Source: Siphonodentalium dalli
Taxonomy: Eukaryota > Mollusca > Scaphopoda > Gadilida > Siphonodentaliidae
Direction: 5' to 3'
NCBI GenBank assembly: GCA_032622095.1
Contig: CP136064.1
Span: forward strand, 196,697,948 to 196,761,947
DNA length: 64,000 nt
Position 1 is the stretch's first letter. The number at the start of each line of letters is the position of its first letter. Made by a program: the position numbers and the translations under genes. Under the pieces are notes generated by a model. It ran no database searches and had not been told where the DNA came from. It saw only the letters and a program-made list of their open reading frames with translations. Shown one piece after another: positions 1 to 64,000 of the stretch.

Positions 1-409
1 TAAAAACATTTTCGCTCTTCAAAGACGGTTGAAGCAAGGAACTATATGTTCTCAAATAACGGGCCGAAACATACCCACTGTCCGAACAGAAACTGTGACG
101 ACTTGGGCCGAAGGCAACTCGCCCCATTTCACGTCCGTGTAATATCGATCAATCGATCGAGTTGGTTTCCCCCCCGAAGCTATGTAAAGGACAGAGCAAA
201 ACATGGCCGATAATGAATCGTAAAATTGATAAACTTTCGACGAAATGATAACATTATCAGCAGAATATTGGAAGAGGAACAAACATTTTAGTTTCCATGT
301 TTACTGGGACTCATTAGCGTGCGATAATTAGTAAGTTTAGTGAACATTTTCTTACAGGAATTATCCGAAATCTGTCGGCATTCAGTCAATTTTGTTTCCA
401 GATTGAACC
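1..409. other. Intergenic sequence, nothing recognised
   Basis: No coding pattern, splice structure or repeat is recognisable here. The last nine bases (401-409) are the left copy of the target duplication of the hairpin element that follows. Confidence 0.5.
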
Positions 410-483
410 TAAATCACGCCATGAACCTCTACTAAGGCTAACGCCCGCACGTTAGCCTTAGTAGAGGTTCATGGCGTGATCTA
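410..483. mobile_element. Short hairpin MITE, copy 1 (74 bp, 9-bp TSD)
   Basis: Two perfect 31-bp arms (413-443 and 450-480) surround a 6-nt loop, so the whole element is one hairpin. The ends read TAaATCACGCCATGAA and its complement. The nine bases GATTGAACC stand directly outside both ends (401-409 and 484-492), which is a clean target-site duplication. Related copies lie at 1930-2012 and 59199-59272, with half copies at 4791-4832 and 21019-21060. A 9-bp duplication is typical of Mutator-like (MULE) transposases, so a MULE-driven MITE is inferred. It has no coding capacity. Confidence 0.8.
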
Positions 484-492
484 GATTGAACC

Positions 493-925
493 GAGAAAAA
501 TAAGTTTTCAGAAGAATAAACAATCATGGTTTTTATGGAATATTAGTAAGATTATTTATTTTTCAAAAACTTATTTTTCATCATGGGTCAAATTTCAAGT
601 GATTGTTCAGAAACTAGTTTACATTCATCTTAAGAATAAGATATAAATGTATCGTTGTAGATTTGTGCTGAGTCAGTAAAGTTTTTTTTTTGGTGGTAAT
701 TGTAATGGTTTAATTATATACATTGAAATATTATTAACTAATCAAGATCAAATCTATAATTTTAAAGTTCATTCTCATCACCGTAGTTGATCATCGTCAT
801 GTTTGTCACTTTGTGTTTTCTATGAAATATAGAAATTACAGTTATTAAAAACAGGATTTGGTAACATTCCCACAGATGCCTTGCTAAATGGATATGCCAA
901 ATTATGGCAAATATCGTCGCAAAAT
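493..925. other. Intergenic sequence, nothing recognised
   Basis: AT-rich sequence with a T-run near 681-690. No repeat or gene signal was seen. Confidence 0.4.
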
Positions 926-1439
926 TCTGCTGTTATTTTCGTGGGGACTTGGGAGTTTCGCATTGAACAATAATTTGAACACCCGTCTACGAGCGGTACA
1001 TCGATATGTGGAATCTCATAAATCACACAAACCTTCGTAACTACACTGAGACGAGTTGAAGAAATATCCATAAGTTTTCTCATGGGGACTTTAATTACAT
1101 CATTTGCATACACCCATCAACGAGCAGTCTCTGTGGATCTCAGAAATCACACAACGTAATGCTTCGTAAAACTTTGTAACATAACTTATTATATGACTAT
1201 CGGTTTTCATTCCCCAATACCACTATAGTAAAGTGATCATTTCCCGACCATCGGATCAGCTACAGTTTGATCCGTTGTCATACCACCCTTCTCTATCTCG
1301 CATACTGCGCATGACCGGAAAAAGCAGGACAGTTCTTTCGTTATTTTTGATACTAGCGAGCGTGTGCAATTGGTTTCATTTAATAATTAATGGAGAGAAA
1401 TTGTGATTTTTAAATAAAAACATGTCATATAATAAACCT

Positions 1440-1602
1440 GTTATCGCTGCAGTGAATTGATCTGGGCTTCGCATCACGTCTCGTTGAAGAGGTCAGATCG
1501 CTGGATCAAACTCGACGCCTGCGGCGGCTCGTTTGATCCAGCGATCTGACCTCTTCAACTCGACGTGATGCTTCGCCCCAGAGCAATTCACTGCAGCGAT
1601 AA
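1440..1602. repeat. 163-bp imperfect inverted repeat
   Basis: The ends GTTATCGCTGCAGTGAATTG and its complement face each other at 1440-1459 and 1583-1602. A perfect 29-bp inner arm pair lies at 1483-1511 and 1531-1559, around a 19-nt GC-rich loop. Folded, this gives a long hairpin with small mismatches. A clear target duplication was not found, so whether it is a MITE or a local palindrome is open. Confidence 0.7.
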
Positions 1603-1929
1603 CATGTATTTATCACTACACTCGGATGTTATGAAAAAATATACTGCGGTATTCTCACAGGGACTTTATATCATTTGTAACAACTGTCTACGAGCGGTGT
1701 CTCAGAAATCATTTACGTAACGCTTTGTAACATATCTCTGCATTGAGATGAGTTAAAAAAAATATGCTGCGGTTTTCTAGGGCTTTACATTATTTGTATT
1801 AAACACGTACCGGTTACAACTTACACTTCGTAACACTTTGCAACATATCATTACACTGAAACGCGGCAAAGAAACATGCTGCATGGGACGAATGGGATAA
1901 AATCTGCTGCGGTTTCTCACGGGGACTGG

Positions 1930-2012
1930 TAGATCATGCCATGAAACTTTACTCTGGCTGACGTCGTAGACATGGGCGTCAGCCAGAGTAGAGAGATTGA
2001 TGGCATGATCTA
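1930..2012. mobile_element. Short hairpin MITE, copy 2 (83 bp, 9-bp TSD)
   Basis: The ends are TAGATCATGCCAT and its complement, with inner arms CTCTGGCTGACG / CGTCAGCCAGAG. It is flanked by GGGGACTGG on both sides (1921-1929 and 2013-2021), a 9-bp target duplication made from the local tandem-repeat unit. Same family as 410-483, by end sequence, size and duplication length. The arms carry more mismatches than copy 1, suggesting an older insertion. Confidence 0.8.
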
Positions 2013-2045
2013 GGGGACTGGGTCCAATGTTTGGTAATATTTGTA

Positions 2046-2955
2046 AACAATAATTAAAAATTTCATCACAGTATATATATAATTTATAAATTGTTGACAT
2101 GACAGAAAATTATAATGTACGGTACCATGCATGGACTTGTGTCAAGTTGTGACAGTCTTGCCAATACCATTGGAGTTTGGAATTTGATCAATAACTTCCT
2201 TAATTTGCAAATTTTGGCCCAGCATTATGACCAAAACATTGCTAATTAGCCTCATTAAGGTAGTTTTTGATTAATTTGATCAAGTTCCAAGATTCCGTGA
2301 CTTTTCAACAATCAATGCATATGATCGACCCGGCCCTATGCAGTGTGGAAATGTAAATAAATATAACGAAAACAAAAAAGTTGTGTCAGTTTAGCCATGC
2401 ATTTCGAAACGAAACGTCGCAAATACGACCAAATTTATACTATGCAAACAGCTTGGGAATGTTTATTTAATTGGGGCATTGTCTTTATTTGGATATTTAT
2501 TTATTACTCTTTTATTGGCTTTCACACCGTTCGTGGAAAAAAATGTGTACTGCGAAGCGAGTGCGAAGAAAGCTGCGTCCTTAGTTACTATGCAACGGAC
2601 TACAAATATCATTGCGCGCAAGTACTTTTGGGTCGTTTTTGTTGCATTGATAAAATCTCGACCTAATGTATTTATCCGATATAATTACATTAGCTTTGAT
2701 AAACTCAACGGCAATTTACTATAGAGAATGAAGTGGGTGTAATTATTACCAATTTGATGGTGATAACCAAAACTTGTTCCATAAATATCATCTGTACCAG
2801 TATAGTGTAAGTATATAGCATTTTAGATTAAATTTGACAATCACCGCTATGATATTTATGAAATATCGGAAGTATTAGTCAAAGCATGCAACTATATGGG
2901 ATTCAGCATTCACATTATATATAGTTACAGAAATATATTATCATGCTTGCTTGAC
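2046..2955. other. Intergenic sequence; unsupported ORFs at 2397-2724
   Basis: Two overlapping plus-strand ORFs (89 and 81 codons) occupy 2397-2724. Neither shows a recognisable motif, and they are in different frames of the same stretch, so at most one could be real. No repeat was identified. Confidence 0.3.
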
Positions 2956-3620
2956 TTCGTTGAAAATAGACAATCCGTTAAATATTCACAATGACACAAG
3001 AGGTTCAGCTATCGTATCCATAAACATAATTGAAGCCATATAATTAAACTAAATCATTTCTATAAAACTGAAGTATATATGGATACCAGGAGTTGTCGAC
3101 GCGAGCGATTTTGAGAAACATGTGTAGGTCACATCGGCTTTCCGTAGTAAACACATTTGTTAAAGTTCAAAGGTCAAGATCAATGCACTATATATGAACA
3201 AATAGCGGCACTACTTTCTGACCTGTTCAGAACAAAGAAGCGGAAAACCATTGTGTGCAAATATGATGCGTTGACACAATAATACTGTAACGGCGGAAAC
3301 GACTCGATAGATGAAATTATTAAACCAAACCAGTAATGTGAATATTTATCCCAAACAGCAAATGAGGAACTCGATAACAACGTGTCTTACACAGAAAGCT
3401 GCTCCATGCACAACACTCCACGTGTTGAGTAAACAAAGCCGACATGCTGATGCATGGTGGGTTTGCTAAGGGTGCGTTCACACGCTGGAACATTTGTCCT
3501 GCAATTCATCGTATAGGGCTGTATGTTCTGTAGTGTACAATATGATATGAACGACCAAACTACGTATAATATGCACATGTCCAACAGTTTGTTACAAGCG
3601 CAGTGAGATCATGTTATTCA
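2955..3620 (+). repeat. Dispersed repeat R1, copy 1
   Basis: Matches 49100-49690 in the same order and orientation through many blocks, for example CGTTAAATATTCACAAT, ATCCATAAACATAA, CAGGAGTTGTCGA, ACATGTGTAGGTCACA, CTTTCCGTGGTAAACAC and ATTATTAAACCAAACCAGTA. A shorter inverted piece is at 55180-55360. Copies differ by many small indels. No ORF is shared between them, so this is a non-coding dispersed repeat or the remnant of one. Confidence 0.65.
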
Positions 3621-3845
3621 TTGAGTCGTTATTCATATGACACGTGTTAGCCCGAAAGAAGATGCCGGAAGCACCAAAGGGCAAGGGGAAAACCAGTCAG
3701 GATGGTACTTTTCGGGTCCCCACTGGACTCCCCTCGGTCAGTTCAAGGGAGTGCAAGTGCCCCGCATACCCCTTCTCCAGCGTCCCTGTTCATGGGAAGA
3801 ATCAATCGTGCATCGTGACATTTTTTCGTTCGAATAAAGCCTCGT
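3621..3845. other. Unassigned, comparatively GC-rich stretch
   Basis: Two overlapping plus-strand ORFs (3637-3837 and 3644-3883) cover it in different frames. The base composition is richer in G and C than the neighbours, but no domain is recognisable. It could be a fragment of a repeat. Confidence 0.25.
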
Positions 3846-3849
3846 CTAT

Positions 3850-4110
3850 GGACGGAATCTCCGGTTTAAACTTCCGAGTTTAAACTTGGTTTAAACCTAC
3901 ATTGGCGGTCCAGCCAAACCGGGTCCAATGGGGCGTTTTTGTCAATCAGTTGCCAGCTAATTGACAACTCGATTCTGTGATATGAGCACGCAGTCAAACT
4001 ACTGCACGCACAATGGGTTTATTCATTGAGAAACAAGTAATGCTCATGGACCATTAATCCTATCTCATTCTGGGTTTAAATCAATCTGACAAATGGCATG
4101 TCTTTCAACA
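3850..4110 (+). repeat. GTTTAAAC-rich dispersed repeat R2, copy 1
   Basis: Repeated GTTTAAAC palindromes at 3864-3898 are followed by CTACATTGGCGGTCCAGCC, CAGTCAAACTAC, CATGGACCATTAATCC and CAATCTGACAAATGGCATG. The same blocks occur in reverse complement at 46890-47815, where extra sequence of several hundred bases separates them. This copy therefore looks internally deleted. A third, more diverged copy is at 5160-5620. Confidence 0.6.
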
Positions 4111-4114
4111 CGAG

Positions 4115-4500
4115 TTTCAATCGCTGTTCATCACTTTGTTTGTGATAGATTTTCTGCAAGATGCTTTACCCGCAAAGACAAAATTTGGTGTACTGACATG
4201 GATATCTGAATATATTGAAGGGGTATAGGAGCTGTCTGTCTGTATGTCCGTTTTTCTGTTCGCATCTGTTCTCACATACCCCTGGACCGATTTCAAACAA
4301 ATTAGGTGTGGTGACTCGGATGGCATAACGGTGTTAGGTTTTTAAAATTTTGATTTAAAAATTAGAAAAATTTAATTTAAAAAAATGAAAATATTGTGTA
4401 TGAGTAAGGAGTTGAATATAACAAGAACATTTTTTTTATAATTTAAAAAAAATTTGTTTTAAATTTAATCAAATTTAAAAAAAAATTAAAATGTTCAAAT
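4115..4500 (+). repeat. Dispersed repeat R3 with A/T-rich tail, copy 1
   Basis: Holds CTGTCTGTCTGTATGTCCG, then GGACCGATTTCAAACAAATT and GGTGTGGTGACTCGGATGGCATAACG, followed by about 170 bp of T-runs and A-runs. The same order is found at 36930-37430, and in reverse at 13405-13640. A family with a conserved head and an A/T-rich tail is clear; its class is not. Confidence 0.55.
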
Positions 4501-4790
4501 GATAAAAATGTGCGCAAAGGTGTCGCAGGCTCCTATCGCACAAAGGGGCCGCAGGCCCCTCTGACGCTGAATAAAGGCTCCATAATTGAGTCAATCTTGG
4601 ACAGTCAGTCAAGTAAAAGCAATTTGCTTATGAGTGCACACCAGAAGCGGCATCTGAACTGCTGGAATTGGGCAACCATGCAGAGGGACAGCTTTTAATA
4701 AAGAAATATATTACATGCGTTGCTTTGTTTTTCAATGTTATAAATTTCCCGTCATGCAGAAATTTTTTGAAGTGGTGGAATGTTATGGGA
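4501..4790. other. Intergenic sequence, nothing recognised
   Basis: Short ORFs overlap in different frames, without recognisable domains or conserved repeat blocks. Confidence 0.3.
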
Positions 4791-4832
4791 ATTTATGGGC
4801 GTAGCCAGAGTAGAGCTTTGTGGCATGATCTA
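4791..4832. mobile_element. Half copy of the hairpin MITE family
   Basis: Contains GGGCGTAGCCAGAGTAGAGC and ends GTGGCATGATCTA, matching the right arm of 1930-2012. No matching left arm is visible upstream, so only one arm remains. Confidence 0.55.
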
Positions 4833-5159
4833 CATCAACATATGTTATCAAATTTGACTCATATAGCAATATAAGTTTTGGATTGCAAACTATGTGTATA
4901 GCATATCTGGTCATGCAGTAGCATCGTTTTGGTGTCAAAATTAAAACGTTGATCCCTTCAAATGAATTCGGAGTAAAAACCAGTATTTGTGATTGCCACA
5001 AGCAAAAAAAACCGCACAAGATAGTTGTAAAAATTATATTGGAGGAACATGTCCCTGTCTGAGCAAAGCTCTCGTGCGAATGAATCAACAGTGAAATGAT
5101 AACAGCCGTCGGCAGTCGCCACTTAGACACGCCCTCGCTCGAGATTATTTACAGCTCCA
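4833..5159. other. Intergenic sequence, nothing recognised
   Basis: A 115-codon minus-strand ORF (4783-5130) spans it but shows no domain, and it runs through the half MITE at its 3' end. It is not supported as a gene. Confidence 0.3.
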
Positions 5160-5620
5160 CCCTTTAACTGATTGTTTGACAATTCTAAACCGCGATGAAG
5201 ATAGTTCAGCCTCGGTAAAGCTGGTTTAGCTGGACCGCCGAATTAGATGGTTTATTTGCCGGTTAAGCTGATAAAACTCAAATAAAATATCGAAATTGAC
5301 AAAAACTTATCCCCATATGCTTTATAGGCGTGAGTGCTTCTCGCTTATAAATTTCCAACCAAAATATGCTCGCTGTCGTAATTATTGATTTTCGCAATCA
5401 ATAAATCGAGGCATTAGGAAAGTACGAATAATTATCTCGCCGATACAGAGACAATACTGCTAAACCACTGGTCTGGCTGGACCAGGTTTATACCAGAGAT
5501 GACGAATGCGTCACTTAGACCTGCGGTCTCAGGTTTAAACCACGGATTTAGCTGACTCACGGCGGTTTAAACTATAGATGATTACGTAGATCAGGTTTAA
5601 ACCTGAGATGACAAATCCGG
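5160..5620. repeat. GTTTAAAC-rich dispersed repeat R2, diverged copy 2
   Basis: Contains AGCTGGTTTAGCTGGACCGCC at its left and, at 5470-5610, repeated GGTTTAAACC-type palindromes with CTGAGATGACAAAT and CCAGAGATGACGAATG. The tail AGATGACGAATG is shared with the end of the 46845-47815 copy. It is much diverged, and boundaries are approximate. Confidence 0.45.
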
Positions 5621-6365
5621 CCTACATGTTTCCAAAACTTATTATTCAGACGTATGCTATATACATGTATATATGTGGGTAAATGTGGGTAAATTTTACA
5701 AACTTCTCTATGTTGAGAATATAGCCGTATTGAAAAATGTGTCTATATATTTGAAGCTAGCCATGAGAGAATACAGCATGAAGACTTAATCTGCGTGCGA
5801 TTGGGTATTTGGTATGGACATCACTTTCACCACGTCCTAATTGTCTCACACTGGGGATACATTTATCTAGCCCCTGCTTTCTCGATGGGGGTGTGCACTG
5901 TTCACGGTGCCCTTTATGCAAAAAATAGCCATATAGTGCCATTGCATGTTTGGCCCACATCAAAGGACTTGGTGGCATATAGAGTTGCCGTTCCAATGGC
6001 TTGTGTCTGTCTCCCATTGTAGGCATCCTAATCCACATTTGTATATATGTATATATGTTTTTACATGTAATATGTTAAATCATGTCTAACAATAAAACAT
6101 ACCTATAACAATTTAAAAATTATTTCAAACGAATTTGCTAGGCAATTTTGCCAGCTGTGTGAACATTCATAAATTCACATGTTCGTAAAGTTACTTGATA
6201 ATTCTTAGGTAATTCGTCTCACACGTGTTGGTTGTTCACATAGCGTAATCGAACCGATAATTCGATGTGATTATGGTGGATTCGATTGTTGTTTTTTGTG
6301 TGCATATTTTTGTTATTAAAATGTGATAACTGCGAATAAAATGGTCCCTATCTTGACAGTGGACA
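5621..6365. other. Intergenic sequence; overlapping ORFs on both strands at 5757-6038
   Basis: A 93-codon minus ORF and a 75-codon plus ORF cover the same bases around 5757-6038. Neither has recognisable motifs. The rest is AT-rich, with ATATGTATATATG runs. Confidence 0.3.
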
Positions 6366-6369
6366 TGTA

Positions 6370-6811
6370 AATGCTAGCATTTGGTTGTTTGCCGAGCGGG
6401 TATACCATTCTTGCATATGTATAGGCCGTCGAAAATGTGTATATTTTATACATCTATAGATGGTGCAACATATGTAGATGTATCCTGTTCACCCGACAGG
6501 CCGGTATTTACTGTCAACGAAGTAATCAGTGCATTTGATAAAATGCTCGATAATTCCGACTATATTGACGCAAATTTGCATTGTCTAAGACATGTGCGTT
6601 TAGGTGGATATCATGCCAATTCGCATGGAATAACCGATATAATGTAGCAGAAGTGAGTCAGAGTGTAATCACACATGTCAACGCGGAGGTGTTGGGGAAT
6701 GTCAGCGAGGATTCAATATGCCGATATTACAACAAATATGTCACGGATGGGACTGTGGTCGTTGGCGTCTCGCGAAGGGCGCTAGATCTGCCTGCGATTT
6801 TTAAGAGTTGA
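6370..6811 (+). pseudogene. Coding-like stretch of unknown identity, frameshifted
   Basis: Two plus-strand ORFs (6381-6647 and 6581-6811) overlap in different frames. The reading looks protein-like, switching frame near 6645: upstream PVFTVNEVISAFDKMLD and then AEVSQSVITHVNAEVLG downstream. Base composition rises in G+C over the same stretch, as expected for old coding DNA. I do not recognise the family and assign no function. It could be a fragment of a mobile element or of a captured gene, broken by at least one frameshift. Chance ORFs remain possible. Confidence 0.25.
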
Positions 6812-7930
6812 CCATGCACTTTCAGAAAATACCGTCGGCTTGACGGTATCGGACGGTAGTAATCCGACAGTCCCATACCGTTTCATCAGTTCTAGTGTGA
6901 ATCACCGTTGTTAGATGCGCTCTGAAAATGGTGTAAGTTAATAGTTTGCATGATTCCAAGATCATGCCGTCAAAATTCAACACTATTATCGGTGACCAAA
7001 TGATATACGACAGTGACTCCATATATATGTAGAAGAAATAAAACAGCTTAATTGCTTGAATGGTGTGATGCTACGTGTGTACACTGGTGGGCAGTGGTGT
7101 CATCTGGGTGCACCTGTATCCTAACTGTGCAAAACATTGCTTACATAGATGGAATTAACAGCGAGATTATGGTTGCGGTATTTCGACTATATATGTAGAC
7201 ACTAAACGATTTTACTATGATACGGGCTGAGAGAACAGGGGATTGGTATACTTACATATGTCCCCCCCCCCCGACTGGAAAGATGTTGAATCCCCTATAG
7301 GCGAAAAGCTTCCGCCTCTATCGCCGTGTCATTTACATGGTAGGATTTCCACACTCTTCGTAGAAGCAGCAGGTTTTGGGCAGATTTGTCGACTGATTTG
7401 ATTATTGAACATGTCCTAGTACGGATGATTAGTGCGGTCTGACAATGAGGTGTGCCTGACATATTCCGTCCGCAGCAGTGGGTGTATAACATGCACAGAT
7501 GTGCATAAATATACGAAGCCATTATAAACTTGACGGGCGCTATAGCGAGCAACATGTTGGTACCCAAAGAAGTAAGCAGGATCGCGAAGATTTGTCGAAG
7601 CTCCAGCAGTGACTCACTGATCATGGGCCGTTCGGTGTGAACGAAACCAGGTTACGTTCCATATCGTCTGATCTCACAGTTGGAGATGGCGATGGTGTGC
7701 AGTTTTTAAATAAAGAGTGAGCAACCAAATCCAAGAGCAGCTCGACCGATTGATTGTTGCAAGAGCATGCATCCACAAAAAAAGCGAACACATCAAATCC
7801 CTAGACAAAATCTCAAACCAGGAGTAAATAGATAATAAAAAGTATAAATTAATTGGCCGATTCTCATCTCAGGCTTGATTGCAATCACACAAGTTAAAAC
7901 TATATACAAATTCAAATATGAACTGACACT
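6812..7930. other. Intergenic sequence; unsupported minus-strand ORF 7295-7624
   Basis: A C-run lies at 7262-7271. The 109-codon minus-strand ORF at 7295-7624 has a hydrophobic N-terminal stretch and several Cys and His residues, but no motif that I can name. Nothing else was recognised. Confidence 0.3.
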
Positions 7931-7999
7931 AGTATAGATGGCTCGTTACTTTCACATCTAAAAATAGATTTTATGGGGGTAAAATTGTTTGTACTAAAA

Positions 8000-8320
8000 T
8001 ATTCCCAAAAAAAATTTTCAAAACCCAAAACTTCCAAAATTTCAAAAACTTCCAAAATTTCAAAAACTTTCAAATATTTCAAAAATTTCAAAAACTTCAA
8101 AAATTTCAAAAACTTCCAAAATTTCAAAAACTTCCAAAATTTCAAAAACTTACAAAATTTCCAAAACTCCAAAAATTTCAAAAACTTCCAAAATTTCAAA
8201 AATTTCAAAAATTTCAAAAATTTCAAAAATTTCAAAAACTTACAAAATTTCAAAAACTCCAAAAATTTCAAAAACTTCCAAAATTTCCAAAATTTCAAAA
8301 ACTTCCAAAATTTCAATATA
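8000..8320. repeat. CAAAAATTT-type minisatellite, left foldback arm
   Basis: A near-continuous run of TTTCAAAAA / CTTCCAAAA units of about 9 bp, often paired to 17-18 bp. It produces artificial ORFs of Lys-Asn-Phe or Lys-Phe-Leu repeats on both strands. The matching run in the other arm is about 130 bp shorter. Confidence 0.85.
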
Positions 8321-9496
8321 ATGAAGATGACGAGCAACCAATTTTCGACTGGCCTGAGGCATTACGTTATGGAATGAATAACGACAGCGGATCAGAATGC
8401 ATACATATAGTACGTCACTTGGACATTTTATCAGTTTATCACGTGATCACTAAATGTGGCAATCGGGTATCCACCGATGCCTGCAATGTATTATTTATAA
8501 TAATTGGACTCATTGATCTCACGTAAATAATACTCTTAGTTGTTCCAATAAAATAGTTATCAAATTCGATCACCAATAGATTTGACTGTGGAATATAATG
8601 ACCTTTAACTTATTTATCGATCTAAAGGGACACTCATTATGAATGAATGTTAACAATACAAGCGCACGGATGAAGAGCGTTGAACATATAAAAAATTACT
8701 ACACGAATGAATTGAACCTTGAAATTTATATTTCACATCTTACCAACAACAGCTACAGACATAATCATAGTGTTATACTGTCTTGCATGTACACACGCTA
8801 TGACATCATTAAAGGCGGACAATCCACTCACGGTGTGACAACAGATACAGACATAGGCATAGTGTTATACAGTCTTCTATGTACACATGCGATGACACCA
8901 TTAAAGTACATTGGATGTTAGGTCTATGACTCTTGAGTATGCACCAATGCCTATGCCTATGCCTATGCCTATCTGTTGTCACACCGTGAGTGGATTGTCC
9001 GCCTTTAATGATGTCATAGCGTGTGTACATGCAAGACAGTATAACACTATGATTATGTCTGTAGCTGTTGTTGGTAAGATGTGAAATATAAATTTCAAGG
9101 TTCAATTCATTCGTGTAGTAATTTTTTTTATGTTCAACGCTCTTCATCCGTGCGCTTGTATTGTTAACATTCATTCATAATGAGTGTCCCTTTAGATCGA
9201 TAAATAAGTTAAAGGTCATTATATTCCACAGTCAAATCTATTGGTGATCGAATTTGATAACTATTTTATTGGAACAACTAAGAGTATTATTTACGTGAGA
9301 TCAATGAGTCCAATTATTATAAATAATACATTGCAGGCATCGGTGGATACCCGATTGCCACATTTAGTGATCACGTGATAAACTGATAAAATGTCCAAGT
9401 GACGTACTATATGTATGCATTCTGATCCGCTGTCGTTATTCATTCCATAACGTAATGCCTCAGGCCAGTCGAAAATTGGTTGCTCGTCATCTTCAT

Positions 9497-9690
9497 TATA
9501 TTGAAATTTTGGAAGTTTTTGAAATTTTTGAAATTTTTGAAATTTTTGAAATTTTGGAAGTTTTGGAAATTTTTGGAGTTTTTGAAATTTTGTAAGTTTT
9601 TGAAATTTTTGGAATTTTTGAAATTTTGGAAGTTTTTGAAATTTTGGAAGTTTTGGGTTTTGAAATTTTTTTTTGGGAATATTTTAGTAC
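9497..9690. repeat. TTTTTGAAA-type minisatellite, right foldback arm
   Basis: Reverse complement of the array at 8000-8320, but shorter. The difference shows that unit number changes independently in the two arms. Confidence 0.85.
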
Positions 9691-9750
9691 AAACAATTTT
9701 ACCCCCATAAAATCTATTTTTAGATGTGAAAGTAACGAGCCATCTATACT

Positions 9751-11920
9751 ACTACTGACCGCTGTTGTTTAATTAGAGACAACTTTATGATAAAACCAAC
9801 AAAAACACAGTTGGCAAAAGCTCTTATTGAATCTTCTGAACAGACAAATGTGAATGTGAATGTGACTTTCGGGACTCATGTGATGTCAGGTAGTAAGTAT
9901 ATTCTTCACACTTTCGGAGTCCAGTATGACCATTCCCGGATTATCATGTGACGGCTTTTGTCCGATCAGAAATAGTGTCAGTAAAGGTATGGATGGTCAT
10001 AATAATGTCTATTGGGTGTGGTGACAATATGTGACAAGGGTAATATTTGTCAAAACTCACGTATGAATGATCATTATAACAAACTTTACCTCAAACATGT
10101 GTAGTAGTATTTAGAACTAATGAAACGTTTAAAACGCGTACATTCCAAAAATCTAGAAACTTCCTGTTTCGAAACCGAGTATGTGCTCAATATTTCCAAT
10201 TTTTTACATAAATATTTATAAATATAAAGAACTAAATTAATATGGTTCTATGTGCTCAAATTTGGTTTTTTGTCTCAAATCGTATATATATAACTGTAAA
10301 CTGTGATCGCACGAAACAGCGAAATGCTGCTAAGTGCGCTCAATCTACAAGCCAGAGTTTAGTCCCCTCGCTGCGCTGGTCTGAACAATGCCATCACATT
10401 TATATAATGTAAGTGAATCTTACATTTTTAATTGAATACTTTTGTCGGTTACAATTCATTCTGCATTATTATGAATTGAGCCTAGGGTCCACACATGGAT
10501 TAACACCCAAACCCCATCGCGCACTCTTGTGTAAATATGTATACTGATTCTCCTTTGGTCACTTCTAAATTTCACAACGTGACTTGTATCACGTTTACAT
10601 GTATATGTCGACCGTCCACTGGTATATTCGAAACAGAGGTTATCGTTTTCGGTAGTTCTTGTACCATGGAATTCCCCTTTTTACAATTAATGGCGGCACA
10701 GTCAATGTAATGCTTTCACCCTCTCAAACCATCAGGACCCTCATATTTAGTTCTAACCATAGTTCTAACCATGCAGGCAAATTGGTGTTCATGTCATGCT
10801 AATTTGCCAATGAAAGTGACATGGACTGGCTACCTACCAACCTAGGGATTTGAGATGTAACATAAATAAGCCGTACAAAACTGCATTGACAAAATCAAAT
10901 ATCGCTGACAACCCACTGTTTGGATAAATTGATCGAATTCGAAATAGTCCTACCACAGGTCCTGGAACGTACGCTAAAAAATGTTCGAAAATGGCGACAA
11001 GATATCACGCCTGGTAATGTCAACTTACTGTTTTTCTACATTTTTCAAAGATATCAGAAAACTATCAGACTATTGACTTATCCCAACAACTCATCTCGGA
11101 TAGGGCCTACTGCAAAACAAAAAAAAACCGGCCAGCGAACAAATTTGTTTTTAAAGAGATTCTGGCTTTAACTTTTACAACCTTGAACATTGGTGACCGA
11201 ATTCACTTGAAAACTTATATTTTCTCATCAGTCACACTTACATGTCGACGAGCCGAGTTCATAGTGAGCTAGCAAAATTAATACATATACTATAACTCAT
11301 TCGCTATCTATTTTGATTGAGTTATTTATATTATAAGTGAAGAAAACAATGAATACTCACTTCTATGTGAGACATCTTTCCGCCAGTATGGAGCAAATTA
11401 TGGCGAAAGTTCCCGGCCTGTAATAGTAGGGTGTATTCGAATCCGCGTTCTTCGATGTTCGCGAACGACATGTTACCAAAACCACATACTAAATATAGAA
11501 CGGGATACATGCAAGTCGTGTTCGCGGGTCGAGATTCTTACTCCCCGAATTGAAATATATCCTCAGGCTGGGGGTGGGGCGTACAATTTCAAACGAACCG
11601 CCTCGATCAAATTAGCAGACGGCAATCCTTGTTTCGTCGTGTGGGGTCGTCTAGCTTAGAGAAGAGAACAAGAAAAACGACATCAATTTAATAGTGATGT
11701 TCTTTTTTAAGTTACCGAGAAGATGAGCTCGAGGTGAGCTTTCTTGTGGTAAATAATGTCCAAACTGACTACCGATCACTATAATTTCACTATAATTTCC
11801 ATTAAATTATATATGCAGTCGAACTATATACAAAAGTAGTACATGATGCATCGTCGATTATAATCGAATCTAGAAAGGTTCCACAAACTCACGATTGCAT
11901 TTAACAGTTATAAATTAACT

Positions 11921-11924
<4 letters not shown>
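9751..11924. other. Intergenic sequence, no gene recognised
   Basis: No domain-bearing ORF is present. The ORF at 10920-11171 has no known motif. Small direct repeats occur, such as GTGAATGTGAATGTGA near 9851 and two copies of TAGTTCTAACCAT at 10748-10775. This region lies downstream of the last SULT exon and is outside the gene. Confidence 0.4.
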
Positions 11925-11974
<50 letters not shown>

Positions 11975-12035
11975 ATTCTCTCCCTCACTCATTCTCTCCC
12001 TCTTCTATCTCTATCTCTCTCTATCTATCTTATAT
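11925..12035. repeat. (CT)n microsatellite with degenerate right side
   Basis: Pure CT repeats from about 11928 to 11962, grading into CTCT with T and A interruptions to about 12030. Confidence 0.9.
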
Positions 12036-12371
12036 ATGATATATCACTTAAAGTAAGCGTATGTACATGTATAGACTATAGCCCTAATGAAAGCAATTAA
12101 TAAAACGACTAGACTCAGTCACAGCAATATATCTAAACTGCATTACCCAACCTTTTAAATATCGTCTATACAATCCAGAATAGCTTACATATGGAATGGG
12201 GGACTGTTTATTTCACATAAATCAGCATAAATCATAACAAAATCAATCATACAATTTATTATGTTTATTATACTGTAATTATTCTGCTCGCCAGGGCGTC
12301 TTGATTATCAAATAAAATTTATTATATTTTATTCTATTCATATAGGAACATAGAACAATTTACCATATATG

Positions 12372-12377
12372 TTTATT
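12372..12377 (-). terminator. Possible poly(A) signal for the sulfotransferase gene
   Basis: TTTATT on the plus strand gives AATAAA on the coding strand, about 210 bases past the stop codon at 12588. Other AT-rich near-matches are nearby, so the choice is tentative. Confidence 0.35.
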
Positions 12378-12587
12378 GTATACCAATTACTATGTCATTC
12401 ATTAACATTTTCTTGTTTCTCACTGTCAATTGAAAGTGTACGTTTTTTCGAAATGACTTTCGTGAAGAAACGGTGACGTCCATGTAGATGAACGATATAC
12501 ATTCTTATACATGCATATATATCAAGTGTTCGTTAGTCCCCGCTGAACAATCGCAAATAATACAAGTGCTGCACACGCGCGCACAGA

Positions 12588-12700
12588 TCACAACTGAAAC
12601 CTGAACTTGAACTTTGAATTAGCCATCCTCTTCCTCAATACGTCATCAAATTCTTCGCTCATCGCCACCGTGAAATGTTCCTTCCACCCTCCAACTACAC
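12588..12700 (-). CDS. SULT exon 5 (C-terminus, dimerisation motif)
   Basis: The acceptor TTTTGCAG|GT is at 12701/12700, and the stop TGA is at 12588-12590. It reads VVGGWKEHFTVAMSEEF and ends KFRFQL. Its phase fits exon 4. The KxxxTVxxxE dimerisation pattern is complete here. It lies 7.5 kb from exon 4, because intron 4 has received a LINE and other repeats. Confidence 0.9.
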
Positions 12701-15700
12701 CTGCAAAATGTGTATGATATTTAATTAGTCTAGATTCGAGCGTAATTTGGTCTTGATATTTTAAACATTTTTGATGTCTCAGTCGAAATTCATGCGGTGG
12801 CCCAATTCCTAAGTTCACGGAAGCCTGTTGTACAAATTTAACCCTCTGATTACTAAATAGAGCAAAACATAGCAAAATGGCAAATATTCAGATGATAAGT
12901 TCAATAATTAACCGGCCATACAAGCTATTTGTTGAACTTATTATCTGAACAATTCCTATACCAATGAATATGAATATTTCTGTACTGTTATTATCTGTTT
13001 GTCTGCCTTTCGTCTATTTACATTTCCTTAACACCCCTCCATGCAGATACATATTGGATCATTCTAATGTATACTTTCATAACTGAATGGGAGAATCTAT
13101 AAATAACAAATGGTGTCATTCTTTCCGAGCGTTAAACTAACATATCCTGTTACCCTATTATAATTCGTGTATCTGGAGCAAAACTTCTATTATACTAAAC
13201 TAGCTGAAACAGGCTCCCAAAAAAACAGGCTCCCTTTGGTAGCCTATATTCAGCATCGGAGATACCTGTGGCCCCCTTTGTGGGACTTCGCAAACAATTT
13301 GATCTTAGACAGAGCCTCATTTAGCGGTGGCCCCTTTATGCGCTTCAAGCACATTTGGTCATTGAAACATTTTGATATATATATATTGTTTTAATATATT
13401 ATTTTTAAAGATTGAATTCCTTGCTCAATTTAACAAAACCAATTTTCATTAATTTTTTTTTCATTAATTTTTTTGAAAAACTAACACCATTATAACATCC
13501 GCCAGGGTACCCCGAGTCACCACACCAAATTTGGTTGAACTCGGTCCAGGGGTCTGAAAGAAAAATCCGGACAGATCCTACTCGTTTATATAAATATACA
13601 TGACAAGCAGTCACAGCACTATACCATACTTGGATACGTTCGGTCTTGTGAGAGATCATCTGAGTTGAAAGACATGCAAATAATTCACTGATATATGCGC
13701 ATGTCCGACATGGCGGAATTGTTTTGTCTTTTCTCTCCGGAAAAAGGAATATTTAGCTATTTAATCCTGTTCTAAATAATGTGATTCCGGGAGTTCTATA
13801 ACCTCCAATATGCACCGAAACGGCACAAAGGTTAATTCTATTGAAAGAGGGAGGCGACCCCGGAGTTCGGATGGAGAGACACCTAAGCCAGAAAGTAAAC
13901 AGAAAGTGACACAAAAAATGGCGGACAATGCAGAAATATCGGTGGTGAGTCAATTACAAGAAGTTTGTAAATCAATTGCTGAACTTCAAAAAGGCCAAAA
14001 TTCTATCCGGAAAATGTTCGAAAGTAAAATTGATAATTTGCGTAAGGACCTACTTGAGAACTTTGATAACAAATTGAAAGCTATGACCCAGGACTTTGAT
14101 CTCGCTATTGGTAAACAACAGGCAGAAAGCGAGAAGTTATCAGCGAGCATGAACACAATCACGGATCGCCTAACGGCTCTTGAGGTCAAGGGTAATCAGC
14201 AATCAGCTAACGGTTCTGCGGCAGTCGGCGCGACAGGTGGAGTGGATAATCCTTTGAATTTAACGGATCTGACAGTTATAATCTCCAATCTCCCATACGA
14301 TGATAACGCAACAAGTGATGTTGACATTTTGCAGAAAGTTAAACAGCTTGTAGATGCCCTGGGCAGTGCTTGTGATGGAAAAGTCACATTAACAGCAGCT
14401 GAACGACTGGTGAGCAGGCAGTCAGGAAAGTCTGGGGTTGTAAAAGCTAGCTTTGGTTCAATCGACCAGAAGAAATTAGTATTGAAGAACAAAAATGTTT
14501 TGAAAGATTCAGAAGATTTCAAAAATGTGTACATAAGATCCAGTAAGACGCATACTGAAAGGATTCTGGAGCTGAATGCACGCACAATCTTGAAGGAACT
14601 TCCTGGTGGGAACAATTATCGGATAACCGCTAATGGCAGAATCATCAAACGTGACAACCAGCGTGGACCTGACCAATAGGACAATACCCGGTCAACAGAT
14701 CATCTCACTATTGGACATTTAAATGTTTGTGGATGGACAGCCAAAAATCATGCTTTAAGAACTCAAATTGTTTTGAATTCAAATTGTGACATATTTTGTT
14801 TGAATGAAACCCACTTGAAACCAAATGGAAGTATTAATATCGAGGACCATGGATATTCATGGTTCGGTAAGAACAGATCGCACATGCATAAGAATGCACC
14901 AAAAGGTTCCGGGGGCGTGGGTATCCTCGTTAAGCATCACGTGCTGTCTGATTACAGCTTAACGGTAATCGACTCGTCGTTTGAGGGTGTGATTGGTATA
15001 CGATTTAATCATCGCATTACTGACCATGCATTTGTAATTTATAGCTGTTATCTTCCACCTGAATCATCCGTATGGGGAAGAGACGCTTCTAGTTTCTTTT
15101 CTCATCTATTAACGCAAATGTACTCACTTGTCGACGTGGATAGCGTCTTTGTTTGTGGTGACTTTAACGCACGTGCTGGGGCGGGAGTAGATTGTAATCA
15201 TGTTGTTGACAATGTTAGACCACGCCTTCATATTGACAATACGACAAATCAACATGGCCAAACCTTCCTTGAATTTTTGAATGACAGTCGTACAGTTATG
15301 CTTAACGGTCGATACGGTACAGCCTCAAATCAGTTCACATTTAGGTCATGTAAAGGGGAGTCAGTTGTTGATTATGTGTGTGTTCCTCATGAACAATTGA
15401 CTTGTTGTATAAATTTTCGTATTGTTGAATGTGAAAGTATAATTGAGGAATATCGGTTACAGTCGTTGCTTGGTTTCAGGAGTAATGTACCGGACCACGC
15501 AATTATTATGTTTGACTATATAACGGAATATACGACTTCCCTTGTAATGAATCAACCGGATGCAGTTCCCTTAAAGCAACACAAACGATTCAAACTCAAT
15601 GAAATTCCTCTGACATTTATGGCGAATAATAAATTCCAGTCTGAATTAAGGGCCGCGATTGACAGAATCGAAGCATCTCAACAAGTTAATATAGATAGTA

Positions 15701-18700
15701 TATATGACGATTTGTGTGGCTTAGTGAAACGGGAAATGACCAGTATGATACCAGTATATGACTGCTCCTCTAAGTCGCGAACCCTTCACCGAACCCACAA
15801 ACCGTTTTGGAATGAGGAGCTTTCACAACTATGGAAAGATATGCGAAATAAAGAGAAGGTGTATAGAAAAGTAGTCGGCAACAATCGTATGAAACGTCAA
15901 ACGCGTGAGTTGTATAGGGATGCTAGAAACCTGCTAGATAAGAAATTACGATTTTATGAAAGACAGTATAGGAAAACACTTTCATTTAACTTGAACTCAT
16001 CTTTGAAAAATAACCCTAAAGATTTTTGGCGGGAACTTGAGCGAATGGGCCCTAAACGGACCAAAGGTCCACCAATGAAATGTTATCTACCTGATGGATC
16101 CGTAACAACTAATCGCGACAGTGTGCTCGAGGTATGGAGAGCGGAATTTGAACAATTATATAACATAGATGTACTCAATAAGTTTGATGATGATTTCAAA
16201 GATTCTATTCTTGAACAGATTGACTCGGATGGTATGTCTTTAGAAAATCCTACTAATAACTAGGTTAAGCGACAGGTTATGACGAAATCCCCATGGAAGT
16301 TCTAAAAAATGATTATGCTGCGAACCTGATTCATAAACTGATGCAAACATGCTTCGATTCTGGCAAAGTGCCCAAAATGTGGTGTAGATCTATAATATGT
16401 CCTATTCTCAAAGACAGTATGTCAGATCCTGCTGTTCCATTAAATTATCGTGGTATAAGCTTACAATCGGTAATCGGTAAAATTTACAGCTCTATTTTAA
16501 ATACCCGTTTAGTTACTTATTTTGACGACAACGATACTCTAGTTGATGAACAAAATGGTTTCCGTCGAGGACGGTCGTGCGCCGAACATGTATATGTGTT
16601 CACATCTCTGGTTAAAAATAGGCGCTCCACGTTTGTCGGCTTCGCAGACCTAAGTAAAGCCTTTGATATGGTCGATCGTGATCTCTTAAAATATAGGCTT
16701 CTATCAGCGGGGGTCCGTGGAAAAATATTTCGATCTATAGAATCTTTATACTCGGACACTGAAGCACGCGTAAAGCTCGGCGATAATTATACCGAATGGT
16801 TTAACTGTTCTAAGGGGGTTCGCCAGGGTGGTAATATGTCTCCTACTCTGTTTAACTTATACATAAATGATCTTGCCTCTGAATTGAATAGCCTCGACAT
16901 TGGAGTGAGCATCGGATCTAGGAATATTTCTGTATTATTATATGCTGATGATATTGCACTAATAGCAGAAAATGAGCATGATTTACAATTACTTTTTGAC
17001 GTGATTACCTTATGGTGCAGTAAATGGCGCGTAAATATAAACTCTAGTAAAACGAAGGTTATCCATTTTCGGAAACCACAACGTACTCGGAGTTTATCTG
17101 TGTTCAGCTTGTGTGACCAAACTATTGACATAGTTCCCAGTTTGAAATACTTAGGAGTGATCGTTGATGAACATATGTCATTTAAAGCGAATTGTGAGAA
17201 CCTCGTGAAAGCTGGTGGGCGTGCACTCGGAGCTGTAATTTCTAAAATTCATAATTTGAAAGAAATAAGTATTGAAACATATGAAAAACTCTATAATTCC
17301 TGTGTTATTCCAGTAACAGACTATTGCAGTGAAGTTTGGGGATTTGGTCAATTCCACTCAATTAACACAGTTCAACACCGCGCTTTACGCTATTTCTTGG
17401 GAGTTGGTCGTTACACCCCTCTACCCGCACTTAACGGCGATGTTGGATGGACATCCCCTTACTGCCGTCGGTGGTATTCGATGCTGAGATTCTGGAATCG
17501 TTTATTGACCATGCACGCTGGCAGAATTACAAAACAAGTATTTTTATGGGACATCTTAAACTGTAAGAAAGATAGTTGGGCTGCCCACTTTAAATTAATC
17601 ACACAGATACTGAACATGAATAATATATTTGACGATAGACGAATGTGTAATCTCGATGAGTGTCATGAAGCCCTTAAGAGACATTTTCAGAAAACTTGGT
17701 CTGCAGATACACAAAAATTACCTAAATTGAGAACCTATATATTATTTAAACACACATACGAATTAGAAAGATATGTAACTCTTAACATCAGTAAAGCTGA
17801 AAGATCGATTATGGCACAATTTCGATGCGGTGTTCTCCCCTTAAATATTGAGACTGGGAGGTATAATAAGGAAGATTCCGACAAGAGATATTGTTCTCTG
17901 TGTGATTGTAGCCAAGTTGAAGACGAGACACATTTTCTCCTTAACTGTCGAGCATATAAACACTTGCGATCAAAACTGATGTCATATATCGCGATCGAAC
18001 ATGGACAGACACAATTTAGTGACGTCGGCTTGCTTACTCAGCTAATGAATCGGTATCCTCTTCAAGTAGCTAAATTTCTTTATAGTGCTTATAAAAAAAG
18101 ACAAGATCTTCTTAGCAAAACCTTTTCTATCCCATGAATGTGCACAACAATTTTCTTTATTATTTTTGTTTAAAGTGACTTATAGGCCTTATTGGCCGGG
18201 TGTGTTGTTATTTTATTACTCGACATTGTTATCACCTGTATGTGATGTTTTGTATACACCATACACACATGTCACTATAATAAAATATTCGTTCGTTCGT
18301 TCGTTCGATTGGCTTGATGCACTGATTACAGATATTTTCTACCCATTGATAGTCACATTAATGTTTGAGACAGTTGCTCGCTCTTTTTACATGCACACAA
18401 TGATCTAGGCATTAGTTACATCAGGACAAGTTTACTTATATATGCAAACTTACATGTAAGTCATTGTACAGGATACACACAATTCCATAATTTCTAACCA
18501 TTTTCCGATTAGTCTGTCAACCAGCCCATTATCTAGCATTATGCCTTAACACATTTGTTAGTCTACTGGATCAACCTCTGTTATAATAAATGACAAACAA
18601 TCACTATGCCAGACTTGGATATTTCAGGTGTTGTGAGAGTAACAGATCATATGAGTTGATAGACATGCAAATATTTCACTGATTGGCTTGATGCACTGGT

Positions 18701-21700
18701 GAACAGTGTGATGACAGTTATATTCTATCCATTGATAGTCACATTAATGTTTGAGACAGTTGCTCGCTCTTTTTCCATGCACACAATGATCTTGGCTTTA
18801 GTTACATCAAGACAAGTTTATTTATTTCAGTTTTCATTTCTCGAATCTACTTTCCGAAGGGTGTCGCAAAGGAATTTTGTCACCACACCGCCCCATATGC
18901 AACATGCCATATAGCTCAATGTAATCTCTACTAAGTCCCATTTTAGGTCCCAGTAACATAAATATGGTGTTTTTGCAGTTATCAATTCTTATAATATGTT
19001 TTAAACTGTTACAAATGTCATATAAGGGCACAAAAGATCTTTAGTAACAAATTTGCACGAGGGTGTAAAAAACGCGCCCCCCCCCCCCCTCGGACCACCC
19101 ACCACCCCGGCATACCTTCCAGCAATTTTTTTACTACCCCCCCCCCCCATCCCGGTTATAAAGAGCTTTTCCTTTACTAAGAAAATCATAGTTTTTCCGG
19201 AACATCTGTGTGCGTGAATACAGACATTTTGTATTCAAATAGTTCGCGAATTCACAGCTATTAATTTAGCATGATAAATCTCAGTCAAATATTGAAACAA
19301 AAGACAGATATGAAAGATTTCCTGGACAAAATGCAGGACCTATTTCAGTTGTCGACAGCCAGGTGGTATAATGGTAGCTGATTCCAATATTCTTGATAAC
19401 ATCGAAGTGGCTCTCTTTATATAAATGAAATAAAACAGGCCTCAGCATAGAGCCATGAGACACACCATACTTCAACGTAACGACATCTGACAAATACTCT
19501 CCGATTTTCACACACTGGATTCTGATATCAAGGATTGAGCAAAACCATCACATCGCTGTATTTTGCACTAGCACCAGAAGCGACCGAGGACACGGGTGTA
19601 CAACTTCCAGAAAGGGCAGTCAGAGGTATTGGCACAGATGCCAAAATGAAAACATTTTGGTAATCATACCATATTTTAAAGCACGTTCTAGGTCCAAGCT
19701 CATACTAAGCTGTTATGTCCCTTAGAACAATATAACAATGCTGTTTTAGAACTGATATCGCATGTATTTCTTGCCATTCTCTGCAGTGTGAAAGAGCAAT
19801 GTGTGCTCCCTGTGTCCTCCTCAGGTGATGGCAGGAGGGTCATGTGCCCCACACGCCATCCTGCCCCATAGCGCCCCTGTGTATTACGATCTACCGTATC
19901 GAAGGCAGCCGATAGATCCAACAGAATCAAACACGTCGAATATCCACGACCAGATTGATCGCTACACGCTTCAATATAACACACACTCTTAATTTCTTAA
20001 ATAACAGAGTTATAAGAAAGAATTTCCAACTTCGGCATAAAGTCATTCATTCATATTTACCACATGTTTTCATGAAGCGGGCACATGTTCAAAAGTTCAT
20101 GTGACATGATATGTGTATTAACAACACATTCATATTGATGTTGACTGAATACGTCACCTTTTCTGAGGAACCCTTGTGCCCCACTCTTCATCCCCACTGG
20201 AGTCAATATTTTGTTCTTTTTCATGTTTTGTAGACAGCACTTATTTATTACTTCTTCAACAAATGATTCCTCGTGTGTGGTTCCTATGTACTCGGCCAGC
20301 TTCTTGATGGCAGCTACTGGGTCCTGGATAAATAATCAACTTGTAAAACATAATAGCATTTGCTGAGCATATCTACATGTATTAATGGTGTTGCTGCAAA
20401 CAGCATTCCTGTAATTTCGTTAAGTGCCGAAAAAGGAACTTATGATAATACGGCAACCGTTTAGGAAGTAATATAATCAAGCGCTAGCAAATGATGACGA
20501 TCTCCGGTGTCATTGCGATCTTTCCAAAATGTTGGAACCTTTTTTAACTGTTCAAAATTGTCCATTTTGGCTATTTAACTTCACTTTGGTATGTACGTTC
20601 CAAATCTCTCCACATTTCTGTAAACCGCTCCTGGATCATGCCTCAAATTTTTTTTATGACGATGGACGAGGAAACCTGTACCTGTACAAATTGGGCAACA
20701 GAACCATAAAACATCCCCTTATGTTTAATATGTCTTACAGCTACGTTACTTTTCCATCGTGATATGCATACACCTATTTTATACACATATCACATGAAAA
20801 ATTACATATATGACGAAAGAATGATCAGCCATTTTACTATCATGTATCCTTTGTTGACTTGTAAATAGCCGAGGGGTCATTCTCGGTTACCAGTCGACCC
20901 TTGATACTAGTATTCTCCTGCTAGTCCCGGGCCGATGTGGTGCTACGAACCCACTATGAAGTTATTATGTCTGACATCCACTTTGCTGGCATAAACCATA
21001 AACATTCCTGTAATTTAGTAGATCATGTCACGAATCTCTACTCTGGTTACGCCCGTATAATTCATACTCCACCAGTTTTAACTTTTTGCTATTCTGACCG
21101 GGAAGTTTATCAAATAAAATAAAACAGTGCAGCTAATATTAATATTTCTGAGTTAATACCTCTTCCATAATAATGTGTTTAACAGTAGGTGATGGTCCCA
21201 TATTGAAATTGCATTATTTTGGTGATTTTATTAGCTGATTCGTTTGCATCGCTTACAATCATGGCAATCATACATTTTTGCGGGTATAATTTCAATGGTT
21301 ATTGCGATATCGACTCACAAAGTTCTAAAAATCGTGCAATCTAGAGATGAGACCACCCCCTGCTATGATATAGATTATTAAGGTACAAGTAGTAACAAAG
21401 AAAAATGCGTGCCCTGTGTTGTCTGTTCAATATTTGTTTGATCACCATCAGAACAGTTCAGAACATCAAAAAGCTTCTACGTGTTGTATCTATCACTCAG
21501 CCACCAATGGTTCGGTTTATATGAGTGTGTACCCCTGTATCTTGTATTGGAAGAAAATAAGTAAGTGTTAATTTCTACTCCTCCCACACACTAGACTCGT
21601 GCGACAAAGGTGATTCTTGGCCGTGAACATTTTGGGTCTCCGCTTCTGTGGTTTTGAATAAGACATAAATCACATACCCGCCTCCTTCTGGTAAATCAAG

Positions 21701-24700
21701 CTATACAGTTGTTGGAAACTTTGAACCTACTACTCAATATATTTGGAAATTGTCCAACTGATTACCATTCCTCTCCAAATATTGACCCAAAAGTAGAGGG
21801 TATTTGTATTTGTCCAAAAAAAATATTTCAAGTTCACATCAAATACTCATTAGCGGTGTGACAAGGGTGAAATGTATAAATATTGAGAAATTTTACCAAA
21901 ATTGGGGCCAGACACACCAAATCTCCCACAGTCCATACATTCGATAATTGTGTCATGATTTGGTTTCCAAGTTATTGGTGAACTGTCTTCATAAGCAGAT
22001 TAAACTGTTACCTCAGTTATATCTTCATACGAAATCACACACTTCTCGTTCTCGATAATAAATTCCTCCCATGAATTCATAAACCTGAACCAGTCACCGT
22101 AGGCCACTGCAAAGAAATAAAAAACGTGTTCACGACCGTACATGGAACGGTTCCAACTAGAAATATTTACGAACACACAGCTCAATAAAGAATGTCATAT
22201 GCATAATAGTATGATGTACTGTTTTATTTTGGATGTGAAGACCCGCGGAACATTTGAAACCGACTATTTCTAAATTCTCTACATATAGGCCAAATAGAAT
22301 ACATTGTTATTGATTATCCAAGGCAATCATTAGGGAAACAATATAATCCAGCAATATATGGAACATAATTATGTGGCCTAGAAGAGTCGAACATGATCAT
22401 GTACAGTAGAAACTAGAATTCACTCACTGGACCTGCCTATACTTGCGGCCATCACACATTTGGCATGTGTTGTGGTGTCTTGCCAACAACAGTTTGAATC
22501 ACGAGTGCTGGGCCCTCTTTTGAGAGATCGATAGCGAATCTATATATCAAATTTCAGTTCATACATAGCTTCATCAAGATGGAATCACGGGTGCTGTGCC
22601 CTCTTTGACAGATCGATAGCGAATATAGATATCAAATTTCAGTTCATACATCGCTGAGATATCTGTGTGTGGTGTCGGAAAATTTCTATTATCTCCAGTT
22701 GCTATATTACACTAGAAGACACGCTATCATTGGCCATTCTTTGATGTGCACTTGACCTTAGCGACTGATCTCCAATCTTCGGAACATTAAAGGTATATAG
22801 GACAAATTTCACGTATGCAGAGATGCGCATCATCAAAATGTCTGTTGCGTTGAGAATGAGAAAGCTTGTTTTCTCAGTTAATTAATAAGGCATTTTAATA
22901 ATCCATGTTTCCAAATACACATTTCTCGGCAAAATTGTGTTTCAATAGAACCATGCCCTGGACTGTTTGACCGGACATGATTTATATGTGTCTGCGTATT
23001 TCGGAAATGTTTTGAACTTCGAAGTATAAGTTTCCAGAAATATGTTCGCACGTAACTGTCTCTGCGAAAAAACGACCCCGCAAGCATCTTTTATACGGGA
23101 TCTTACTCATTTTCCGAGTTTCAAGTTACATAAAATGGGCTTCTAATGGGCATTACTATTGCCCACTTATTTTCCTTGCAGGGTATATATACCTTGCAGG
23201 GTATATATATCTATTTATGATCAAAACACGAATATGTTGGCAGGTGGACCGGTTTAGCCTGTCCGTGTAATACGATTTTCGGCTGTCTGGACATCGACGC
23301 AATACTGTCTGGAGTTTTGAGAGCCAATGTATGGTGTGACGTGGTGATGTGCGTAGTGACGTCGTGGCGTCTTTGCTGGTTTCCAAAAAACAATTTTTCA
23401 ATTTTGTTCTTTTAGGAACGATTCATTACCAAAATAAAACCCGATAAAAATGCAAAATGCGCATGTGCATTCTTTACATTATGTACTACCGGTATGACGT
23501 AACATATTCACGGAAGGGCATCCGAACAAAGAAACGAAGATCCCGACAGACCGAAAACATTACTTTTCCATCTTAGACTGGCGCAAGTAACTAGACTGGA
23601 CATTTTTGACATTCAGAAAACTCTGTAACTGAGATCTGTAAAAAATATATAAGATATATAAACGTGTCACGTGTTTTATCAAAATCGGTAGTGTTTTTAT
23701 ATATACGGATTATATGTTTATAACTAAGATATGAAATCACTAGTGTTTATAATCAAAAACACTTGACATGTTTTAAACGGTTACATTCGTAACATTCAGC
23801 AGTAGGCCTACAGCACTGAAACTTAAAATCCGATCATGATTGTAAAGTCAAAATTAATACAAATACATATTTATTTTTAACTTTAAAAATATATGTGCGG
23901 TAATAATGTTACTTAGACAACGATTTAGGCCTGTTTGCACTTGTTGCTTGTGGTATATAAACACATTACGCGATTTGAAGAGACGTTTTAAAATCGCTAG
24001 TGTTTATAATTTTCTACTAGACCGATACCGCGTGATATTTTGATTGGGACCAGATGTTCGCTTCAATGATTCACATTCATTATTTTCGGAATTGCAAGGA
24101 ACCAGTCGTGGTAATGTGACATAGATACTCATCCTGTTGTATTCGAGTTGCCGTTGTGTTTCTCAATCACAGTAAAATTCAGGAGCTGTTTCCAGGATCC
24201 AAACCAAAATAAAAGGTAAGTACATACATGTAGCTAAGTATAAATCCACCAGCGATGAACAGTTGCCGCTTATATTACATTTGAAGTTTGTGAGTCGATC
24301 GGCACGACAAAGCCTTCAGCACACACCTTGGATACAAAGAAAGCATTGTACAGACATAACCAGAGTAAGTATATATAGCTTCATATAATTTAAATACAAT
24401 TTTGTCTTATATTTGATGTTTGTTTTTCAACTATTAATAAGAGATGCTCTGTCCTATTGTATTTGACATCATAAAACCACAATCGGTCCGTTTTATTCCC
24501 CAGTAAATAATTATATCAGGCCCATGCGCCCATTAATATGAAGTTTTGATGGCCAGAACTCGACTTTTAAAAGAGAATGATGAAAGATCCACGCTCCGCT
24601 TTGACACAAGTTTGACAAAGGTTCCGGAGCCAATTTTAAGCTTACCGTGCAAAGGAGAAATGAAAAAATATTTGATATTGACACCCGAACACGCATTTGG

Positions 24701-27700
24701 CACAGGCATCGCGAAAAATCCAAACACACTACTCCATATGTAATAGGATAAAATGATATACAAAACTTGCGAACTCTCTTTATGATCAACTACTTTGTTG
24801 AGATTTGAAACCATGATTTAATTATTATGAAGCGCATGCAGTGATGAACTGAAAACAAGCTTTCCACCGACATTCCATACGTGATGTGATGATAAGTCCT
24901 ATTGTACAGGAAACACAGAGGCAGAAGAATAAAATATCATTTCTCTCCAAAAACTCGGAGATGGTCCCACATATGGGATTCAGAGCGATTATACGGAATA
25001 TACATGGATTCTACACATATAACGAAATATTGTGTATACAATAGGGTCTACTGTGTAACTTGATATAACGTATCACTGGATTAGATATATGGAACTACAT
25101 AGACTTGGAATTCACACAAAGAATCACTGGATTATATAGGGAACTATACCCAGGATTTATCAGAATATTTTATAATTTACAGCATTGGATTAAAAAAAAC
25201 CACGTGACTTTAAATATTCTCACAATGGATTTACCAGGAACCACCTGACTTTAAATATTATAATTATTGATTTACAAGATACCCACGACTCATGGCATAC
25301 GATATTTAAGACATTTATTGATTTGACCCTAATTCCATGACTGGAGCTTCCTGATATTTTGCTAAAACAATAATGCCAATGCATTCTTTTATATATGCGA
25401 GTCTCCCTACGGGAGACTCGCATATAAAAGAGAATACATTGGCCTAACAATATTTACCTTGACCTTGTAAGCCAATGCATCTTATATATTCGAGTATCCC
25501 TGTGAGAGACTCGCATAAATAAGAGAATGCACGGCACAGGATCTGTAATGCTGCAGCAGCGCAGCTCCTGTCGTGAAATGGTTAAGGAACAAGTTGGATT
25601 CAAAAATGAAAATTAATAACTAGAGTCAAACATAAAACGAATCTCAATCTCAGCGAACAAATGCCATCTTTAATTCTAAATGTATATAATATTCAACATA
25701 TAAATGCATAATCAAGCGTTCATTCAGCGTCGACCAGTTATTTGCATGCACATGGGGATCATATCCAACTAGTTTGAAACAACCTAGTTCTAGAGTTTGA
25801 GAACATACATTCCTCTTATAAAATTGACGACCAACCGAAGCACGAGTTAACCAACGAACATTTTGGCGAAGATGTTGAACAATTTGTTGAATTGTACCTG
25901 AATCGGGCGTTTTATTTTCGTAATAATAAACAGTTTATTAAGTGTGTGTCTGGAAAATAAACACGTTGAGTGTTTATTATAAAACGCTATAACATGTTTT
26001 AATATAAACACTAGTGTTTATTCATAATTGGGTGGACTGTTTATGTTAAAACACTATGACAGTTTTGATTTAAACACTAGTGTTTATTCATAATTGGACT
26101 GAGTGTTTATTATAAAACACTGTGACATGTTTTTATATAAACACTGGTGATTTAATTATAAAACACGTGTGTTTTTGCTAAAACATATCACATGTCTTAT
26201 AAGTGTGTCTCTCGGGTGTTTTAATTACACGTGTTTATTGGAAATTATTTCTTACAGAGCATGCATGGTATCTAGAATACTTCTCTGTATCAACCCCAGG
26301 AATATGACACCAAAAAGGGTGTGTCGCTTCATAAAGTAAGTGCAAAGGTGGTGATTTCTGGTCTGTATCAATATCAGAAATAGAGAATACAAAAAGTTGG
26401 CAAGTCTAAACTCATAACGAAAGACTTTGAAAAAACAATTGTCAAGCACAAGAAGCAATGGACCAGTGTCGTTATTTTGGAATGACCAGCGTTTGGCAAC
26501 TTTTAAGAATATTTGCTAATTTTGTTGTCAAATACCATGCAGTCTACTTCAGGAGGCTGCATATAGTTTGAAAGTCTAAAGTGGGCACCCCCCATCGGAG
26601 ACGCTCTAGTCACGTGCCTGGATGCGAGAACGTAAGGAAAGAAATGTGGGTTTACAGGCCCTCAGTTGCAGAAAAGGGCATGTCATCGACATCTACTTAC
26701 TTTGTCCATCTTGCCAAAGGAGGATGAAGTCCTCGAATTTTCCGTTGTAACCAATTTCTTCAAAATCACACATCAAGTTGTAATGGGAGTAAGCGACGTC
26801 CTTGGGGTTCCTGTATACGAAGATCGTCCGAAGTTTCTTGATTTTTTCGGGAAGCATGAATAAAGGCAGGTGAGTATGGATAACTCGCGGTCTGGGCTCA
26901 TTTTCTGGCAATAATTCCGTGGGTCGCATCTCAATGTTGCGACCTAGAGAGATGACGTCATCGTATTCGGTGTTCCCGCGTACGAGCATCCCGAGTATCT
27001 CCAATGTCCAGTGGTAGCCTGGAAAAAGAGATAATCGTCATCAGTATTTGGGAAAATTCACACATTTTCCGATCAATTACAGCCACCAAACATATATAGT
27101 TATGGCAGATTCGGAGAGGCAACTCATTAGACATGTCGCTTGACTTTGCTTCACATTTTAGTTGACAACCATTTCCTTGGTGTGAAATATTGAATTAGTT
27201 ATGAGAACATGCATGCTATTAATTCTAGGAGTATTTTAATCGGCCATTTCATTTTTGTCACAAATAAACCATTCTCTATTTAGATCGATATACAAAACCG
27301 GAGTCTTAGATACTGGCATATTCCATTTCACAATAATCTGCATGCATGGACCATATATAACATGCTAACACATAACACACAAGTAATACAATGAGGACAT
27401 ATATCGATCAACTATGTTGTGATTTCATTCCATTCCGCGAATGTGTTCATCGGATTATATTTGCAGGTATCTCAGTATACGTATATGGGCATACTTGGCA
27501 TAAGAAGATACATATCACCTGATCTAGGATAAGAGCATAACAGTATATCGTCATCGAAGAATTCCACTTCGTCGAGGTCGTTTAGTCCATTGGTTGCAAG
27601 TTTTGATTTTTCAGACTCGAAACTATGTGCGAATACATAGTCCCCAATCCGCTCGGTCGTTATCGTACATCCACTCCTGTCCTTGATATGCAACAGCTCT

Positions 27701-27714
27701 TTATGTTGATACAT
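12588..27714 (-). CDS. Cytosolic sulfotransferase (SULT family), 5 exons, complete
   Basis: Transfers sulfate from PAPS to hydroxyl or amine groups of small acceptors in the cytosol; the acceptor cannot be told from sequence. The exons are 27519-27714, 26701-27018, 22012-22106, 20158-20323 and 12588-12700. All four introns begin GT and end AG, and phases match (1, 1, 0, 1). The joined length is 888 nt, 295 residues plus stop, the normal SULT length. Motifs in order: YPRSGYHW near residue 60 (PAPS phosphosulfate loop), THLP with the catalytic His, VYRNPKDVAYSHYNL (3'-phosphate binding), YED, then FLRKG with GGWKEHFTV. KEHFTVAMSE fits the KxxxTVxxxE dimerisation motif. Exons of 95 and 113 nt are also seen in vertebrate SULT genes. 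Unusual: G replaces the common D of GDWK. Introns are 500, 4594, 1688 and 7457 bp. Confidence 0.9.
13405..13692 (-). repeat. Dispersed repeat (R3 head) left of the LINE insertion
   Basis: The part at 13490-13560 is the reverse complement of the R3 head (GAGTCACCACACCAAATTTGG). The part at 13610-13692 (ACTTGGATACG, ATGCAAATAATTCACTGAT) matches 18600-18682. The LINE interrupts it at 13692/13693, and the continuation is found at 18307-18430. Confidence 0.6.
13810..14679 (+). CDS. LINE ORF1, RNA-binding-type protein (289 aa)
   Basis: Expected role: nucleic-acid chaperone that coats the LINE RNA in the retrotransposition particle. Residues 1-35 are basic. Residues 40-125 form a heptad-rich coiled coil (SQLQEVCKSIAELQKG, then NLRKDLLENFDNKLK). 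A linker rich in Gly, Ala and Ser follows. From about residue 150 to the end the pattern LTVIISNLPY ... VVKASFGS ... VYIRSSKTHTERILE resembles the RRM-like plus C-terminal domains of L1-type ORF1 proteins. It is intact from the ATG at 13810 to a TAG at 14677-14679. A second in-frame Met opens MADNAEISVV and could also be the start. ORF2 continues in the same frame right after the stop. Confidence 0.8.
   Translation: MHRNGTKVNSIERGRRPRSSDGETPKPESKQKVTQKMADNAEISVVSQLQEVCKSIAELQKGQNSIRKMFESKIDNLRKDLLENFDNKLKAMTQDFDLAIGKQQAESEKLSASMNTITDRLTALEVKGNQQSANGSAAVGATGGVDNPLNLTDLTVIISNLPYDDNATSDVDILQKVKQLVDALGSACDGKVTLTAAERLVSRQSGKSGVVKASFGSIDQKKLVLKNKNVLKDSEDFKNVYIRSSKTHTERILELNARTILKELPGGNNYRITANGRIIKRDNQRGPDQ
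14680..18137 (+). pseudogene. LINE ORF2: AP endonuclease and reverse transcriptase, one internal deletion
   Basis: The endonuclease part is open from the ORF1 stop to 16263: GHLNVCGWT, CLNETHLKP (catalytic Glu), GGVGILV, VCGDFNAR, VVDYVC and PDHAIIMF follow the APE order. The reverse transcriptase is in another frame, 16266-18137: ATGYDEIP, PLNYRGISL, ADLSKAFDMVD (motif A), GVRQGGNMSPTLFN (motif B), LLYADDIAL (motif C) and LKYLGVIVDE. A C-terminal CSLCDC...HFLLNC knuckle (C-x2-C-x8-H-x4-C) closes it. Near 16260 a deletion has removed the residues that normally precede KATGxDxIP and shifted the frame. No ATG lies in frame between the ORF1 TAG and the endonuclease core. All visible catalytic residues are intact. 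Confidence 0.88.
18288..18307 (+). repeat. (TTCG)n 3' tail of the LINE
   Basis: Five TTCG units follow AATAAAATA. A short tandem tail instead of poly(A) is common in several LINE clades. Confidence 0.85.
18307..18430. repeat. Right part of the repeat split by the LINE
   Basis: Matches 18681-18812 (GATTGGCTTGATGCACTG, CATTGATAGTCACATTAATG, GACAGTTGCTCGCTCTTT) with few differences. Together with 13610-13692 it reconstructs the pre-insertion sequence. Confidence 0.8.
18600..18812. repeat. Related unoccupied copy of the LINE target
   Basis: Joins the left flank (ACTTGGATATTTC ... ATGCAAATATTTCACTGAT) directly to the right flank (TGGCTTGATGCACTGG). It therefore shows the sequence before the LINE entered the neighbouring copy. 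Confidence 0.75.
18813..19280. other. Intron 4 sequence with C-runs
   Basis: Poly-C tracts lie near 19077-19089 and 19138-19148. No coding or repeat signal is clear otherwise. Confidence 0.4.
19281..19984 (-). pseudogene. Decayed LINE reverse transcriptase fragment
   Basis: Two pieces of a reverse transcriptase remain on the minus strand. The first, 19700-19984, contains STCLILLDLSAAFDTVDR, the classic motif A of CR1/Jockey-like elements. The second, 19281-19511, contains LKYGVSHGSMLRPVLFHLY, a degraded motif B (usually V-P-Q-G-S-x-L-G-P). They are in different frames and the YADD region is missing. It lies inside SULT intron 4 on the gene's own strand, and is clearly dead. Confidence 0.75.
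20158..20323 (-). CDS. SULT exon 4 (FLRKG end)
   Basis: The acceptor TTTATCCAG|GAC is at 20324/20323 and the donor AAAG|GTGACG at 20158/20157. The reading starts DPVAAIKKLAEYIGTT and ends GAQGFLRKG, matching the family's helix after YED and the RKG that binds the PAPS 3'-phosphate. It has no Met near its start and was found by translating the expected strand between exons 3 and 5. Confidence 0.88.
20324..21018. other. SULT intron 3, left part
   Basis: No gene or well-defined repeat was seen. The ORF at 20529-20762 is without motifs. Confidence 0.4.
21019..21060. mobile_element. Half copy of the hairpin MITE family
   Basis: TAGATCATGTCACGAATCTC and CTCTGGTTACGCCC match the left arm of 1930-2012. 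The right arm is absent. It lies in SULT intron 3. Confidence 0.6.
21061..22011. other. SULT intron 3, right part
   Basis: AT-rich with no recognised feature other than the acceptor and donor sites described for the exons. Confidence 0.4.
22012..22106 (-). CDS. SULT exon 3 (95 nt, YED segment)
   Basis: The acceptor TTTCTTTGCAG|TG is at 22107/22106 and the donor GAG|GTAACAG at 22012/22011. It encodes MAYGDWFRFMNSWEEFI and then CVISYEDITE, corresponding to the family segment with yGsWf, W and YED. A 95-nt exon at this position is a conserved feature of vertebrate cytosolic SULT genes. Confidence 0.88.
22107..22495. other. SULT intron 2, left end
   Basis: No recognised feature beyond the exon 3 acceptor. 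Confidence 0.4.
22496..22664. repeat. 86-bp tandem duplication
   Basis: GAATCACGAGTGCTGGGCCC and GAATCACGGGTGCTGTGCCC open two adjacent units (22496 and 22582). The units share AGATCGATAGCGAAT and CAAATTTCAGTTCATACAT. Confidence 0.8.
22665..25326. other. SULT intron 2, mostly unassigned
   Basis: Contains a two-unit 18-bp tandem repeat with CCTTGCAGGGTATATATA at 23176-23211. It also holds scattered CACTAGTGTTTATAA motifs near 23740 and 24000 that resemble the 67-bp repeat at 25968-26170. At 24212 (AAAAG|GTAAGTAC) there is a good plus-strand donor-like site, without an exon I can support. Confidence 0.35.
25327..25581. mobile_element. piggyBac-like MITE, copy 1 (255 bp)
   Basis: The left end CCCTAATTCCATGACTGGAG and right end CTCCTGTCGTGAAATGG are imperfect inverted repeats. 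TTAA follows at the right (25582-25585), with TTGA in the matching place at the left (25323-25326). Inside, a hairpin GCGAGTCTCCCTACGGGAG occurs, and the hairpin block is present twice. Comparison with 58958-59154 fixes the ends. TTAA targets and CCC...GGG ends are hallmarks of piggyBac elements. Confidence 0.7.
25586..25967. other. SULT intron 2, unassigned
   Basis: AT-rich, without repeats or coding features that I can support. Confidence 0.35.
25968..26170. repeat. 67-bp tandem repeat built on AAACACTAGTGTTT
   Basis: Units begin at about 25968, 26034 and 26101 with GAGTGTTTATTATAAAAC or a variant. Each contains the palindrome AAACACTAGTGTTT followed by ATTCATAATTGG, with decay in the last unit. 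Further GTGTTTTAATTAC and CACGTGTTTATT variants follow to 26245. Confidence 0.8.
26246..26700. other. SULT intron 2, right end
   Basis: Nothing recognised besides the exon 2 donor at its right border. Confidence 0.35.
26701..27018 (-). CDS. SULT exon 2 (catalytic His, RNPKD motif)
   Basis: The acceptor TTTTTCCAG|GC stands at 27019/27018 and the donor A|GTAAGT at 26701/26700. It begins by completing the Gly of the PAPS loop (GYHWTLEILGM). It holds HTHLPLFMLP, whose His is the general base in the family, and TIFVYRNPKDVAYSHYNL, where Arg and Ser contact the 3'-phosphate of PAPS. It ends phase 1, matching exon 3, which supplies the rest of a Met codon. Confidence 0.9.
27519..27714 (-). CDS. SULT exon 1 (N-terminus, PAPS loop)
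   Basis: Starts at the ATG at 27714 and reads MYQHKELLHIK, running to CSYPRS plus the first base of a Gly codon. The donor is TCAG|GTGATATG at 27519/27518. The segment DILLCSYPRSG is the start of the 5'-phosphosulfate-binding loop. No upstream in-frame ATG was examined as a better start; the N-terminal length of about 55 residues before the loop is normal for cytosolic SULTs, and there is no signal peptide. Confidence 0.88.
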
Positions 27715-27956
27715 TTCTGGCGTGACTCCTCTTCAGCTTTGAAGATCCTGTTCAGTGTTACTCTGAAGTTAAAACTGGAGCGAAACCAGATAATTATTTA
27801 ATATGAATCGTACGTAACACTTAGTGGAGCAACCACATGCACAAACTGTTATTCGATTTTTTATCGGCGACATAACGCTAAGAATAATCTATGTAACAGC
27901 ATGCAAATTGCCCCGATGGAGACGACATGACAAGTATTGTCATGGATTGTGCAATA
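27715..27956. promoter_or_regulatory. Sequence upstream of the SULT start codon
   Basis: Should hold the 5' UTR and possibly the promoter of the SULT gene (minus strand). No convincing TATA or initiator could be named. A further non-coding 5' exon upstream cannot be excluded. The 3' end of a LINE lies only about 250 bp upstream of the ATG. Confidence 0.25.
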
Positions 27957-30900
27957 TGTCTGGATTGGATTGGATTGGATTGATTATTTACACAAATTAA
28001 ATACATAATACAAAAGCATGATACTATATCCTGAAAATTTGCACAGGAGCGCATGGCCAATACATGCCGTCTTCCTGCCGCCCATTATACACAATATAGA
28101 ATAAGTAGATGGCGATCATATTGTTGTTTGACAATCGAGATGTTGCATGAAGATCAGCTATGGTTGAGAGAATTTGTTACACTTTTGGGGTTGTGTTTTA
28201 TTTATCAATTTTGTTCGGGCAGCTATGATTAAATATATGTCTATACAATTATGTGTCCATGGATTTGTGCCCATAAATGGTGAGTAATCCAGGGTTACGG
28301 CACATGACGGGGACACGTCTCTTATAGGCGCAAGTATACATAATGCATGTATACTTATTGTTCCAATTACTTTCTACAATCTCGGCATCCACGTTGTCAC
28401 AATTTACTGAGTTACTATAGTGTGATTGCACATTTATACGTATGGAAGATTTAAAGATGGTTCTGCTAGCTGCAAATTTGTGCGTTGGGTCCAAGCAGTT
28501 CCACACACATGGGAATGAGTATCTTGGTAGAATTTGGGAGAAATTCGTCCTTGGAATTGTAGTAACTAAGTTGCCGGACTATTTGTTGTGGTTGATATTG
28601 GGGTATACTTAAATCAACTTTCGAAAGATGGCGGGAAATTTTTATTTTGCCAATCGTACATGAACAATGCGATTTGAAGATGATACAGATCATGTAATTT
28701 AAGAAGTTTTAGAATTGTAAACAATGGCTCTGTATGACTGCGATATATTTTATTGCATAAGATCCGGACTGAAACGTGTCCCCATATTATTATTCCGTAC
28801 ATGAGATGACTGTGAAGTAAGGAGAAATAAAAGAGATTTTAGTTTGCTTTTTGGGAGAAATCGTTTGGCTTTACCTAGACAGTATATTGCGTGTGATATT
28901 TTTCTGGTTAACATTGATATGTGGTATTTGAAAGTAAGATTTTCGTCAATGATTATGCCAAGGAATTTAAGTGATTTATCTTGGTTTTGATTACTTACAC
29001 GAACTAGTTCCTTTTTATTCAATTTAATTCGCAGATTTGCTCATTTAAAAATTGTTATTTTGTGGATGCAACAACATATATTTAGTTTTTGATTCGTTGA
29101 GGGATAGTCGGTTAGTAAAGCACCAGCGGTATACTTTATCTAGTTCCTCGTTTATCTTATTCTGAATGGTTTTATAATTATTCCCTGATGTGTATAACGT
29201 TGTGTCGTCAGCAAATGAAAGAAGTTTGAGATTGGTACTGTTGGGCACGTAATTGACATACATTTGAAATAGGATGGGGCCGATGACCTATCCCTGTGGT
29301 ACTCCACATTCCATATTCAACATTCCCGATTGATGATCGTGGACTTCTACATATTGTCGTCTGTCATGTAAGTAACTTCTTAACCAGTCATTAGCGATTC
29401 CCCTTATCACATAGTGATCGAGCTCTCTACGTAAAATTTCGTGACTTATGGTGTCATAAGCTTTTGATAAGTCTAAGAAAATGGCAATGGTGGAGTCACG
29501 GGTTTTTTTGTCATTACATTCCGCTACACCTTCGAGAAGATGTATTAGTGGGTGAATGGTAGAATGTTTCTTACAAAAGCTATATTGGGGTTCATGAAGA
29601 ATTTTATGTTTGTTGAGGAAAGTTGAAAGCCGAGCGTTGATTATTTTTTTCATTATTTTGGAAAATGCAGGTAATATGCTGATTGGTCTATACTTTTCAA
29701 TCTGATCGCGTTCGCCTTTTTTGTATATAGGCATTATTCTAGATATTTTCATTTTCTCTGGCACAATTCCCTGAGCAAGTGAGAGATTTAAAATATGTGT
29801 GAGAGGTCCGACAGTTTCATTGATTGTTTGTTTCATTAGTTTCACGGAGACATCGTTTATATCTATGTAAGTTTTATTAGATAGTTTCGAGCAAAGTGAT
29901 ATTAGTTCATCTCTGTTTGTTGGGAAAATAAAACGTTTATTGTCATACTGCCCCGGTAGGTAATCAGTGAAGTTCATCCCTGGAATCTGTGTTACGTTTT
30001 TTGCGGTAATTCTCCCAATATCAGCGAAATATGTGTTGATGTGCATGCGATATTTGTCGGGTCAGACAGTTTCCCGTTACCGGTACCTTTTGAAAATTCG
30101 GTAGGAAAGGTATTCAGGCCATGAGATATTTTAAGGGCGTCTTTCAGTATCGTACAAGTGCGTCGCATGTTGGCTTAATTTTCCTTGAGAATATTGTCGT
30201 AATAATGATTTTTACTCCGCCGTTTAATTGGTTGTATATTCTGCAGTAGGTTTTGTATCTTTCTATGTGTTCATCTGTTGGAAACTTTAATTTAGTGGTG
30301 TACAATTTAGTTTTTTTTACTGATGATTGAATGAGTCATTTAGTCATCCATGGTTCCCGTTTAGCATACTTGTTTGGTGGTTTGCGTTTAATTTTTGGAA
30401 AGGCTTCTTCGAAGAATAAGGAGTAGCTGCGCAAAAAGGCGTTATATGCTAGGTCTGCGTCTTGGTATATGAAGACCTCTTCGAATGAATGATTGTGCAG
30501 GAGCCTCTTAAATTTTGCTATATTGTTTTCGGACATTATTCGAGTTGTTGTTTGGTTTTCGTCCTTCTTTGTGTTGATATCATTGGTTTCGACGTGGAAT
30601 GTACTGAAGTGGTCTGAGACGTCCGTTAGGATGATTCCACTGTGAAATTTGCATTTGGATATGCTATTTGTGTAAATGTGGCCAATGAGAGTCGCTGAGA
30701 ATTCAGCTACTTCCGTTGGTTTAGTAATCACTGGCATGAATCCACGTTCGAACATATTACTGATGAAAACATTGGTTTTGCTGTGTGAATCAGAATGCAG
30801 TAAGTCTATGTTAAGATCACCTACGATTATACTTTTGCGTTTAATTCGTTAAGTTTGATAATAACATTGTCAAGCTGATTAGAGAAGGTTTCTATGTCAG

Positions 30901-31440
30901 CGAGCGGGCCAGTGTTGGGTCGGTATCTAGAGCCTATACAGTGTATAATTTTTCTTTACCCGTATTTATTTCTACAAATAATGTTTCAATAACGTGGAAA
31001 ATGAATATCGAGAGGTCATTCCTAGTTTTATATTTAAGACTACTTTTAATGAACATTCCGACCCCACCCCTTCCGTCATCATTGTCCGGACGGGATTTGT
31101 ACTCGAAAAGGATGATATCCTTCTAACGTGAATGTGTCCCTCACCGTAAAGACTTCAGATAGCGCAATTATGTCAAATATGGTCCCCACTGATTGTTTAA
31201 TATTACATAGGAGGTCGACAAATGAGTCCCAGTTCGCGGTCAAACTTCGGCAGCTTAACACAAGGAGAGATGTCGTCTTCCTTTCAATTGATACTTTCTC
31301 CTTGATTTGCAGTGGGGCATAATAGTCTGATTGGTGGTTCAGAGTGTCGTAAATGTTACTCTCGTTTTCAGTCATCGTCCTTATATACGGTGGCAACGTT
31401 ATAGTCATCACCCTGGTGCTCACCTATAGATAGCCTATCG
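27957..31440 (-). mobile_element. Decayed CR1/Jockey-like LINE
   Basis: About 3.5 kb on the minus strand, from endonuclease remnants near 31423 to a 3' tail of four CAATC-type pentamers at 27960-27983 (TGGAT on the plus strand). Such pentameric tails are typical of CR1/L2/Jockey-like elements. The coding part is broken by frameshifts and stops. It lies just upstream of the SULT gene and in the same orientation, so its remains could fall within the promoter region. Confidence 0.85.
28750..31423 (-). pseudogene. LINE ORF2 remnant: endonuclease plus reverse transcriptase
   Basis: Pieces in order on the minus strand. 31423-31079: LSCRSLTANWDSFVDLL and DIIALSEVF (endonuclease N-terminus, with catalytic Glu). 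About 31075-30780: GGVGMFIKSSL, YRPNTGPLADIETFSNQL and VGDLNIDLL. 30755-30336: PVITKPTEVAEFSATLIGHI and DVSDHFSTFHVE (endonuclease end with SDH). 30046-29288: reverse transcriptase with YRPISILPAFSKIMKK, IAIFLDLSKAYDTISHEIL (motif A) and MECGVPQG. 29263-29045: LLSFADDTTLY (motif C). 29022-28750: LKFLGIIIDENLTFKYHI. Several frame changes separate them, so it is non-functional. The domain order and motifs fit the CR1/Jockey group. Confidence 0.85.
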
Positions 31441-32255
31441 ATAACCATTGTCTGAAATTATATTAGAGTTATATATTTTACCCCAAGTCAGCAATGTACT
31501 TTTATCCGGCATATTTTGTACCGTGTCCGTGTAAAGAGACCTAACGTGCACATCCTTGTCACACAACAATATTATCTTGAGCAGTACGGAATAACAGAAC
31601 ATAAAACATTTACAGAACAATTTGATGGGAATCATATACATATATACATATTAGTATAGGCGATATATGTGTATACATGTGTATTCTTATATAAACAAAT
31701 ATAATGTGTAGCAATGGCATGATATAAATGCTGGTCCGCTGTTGTGTAAGTCGCGTTCTGTCAGTCGACTATGCCGGCAAGCGTCTCAACAGTCATTGAC
31801 TGTTTTGTATATATTATTACAAGCCCAATAAGGCCGTGTAGTGCGTTTCATGCAGGTCGTGGTTCACGGGTGGTCGACCACGTTTACCCATTTGCAGGTT
31901 ATGTACAATTCAGTTCGCGCTTGTGTCATTATGGAACGGGCTTAAATTAATTCATCACAATGTGTTTGGTTCTCTGGTTTATTACTAGGAGAGCCTGGTG
32001 GTATGAGATAATAGTATGGCATCGTGTCTCAACTCTCAGACTTGGTGATATTTTGGCGTCATCCATGTAGTGAGTACAGATACAAGCATATAAGTTCATT
32101 CCAATCTATCCATTATGATATATCATGACTGGGTAGGACGGTGTTTTGTCTACAATAAATATATACAATGCATTACGATTCCATCCATTAAAAAATACGA
32201 TGACTTGGTAAAACTCAAGAGTGGTCATACTGTCATACAGTTATAATTTATTCAT
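31441..32255. other. Intergenic; satellite-like piece at its right
   Basis: The stretch around 32090-32230 has TATCATGACTGGGTAGGAC and related blocks of the TCAACAAT-type satellite seen at 41330-41900 and 45651-46800. Nothing else was recognised. Confidence 0.4.
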
Positions 32256-32410
32256 TTAACCCTTCCATGACTGGAGCTTCCTGAAATTATGCGAAAACCC
32301 TATGTCAATGCATTTTCTCAGACATGAGAGTCTCCAACAAGGAGCATCGCATATATAATAAAATACATTGGCCAAGCAATATTTACCTTGACCTGGTAAG
32401 CCAGTGTATT
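32256..32410. mobile_element. piggyBac-like MITE, copy 2 (right end missing)
   Basis: TTAA (32256-32259) followed by CCCTTCCATGACTGGAGC. Then come GTCAATGCATTTTCTCAGAC, the central hairpin region and AATATTTACCTTGACCTGGT, in the same order as 58958-59154. Homology fades after about 32410 and no right terminus is found. Confidence 0.65.
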
Positions 32411-33072
32411 CACCCATATATATATCTTTAATTATCCTCCATTACTGAAGATTATATATGAACAAATTGCAAATAAAGAATATGATACAAACGCTTATAC
32501 ATAAGCATATGAACAATCAAAAGTATATACAAATATATATATAACATTATGCATGGAGTTGGGTCTGCGCGCCTACGTACACGTACCGCCAACCGTCACG
32601 TACTGTTCGGCATGACTACATGCGATAGTAATGTATCCGAACGCCATTTCGTTGCCGTATGGTACGCACACATAGGGGCGCAGCCACAACGGCATACATT
32701 GGTGTATGCCAAACGCACGCACGTGCACCCGGACGCGCAGGATATACTGAAGCATTGGATTGTCATCCTACTGGCCAACTGATCCCAACCGAATGGGACG
32801 CACGCACCAACACACACAGGCACACGTGTACACGCAACTTACACGATTTATTTGTATACTTGAATGGTTTTATAAAGCAAGTGCGTTTTCAATATAATAT
32901 AAATCGTGTGAGAATTGGAGACATATTATAACCTGGATATCACGTGTCACGTATATAGTTAAAGTGAAGTATAGTGAGGTATATATAATTATATGTGACA
33001 TATTCATTTCGATGACAATATTATAGTGGGCAATATATGTATGAATAAAAAGAAGGTCAAATGTGCACTATA
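32411..33072. other. Intergenic sequence, nothing supported
   Basis: Several overlapping ORFs at 32549-32931 lie on both strands in a locally GC-richer patch. None has recognisable motifs. The last part may be the 3' UTR of the RT remnant that follows. Confidence 0.3.
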
Positions 33073-34955
33073 TTAAATAACGCCGGTCATACCAGCATAT
33101 AGGTAATAAGCTTGCCACATTTTGTCAACATTTTTGAAAATTATAATTGGAATGTCGTCATCTTCAATCATTATATCGCTCTCAATTTCTGATAAGTTGC
33201 CAAGGAGCACACTTAATTTGGCTTCTCCTGAGAGCGATTCGTATTTGATGTAGGCATTAATCCCAAGTGCATCCATAATAAAATATTCCATCTCATTTCT
33301 AAACGAAAACATGGCCGTACAATCAATGAATATATGAGACAAAATGTCGGTCGTGGTAGAATCACAGTTCGTACATGAAATTTCTCTGTTGATTCCTATT
33401 TGGCTTATCAATTATCCAATTGTGAGATAAATGGTCTTGCCTTCTGGATATAATTTGCATAGGCGCCAAACATAGGACATACATAATTATGTGTGTGTTC
33501 TATTGAAGAGAGAAAAACTTGGGTCAGAATTTGTTCTTGATTTCCATGCATCCGCGTGTGATGTTTCCATTCCTGTGTTAAAAATATGTTTCCACGAGTT
33601 TTTGTCCGGAAAAAAGACTCTGTTGCAAATTGGTAAAGGTAATTCGATAAGTCATATTGATCAAGTATTTGCATAATGTCACAAAAGTAGTTTCTAGAAC
33701 AAGACAAACGAGACTCAGTGGTAGACAGAAGCGTGTATTCATACATTATGTGAAAGAAAACTTGTTTAACAGTTTTCTTATTGTTGCATTCAACATTGCA
33801 CAGGGATGATAATAGTGACATTTACTTTTTATTTATGTAGAATTCTATTGAGTGAATTCCAAGTAAGCCAAGAGCGATATCGGTCCGGGTCCTGGGTTCG
33901 AATCCCTGTATTGTTTTTATGCAAAATCTATGAGTTCTTTCTATTTTAAGAATTTCATTTTGGGTTATATTCCACAATAGCTCCGTGCCGAACAACGCTC
34001 TTGGCAAAATGACTGATTTATATATTAGTGAGGAACTCAGAGGAGTTAGACCTCCAGCATATAAGCCAGAATTCGACAGCATAAGGAATGTGCTTCTCAG
34101 TTTGTCACATACATGTGCGATAAAATTATTTGTTTGTTTATACTTCGCAATTGGGATTCCCAGGTGGACTGTACTGTCCACTTCTTTAAGGTTTTCAGAC
34201 CCCATGATCCATTGGCGTTTACACTTATCGGATTGTGTCTTTTTCTCATTAAGTACCATTATTACAGATTTAGATGTGTTATACTTGTAACGCCATGTAT
34301 AGCTAAAACTCAAACACATATTGATAAGTGAATTCAAACCACGTTCAGTTAGTGATAAAAGTAGCATGTCATCAGCGTGAGTTGGGCATGTACAATTAAT
34401 TGATTCCATATGAAAGCCATACATTAACTTTGATAGTAATGTGATCAGTTCGTCAACGTAGACCATGTAACATTTCGGAGAGCATATCCCCCCTGCCTTG
34501 TTCCTTGATAATTTTGTATTAATCTGGATGTAACATCGTTATATCTCACAGTGCAATAGACACCGGAGAGCGATTGGTGCACAAATTTGAAAGCAATTCC
34601 AGTTAGGCCCCTCTCATACAATTTATACATAAGACCGTCTATCCAAACCGTATCAAAGGCTTTCCATACATCTAAAAAGCAACAGTACAATTTTTGTTTT
34701 TTTTCGGCGTTAAAGTTGATGCATTCCTGAGTTAGATATAATGTAGGCATTAGAGTTATGGCCCTGTAGCTGTCGAACGAGTGTTTAGGTTTCGTCCCCC
34801 TTTATGTAATGTGATTATGACACCTCGTTTGGCAGCCCCAGGTATATAATCATGCCGCAATATTGCTGAGAATAATTTACAGAGGCTATCAACCAGACAA
34901 TCACCGCCATATATAATATTCTCGTTATAAATATTATCATAACCGGGCGATAACC
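33073..34955 (-). pseudogene. Non-LTR reverse transcriptase remnant with HADD box
   Basis: On the minus strand the reading begins SPGYDNIYNENIIYGGD near 34950. It continues ITLHKGG and DSYRAITLMPTLYL, LYCCFLDVWKAFDTVW (motif A), YQGTRQGG (motif B), PTHADDMLLLSL (motif C) and HLGIPIAKYK, with a C-terminal CTNCD...H.F.DC knuckle at about 33350. The part 34466-33408 is one frame broken by a single TAA; small frameshifts lie near 34460, 34750 and 33410. No endonuclease was found to the left. The catalytic box has His where Tyr or Phe is usual. Same group as the remnant at 51142-52580. Confidence 0.8.
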
Positions 34956-35255
34956 AAAGATATGTAATTTTTAATTTATTTGTTTAATGGGTGGGGTCAA
35001 CAATGTATTACAATTACATCCATTATGTCATATGTCTCTTTAGAACCGACATGCAACTACGTGTTAATTAATTAGATTAAGCTAATCGCCGACAAAGACA
35101 ATATCATGTCTGGGGCTCGCGAAGGGGGTAATAGAATATATAAATTTCATTTTTCAAAGTTGGTATATTACACAATCAATTAACATGATTTGCTTCTTTA
35201 TGGTATCTGGTTTCTGACATCCTGAACCACCATACGGTCAGAAATATTCTAAGTA
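34956..35255. other. Intergenic; short satellite-like piece
   Basis: GGGTGGGGTCAACAATG at 34989-35005 belongs to the TCAACAAT-type satellite. The rest is unassigned. Confidence 0.4.
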
Positions 35256-35368
35256 AGATAGACACCTCGGTGGTACTGGATATGCGAGAGAAACAACCCC
35301 GTTTCGGGCCTACGGCCATCAACGGTGTTGTTTCTCCCGCATATCCAATACCAACTCGGTGTCTATCT
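35256..35368. mobile_element. 113-bp inverted-repeat element
   Basis: Arms of about 46 bp face each other: AGATAGACACC at the left end and GGTGTCTATCT at the right. Inside them GGATATGCG and GAGAAACAAC recur in complement. A loop of about 20 bases contains GGGCCTACGGCC. It looks like a MITE; a target duplication is not clear. Confidence 0.7.
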
Positions 35369-35460
35369 ATAACGTAGGACTTAGCTGTGTCAACAATATA
35401 TATATATATTATTTATGTCAACAATGAATGGGATCAAAACGAATTAAATGTCATCCATTC

Positions 35461-35484
35461 ATACGTACATACATATACATATAT

Positions 35485-35523
<39 letters not shown>
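35461..35523. repeat. (AT)n / (ATAC)n microsatellite left of the Helitron array
   Basis: ATACATAC-type repeats run into pure AT from about 35491 to 35522. The Helitron-like array begins at the next base. A matching (TA)n run stands at the far end of the array (41251-41271). Confidence 0.9.
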
Positions 35524-35524
<1 letters not shown>

Positions 35525-35676
35525 TAGAAGGTGACCCGACTTCGTCCGGGCTATTCAAAAACCAAATTTCAAGTCGATTGCTCCACCCGTTTCCGAGATC
35601 TGGTCTGCGCATGCGCGAAGCTGGCGTCGCACGGGCTCGGCGACCCGATAAAATTCGTATCCGGGGCAAGATACAT

Positions 35677-35847
35677 ATGTGTTATATACACAATGTGTTT
35701 GTAACGATTCATGTATCGCGACGAGGCAAGTTTTCGTGGCCATATAGCGACGAGGCGACCTTGGTCGCCGAGTCGCTATATGGACACGAAAACTAGCCCG
35801 AGTCGCGATACATGAATCGTTACAAACACATTGTGTATATAACACAT
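35677..35847. repeat. 171-bp near-perfect palindrome inside Helitron copy A
   Basis: Two arms of about 85 bp meet at GGCGACCTTGGTCGCC. Outer ends are ATGTGTTATATACACAATG and its complement. Only a handful of arm mismatches are seen. It interrupts the Helitron sequence just after GGGGCAAGATACA. Confidence 0.8.
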
Positions 35848-36393
35848 TTATCTACCATTGGTGTGACAGAATCCACCGCACTAATTACATTTCAGGAGTT
35901 TCTTAAATGGCAAAACTGTTGAATTTGTGTCCGATGATTCGCTTTCTTGAGTAAATTCTCCCAACCTGCAAAGGTATCTGTGTCACGCGATTAGCTCGCT
36001 TTGCTAAATTCTCACAACCTGCCTGTTCACGTGAATATGCCTAACGGAAATGTATTCAATGGACAACATTTCTTACACTTATAATACATACTGAACATAC
36101 ATATTAGTTCCCTTGTGATGTGTTATACCATAATACCCGTGATGGTTACCCGGTAGGCAATCAAATAATGTTAAAACATTGGAACTATTTGTTTATAGTA
36201 CGCAAGAATATACGTTGGAATGTCGTTTTGATTTTTCACGCGATTGATGTGACGTCAGTTCATTCATGATTTTGATCAGTCAACGACGTTACTAGCGCCT
36301 TGTATCGCAACTGCAGTAACGATACGGATGCTTTTATCGCCCATTCGTTATCGCCCATTGTATCAGGGAATTTCATAGGAAATGGTAGATAAA
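35847..36393. mobile_element. Element with 13-bp TIRs nested in Helitron copy A
   Basis: TTTATCTACCATT at the left and AATGGTAGATAAA at the right form terminal inverted repeats. The Helitron sequence resumes with TTCACATACC at 36394, so palindrome plus this segment were gained at one site. It could be one composite insertion or two neighbours. No transposase is visible. Confidence 0.55.
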
Positions 36394-36929
36394 TTCACAT
36401 ACCAAATTTCAAGTCGATAGCTCCACCCGTTTTCGAGATATATAGCCCAATGTCATTTGCGGATACCTCGGCCGGTGATGAGTTAACGCGACATCGGCCG
36501 GAAAAGAGTTAACGCGATCACGTCACGATATGTTGATGGCGTAATATATTTACGCAATGATTTTCGATGAGCGAAGCATGGTCCTGCGTTCTTCCCGATA
36601 ATGGAGCCTTCCACAGAGGCCACGCCCACAGCGTAGTCCCGCCCAATGGCAATTTATTAGAATATATTCGACCGCTGGCTGCGGAGATTTTTTCGACGCC
36701 AACTTTCTTCACCCTAATTTTCATATCCATGCATACATTCAGTGTTAAATTGGCTATATACAAACAACTTTTTTGTTGTCAAATCATAATATACTGATAT
36801 TTATATTTGCGGCATGATTTTATAAATTTATCCGTGATTATAACAATGATTTTCGTTTAGCATGACACTTGTCATAATTTTCATATTTAATGGCAAAACG
36901 AATGTATGTTCTCTGGTTTAGATATATTA

Positions 36930-37430
36930 GAGTTCAGTGATCTGTCTGTCTGTTCTGGTTTGTATGCAATTTTTCTTCCAGAGCCCTTGATCGATTTTAA
37001 CCAAATTTGGTGTGGTGCATCGGGGTACCACGGCAGATGTTATAACGAACTTATATTTTTAATTAAATTTAAAAAAAAATTAATTTGGTTTTCAAATTTG
37101 AGAATTTTTTAGTAAGAAGTTTCAATCTAAAAACGTAAAAAGAAAATTTAAAAATTAAATTAAAAAAATTTAATCAAGTAAAAAACAATTTAAATTAAAA
37201 AATTACCACATATTTTAAAGATTCAATCTAAAAATCTAAAAAGAAGATAAAAAAAATTTAATTTAAAAATAAAAAAAAAAATTTAATTTAAAAAACAAAC
37301 TATTTAGTTTTTTTTCAACAGCAGATCAAAGTTCAATCTAAAAAAAAATTTGAATCTAAATATTTTTTTTAAAATCAAACTGGTTAAAAGAATAAATTTT
37401 AACGAATCATGTACACATGAGTCTGTTTCA
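36930..37430 (+). repeat. Dispersed repeat R3 with A/T-rich tail, copy 3
   Basis: CTGTCTGTCTGTTCTGG, then CCAAATTTGGTGTGGTGCAT and GTTATAACG, followed by about 350 bp of TTTAAAAA / AAATTTAA sequence. Same order as at 4115-4500. Confidence 0.6.
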
Positions 37431-37932
37431 GCTAGTTAACATAAGGGCAAGTGCTGATGTGTTCACTTCGGAGAAGTCGATCTCGGGTAACAGACAATAT
37501 TTATGTGGATAAAGTATTTTACCAGTGGGCGGGGACTACCGCTGTGGGTGTGGCCTCTGTGGAAAGCTCCATTAAGGTAGAAACTTTAAACGTACACAGG
37601 CGTGTGATGCATCATTGGAAAGATGAAGCTCCACAGATTCTAACCGTGCAAATTATATGACTGGCAATTTATTATTCGCGCTATATCGAATCGATTTGTG
37701 AGCACCGAACTGAAATATATTAGCGCAAAACGGCGTAAAAACAGATTTGACCTCGGCACGTGAAAAGTTGACCTCGGATCTGAAAATCAATAGGCCTATG
37801 TTACTCCTGACCCGAAAATACCCCCACATACCAAGTTTCATCGAAATCGGCTGGGCCATTTTCGAGTCCATCGATTACACACAGACAGATACACACACAC
37901 ACACACACAGATCTTTCAAAATATATAATAGA

Positions 37933-38850
37933 CTAGAAGGTGACCCGACTTCGTCCGGGCTTTGACCTTGAATTGTCTATTTTGAAGGCCAAGGTCAAGT
38001 GGGGTCACGATTTGACCCGTCCAAAACACAGTGCCCGAACAAAAGTACCCGACAAAAGTACCCGTCGAAATCCATCCGGTTTTACCCGATTTGACCTTGA
38101 ATTGACCATTTTGAAGGTCAAGGTCAGGTGGACCAACACCCCAAAAATGGTGGAAATCGGCCCAGCGGATACCGGGAAATCGGCCCATCAGATACCGAGA
38201 TACCCTATGCATCAAATTTCGTCCGTAAAAATCCGCCAGTTTAACCCGATTTGATTTCCACTGAAGTATATAAACGCGCCTCATATACACACGCTCATTA
38301 ATTATCAAGTTTCAACGTAAAGATAAATTACCATCGGTGCCCGAGATATCGCCAAGACGTCTGAAACAGTCAAATGCATACGCCGGAGAAGAGTTAACGT
38401 GATCTAACTTTATGACCTCTAACGACGTCATAGAAGTTACGCATTGTTTTTACCCTGATAGAAGATCGTACCACTTCTTCTTAATAATTGAGGCAGATAA
38501 CTAAAACGGATACATACGTATTATATATCGTTGGAAAGAGGAAACACGAAAGATTCTCATAGTGTCATTATTATGACTGGCATGTTATTATTCGCGCTGT
38601 TTCGAATCGATTTGTAAGCACCGAACTGAAATATATTAGCGCAAAACGGCGTAAAAACAGATTTGACCTCGGCACGTGAAAAGTTGACCTCGCACGGACA
38701 AATTAATAGGCCTATGTTGGTCCTGACCCGAAAATACCCCCACATACCAAGTTTCATCGAAATCGGCTGGGCCATTTTCGAGTCCATCGATTACAAACAC
38801 ACAAACAAACAAATAAACAAACAAACAGATCTTCCAAAATATATAATAGA
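37933..38850 (-). mobile_element. Helitron-like element, copy C (918 bp)
   Basis: Directly abuts its neighbours: on the minus strand CTAG of one copy is followed at once by TC of the next, at 37933/37932 and 38851/38850. The 5' part (right side) has an (AAAC)n-type microsatellite, then ACCAAGTTTCATCGAAATCGG in plus-strand reading. The 3' part differs from copy D after CCGGGC, with TTGACCTTGAATTGTC. Non-coding. Repeated as copy E, 1659 bp away. Confidence 0.78.
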
Positions 38851-39591
38851 CTAGAAGGTGACCCGACTTCGTCCGGGCTATTCAAAAACCAAATTTCAAG
38901 TCGATTGCTCCACCCGTTTCCTAGATCTGGTCTGCGCATGCGCGAAGCTGGTGTCGCACGTGCTCGGCGACCCGATAAAATTCGTATCCGGGGCAAGATA
39001 CATTCACATACCAAATTTCAAGTCGATAGCTACACCCGTTTCCGAGATATATAGCCCAATGTCATTTGCGGATACCTCGGCCGGTGATGAGTTAACGCGA
39101 CACAGTCAAATGCATCGGCAGGGTGAGAGTTAACGTAATCTAATTTTATTACCTCTGACGACGTCATAGAAGTTACGCATTGATTTTATCCTGATAAAAG
39201 ATCGTACCACTTGTCCCTAATAATTGAGGCAGATAACTAAAACGGATACATACATATTATATATCGTTGGAAAGATGAAGCCACACAGATTCTAACCGTG
39301 CAAATTATATGACTGGCAATTTATTATTCGCGCTATATCGAATCGATTTGTGAGCACCGAACTGAAATATATTAGCGCAAAAACGGCGTAAAAATAGATT
39401 TGACCTCCGCACGTGAAAAGTTGACCTCGCACGGACAAATAAATATGCCTATGTTCGTCTCCGGCCGAAAACACATCCAAATACCAAGTTTCATCGAAAT
39501 TGGCTTAGTCGTTTTCGATTCCATCGATTTCAAACACACAAACTTACACATAAACTTACACATACACAGATCTTTCAAAATATATAATAGA
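38851..39591 (-). mobile_element. Helitron-like element, copy D (741 bp)
   Basis: The 3' end carries the same CTAG plus CCCGACTTCGTCCGGG hairpin (plus-strand reading), followed by ATTCAAAAACCAAATTTC and TCTGCGCATGCGCGAAGC. The 5' region is shared with copy C. It ends at 39591 with the TC start. Non-coding. Repeated as copy F. Confidence 0.78.
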
Positions 39592-40509
39592 CTAGAAGGT
39601 GACCCGACTTCGTCCGGGCTTTGACCTTGAATTGTCTATTTTGAAGGCCAAGGTCAAGTGGGGTCACGATTTGACCCGTCCAAAACACAGTGCCCGAACA
39701 AAAGTACCCGACAAAAGTACCCGTCGAAATCCATCCGGTTTTACCAGATTTGACCTTGAATTGACCATTTTGAAGGTCAAGGTCAGGTGGACCAACACCC
39801 CAAAAATGGTGGAAATCGGCCCAGCGGATACCGGGAAATCGGCCCATCGGATACCGAGATACCCTATGCATCAAATTTCGTCCGTAAAAATCCGCCAGTT
39901 TAACCCGATTTGATTTCCACTGAAGTATATAAACGCGCCTCATATACACACGCTCATTAATTATCAAGTTTCAACGTAAAGATAAATTACCATCGGTGCC
40001 CGAGATATCGCCAAGACGTCTGAAACAGTCAAATGCATCGGCCGGAGAAGAGTTAACGTGATCTAACTTTATGACCTCTAACGACGTCATAGAAGTTACG
40101 CATTGTTTTTACCCTGATAGAAGATCGTACCACTTCTTCTTAATAATTGAGGCAGATAACTAAAACGGATACATACATATTATATATCGTTGGAAAGAGG
40201 AAACACGAAAGATTCTCATAGTGTCATTATTATGACTGGCATGTTATTATTCGCGCTGTTTCGAATCGATTTGTAAGCACCGAACTGAAATATATTAGCG
40301 CAAAACGGCGTAAAAACAGATTTGACCTCGGCACGTGAAAAGTTGACCTCGCACGGACAAATTAATAGGCCTATGTTGGTCCTGACCCGAAAATACCCCC
40401 ACATACCAAGTTTCATCGAAATCGGCTGGGCCATTTTCGAGTCCATCGATTACAAACACACAAACAAACAAACAAACAAACAAACAGATCTTCCAAAATA
40501 TATAATAGA
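39592..40509 (-). mobile_element. Helitron-like element, copy E (duplicate of C)
   Basis: Matches copy C base for base, apart from about five substitutions, at a constant distance of 1659 bp. With F it forms the second dimer of the array. Confidence 0.8.
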
Positions 40510-41250
40510 CTAGAAGGTGACCCGACTTCGTCCGGGCTATTCAAAAACCAAATTTCAAGTCGATTGCTCCACCCGTTTCCTAGATCTGGTCTGCGCATGC
40601 GCGAAGCTGGTGTCGCACGTGCTCGGCGACCCGATAAAATTCGTATCCGGGGCAAGATACATTCACATACCAAATTTCAAGTCGATAGCTACACCCGTTT
40701 CCGAGATATATAGCCCAATGTCATTTGCGGATACCTCGGCCGGTGATGAGTTAACGCGACACAGTCAAATGCATCGGCAGGGTGAGAGTTAACGTAATCT
40801 AATTTTATTACCTCTGACGACGTCATAGAAGTTACGCATTGATTTTATCCTGATAAAAGATCGTACCACTTGTCCCTAATAATTGAGGCAGATAACTAAA
40901 ACGGATACATACATATTATATATCGTTGGAAAGATGAAGCCACACAGATTCTAACCGTGCAAATTATATGACTGGCAATTTATTATTCGCGCTATATCGA
41001 ATCGATTTGTGAGCACCGAACTGAAATATATTAGCGCAAAAACGGCGTAAAAATAGATTTGACCTCCGCACGTGAAAAGTTGACCTCGCACGGACAAATA
41101 AATATGCCTATGTTCGTCTCCGGCCGAAAACACATCCAAATACCAAGTTTCATCGAAATTGGCTTAGTCGTTTTCGATTCCATCGATTTCAAACACACAA
41201 ACTTACACATAAACTTACACATACACAGATCTTTCAAAATATATAATAGA
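40510..41250 (-). mobile_element. Helitron-like element, copy F (duplicate of D)
   Basis: Matches copy D at a distance of 1659 bp. Its TC start at 41250 borders a (TA)n run with A as the preceding host base on the minus strand, the expected Helitron target. This is the 5' boundary of the whole array. Confidence 0.8.
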
Positions 41251-41295
41251 TATATATATATATATATATATACACATGCATACACATATATATAA
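41251..41295. repeat. (TA)n microsatellite right of the Helitron array
   Basis: Pure TA to about 41271, then ACACATGCATACACATATATATA. It pairs with the AT run left of 35524. Confidence 0.9.
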
Positions 41296-41329
41296 TGACT
41301 TGACAACTCAAGAGTGCCAAACATATAAT

Positions 41330-41900
41330 ATTGTTATAAATGATTCATAAACATTGAGTGGGTTGTGTCACAATACACTCCAATTCCATCCATCATGACA
41401 TATCACGACTGGGTAGGCCTTACCTGTGTCAATAAAAATTATATTATATATACTAAACAAATAATAAATATAATGTATATATAATATAATACTATTTTAA
41501 AATTAGTCATTTAATGATGGGGGTCAACAATGCATTTCAATTCTATCCATTTAAGGGTGAGTGTCAACAATGAATTTGAATTCCATCCATTATGACTGGG
41601 AAGGGCTTTGTTGTGTCAACAAAACGTATGCATTTTCAAGTTATTCATTTAAGGGGTGCGATCGAAATGCATTCCCATTAATATCCATGACATATCCAAT
41701 GCCTTGGTAGACATTGGGCCATTTGCTGTGTCAACAATACTGTTTTCATTTATAATTTAGTCATGCATGTCAGCAATGAATTTAATTTCATCCATTCTGA
41801 TATATCACTTAGAACTTAGCTGTTTCAACAATAAGTATATTATTTATAATTTAGTCATGCAGTGCCAAACCTGACAATAATTATTTATATGACTTGGTAG
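41330..41900. repeat. TCAACAAT-type satellite, unit about 105-110 bp
   Basis: Degenerate units carry TGTGTCAACAAT, ATTTCAATTCCATCCATTATGA, CATATCATGACTGGGTAGG and ATTTATAATTTAGTCAT. TGTGTCAACAAT-like motifs recur at about 108-bp steps. The same satellite continues at 44997-46800, and fragments occur at 32090-32230, 34980-35045 and near 35395. Confidence 0.7.
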
Positions 41901-41978
41901 AACTCATAAATATACATATAGACACACATATATATATGTAATGACTTCGTAGAACTCAAGATTGCCAAATATAGAATA

Positions 41979-43174
41979 CTAGCAGGTTAGCCCGCCACTG
42001 GCGGCATTCGTCCCATGGCTTTGGTCGATCCATTAATTTTAGTTTTTCAATGTAACCCCGTACAGGACCGGGCTACTCAAAAACCAAATTTCAAGTCGAT
42101 AGCTCCACCCGTTTCCGAGATCTGGTCTGCGCATGCGCGTATCTGGCGTCGCACGGGCTCGGCGACCCGATAAAATTCGTATCCGGGGCAAGATACATTC
42201 ACATACCAAATTTCAAGTCGATAGCTCCACCCGTTTCCGATATCTCGTCTGCGCATGCGCTGCACGGGCGTCGCACGGGCTCGCCAATACGACAACGACG
42301 ACCACCTGGTCAAACTACACTCACGTACCAAGTTTCGTCCCGATCGGTCGAGGTGTTGGTATCTGATGCAAAAGACGAAATTGTGAGTGTTGGTCAATAG
42401 TCCCCGCCGTGAACCTCATCGTCGCAAAGAGCGGACAGTCAATTAACCCCGTTGTGAACCTCAATCACCAACGCGACGTAAACATGTGTTGCGTTCTAAA
42501 AATAGGAAAGCACTTTCTCTCTGCATAATTCTGCAGATGCTAATAACGTTGCTCCCCGTAGGTAGCAATATCGTTGTTGTTGATATTTACGGCTTGGGGG
42601 CTATTTTCTTATTTAGCAAGTTTGAGCTCAATCGGTTAGAGTCCATAAAGGACACACTCATATATATGACACTTCCCGTAGGTAGCAAGTTTGAGCTCAA
42701 TTGGCATTCCCTGGAATTTCCCGTAGATTAGCAGATTCCAGAAATCTGATGCTATATTCGTGATTATCTGGGATGATTTCGGTATATACCGAAGGTATAT
42801 ACTGTAAACACAGAGCGCGCCATCCGTGCTTGCAGGGAATAAATTTCGAGCGATAACGTTTGCGTTCCCGTATAACTCTGCAGATGCGAATAACGTTGAA
42901 TGGGAAAAAGACGCTCTTTATAGAGATGCGTCAAAAACAAACGCTCATTAAATAATCACTTGATTAACCCCCGCCGTGCCTATGCGGTGATTTGAGATTG
43001 GAGAACGGGTGCTCTGAGCTTCTCTAAACCGCGACCACGCTCGTGTCGGTGAGATTTGACACTTACATAGGAAGTTTGAGCTCAATCCTTACACGCGTTT
43101 TGGATTCTATGAAGTACCCACACACACACACACACACACACATATATACGAAGTCTCAAAATATATAGTATAGA
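41979..43174 (-). mobile_element. Helitron-like element, copy G (family 2, 1196 bp)
   Basis: Minus-strand reading: starts TCTATACTATATATTTTGAG at 43174 and ends at 41979 with hairpin CCGCCAGTGGCGG, nine bases and CTAG. The host base after CTAG is T. The body shares TCTGCGCATGCGC and CGACCCGATAAAATTCG blocks with family 1, but has its own sequence from 42290 on. (CA)n lies near the 5' end. Non-coding: ORFs shared with copy H are shadows of the repeat. Confidence 0.75.
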
Positions 43175-44395
43175 CTAGCAGGTTAGCCCGCCACTGGCGG
43201 CATTCGACCCATGGCTTTGGTCGATCCATTAATTTTAGTTTTTCAATGTAACCCCGTACAGGACCGGGCTACTCAAAAACCAAATTTCAAGTCGATAGCT
43301 TCACCCGTTTCCGATATCTGGTCTGCGCATGCGCGTATCTGGCGTCGCACGGGCTCGGCAACCCGATAAAATTCGTATCCGGGGCAAGATACATTCACAT
43401 ACCAAATTTCAAGTCGATAGCTCCACCCGTTTCCGATATCTCGTCTGCGCATGCGCTGCACGGGCGTCGCACGGGCTCGCCAATACGACAGCGACGACCA
43501 CCTGGTCAAACTACACTCACGTACCAAGTTTCGTCCCGATCGGTCGAGGTGTTGGTATCTGATGCAAAAGACGAAATTGTGAGTGTTGGTCAATAGTCCC
43601 CGCCGTGAACCTCATCGTCGCAAAGAGCGGACAGTCAATTAACCCCGTTGTGAATCTCAATCACCAACGCGACGTAAACATGTGTTGCGTTCTAAAAATA
43701 GGAAAGCACTTTCTCTCTGCATAATTATGCAGATGCTAATAACGTTGCTCCCCGTAGGTAGCAATATCGTTGTTGTTGATATTTACGGCTTGGGGGCTAT
43801 TTTCTTATTTAGCAAGTTTGAGCTCAATCGGTTAGAGTCTATAAAGGACACACTCATATATATGACACTTCCCGTAGGTAGCAAGTTTGAGCTCAATCGG
43901 CATTCCCTGGAATTTCCCGTAGATTGGCAGATTCCAGTAGCTTTATAACGGTATATCTGGGGAGAAATCTGATGCTATATTCGTGATTATCTGGGATGAT
44001 TTCGGTATATACCAAAGGTATATACTGTAAAAACAGAGCGCGCCATCCGTGCTCGCAGGGAATAAATTTCGAGCGATAACGTTTGCGTTCCCGTATAACT
44101 CTGCAGATGCGAATAACGTTGAATGGGAAAAAGACGCTCTTTATAGAGATGCGTCAAAAACAAACGCTCATTAAATAATCACTTGATTAACCCCCGCCGT
44201 GCCTATGCGGTGATTTGAGATTGGAGAACGGGTGCTCTGAGCTTCTCTAAACCGCGACCACGTTCGTGTCGGTGGGATTTGACACTTACATAGGAAGTTT
44301 GAGCTCAATCTTTACACGCGTTTTGGATTCTATGAAGTACCCACCCACACACACACACACACACACATATATACGAAGTCTCAAAATATATAGTA
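43175..44395 (-). mobile_element. Helitron-like element, copy H (family 2)
   Basis: A head-to-tail duplicate of copy G joined at CTAG|TC. It differs by a few substitutions, by about 27 extra bases at 43941-43967, and by loss of the last four bases of its 5' end (TCTA) at the junction with copy I. Confidence 0.78.
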
Positions 44396-44810
44396 CTAGC
44401 AGGTTAGCCCGCCACCGGCGGCTTGTCCGAAACATGACATTTTTTTATATATTTTTTTAATTTTTAGCTCCACGCGTTTCAATAAGAAAAAATTGTACCC
44501 GGTAGCTCCACCCGTTTCCGAGATCTGGTCTGCGCATGCGCGAAGCTGGTGTCGCACGGGCTCGGCGACCCGATAAAATTTGTACCCGGCGCAAGATACA
44601 TTCACATAGCAAATTTCAAGTCGATAGCTCCACCCGTTTCCGATATCTCGTCTGCGCATGCGCTGCACGGGCGTCGCACGGGCTCGCCAATGCGACAACG
44701 ACCACCGCCTGGTCAAACTACACACACGTACCAAGTTTCGTCCCGATCGGTCGAGAATCGTAGATTTGTATGAAGTACAACACACACACAAACATAAATA
44801 TATAAGAGAG
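44396..44810 (-). mobile_element. Helitron-like element, copy I (family 2 variant, truncated)
   Basis: The 3' end has CTAG and the hairpin CCGCCACCGGCGG, one base pair different from copies G and H but still fully paired. The body follows the family to ACCAAGTTTCGTCCCGATCG and TGAAGTACAACACACAC. The 5' TC end is missing. Confidence 0.65.
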
Positions 44811-44929
44811 ATATGTAAATTAGATAGATTGTATCAAAATATATAGGAGAGATATGTAAATGATCTACACACCATTACCGGTGTTTGTCAAAGTTTAGTG
44901 GGGTATATCAATACTCATTCACGATCATA

Positions 44930-44996
44930 TCATTGAGGTCCGGAGGGTGTGGGCTATCTCTCGAATACACGGAGTTCTCAAAATATATAGTATAGA
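44930..44996 (-). mobile_element. Helitron-like 5' end fragment
   Basis: GTTCTCAAAATATATAGTATAGA matches the family 2 5' terminus in plus-strand reading (final bases only quoted in part: ATATATAGTATAGA). Little else of the element is present. Confidence 0.5.
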
Positions 44997-45207
44997 AGAT
45001 AAGATAGTATAGATTGTTATAAGTTATTCATGAAAATTGAGTGGGTTGGGTCACAAATACATTCTAATTCCATCCATCATGACATATAGTTACTAGGTAG
45101 GACCTAGCTGTGTCAACAATAGTATAATTATTCCATAAAGGGTGAGGGTCAACAATGCATTTCAGTTCCATTCATTATGACATATCATGACTGGGTAGGA
45201 CTTTATC
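44997..45207. repeat. Direct repeat of 45651-45857 (satellite unit)
   Basis: AGATTGTTATAAGTTATTCA and the following 190 bases recur 650 bp further right with almost no change. The sequence is of the TCAACAAT satellite type. The two copies flank the Helitron-like fragment J. Confidence 0.85.
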
Positions 45208-45419
45208 GCGATGCCCCCAACAGTTGAAGGTGTTTTATTTTAACTAATAGAATGTCATGATATGGTAGGATTCTGGGAATGATATACACATGGCAGCTTA
45301 TACATACACATTCCATATACAATTCGCTTACTTTTGGTGTGATTCATAATCTTGAATACACGCAGGTGGTGAATTATTTGGCGCTTTAAGGCATATTTGT
45401 GCTATAAAAATATACATAT
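45208..45419. other. Unassigned
   Basis: No recognised repeat or gene. Confidence 0.3.
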
Positions 45420-45650
45420 ACAGATGTAGAGTTACTCTTCTTGGATTAACCCCTTCCGTGTTTACGGATCAATAAAATGATTGGGAGTGGAGAAATAGTG
45501 CTCTGAGCGTCTCCAAAATTCTACGCGGACGACCCCCGTGATTTTTACCCTTATATACGAAGTTTGAGCTCGATCGGACCAGTCGTTTTGGATTCTATGA
45601 AGTACCCACACACACACATATATACGAAGTCTCAAAATATATAGTATAGA
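45420..45650 (-). mobile_element. Helitron-like element, copy J (5' part only)
   Basis: GGATTAACCCCTTCCGTG, GGAGAAATAGTGCTCTGAGC, GAAGTTTGAGCTCGATCGG and the (CA)n run correspond to the right third of copies G and H, with divergence. It ends in TC (minus strand) at 45650, preceded by host A. Confidence 0.6.
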
Positions 45651-46840
45651 TAGATAGTATAGATTGTTATAAGTTATTCATGAAAATTGAGTGGGTTGGG
45701 TCACAAATACATTCTAATTCCATCCATCATGACATATAGTTACTAGGTAGGACCTAGCTGTGTCAACAATAGTATAATTATTCCATAAAGGGTGAGGGTC
45801 AACAATGCATTTCAGTTCCATTCATTATGACATATCATGACTGGGTAGGACTTTGTTTTGTCAACAATAAATATCTATCTAAATATTATCTATTTAAATA
45901 TTCATTTTTCATTTGAAGGGGTGGGATAAAGAATGCTTTCCAGTTATATCCATTATTATATGTCAAAACTGAGCAGGACTTAGCTGTGTCAATATTATTT
46001 TTTTATTTATAATTTAGTCATGCATGTCAACAATGAATTTAATTTCTTCCATTCTGATATATCACTTAGGACTTAGCTGTTTCAGCAATAAGTATATTAT
46101 TTATAATTAGTCATAACTAGGTGTGGGGCCCATGCATCGGTGAGGTCAACAATGCATTTCCATTTATTCTTTTAAGGGTGGGGGGGGGGGGGTCAACAGT
46201 GCATTTAATTTACATCCATTGTGGCATACATTATTATATATTATTTATAATTTAGTCATTCAGGGTTGGGGTCAAATATGAAATTCAATTTATTATTTTA
46301 AGGGTGGGGCCAACTAAAGGCTTTTCAATTACATTATGGCATCATAGGTGGGTAAGACTTATTTGTGACAACAATAAGTGAACATTTATAATTTATTCAT
46401 TTAAGGGTGGGGTAAAATGCATTTCAATTCCGTCCATTATGATACATGATGACTGATGACTGGGTTGGACTTTTGTCATTTTAAGGGTGGAGGCCAACTA
46501 AATACATTCCAATTACATTATGGCATCATAGCTGGGTAAGACATATTTGTTTTCATTCAGGGGGTGGGCCATAAAGCATTCGAATTACAATTACATCCAT
46601 TATGGTCTATGCCTCTGTAGGACTGAGCTGTGTCAACAATACATATGTTATTTATAATTTAGTCATGCAACAGGTGGGATCAGTAATGAATTTAATTTCA
46701 TCCATTCCTATATATATAATGACTTGGTTTTTTCTATTGAGGGGTGCGGTCAAGATAGCATTCTAGCTAGATCCATTGTGAAACGTCATGACTGGGTTAT
46801 ATAGTGATAAACACAATGTTTTTTTTCGGGTAAAGCATCT
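45651..46840. repeat. TCAACAAT-type satellite, main block
   Basis: About ten degenerate units of roughly 100-115 bp with TCAACAAT, CATTTCAATTACATCCATTATG, CTGGGTAGGACTTAGCTGTG and TTTATAATTTAGTCAT. A G-run lies at 46171-46190. Unit order and spacing vary, so this is an old, decaying array. Confidence 0.65.
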
Positions 46841-46844
46841 TGCA

Positions 46845-47815
46845 GAGTATCTGTCACAAAGTGGTGAACAGCGTAAACTCGCGTTGAGAGACATGCCGTT
46901 TGTCAGATTAAGTTAAACCCAAAATGAGATCGGATTAGTGGTCCATGAGCGACACTTGTTTCCCAATGAATAACTCACATGAGCGTGCACGAGTTCGCGA
47001 TAATTTATGGCGTATCAATAAGCATTATATCGGCATGTCTGTTGGCTCGCTAGGTAACAGGGTAGTTTGACTGCATGCTCATATCACCGATAGAGTCAAT
47101 GAACGACAAACACGTATCCTTATGAAGCTGTTTTCACATAAATGCGTTTAACGCATGCGTTTGTGTATATATATCCGTTATTTCCTCCGTGGTCTACGTG
47201 TATAGTAGAATAATCTAGTCTAATATGACAAAATATATTTTACAACGGCATCAGCAGTTTCTGTAACATGATAGAGTACCATATACATACAGTTCCAGGC
47301 ATGGTACCATGGTAGTTCCATGTTAAATATCACTTTACCATGGTAGTATCATGGTACTACGACAATATCATGGTTGTACCAGTACCATGGTTGTATCAGG
47401 CATTGTATTACCACGGACATGTAAGTACTACCATGGGAGTCTTCAAGTTGATCTCGTTCCATGAATTTGTGCATTTCGGGGAAATACTAAATGAAATGAC
47501 ATCTAAATGATGTCACTCGGAATTCCCCACCAAGGCGCAGAGCGTTCACGCACGATTTACTGATTTGTTATGAAAACGTCGTCCTCTAAAATTAGCGGAC
47601 GTCTTTTTACGCAGTTATATGAATGGTCCAGTGCTGCCTCTGCTGTTTGAGCCAATGCGTCTTATGTTCGCCTAACGCATCCGTAAAACGCATGCATTAA
47701 ACGCATGTATGTGAATATGTGAAAGCAGCTTTAGACCCGGTTTGGACTGCCAATGTAGGTTTAAACCAGGTTTAAACTCGGAGGTTTAAACCTTAGATGA
47801 CGAATGTTTGTTGTA
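46845..47815 (-). repeat. GTTTAAAC-rich dispersed repeat R2, copy 3 (longest)
   Basis: Reverse complement of the 3850-4110 copy at both of its ends: CATGCCGTTTGTCAGATTAA and GGTCCATGAGC at the left; TGGACTGCCAATGTAGGTTTAAACC and CCTTAGATGACGAATG at the right (longer blocks abridged). The central part, about 600 bp, is missing from the other copy. No transposase ORF is seen. Confidence 0.6.
47291..47438. repeat. ACCATGG-rich palindromic cluster
   Basis: GGTACCATGGTAGTTCCATG, TTTACCATGGTAGTATCATG, ATCATGGTTGTACCAGTACC and ACTACCATGGGAG follow one another in 150 bp. Each contains the palindrome CCATGG or a one-base variant. Confidence 0.75.
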
Positions 47816-48465
47816 TGATATTTAATATTATGAGTTAGAATGAATATATAAAAGATCATTTACATTTCTAAATTTATAGTGGCCATATTGGTTGCCATCT
47901 CAAATTAGCTTCAGTTGAATCAATAAGTGGGAAAACTCGCATGAAGCATACGGATGGATGAATTTGAATAAGAAATATATTTTTCTCTAGGTTATTAGTG
48001 GGTTTTATGAGTTCATAGCCATAACACCTCCAAATTTTCAATATGAGATCTCAACTAGATACCTCTGGGTTGTGTGGATATCTATTGATTCGTGTGATAT
48101 CTGTCTGGTTGATGATGTAACCACAGAACCACACTATGGAAAGCTGGTTCAGAAGAGTAACACGGTTTCCACGTGAACAAGATTATTATATTCAGTACCA
48201 TTCTGAAATTGGTTGTTGGTTTTGGTAAACTTTTGGAAATTTTGTAGTTGATCAATTTTGGAGTTTTGGGGACAAGGTGCACCATGATGGGAAATCCCCT
48301 CCTAGAATGCTATATAAAATAATATAAATGATGTCTGTATGTGGTTACCATGTAGATATATCAAAGTAAGTTACAATGAGGGGCCAAAATTTCAGAAAAT
48401 AGGGCTGAAACACAAAATTGTGTTCTGGCCCCTAAAATAGGACTTCGGCCCTTTTTATACAAAAG
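47816..48465. other. Unassigned
   Basis: AT-rich. A minus-strand ORF of 67 codons (48082-48285) has no motif. Confidence 0.3.
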
Positions 48466-48750
48466 ATGGACGGGGCCATTGAATTCCTCATAAAAAAAGT
48501 ACTCCCGAATCACTATCAAACAGAAACTGGTCCCATGTTCCGTAAAGATTTTACTAGCGAGAGACTAATAATAGCTCTATGGCAATATTCAGAATTTTGG
48601 GGGAAGGTTAGTTTTTTTGGAGATCCTGGGTACAAATATTGGACCAAGTATGTTCTGTATTATATTGATGTGTCTCCACAAGACAAGAGTATTTTTTTCG
48701 ATGAAACAAACGATGAAAAGATGTTTACTCAATGTAATGCAAGTCTTTGA
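48466..48750 (+). CDS. Hypothetical 94-aa protein
   Basis: One uninterrupted frame from ATG to TGA. The composition is protein-like, rich in aromatic residues (Trp at three places, many Tyr and Phe), with a segment DFTSERLIIALWQYSEFW in the middle. An AATAAA lies about 35 bases past the stop, near 48785. No signal peptide, membrane segment or known domain is seen, and no neighbour suggests a role. It could be a terminal exon, an old repeat fragment or a chance ORF. Confidence 0.3.
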   Translation: MDGAIEFLIKKVLPNHYQTETGPMFRKDFTSERLIIALWQYSEFWGKVSFFGDPGYKYWTKYVLYYIDVSPQDKSIFFDETNDEKMFTQCNASL

Positions 48751-49099
48751 AGACAGGGGTTTGTTTGAAAATACAGTGTGAAAAATAAAATTTTAAATGA
48801 TTTGTTTCATTTGATATAAAAAGGGGACCATTTTCTGCTCGATAATTCAGGTTTATATAACCGAATATATATTCTTATCATCGCGAACTACTAGATTTGT
48901 GAACTGTACAACAGGGAAGTTTTTTTCCATGAGTCTTCGCTATTTTGTACCTTAATGTTTGTGGAATCGCGTTGATACCAAAAATGTCGCATAACTCAAA
49001 ATGCTCACATTTTAGTACAGTAGCTGTGATGTTATATCGCACCAGCATACAAAATAAAACCTCGTCAGTTGTATTTAGTTCCTTACTTTGGCTCTTTTG
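48751..49099. other. Unassigned
   Basis: AT-rich. No feature other than the possible poly(A) signal near 48785. Confidence 0.3.
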
Positions 49100-49690
49100 A
49101 CATAATATTCATGGACTATTCGTTAAATATTCACAATAAACCATAAGATGGTCAGCTATCTGTATCCATAAACATAACTGAAGCCATATTATCTATAAAA
49201 CCAAACATGGAAACCAGGAGTTGTCGAAACATGTGTAGGTCACACCGGCTTTCCGTGGTAAACACAAATAGTTCAAAGGTCAAGACCAATGCCCTTTGTA
49301 CAAATAGCCACCCTACTTTCTGACCTGTTCAAAACAAGGAAGCGGAATACCAGTATGTGCATATATGCTGATGACGCGTTTACGACAGTACCATAACGAC
49401 AGATTGGATGAAATTATTAAACCAAACCAGTAATGTGAATATTTATCCCAACAGTAAATGAGGAACTCAATAACAACGTGTCTCACAGACAAAGATCCAA
49501 AACGAGGTCCACACACACTCGACGTGTTGAGTAAACAAAGAGTACACAAGAGAAAATTGCCGATAGTGCATACACCGTACAAACAACTGATCGGAAGTTG
49601 CTGTCGCCGAGCCGAGACAAATCTATTTTAAGATCAAAATATTGCAGAATAACAAAAATAACAACATAAAACAACTTTCGACCCATTTGA
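49100..49690 (+). repeat. Dispersed repeat R1, copy 2
   Basis: Matches 2955-3620 in order and orientation. Its right end, in reverse complement, also matches 55180-55360 (GATTTGTCTCGGC and GCGACAGCAACTTCCGATCAG are the shared blocks). Confidence 0.65.
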
Positions 49691-50095
49691 ACATAACTAC
49701 GTCTTTAAAATGTCACGCCATTGAAACTATATACATGTACCCTGTCTGAATCAAACAAGGTAGTCTCATTTAGTGACTTTTATCCGACTCCGCATGTAAC
49801 AATAATGTATTTGGGGGGGGGCTGTATGTTTTATTATGTGATGAAATTGTGTACACTTGTGGATTTATTAACACAAACTACAGTATGTATATACACCACC
49901 ACCTTATATGTGCAGTGATGTGGCGAAGGGGTCGCGACTGGGTGTGCCTCCTTGGGTATCACCATTTCGGATGGCGAGTCCCGAAAAGTGTGAGCTTCGA
50001 GTTGCACCTCTTGTGTTGGAATTTTCCGACAGGGACTCACTGGCAAACGATTGGAGAAAAATATTTACCCCCCCCCCCCAACCTCTCCATTGGTA
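49691..50095. other. Unassigned, with G-run and C-run
   Basis: A G-run near 49812-49820 and a C-run near 50071-50080. Overlapping ORFs without motifs. Confidence 0.3.
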
Positions 50096-50860
50096 AATCG
50101 ATCTAGTTTAATATTGAACATTTCGAAATGTGGGCTAAATTTCAGTCGGAAACATCAGCTTTCAAATGCATGATACTATAGTGTCAAGCATGGAATATGA
50201 AACGGTAGTCTCCATATTGTTTACCTTAGCAGCTTTTAGACCCAAGAAAACTCGAGTAAAACTGTCAGCATATATTGTTTATAAAATAGCAAATTACAGG
50301 CATAGCATCGTTTCCCGTACTTATAAAAGCCAATTGTGTGTCCCTCTGTAACGAGTTTTGACAGTGTCCCCAATAAACCCACATGCGACCACATAAGTAG
50401 ACTTGACTCAGATAATTATGTCTAGATAAGACACACTGTGTCACAATTGTTACTTTGGGACCGAAAATATCGCAATTGTCAATGTTCGTTAACTGGAGAA
50501 ACAAAGATGAGATAGACTGTATTTTATGGTTCGCTTTGCCTAAATGTGTCTTCTGATCATAATACCGATCTGATAAAGTATGTTACGTACGGGACGCAAC
50601 CCTTTAAGAGAGACTCCATGATATCTCGATTTTGGTTATACATGTGTATTTCAGTTTCCTATCGCTTAAGCCTTAAGTCAACAAATCACTTCACTGAGAA
50701 CGACCATTCAAGCCTTGAGGTTTTATGTTTTGCATTAAGTTTAATTCAACATTATTATATTTTTTGAAATGCTTTTGGTACTTATATTGAAAACTGAAAC
50801 AAATATTGAGTCTCATCTCTTGAATCACCGGAAACCGTGAGAAGTAATATGCATGATATG
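50096..50860. repeat. 0.76-kb direct repeat, left copy
   Basis: Aligns with 52586-53343 at a nearly constant distance of 2489 bp, with a few percent differences (for example the 9-bp CCTTAAGCC segment near 50670 is missing on the right). The two copies flank an RT remnant. The shared ATCATATCTTTCATACCAGG just after this copy reappears, as ATCATATCCTTCATACCAGG, at 53768. Confidence 0.85.
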
Positions 50861-51141
50861 TATATCATATCTTTCATACCAGGTTAAGAGAGATATCTTT
50901 ATTACCTCCAAGTATAGGAGAGATCGATATACATGACATATAAATACAGTTGGATTAAAGTGGGCTCCCCTGGCCACTGTGGTGGGCCGTTGTGTACAAG
51001 TATGGAGAGGTGTTGGAAACCACGAGAGTGAAGCATATATGCATTTAAATGTTCACTACAGCTTTTGTTGCTGGAAAATCTGATTTGTCCAACAGATATG
51101 AAAGTTAGTCGTTACAACATGCGTGGGTGTTGAGAAGATAA
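50861..51141. other. Unassigned, between direct repeat and RT remnant
   Basis: Probably includes the 3' UTR of the RT element, which runs on the minus strand. No tail repeat was recognised. Confidence 0.35.
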
Positions 51142-52580
51142 TTACAATGGACGTGACACGGGTTGCTGTACGCCATTCCTTATCATTGTGCTGAGAACGT
51201 ACAGAAACTTCGCAGAATATAGTACTAATTCCTTGAGGCAGTGCGATATGTGTTCTGTTAGGGTTTCCAGAGAACTTCCGAGGAGGGTTGCTACCAGGTC
51301 ATCTCTGGCTAACGACGCAAGGTGAAAATATTCGGGTATGCCGAAACGAGAGATAATCCCTTCCCAAAAATAGTTTCTAATAATGAGTGCGGCTGGAGAA
51401 GAGCATACGAACATGGCGTGGTCGATTTCGTTCGAGTACACTTCGCTGCAGAGATGACACACTAAATTGTTGGCATAGGTAGTCCTGTTGAGAAGCAGTA
51501 CTAAGTTTTTGAGATATTTCAACATGTAAGCGTTTCCATGGATAAATTTCCAGACTGCCCAGTTTGATAGGGGATTAGGGTGAACTTTCCACAGAATTCG
51601 CAAGGATGGATCGGACGAAACTTTGGTCTGCCACGAGGAAATGAACGTTCCCCTGACAGCTGCCTTCACAAAAGTTATCCACGTTGACAGTTTTGGGAAG
51701 ACCCCAATGTCCAGGTAGTCGTTCAAATAGTTCAAAAGATCGTATTTGGCTAATATGGAGAACATTTCCTGTACAAAAACACTGGAGCGATTGTATAGTC
51801 TGTACATGTGTGCTTTCAGGACAAACAGTCGTAATTGTAATTGATGGCCGAACGGTAGATGGATAAGACGTCCCAGAAAGCAAAGTTTTTTGATATGCAG
51901 TTGATATTCAATTGGTAGAAATCCAAGAAGACCTAGCGATAGCCTAGTTGACGCTCGTTTTTGGAGGGATTGTGCGTATTTGAGACATGTTCTGGCGGCT
52001 TTGTTCATAATGGTGATGGCGGAACTTTGATCAAAAGGAACCACCTCGACACCGTAGAAAGCTCTCGGTAGAAAAACAGTTTTGATGACATTTGTCATGG
52101 TGATGGGTGTAGTGGATTTCATAAGTTTGTTACCCATGATATTGAAAAAGTTATTCCTCATTTTTGTCGACACAGAAGAGGCGGAATTGACCTGCTTCGC
52201 AAACTTGTCCTGAATTAAACCAAGATGGGCACATTCTGTAACTTCCTGAATAGTTTGATTGCCCAACCTCCATATCCTTCCCGAGCGGTCATATGAGTTT
52301 TTATTCTCGTTGAATACAATTTTGCTCTTCGTGGAGGAGAATTCGAATCGCCACCGCCTGCTATATTTCACACATATGTTCAACAAGGAGTCGAGACCGG
52401 ATTTCGATAGCGACAGAAGAGCGATGTCGTCGGCAGTAGTAGGAGTGCCACATGGGATATTGCAGATTCTTAGTCCGTATGGAGAAGTTGCTAGTTCGTT
52501 AAGTAGGTCGTCTATGAAGACGAGATGGCAGAGAGGTGACAGAACGTCACCTTGTCGAGTAGATTGCAGTATTTTGAAAC
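51142..52580 (-). pseudogene. Non-LTR reverse transcriptase, 5'-truncated, TADD box
   Basis: One long open frame runs from the edge of the right-hand direct repeat (about 52580) to a stop at 51142. The reading begins QSTRQGDVLSPLCHLVF (motif B), then FIDDLLNEL and PTTADDIALLSLSKSG (motif C). Next come FSSTKSKIVFNE and ECAHLGLIQ (motif D area), a long thumb and connection, and a knuckle CHLCSEVYSNEIDHAMFVC. Motif A, fingers and endonuclease are missing, so it is not functional as a polymerase. The absence of stops over about 470 codons is notable for a truncated copy. Thr replaces Tyr/Phe in the YADD box, as His does in the related remnant at 33073-34955. Confidence 0.8.
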
Positions 52581-52585
52581 TTTGC

Positions 52586-53343
52586 GATCGATCTAGTTTA
52601 ATATTGAAAATTTCGAAATGTGGGCTAAATTTCAGTCGGAAACATCAGCTTTCAAATGCATGATACTATAGTGTCAAGCATGGAATATGAAACGGTAGTC
52701 TCCATATTTTTTAACTAAGCAGCTTTTAGACCCAAGAAAACTCGAGTAAAACTGTCAGCATATATTGTTTATAAAATAGCAAATTACAGGCATAGCATCG
52801 TTTCCCGTATTATAAAAGCCAACTGTGCGTCCCTCTGTAACGAGTTTTGACAGTGTCCTCAATAAACCCACATGCGACCACATAAGTAGACTTGACTCAG
52901 ATAAGTATGTCTAGATAAGACACACTGTGTCACAATTGTTACGTTGGGACCGAAAATATCACAATTGTCAATGTCCGTTAACTGGAGAAACAAAGATGAG
53001 ATAGACTGTATTTAATGGTTCGCTTTGCCTAAATGTGTCTTCTGATCATAATACCGATCTGATAAAGTATGTTACGTACGGGACGCAACCCTTTAAGAGA
53101 GACTCCATGATATCTCGATTTTGGTTATACATGTGTATTTCAGTTTCCTATCGCTTAAGTCAACAAATCACTTCACTGAGAACGACCATTCAAGCCTTGA
53201 GGTTTTATGTTTTGCATTAAGTTTAATTCAACATTATTATATTATTTGAAATGCTTTTGGTACTTATATTGAAAACTGAAAAAAATATTGAGTCTCATCT
53301 CTTGAATCACCGGAAACCGTGATAAGTAATATGCATGATATGT
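52586..53343. repeat. 0.76-kb direct repeat, right copy
   Basis: Second copy of 50096-50860. Its left edge coincides with the 5' truncation point of the RT remnant. Confidence 0.85.
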
Positions 53344-53810
53344 ATACAAGTAGACCAGAAGTCTTCAATTGCGTACCCATGCTTTTCGATGAACCAGAAC
53401 ATATACTTCTATACTAATGTCATAACATATTTTAAAATAGTTCTAAAATATAATTAAATATTTCAGCACGGTATCTATTGCTTCAACATAGTTACGTTAT
53501 GTGCTTGAATAATAGCATCTTTTGTCTAGAAATCGGAAAACGGATGTAGAACGGAACAGTGCACGCATGCCTTCATCGTGTGCTTCGTGAAGGTTAATAA
53601 TAACCATCCAGATGTGGAACATGTATAATATGGAAACCTCGTTCTTGTTTTTTTGTTTTATGTTTGCACACAAATCCCATCATGTCCAAATAGACGTACA
53701 TATTTTCGACAACTAGTGATCAGCAACTTAAACAACTGCCTATTTTTATCATAGTAAATGCCGTAAATATCATATCCTTCATACCAGGTTAAGACTGAAC
53801 TTCAACCACC
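53344..53810. other. Unassigned; interrupts homology of the right direct repeat
   Basis: About 425 bp here have no match next to the left copy. After it the repeat-associated ATCATATCCTTCATACCAGG resumes at 53768, so this may be an insertion. Confidence 0.4.
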
Positions 53811-53834
53811 TGAGCTGTGACCTGACAAATAATC

Positions 53835-54065
53835 ATGTACAATTCCCCCTTATGTTTATGTGGGGAACTTGAGACAACTTACCACTATCTCTTTGAATGT
53901 ACATTTTATCAAGAGCCCAGAAGAGAACTATATGACTCCCTACCCAATGTTCCCCTATCTGAGAATACTATATTGCGGGGATCAGGGGAGCTTAGCCTTC
54001 GCGAAAACAAACAAATATTTAATGTAGTACAGACATATATTATGAAAACAAAAAGATTCTCATGA
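53835..54065 (+). pseudogene. LINE ORF2 C-terminal zinc-knuckle fragment
   Basis: LCLCGELETTYHYLFECTFY fits the C-x-C-x7-H-x4-C knuckle at the end of many APE-type LINE ORF2 proteins. It is followed by RRELYDSLP and a stop at 54063-54065. Nothing of the reverse transcriptase is found upstream. Confidence 0.7.
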
Positions 54066-54339
54066 TTCCCATGCGTTATGAGGCAGCATGATATTCCCCA
54101 TTATATATGTAGTACTAAATGCCTTCCGATAACGATTATTTTGTATGTTACTTACTTGTTATTATCATCATCAGTTAACAGCCATTGTTATTGAAACCCT
54201 CCCATGGTGCCTGACCCATGCATATTACTATAGACGAGCATAATTTTTATCACGCAACAACTCAATTATTGAAAACTCCCCACCACTGTAATAATTCCAC
54301 GATTCATCTGCCCCCTCATGTCTTCTAATTTCTCACCCC

Positions 54340-54400
54340 CCACACACACACACTCACCCCCCCCCCCCCCCCACACACACACACACACACACACCCCTCA

Positions 54401-54445
<45 letters not shown>

Positions 54446-54617
54446 ACACACACACTCACCCCCCCCCCCCCACACACACACACACTCACCCCCCCCCCCC
54501 CACACACACACACACACACACTCACCCCCCCCCCCCCACACACACCCCCTCTCTCCCCCCTCTCTCCCCCCCCTCTCCCCCCCTCTCCCCCTCTCTCCTC
54601 CCCTCTCTCCTCCATCC

Positions 54618-54694
<77 letters not shown>

Positions 54695-54700
54695 CCCCCT
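54340..54700. repeat. Compound (C)n, (CA)n, (CT)n microsatellite
   Basis: Alternating C-runs of 10-15 and CACACA runs to 54550, then CCCTCTCC and long CT runs to about 54692. ORFs across it (Pro/His/Thr or Gly/Arg/Glu repeats) are artefacts. Confidence 0.95.
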
Positions 54701-54962
54701 CCATGTTTCCATCCTAACTCAACTTAGTTTATATATCTTCAGTTCTCCTAAAACCATCATTTCAATCCTTTCCCGTCTGATCGATACCCCTCCCTCACTT
54801 ATTGGGGAAGGGGCATGTCGCCAAAGAGGAGAATACTTCATATAAGCCCTCGGGATTTTTGTCTGATCCTCATTTCCATACATTAACTCTTCTGTTTTGC
54901 ATATTTGTAGCATCTGTATATTATGTTATCTGTTTGGATTTGGAAATAAAAATAAAAATATG

Positions 54963-55140
54963 TTTACACTAACTAGACGTACAGTGACTGAAGAGTGGGG
55001 TGTCCAAATAAATAGTCTCTATTTTCATATTGTGAACACACCTGAGCCAAGGTAATGTAACTTAATGCTACAAACATAACGGCCTTTCAGTTGCAATATA
55101 GTGGGATTTCCGACAGATGCTGTGTATTATGTTAAACATG
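54963..55140. other. Unassigned
   Basis: No recognised feature. Confidence 0.3.
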
Positions 55141-55149
55141 ACATTTGAA

Positions 55150-55360
55150 GATGGAATTTTTTGCCAGAAAATTATTTTCTGAAGTCAAAAAACTTGTATT
55201 TTTGTTATTTTGTTTTTTTGGTTATTTTGCACTATTTTTATTTCAAAATAGATTTGTCTCGCCTTGGCGACAACAACTTCCGATCAGTTGTTTGTACGGT
55301 TTATACACTCTGAGTTTACTGCAAGCGCATTGAGATCATGTTATTCATTGAATAGACAGT
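55150..55360 (-). repeat. Dispersed repeat R1, partial inverted copy
   Basis: AAAATAGATTTGTCTCG, GCGACAACAACTTCCGATC and TTGTTTGTACGG match the reverse complement of 49560-49680. CAAGCGCATTGAGATCATG also matches 3595-3613. Confidence 0.6.
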
Positions 55361-55985
55361 TTTCATTATTACCTCCCTTCCCCCGACAGAGCCATAGCGA
55401 GGCCGCTAATTGCATTTCCAAGAGTCTGCAAGAGTTCTCAAATATATGCCAGATAAACAAACCCACGATGAGTATGATTTGGATGATTTATGGAAGTTAA
55501 AATGCTTTGATTCGAAGGATATTTTACGGAGTCATGGTGAACTAATAAATCTATACTGGTCGCCAGATGTCATGTTATATTTATAAGGAATTCTACTGCA
55601 CAGAGACAATGTATTTATCGCCAAATATGAAATGAATCAGAAATGAACATATTTCGGTTGAAAATATAGATTTCGTGGAGAAAGCGACCAGACATCTGAG
55701 TGATTGCGACCTATGAAAAAACGGTAGAGGGGTAATGTCGCAAGAGCTATACTCGTCCTTGACCTCGATCAAAGGTATACTCGTAGGGTGCGCGTCTATA
55801 ATCTCAAATCGACTCCACCACCCCGCATGTATAATTTAACATATATATCAAAATGTTCCACCCACTTTGGTGTTCTAGACAACACCCGAAAAAGACCCGT
55901 TAATTAGTTGAATACAACGTGACTGCCAATGCTGAGGTGAAGGTCGAGAATATAGCACTTTATATCGACTGTATATATAGCGACA
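55361..55985. other. Unassigned; possible 5' part of the YqaJ pseudogene
   Basis: Plus-strand ORF fragments lead towards the exonuclease pseudogene but show no motif that can be named. Confidence 0.3.
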
Positions 55986-56019
55986 TTATCCTTCTATATA
56001 CCGGAAAAAAACTGCATCG

Positions 56020-56618
56020 TTATAAAATGACTGCATCAAATTATGGACGAATTTTCAGAACCAGGCTACGAGATAGTATTCTGAAGATAATGCTATATAT
56101 GGGAAAGCACATTCGTCTGCGATCGATTACGGAAAAAGTTATGAACAGTCAGCGATTGATACAAATTGGCACAAAATAGTCAAGTAAGAGTTAGTCGGCC
56201 CGGAGTGATCGTATCAGCAACGCGACCAGATATTGGTGTCAGTCTAGACGGCCTGGTCTCTGATCCTACATGCACAGGTGATGATAAGAATGGAGGATTA
56301 GAAGTGAAATGTCCAATGAGTTAACATGGACTTACAGTCGACCAGGCTTCTTCGGATCGGGGTTTTTACATTAAGAAACTGGATGAATGGTCATATACAC
56401 TCAACAGGACTCATTATTGTTTCTTCCAAATACAGGGACAGATGTATGTTAGTGGTATGAAATGGGTGGACTTTGTTGTCTGGTTTGGGCCAGGACAAGA
56501 CATATTTGTCGATAGAATAAGGTTCGATACTGAAATGTGGAATTCGCAGATATTGCCCAAACTTGACTTATTTTACAAATATGCATTTGTTCCAGAACTA
56601 TTAAACACGCAGTGTTGA
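56020..56618 (+). pseudogene. YqaJ-type (lambda exonuclease-like) nuclease, broken
   Basis: The family degrades or processes DNA ends with a PD-(D/E)XK fold; in invertebrates such genes are often multicopy and carried by mobile elements. Pieces: KMTASNYGRIF (family N-terminal LTASNFG motif) at about 56025; in another frame AIDYGKSYEQSAI at about 56130; then, from about 56200 in a third frame, PDIGVSLDGLVSD (family LGASPDG, catalytic Asp) and GGLEVKCP (E-x-K). The frame goes on to HYCFFQIQGQMYVSGMKWVD (catalytic Gln and the Q-x-Q-x-Q-M pattern). It ends at TGA 56616-56618. At least two frameshifts and an in-frame TAA right after EVKCPMS make it a pseudogene. The upstream part is not identified. 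Confidence 0.82.
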
Positions 56619-57435
56619 ACTTGGGCTTAGTATAATTCAACCTAGGAATGGAGGGTGTTGAAAGAAAGACTAATTTCCAAATAATGTATTGTATCTGCTT
56701 ATCCAGTGTCATCTTTTGCATGAATTTGTCACATGAATATATAGGTAACTCATTGTATCTTACACAATTTAAATATATATCATATAGCTAGGAAAATGTA
56801 TTTGATGGATACAACTGCAAAGATACAGTGCGCGCGTCTTTATTAAATGTGGATGATCTCTTCCCGGCCACAAATACAACAACAACATAATTTGTATAAA
56901 GACTTGCAATAGGTTTATTAGTGAATAAAACACAGATACAATTGAAGTATGTGTGTTTTATTTGCATATGAATGCACAGTAAAGCAGGGGGGTCTGCAAT
57001 TTTTTTTCGAACACTAGGCGGGGGTGGGTGGGTTACACATTTTTTTCTGGGCCTGTAATTTTTTTCCTAGAGTCATTTTTCTTCAAAATAATGGGACAAA
57101 AGGTTTTAAGAATGTTTCTATTATGTAATTGGTATGCACTTAAATCTTGGTATGGGGTTTGAGTTCACCATCAGTTAATAACGAGGGATGACACCAAGGG
57201 GTAATAAAAAGGTCAGCTTGCTAAATGTTTTCATCAAGGATCTATCAATGCACATTGAAATGGAAAGGCTCAGATTTAAATAGTTCTATTAAAAATCGTT
57301 TATTCAACCTGATATAAATGAAAACATAACACAATAATAGATTCTTCAAATAAATGTAAACTCTTCACTGAACTCTTCAAATAAAATAGACTATTCAAAA
57401 AACCATAATAAAATAAAACAAAGGTGTTAAAACAA
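56619..57435. other. Unassigned
   Basis: T-runs and a short pair of related phrases (GGCCTGTAATTTTTTTCC near 57050, and GAATTTTTTCCTGACC near 58008). No gene. Confidence 0.3.
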
Positions 57436-57439
57436 ACTT

Positions 57440-57745
57440 TGACCGATTTCAACGATATTCGGTATATGGGTCTGGGATCACCCCTAGATGGGAGCTGTCA
57501 AATTTGAATGATTTTTTATGAACAATATGGCCACTGGTAGCCATCTTGGATTTTACTCTTTGCATCACTAAATCCTGAATACACCCTGCAGAGCTTATCC
57601 CTCATCCATCAACCTTCATATGGATCTTCGGTGTGACCATTCGATGGGTGCCTACCCCGAATTTTGTAAAAATGGGAGCCTCCATTTTTCCCCAATTTTT
57701 AAAAACAAACATGGTTACCAGCAGCCATCTTGGATTTAAAATGTC
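57440..57745. repeat. Two diverged copies of a unit of about 190 bp
   Basis: TGGCCACTGGTAGCCATCTT at 57529 and TGGTTACCAGCAGCCATCTT at 57711 stand at matching places. Before each lies a related piece around GATGGGAGC / AATGGGAGCC. They may be fragments of a dispersed repeat. Confidence 0.45.
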
Positions 57746-58957
57746 AATCCATCAGCATTCCCTACAGCCCACATTTATTGGACAATTGTTTTGAAACTTA
57801 ACAGTCTTGTTGGTAAATAAAAAGTAGGAATGCTTCTATAATCATGATACGGAACATTCATCGGATAAGAACAGGAAACATGAGTAAAATAGTAATTTGA
57901 AGCAGTTTGGAGGGGGTGGGTCCCTACCCCAGAATCGGAAAAAATAAAAATTAGGGGCTGGTGGGTACCCAGAGGGCGGAAAAAATTAAAAAGCGACTAG
58001 TGTCCGGAATTTTTTCCTGACCACAACCCCCCCCCCCCCCCCCCGCCGAATACAGTGATTTATTTCTAATGTACCCGGGTACGACGTCCTGCGTATTATC
58101 TCACTCTATGGCGATAAACTCCTCTGAAAATGTATTCGGTAGTTTTCGCCGGTCGCTGTGCGAACACATTTCAAATGTCCGAACGTAAAGTACAGTTATC
58201 CAGAGTTATCGCGAACATTCCCCCCCCCCCCCCCGATAGGTGTAATTGTGTACACACTATCAGATGCTGAAGAAAATGTCGGTAAGTGATTATTCTTATA
58301 TAAAGCATAAGATTTGTCATCGCAATGGGTCCCGGGGGGCATACTCTGGTTGTCAAATAAATGCAGAAGATTTTGGGATAATGCGACAACTTTGTCTTAG
58401 CCAGTTGGTGTGTTTTTTTGGAGGATTTACTTTTTTATTTCATAAGTCACACTCGATCAAACTGACTGTGAAATTGAATGTGACTGTCGCACTGGTCATC
58501 ATCCAGGCAACAAATTGATGGATGTGGTTTGTGGGATAGGGGTCCTTGTGGGGGCAATCTTGGGGATTGAATACAACAGGTGATTTGTTGCACAAACTGA
58601 TGGCTGTTTGATGGGGGGGGGGAGTCTCTGAGATTGTGCTGGGAAAAAAAGTCACTTCTTGTTGCCAATCAAAATTCATGGAATCGACTACAAATATATA
58701 AGAAGAAGAACAGTGGATCAAGTACACCCGAATTCAACATTGCCAACTGCTGGGGCCTGGGGAAAATCTCATGTCGGCGTCAAAATGTGTCATTAAGTCA
58801 ATATTTTGACGAAGAGAATGAGCTGGGTATGTCAGGATTATATTTTAGCACCCCGTTGTCAAAAACATGGGAATTGTAACAGTATTTTTTATTTAGCGTC
58901 TCCCCAGCACGGTTTTAGTTAGTCGTCATTGAGAATCGTACCATTTTAAGATCTTAA
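57746..58957. other. Unassigned, with C-runs; possible donor site at 58281
   Basis: C-runs of 15-18 at 58027-58043 and 58218-58233. A plus-strand phrase TCAGATGCTGAAGAAAATG ending in TCG|GTAAGTG (donor at about 58280/58281) could close a small exon. No matching upstream acceptor was chosen. Confidence 0.3.
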
Positions 58958-59154
58958 CCTTTCATGAAAATTTCCTGAAATTTTGAGAAAACCCCTGTGC
59001 CAGTGCATTGTCTTATATAAGCGAGTCGCACATAGGGCGCCTCACATATATAAGAGAATGCGTTGGCCTAACAATATTTACCTTGACATTGTAAGCCAGT
59101 GCTCTTGCACGTGGTCGTTAATGCTGCATCAGCACAGCTCCTGTCATGAAAGGG
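58958..59154. mobile_element. piggyBac-like MITE, copy 3 (197 bp, TTAA on both sides)
   Basis: TTAA at 58954-58957 and 59155-59158. The right end reads CTCCTGTCATGAAAGGG|TTAA and the left TTAA|CCTTTCATGA. Inside, TGCATTGTCTTATATAAGCG and TATATAAGAGAATGCG form inverted arms, followed by CTAACAATATTTACCTTGAC. TTAA target and CCC-type termini support piggyBac mobilisation. The left terminal repeat is partly decayed. Confidence 0.78.
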
Positions 59155-59198
59155 TTAATAACGGTTAGTATTAAGTCATTTTAGGATTAGTTGCCACT

Positions 59199-59272
59199 TA
59201 GATAATGCCATGAATTTCTACTCTACATCGCCCATATCCAGAGTAGCAGAGATTCATGGCATGGTCGACCGG
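59199..59272. mobile_element. Short hairpin MITE, copy 3 (decayed ends)
   Basis: TAGATAATGCCATGAATTTC and GATTCATGGCATGGTCGA are complementary arms of the same family as 410-483. TAGTTGCCAC at 59188-59197 and TAGTTGCTAC at 59273-59282 flank it, a probable target duplication with one change. Confidence 0.7.
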
Positions 59273-59282
59273 TAGTTGCTAC

Positions 59283-59700
59283 GAATTAATGCTACATGTA
59301 GTCACCGGGAACCATCTTACCACAGTCACAGACCACATCATGTCACATACAGATAACATGGGGCAGATATGTAATTGCAATATATGGGGTTAGTTATGAC
59401 AGCGCCTGATGTTTATGTTTTTGAAATAATATCCTTTACTATATTTCTTGTTGACACTTCTAAATCAGGGTCGTGACCACAGGGTTTATGTGCCTAACCC
59501 CACCCCTCCAACTTTGATCAACGGTTTTTACAGATAGAAATTTCATGGATTATAGATAGACATTTTATGACACATTGTTTAATTTTCCAACCACTAAATG
59601 GCAGGGAATTTGTCGGTGGGTTTTGATAAAATTATCAAATAAGTGGTTTTGGTAATCTTTGTTACTTTTAGTGTTATTGTGTTCTTATTCTTGTTTTCAG
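59283..59700. other. Unassigned
   Basis: No recognised feature apart from a pyrimidine-rich tract and AG at 59688-59700 that could serve as an acceptor. Confidence 0.3.
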
Positions 59701-59802
59701 TCTGATGACGGCTCATCGGTTAGTCTTAGCCTTTCATCAACAGATTCGTTAGAATCGCCGTCACCACATCCAACGCCTGCCGAAGAGGTAGCGCTGGGAT
59801 GA
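59701..59802 (+). CDS. Candidate terminal exon, Ser/Pro-rich, 33 codons plus stop
   Basis: Follows TTCTTGTTTTCAG. It reads SDDGSSVSLSLSSTDSLESP, then PHPTPAEEVALG and TGA. Low-complexity acidic Ser-rich tails of this kind are common at real C-termini, but no further exon of this gene is proven. The donor-like site at 58281, which ends a similarly acidic SDAEENV phrase, might be its partner. Confidence 0.3.
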   Translation, partial: SDDGSSVSLSLSSTDSLESPSPHPTPAEEVALG

Positions 59803-59853
59803 GGACAAGAGGTGGGGTGAGGACTAGAGGTGGGGTGAGGACAAGAGGATTAA
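59799..59853. repeat. 18-bp tandem repeat, three units
   Basis: GAGGACAAGAGGTGGGGT recurs as GAGGACTAGAGGTGGGGT and as a partial third unit. Confidence 0.85.
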
Positions 59854-60110
59854 GCAGGTATTTACATATTGAGAGTATTGGTGAAGTCTTTATTTATTAA
59901 ATTTTACTCAGGAGAGGTTGTGATCAAATTGAAATTTTAGAACACTTCATTTGTGTTTTGTCCGGAATTCAGGTATAGGTACATATTTGCAACACCACCA
60001 TAAACTTGTATAGATAAGTACTGGTACACGGTAAATTTGGTGCTGTGACGTTATAGGTTCCGCATGTGCCACGGCATTTCACACGGCATTTTTTATTGCG
60101 TAGGCCAATT

Positions 60111-60411
60111 TCAAGGACTGAATATCGCTCCACGAATTCTACTGCACCAGTATGTGGTATGAAGCAATACATCCCACTGAAAATGGCAAAACACTTCACA
60201 CTGGAAGGCAATACCGATAGCTACCAGTATGGCTGAATTGGTCATTGTCGCATGGTTTCGAGCATAAAGACATCCAAGATCTTCCAAATGTGCAAAAAAG
60301 TTACCCATCATCTCAAAAGTCGATTCCACTACGATACGGAACTGTAGTGCCAGAGAAATCCCATTCAAATCGTGGGGATGCCCATTCAAATGCCGTTGAA
60401 ATTCCACTCTG
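60111..60411 (-). CDS. Candidate exon of an unknown gene
   Basis: On the minus strand TTTTTTATCAG|AG precedes an open frame reading VEFQRHLNGHPHDLNGISL, then LQFRIVVESTFEMMGNFF, HATMTNSAILVAIGIAFQ and WDVLLHTTYW. The composition is protein-like and 98 codons are open, but I do not recognise the family. It may belong to a mobile element or a host gene continuing outside. Confidence 0.3.
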
Positions 60412-60588
60412 ATAAAAAAACAAATACTTATTATAATAATAATTAGCAGATGACTAATCTAAAATCGCGTTCATGGTGTTTCAAGATGCTGGGCGTCTTT
60501 TTGCACCTTTGGGACATCCTGGGTGTCTTTTGGCACTTGTGAGATATCCTGGGTCTGTTTGCACGTGTTAGAAGTATAACGAGCGTTC
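60412..60588. other. Unassigned
   Basis: A phrase close to GGGCGTCTTTTTGCACCTTT is partly repeated twice at 60488-60560 (about 35-bp steps). Confidence 0.4.
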
Positions 60589-60937
60589 GCATAAATCATA
60601 ACAAAATCAATCACTCAATTTATTATGTTTATTATAATGTAATTATTCTGCCCGCCAGGGCGTCTTGATTGTCAATTGAAGTATATTATATTCTATTCTA
60701 TTCATATTGGAACTTAGAACAATTGACCATTTATGTTTATTGTATACCATATTATGTCATTCATTAACATTTTCTTGTTTCGTCGAAATGACTTTCGTAA
60801 CAGAAACGGTGCCGTTCATGTAGATGAACGATATACATACACTCTTATACGTGCATATATATACATAATGATCACGTGTCAGTTAATCCTCGTTGAACAA
60901 TCGTAAATAATACAAGTGATGCACACTTGCAGACCAA

Positions 60938-61050
60938 TCACAACTGAAACCTGAACTTGAACTTTGAATTAGCCATCCTCTTCCTCAATACGTCATCAAA
61001 TTCTTTGCTCATCGCCACCGTGAAATGTTCTTTCCACCCTCCAACTCCAC
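60938..61050 (-). CDS. Second SULT terminal exon (partial gene)
   Basis: Same 113-nt length, acceptor (TTTTGCAG|GT) and stop as exon 5 of the complete gene, 48350 bp away. It reads GVGGWKEHFTVAMSKEF and ends KFRFQL. It is still open, which suggests that selection kept it or that duplication is not very old. The last residue of the KxxxTVxxxE dimerisation motif is Lys instead of Glu here. Exons 1-4 should lie at higher coordinates; none is recognisable up to 64000, so the gene either continues outside the window or is a 3' fragment. Confidence 0.8.
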
Positions 61051-61175
61051 CTGCAAAAGGTGTATGATATTTAATTAGCTAGATTCGAGCGTAATTTGGT
61101 CTTGATATTTGTTACATTTTGGACGTCTCAGTCGAAGTTCATGTGGTGGCCCTGTTCCTAAGTTCACGGAAGCCA

Positions 61176-61689
61176 TGGATTATCTCTTTAAATAAAAAAT
61201 TTGAAATAGTTGCGTGGGTATAAAATAATAAATATGAACTGAAGACCCCTGTCCGGAAAAGCTTCTATCAATTAGTATTGATTTTATTTCGAATGTTTTA
61301 TTGGGACCGTTTATTTGTCTATTTTTAGAACAGACCATTCGTGTGATACCATATAGCGATAGAGAGCATTAGGCTGTTCCTATGGCTACGTACCGAACGT
61401 CAAATGTCCCAGATTGATTGATTGTATTGTTTTATTCCAAAGTTATAAGCGATAATGAGTATAATTTATGTTTATTTGTGACAAAATTACACCATAAAAT
61501 TTCTGGTCTCTGTTAGCAGTAATCACTATTTTTCGTTAGCTAAACAACCACACCTTTATAAACCAGAAAATATTCGAAATAAAATGAATATTAATCGATA
61601 GAAGCATTTCCGGACAGGAGTCTTCGATTCAGATCTAATATTTTATACCCCGGTAACTATATAATACATGTTTACAAAGAGATAATCCA
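61176..61689. mobile_element. 514-bp element with long inverted repeats
   Basis: TGGATTATCTCTTT at the left end and AAAGAGATAATCCA at the right. Further in, GTATAAAATA, CTGTCCGGAAAAGCTTCTAT and ATTTTATTTCGAA have complements in the right arm, so the arms extend over about 110 bp with gaps. Its absence from 12224-13176 proves that it is an insertion or that the other copy lost it. No coding capacity. Confidence 0.78.
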
Positions 61690-62028
61690 CCTTTTAACCC
61701 TCTGTTTACTAAATATAGAAGTTCCTTTATAGCAAAATATTCAGATGACAAGTTCAACAATTACAGGGCCATACAAGCAATTTGTTGAATTTATTATCTG
61801 AACAATTCCTATACCAAGGAATATGAATATTTCTGTGCTATTATTATCTGTTTGTCTGCCTTTCGTCTATTTATATTTCCTTTACACCCCTCGATGAAGA
61901 TACATATTGGATCATTCTAATGTATACTTTCGGAACTGAATAGCAGAATCTATAAATAACAAATGGCGTCATTCTTTCCGAGCGTGAAACTAACATATCA
62001 TGTTACATATTATAATTCGTGTATCTGG

Positions 62029-63275
62029 GCTAGTTCATCGATTGCTTTCTGTGGGTAGGTGGTACATGTATCTGCGTAGTAAAGTAATTTCCACACGAAA
62101 TTAACCCTTAAATGGTATTTCATCCCCCCCCCCATAAACTGACAACAACGTGACATGTGACACAAACCCCCTATATATAAAACAAACAAACGAAGACATT
62201 ACTGTAATACTGTATCAAGTTTTAATGATTCCAACTGATGAAAACATGTAGAAGTGTGACTCAGCACGTTACATGAATGTGCCTTTTCAAGTGTACTCAA
62301 TCCGTAGCTTTAGATATGAGTTGGTAATTGCACGGGTTATGGCAATAATTACGACTAACTATAGAGATTTAGCTTGTCCTGGAATGATGGGACATGTGAT
62401 TAGGGTTAAGGCTATAGGGAGGGCTAGGAATATGTGTGGGGTTAGGGATGGGAATATTGTTAGGGTTGAGTCACACTCTTAGATATAACAATCCGTTTGG
62501 GTACTCCATGATACCTAAACATATCTCGATACCAAAGCGTTTGGTATTATCGATCATTGGGTATTATATATGACCGAAAAATCAACGAGCTTCTGGTACT
62601 ACTCAGAACCAAATGGGTAACCCCAAGCTGATTGGATGTGGCGATCACGTGAAGGGGGGAAATGGCGGCGTCCGATTTAGGCGATTGTGTTTTTTTTACA
62701 ATGTATAACTACGGAGAAAACACAACATAATAGCCGGCTTACACATTTTATGCTCGATCTGTCCTCGGCATCGGCTTACACTTTATTGCGTGTCCCTAAT
62801 TATTTACGATGACTGGTGGTATTTAAATTATTTTTTGGTGCGAAATTGGACCTAACTTGGTTCTTATAAACCTGGAATATTGTTAGCACTGTCTGGATTA
62901 TGTTTGTATGTGAATCGGACAAGGTGTTATAATCTCCGAAAATCGGCCGATGGTTAATCATTGATAAACTGAACTGAAAGCAGCAATCGGCAGTGATCTG
63001 ACCAACAGCAAGTTGCAACAGGCAACACTTGACACGACAGTGTTGTGAATTTCAAAACACAGATACCACACCGTGTACGTGGTATCGCCAAACCCGATGG
63101 TATCACCAAACCAGACCATGTGGATTTGATTAATGAACATATCTTCCCTCAGATGAATCTATATATCTCCCAGGTAAATGGTGATATCCACTATTCAAAA
63201 CATAATTTCGCAAAGCAGAAAGTTCCCTCAATGGGATAGCGACCATAGCTTGCTCTCACCCCGATAAATTTAATA
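62029..63275. other. Unassigned
   Basis: Contains a C-run (62126-62134) and a G-rich stretch with GGGTTAGGG-like phrases at 62395-62468. Overlapping ORFs on both strands show no motifs. No upstream exon of the second SULT copy was found here. Confidence 0.35.
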
Positions 63276-64000
63276 GAAATTCCCGCTCATTTACGATTTT
63301 ATCATAAATAATAGACACTGTTTGACGTTAGGTAGTTCGTTTGAAACATAATTATCAGCCATATAGATGGCGGATAATGCGTGTATCAATAGAAAAATAT
63401 ATGTTTAATTAACCATAAAATTGTCTAGCCTAGGGGGTGCATTAAAAAAATATAGGTGAACACCCCCAACACGGACACTCTATAGCCACGTCCCTGCTAA
63501 CTCATGATTTACACTGATTTAATGTTTCCAATTCCTTGTACAGTTCCGGGCCTATAATGTCGAATAACACAGAATAGCCTATGCCATTAATATGACATTA
63601 GAACATAAAACACAAACAATCATACACGTTTTCACCCTTGTACATGCACTCCCACCATAAATATGATCCATGTGCCGGCCTGTCCGAATGATAATTGGAA
63701 TATTTTCAAGCAGAAATGGTAAAAATGTGAAGTATATCATTAGCATCTTTGACATCCCATATCTGGTTTGGCGACATCTCGATCTGCGGCTTTGATGCCC
63801 GAAATTATGGTGGGTACCCACACTTGGACACAGATAGTATTTTTGCGAACCGCTCTGCAAGCTAGACAATATTATGGTTAATTAAACATATATTTTCTAT
63901 CGATACACGCATTATCCGCCGTCTGTGACTGATAATTATGTTTCAAACGAACTACCTAACGTCAAAAAGTGTCTATTATTTGTAAATGAGCCGGAATTTC
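63276..64000. mobile_element. Element with about 145-bp terminal inverted repeats, cut by window end
   Basis: 63276-63420 (GAAATTCCCGCTCATTTAC, AATAATAGACACTGTTTGAC, GGTAGTTCGTTTGAAACATA) is the reverse complement of 63870-64000. The 450-bp interior has no recognised coding region; the 96-codon minus ORF at 63579-63869 shows no transposase motif. The right end may lie beyond 64000. Confidence 0.75.

Follow-up and report, generated by a model that had tools for sequence, protein, structure and literature searches.

A tandem array of five Helitron-type units is set into a TA run of the Siphonodentalium dalli genome, and it was probably (at roughly 0.6) built in place by successive insertions, each new unit being added at the 5' edge of the resident one. 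The array lies in a 64,000-nucleotide stretch of contig CP136064.1 (positions 196,697,948 to 196,761,947, forward strand), here called the window. Serial insertion is favoured because an inverted sister locus carries only the units X and A, because neighbouring units are mostly unlike one another, and because A and B show discordant divergence among loci.

Structure of the five-unit array

The units lie head to tail on the minus strand and follow one another on the plus strand in the order X-A-B-A2-B2, with an A-B period of 1659 bp (Table 1). The 3' end CTAGAAGGTGACCCGACTTCGTCCGGGCT is found at 35524, 37933, 38851, 39592 and 40510, and the 5' end AGATCTTNCAAAATATATAATAGA ends at 37932, 38850, 39591, 40509 and 41250, both with 0 mismatches in 5/5 units; in 100 dinucleotide shuffles either end averaged 0.00 matches. 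All five units begin with TC at the 5' end and close with CTAG, a CTRR form, at the 3' end. The four CTAG|TC junctions are exact, with zero host bases in between, as a sequence-only reading of this DNA had described them. That reading had also placed the array at one A|T position of a TA tract, with host A before TC and T after CTAG, which the flanking bases (A at 35523, T at 41251) bear out; its right run does start at 41251, and its left run ends at 35523 rather than 35522, a trivial difference. Comparison of the window units assigns X, A and B to different subfamilies, while A and A2 are separated by 6 differences in 918 bases, B and B2 by 0 in 741.

Canonical Helitrons possess a 5' TC, a hairpin about 10 bases before a 3' CTRR and an A|T target, and produce no target duplication. 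The window units are non-autonomous canonical Helitrons, in keeping with the earlier assignment from TC starts, CTAG ends and A|T target; the target and the CTAG end alone are judged to set the array apart from Helentron/HINE. A stem, CCCG..CGGG, sits at the 3' end where the Helitron hairpin is expected. The terminal hairpins claimed previously are predicted from position and conservation and not from folding energy: the short stem folds no better than shuffled sequence (z -0.31; an equal or better fold was reached by 65 of 200 shuffles).

Table 1. Features of the two tandem arrays and their surroundings (window coordinates)
Feature	Position	Strand	Remarks
Unit X	35524..37932	-	2409 bp; 3'-most, probably oldest; 3' half resembles B; contains two nested repeats; counterpart at sister locus pX, 1687 bp
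Unit A	37933..38850	-	918 bp; sister locus has 910-bp counterpart; 5 private changes vs family relatives
Unit B	38851..39591	-	741 bp; missing at sister locus; C8 copy 100% identical over query 104-741
Unit A2	39592..40509	-	918 bp; one private change vs family relatives; by score nearer four C3/C1 copies than A
Unit B2	40510..41250	-	741 bp; same sequence as B; 5'-most
Junction CTAG|TC, A/X (37933|37932)	37929..37936	-	
Junction CTAG|TC, B/A	38847..38854	-	300-bp junction query matched over its whole length at 38 other scored places
Junction CTAG|TC, A2/B	39588..39595	-	39 other scored places match, less similar; few short of full 300 bp
Junction CTAG|TC, B2/A2	40506..40513	-	
Left host TA run	35493..35523	.	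last base A, read as T behind CTAG on the element strand
Right host TA run	41251..41272	.	first base T, read as A ahead of TC on the element strand
Nested insertion in X, ~718 bp	35675..36392	.	dispersed repeat; missing from sister copy
Nested repeat in X	36599..37574	.	35-bp inverted ends (94%); sister copy has it too
Second tandem array, other Helitron-type family, CTAGCAGGTTAGCCC ends	41979..44395	-	units 41979-43174 and 43175-44395; third 3' end at 44396

Terminal sequences and junctions across the genome

A 21-base 3' end, covering half of the stem, occurs exactly 12,656 times in the 2.23-Gb genome. T follows directly in 12,575 of these occurrences and another base in only 81. The further CTAG|TC junctions for which a genome search had been proposed are present in number: 3,920 of the exact 3' ends (31%) adjoin the 10-base 5' terminal sequence exactly, against about 0.2 expected, on a rough estimate, if an equal number of elements inserted at random A|T sites. 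In a sample with overlapping loci kept in, plus-strand A precedes CTAG at 19 of 19 non-junction ends and T follows the 5' end at 16 of 18; the remaining two are one place, where the third unit of the second window array was probably parsed wrongly.

Neighbours are mostly unlike. Identity is below 0.80 in 19 of 26 sampled neighbour pairs, some of them from different families; for 18 of these 19, each of the two units is matched more closely at some other sampled locus. To judge from runs of like units, block amplification also occurs in this genome. In the stretch C1:93419403-93426826, nine matches of 740/746 bp are full length and for the most part alternate in both length and score, and another, of 654 bp, is divergent; like units of 917, 927 and 927 bp abut at C1:16.05 Mb, and abutting A-type runs are found on contigs C3, C6 and C7.

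Comparison with the sister locus

An inverted near-copy of the window locus lies 1.2 Mb away, at C4:195.54 Mb against C4:196.73 Mb for the array. The inverted alignment extends from window position 790 onward; its pieces above 700 bp mostly show 95-99.5% identity and are separated by gaps and indels. The sister locus contains X and A only (pX, 1687 bp; A, 910 bp), at the same site. A sister copy had been proposed as a check on the array, and it agrees in the outer boundaries; inside them are two units, neither none nor five. The TC end of sister A meets the same right host flank as the window array, with A|TC intact, and sister A is of A type up to its last distinguishing site (TTCC, not TTTC). 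A2 and sister A are identical at 907 of 910 positions. In the second array the set of three 3' ends is identical at both loci, so the difference in unit number is specific to the five-unit array.

The favoured direction is gain rather than loss, the sister locus probably representing the state before B, A2 and B2 were present. The near-copy may be a segmental duplication or a second haplotype; as alleles, the two would still form a before/after pair. No third copy or outgroup polarises window against sister, and the sister may have lost B-A2-B2. A candidate second before/after pair, at C1:16.04/16.05 Mb, was set aside: the right flank is shared, and the second locus has no recognised 3' unit end on the left in the stretch read.

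Divergence of the units

The divergence of A-B pairs is discordant in three of four comparisons with the window. Between A2-B2 and the two-unit pair L065, A differs at 3 of 914 and B at 21 of 733 positions (Fisher p 2.7e-5); L025 has the reverse bias (A 57/860, B 16/740; p 1.8e-5), and the L063 pair is not discordant (p 0.16). A composite A-B element moving as one is ruled out by this discordance for L065, L021 and L025, and not for L063. Among loci, B copies differ by 1.4-3.6% and most A copies by 0.3-1.5%, few copies being compared; outliers in the A part are L025 (6-7%) and L064 (~12%, owing to an unrelated insert there). Were B the older burst, a 3'-side entry of A, at CTAG^T, would be favoured. 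An old age for the window B, suggested by terminal branches of a sparse tree, was dropped when a wider search gave a C8 copy matching it at 100% over 638 bp. Close matches are mostly of the order B upstream of A: 19 of the 38 places outside the window with that order score 96% or more, against 1 of the 39 with the reverse order, a weak comparison, as the two junction queries span different parts with different microsatellites.

A, A2 and sister A are nearly star-like, so that their dates overlap. The contrast between A-A2 (6/918) and B-B2 (0/741) has a p of 0.036, or 0.069 with two adjacent changes counted once, and is only marginal evidence that the pair was not duplicated in one step. Within the microsatellite at the 5' end, one base is common to A and A2 and lacking in the other compared copies, the sister being deleted there; a local duplication of A is possible from this base. 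Outside the microsatellite, no derived change is common to A and A2 yet missing in sister A.

Candidate autonomous partners

For an autonomous Rep/helicase element with the same ends, which the sequence-only reading had proposed to look for, there are candidates that share the 3' end; a matching 5' end was not found in four elements. The matching 3' end stands beside PF14214 matches at L053, L054 and L055, three of the five downstream stretches read; of the other two, L056 has the end of another family and L057 none. Of the RepHel elements with a matching 3' end, three in all, two are followed directly by the TC of a next element. HUH Rep and PIF1-type helicase domains are demonstrated on L049 and L052, and L049 has the matching hairpin without the CTAG after it. 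The upstream stretches of four RepHel elements (L058-L061) contain no matching 5' end. RepHel loci L041-L048 have no matching ends within the 3.5 kb examined, save one poor 5' match in L048, and matching ends were not found for L050 and L051.

Origin of the array

X would have entered first, at A|T of the TA run, and A would then have been added at its 5' end, giving the X-A state common to the sister locus; B, A2 and B2 would have joined afterwards on the same 5' side. Each newcomer would target an A|T whose A belongs to the host and whose T opens the resident's TC, and CTAG|TC would result. Helitrons that encode RepHel and share the 3' end may supply the machinery, and the insertion chemistry and a Rep nick at resident ends would belong to the same explanation. 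For the A2-B2 step, block amplification of units could account. The earlier note had left entry as one concatemer and growth in place side by side; the latter is favoured, unproven.

Alternatively, rolling-circle replication past the CTAG terminator might have made a multimer that inserted at once or was amplified in place. CTAG|TC circles and terminator bypass have been shown experimentally (PMC4778049, in part), the abutting runs of like units on C1, C3, C6 and C7 could be such products, and so could the alternation A-B/A2-B2 with its identical B and B2. The array as a whole, however, does not consist of one repeated element, alike as A is to A2 and B to B2, and sampled neighbours elsewhere are mostly heterotypic, some even cross-family. 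A and A2 also lack, outside the 5'-end microsatellite, a joint derived change that sister A is without. A whole-array concatemer is rejected as the main process here because of the two-unit sister, the differing subfamilies of X, A and B and the A-B pairs discordant in three of four comparisons, and replication past the terminator is an unlikely origin. Loss is rather unlikely as well: five units would predate the duplication, and recombination or precise excision would then have removed B, A2 and B2 from the sister. All 5' ends have a short identical stretch in common, which together with the TA run could mediate such a deletion, and A2 and sister A are nearly identical; but sister A stays A-type as far as its last distinguishing site, which would confine the exchange to the last ~17 bp, and recombination of A with A2 (99.3%) or of B with B2 (100%), which would put B at the edge, seems likelier.

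Newcomers might instead insert on the 3' side, at the non-canonical G|T (CTAG^T) of a resident, one of two options left for maize, where some lines keep only the upstream element (PMC2267711, in part). The spread of B beyond that of most A copies, taken together with the bias for B upstream of A, would suit such an order, yet B has a near-identical relative elsewhere and need not be old, and it is the 3'-most X, with nested repeats, that both loci have in common, the variable units being on the 5' side; entry from the 3' side is distinctly unlikely. That the locus difference was made by the assembly, through a collapsed or duplicated haplotype placed inverted, is very unlikely. The inverted alignment 1.2 Mb off, with its identities, gaps and indels, does resemble two haplotypes; both loci nevertheless have exact units and a continuous host flank, and the clean two-unit pair L065 is on another contig.

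Under serial insertion a more general, tentative proposal is that the Helitrons of this genome are self-targeting, the resident 5' A^TC, as a Rep cleavage site, serving as a preferred landing place across families, so that stacks grow one way, with the oldest unit 3' and the youngest 5'. If growth is one-sided and self-targeted, resident ends are landing sites and stacks record the order of transposon activity, readable as a time series of Helitron activity. Thousands of exact junctions, mixed-family stacks and duplicated loci differing in unit number make the origin of stacking countable.

Comparison with known Helitron systems

The comparisons in this section draw on parts of the cited papers. 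Canonical Helitrons of the Helitron1 type, such as Helibat/Helraiser (PMC4778049), have TC, a hairpin before CTAG, an A|T target and RepHel with HUH and helicase domains; the window units share the TC, the CTAG and the A|T target, have a predicted hairpin and candidate RepHel partners, and differ from Helibat/Helraiser in being small and non-coding, in their end sequence and in very frequent stacking. Helentrons/DINE-1 (PMC4067079) also belong to the rolling-circle superfamily and include short non-coding copies with a microsatellite region, but DINE-1-like elements carry inverted repeats in subterminal position and prefer T-rich insertion sites, in place of TC/CTAG ends at A|T. PMC4067079 and PMC5148889 cite tandem Helitron arrays in bat and silkworm that have been ascribed to a bypass of termination, and others are known from plant centromeres (Xiong 2016, as cited in PMC5148889). 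These are head-to-tail as here, where sampled neighbours are mostly of unlike subfamilies and runs of like units also occur.

A further parallel is the maize r1 region (PMC2267711), in which unlike Helitrons meet at a CTAG|TC junction and were read in 2008 as consecutive insertions whose order was left unclear; no report found among open-licence papers, as far as their consulted parts go, settles insertion order in adjacent Helitrons. Maize r1 has two elements and lines that keep only the upstream one, whereas the present array has five units and varies on the 5' side. Tandem and adjacent Helitrons are already known, and what is new is the scale and a before/after pair that bears on the maize question of 2008.

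Structure of the tandem array

The five minus-strand Helitron-type units described in the sequence-only reading were confirmed in the window sequence, as were the ends of each unit and the four CTAG|TC junctions at which the 3' end of one unit exactly abuts the 5' end of the next. The outer ends of the array were likewise located at a TA run, with an A at 35523 before the leftmost CTAG and a T at 41251 after the rightmost TC end. The units, whose X, A and B types are treated here as different subfamilies, are ordered 5'-B2-A2-B-A-X-3' in element sense. Between A and A2 there are 6 differences in 918 positions, and between B and B2 there are 0 in 741; identity between A and B is about 73% where they align. 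The 3' half of X is B-like (98% in a 153-bp stretch and 97% in one of 107 bp), its 5' part is about 85% similar to A and likewise to B, and two repeats are nested inside it. The window array is a genuine, well-bounded Helitron stack, ordinary in kind.

Features of the window, by window position
Feature	Positions	Remarks
Unit X	35524-37932	minus strand
Dispersed repeat, ~720 bp	35675-36392	inserted in X
Repeat, ~980 bp	36599-37574	nested in X
Unit A	37933-38850	minus strand
Unit B	38851-39591	minus strand
Unit A2	39592-40509	minus strand
Unit B2	40510-41250	minus strand
Second tandem array, different Helitron-type family	41979-44395	third 3' end at 44396; 0.7 kb from first array
LINE-like reading frames (reverse transcriptase or endonuclease type)	13780-18137, 29288-30848, 33822-34538, 51142-52644	judged by eye only

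The genome comprises 2.23 Gb in 9 contigs, and the window lies at C4:196697948-196761947. The shorter of the repeats within X contains, close to one end, a perfect inverted repeat of 46 bp and has dozens of genome copies at 96-99%, three of which are spaced exactly 10,188 bp on contig C5; it is absent from the X of the sister locus, an inverted near-copy of the window. The longer has an A/T-rich core between inverted ends of 35 bp and is present in X at both loci. In the second array, the terminal TCTA is missing from the 5' end of the second unit where the third unit joins.

Ends, junctions and neighbouring units in the genome

Further CTAG|TC junctions, for which a genome search had been proposed, proved numerous: the 31-base junction occurs 3,920 times genome-wide and the 21-base 3' end 12,656 times, with 0 occurrences of the reversed-pattern control in each case. 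By a rough estimate, 12,656 elements inserted randomly at A|T sites would give about 0.2 chance abutments. The next base in element sense is not T at 81 of the 12,656 3' ends, and the 5'-end pattern without an A before it (element sense) occurs 6,726 times. Among those matches listed (about 100), the plus-strand base is C in nearly all and A in four, C being expected where another CTAG abuts.

Neighbouring units were compared at the first 20 junction places in search order, a non-random sample, all on contig C1 and some overlapping, with about 1.5 kb read on each side. Of 28 neighbour pairs scored, the window's included, 26 were kept; one mis-parsed pair from the second window array and one from L040, which duplicates the pair of L039, were left out. 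Identity between neighbours, as an end-to-end score counting gaps, is below 0.80 in 19 pairs and 0.84-0.98 in the other 7. Four of the 19 belong to the window, one of them lowered by the nested repeats of X. For 18 of these 19 pairs, each member is matched more closely at a different sampled locus than by its neighbour. Ends of different families are joined at several sampled junctions, and runs of like units are present too. At C1:93419403-93426826, for example, a B-type run contains nine full-length matches, whose length and score mostly alternate, and a divergent 654-bp match, as would result from amplification of a two-unit block. Stacks are unusual in this genome for their commonness and mixed make-up.

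Comparison with the sister locus

Besides the window's own, the scored matches include one near-full copy of X, which is inverted and lies 1.2 Mb away. Window positions 790-64000 align to this sister region (100 kb fetched; C4:195.50-195.59 Mb) in pieces of more than 700 bp, most of them 95-99.5% identical, separated by gaps and many large indels. The near-copy is either a genuine duplication or a second haplotype included in the assembly, and it is useful in supplying a before/after comparison of the stack. The sister locus carries, at this TA run, X without the ~718-bp nested repeat plus one 910-bp A unit, whose TC end adjoins the right flank; the five-unit and two-unit states therefore differ on the 5' side, within identical outer boundaries. 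Both loci share the three 3' ends of the second array. In the alignment of A copies, private changes outside the 5'-end microsatellite number 4 in A, 1 in A2 and 2 in the sister A, and no change there is common to A and A2 alone. Inside the microsatellite, A has one more private change (5 in total) and the sister A an 8-base deletion, at which A and A2 have in common one base missing from the other aligned copies.

Test for co-movement of A and B units

A 300-bp query spanning the B/A junction has 38 full-length matches outside the window (40 scored of 1,086 candidates). Three of these were fetched: L065, a clean copy of the two units bounded by host A and T; L063, which sits inside a longer array; and L064, which is mutated, with an insert in the A part, and was left out of the divergence tests. 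These tests compared A2-B2 with L065, L063 and two loci of the earlier array sample, L021 and L025. The A and B parts differ at 3/914 and 21/733 positions in L065 (p 2.7e-5), 10/914 and 23/741 in L021 (p 0.0043), 57/860 and 16/740 in L025 (p 1.8e-5), and 7/918 and 11/729 in L063 (p 0.16). This discordance, seen in three of the four comparisons with both directions represented, fits repeated independent stacking. The reverse-order A/B junction is found at 39 outside places (40 scored of 1,599 candidates), and among scored matches 1 of 39 A/B places reaches at least 96% identity, against 19 of 38 B/A places. This bias among close matches is a lead, as the two queries span different regions and some places resemble duplicates of each other.

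Candidate autonomous partners

PF14214 matches were identified at at least 151 genome places (150 of 457 candidates scored), and stretches downstream of five were read (L053-L057). Candidates for the suggested autonomous partner with the same ends match at the 3' side, the same hairpin and CTAG being present in L053 (one base different from the hairpin of the window units), L054 and L055; a matching 5' end was not found in the stretches read upstream of four Rep/helicase (RepHel) genes (L058-L061). CTAG is directly followed in L054 and L055 by TCTATTATATATTTTG, indicating that another element abuts. L056 ends in the 3' end of another family, and no recognised 3' end occurs in the downstream stretch of L057. 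L053-L055 are short stretches, and gene intactness is claimed no further than open-frame lengths. Among four longer RepHel loci, L049 keeps the hairpin with CTAG gone, in L052 TC is joined to the end of another family, and L050 and L051 have no matching end. The open frames of L049 (1630 aa) and L052 (1650 aa) both contain Helitron_like_N and PIF1 domains; YVCKY is matched in both, and L049 alone has a match to an HUH-type motif where one is expected. Upstream of the RepHel gene, repeated short blocks (CTCTTTGTACATTTTC...) are found in L058, L059 and L061, with a related form in L060, and L058 has a helicase-like fragment, identified by eye, still further upstream.

Order of insertion and comparison with known Helitrons

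Helraiser Rep is reported to cut at both TC and the 3' end, with A|T as target; CTAG|TC circles arise, and bypass of the hairpin is possible (PMC4778049). For two unlike maize Helitrons abutting via CTAG|TC, the authors considered a canonical order, at an A|T made with the resident's TC, or a non-canonical insertion at G|T, and left the order unclear (PMC2267711). Because the variable units sit 5' of the X-A common to both loci, the arrangement seen here speaks for the canonical order. Possible but less probable alternatives are that units were lost at the sister locus, that new elements entered from the 3' side, or that units were amplified as a block, the last in keeping with the like-unit runs elsewhere in the genome. 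Mixed neighbours have precedents in bat and maize, where distantly related Helitrons are reported directly side by side (PMC4067079), and the maize pair has CTAG|TC between unlike Helitrons, as in the window array (PMC2267711).
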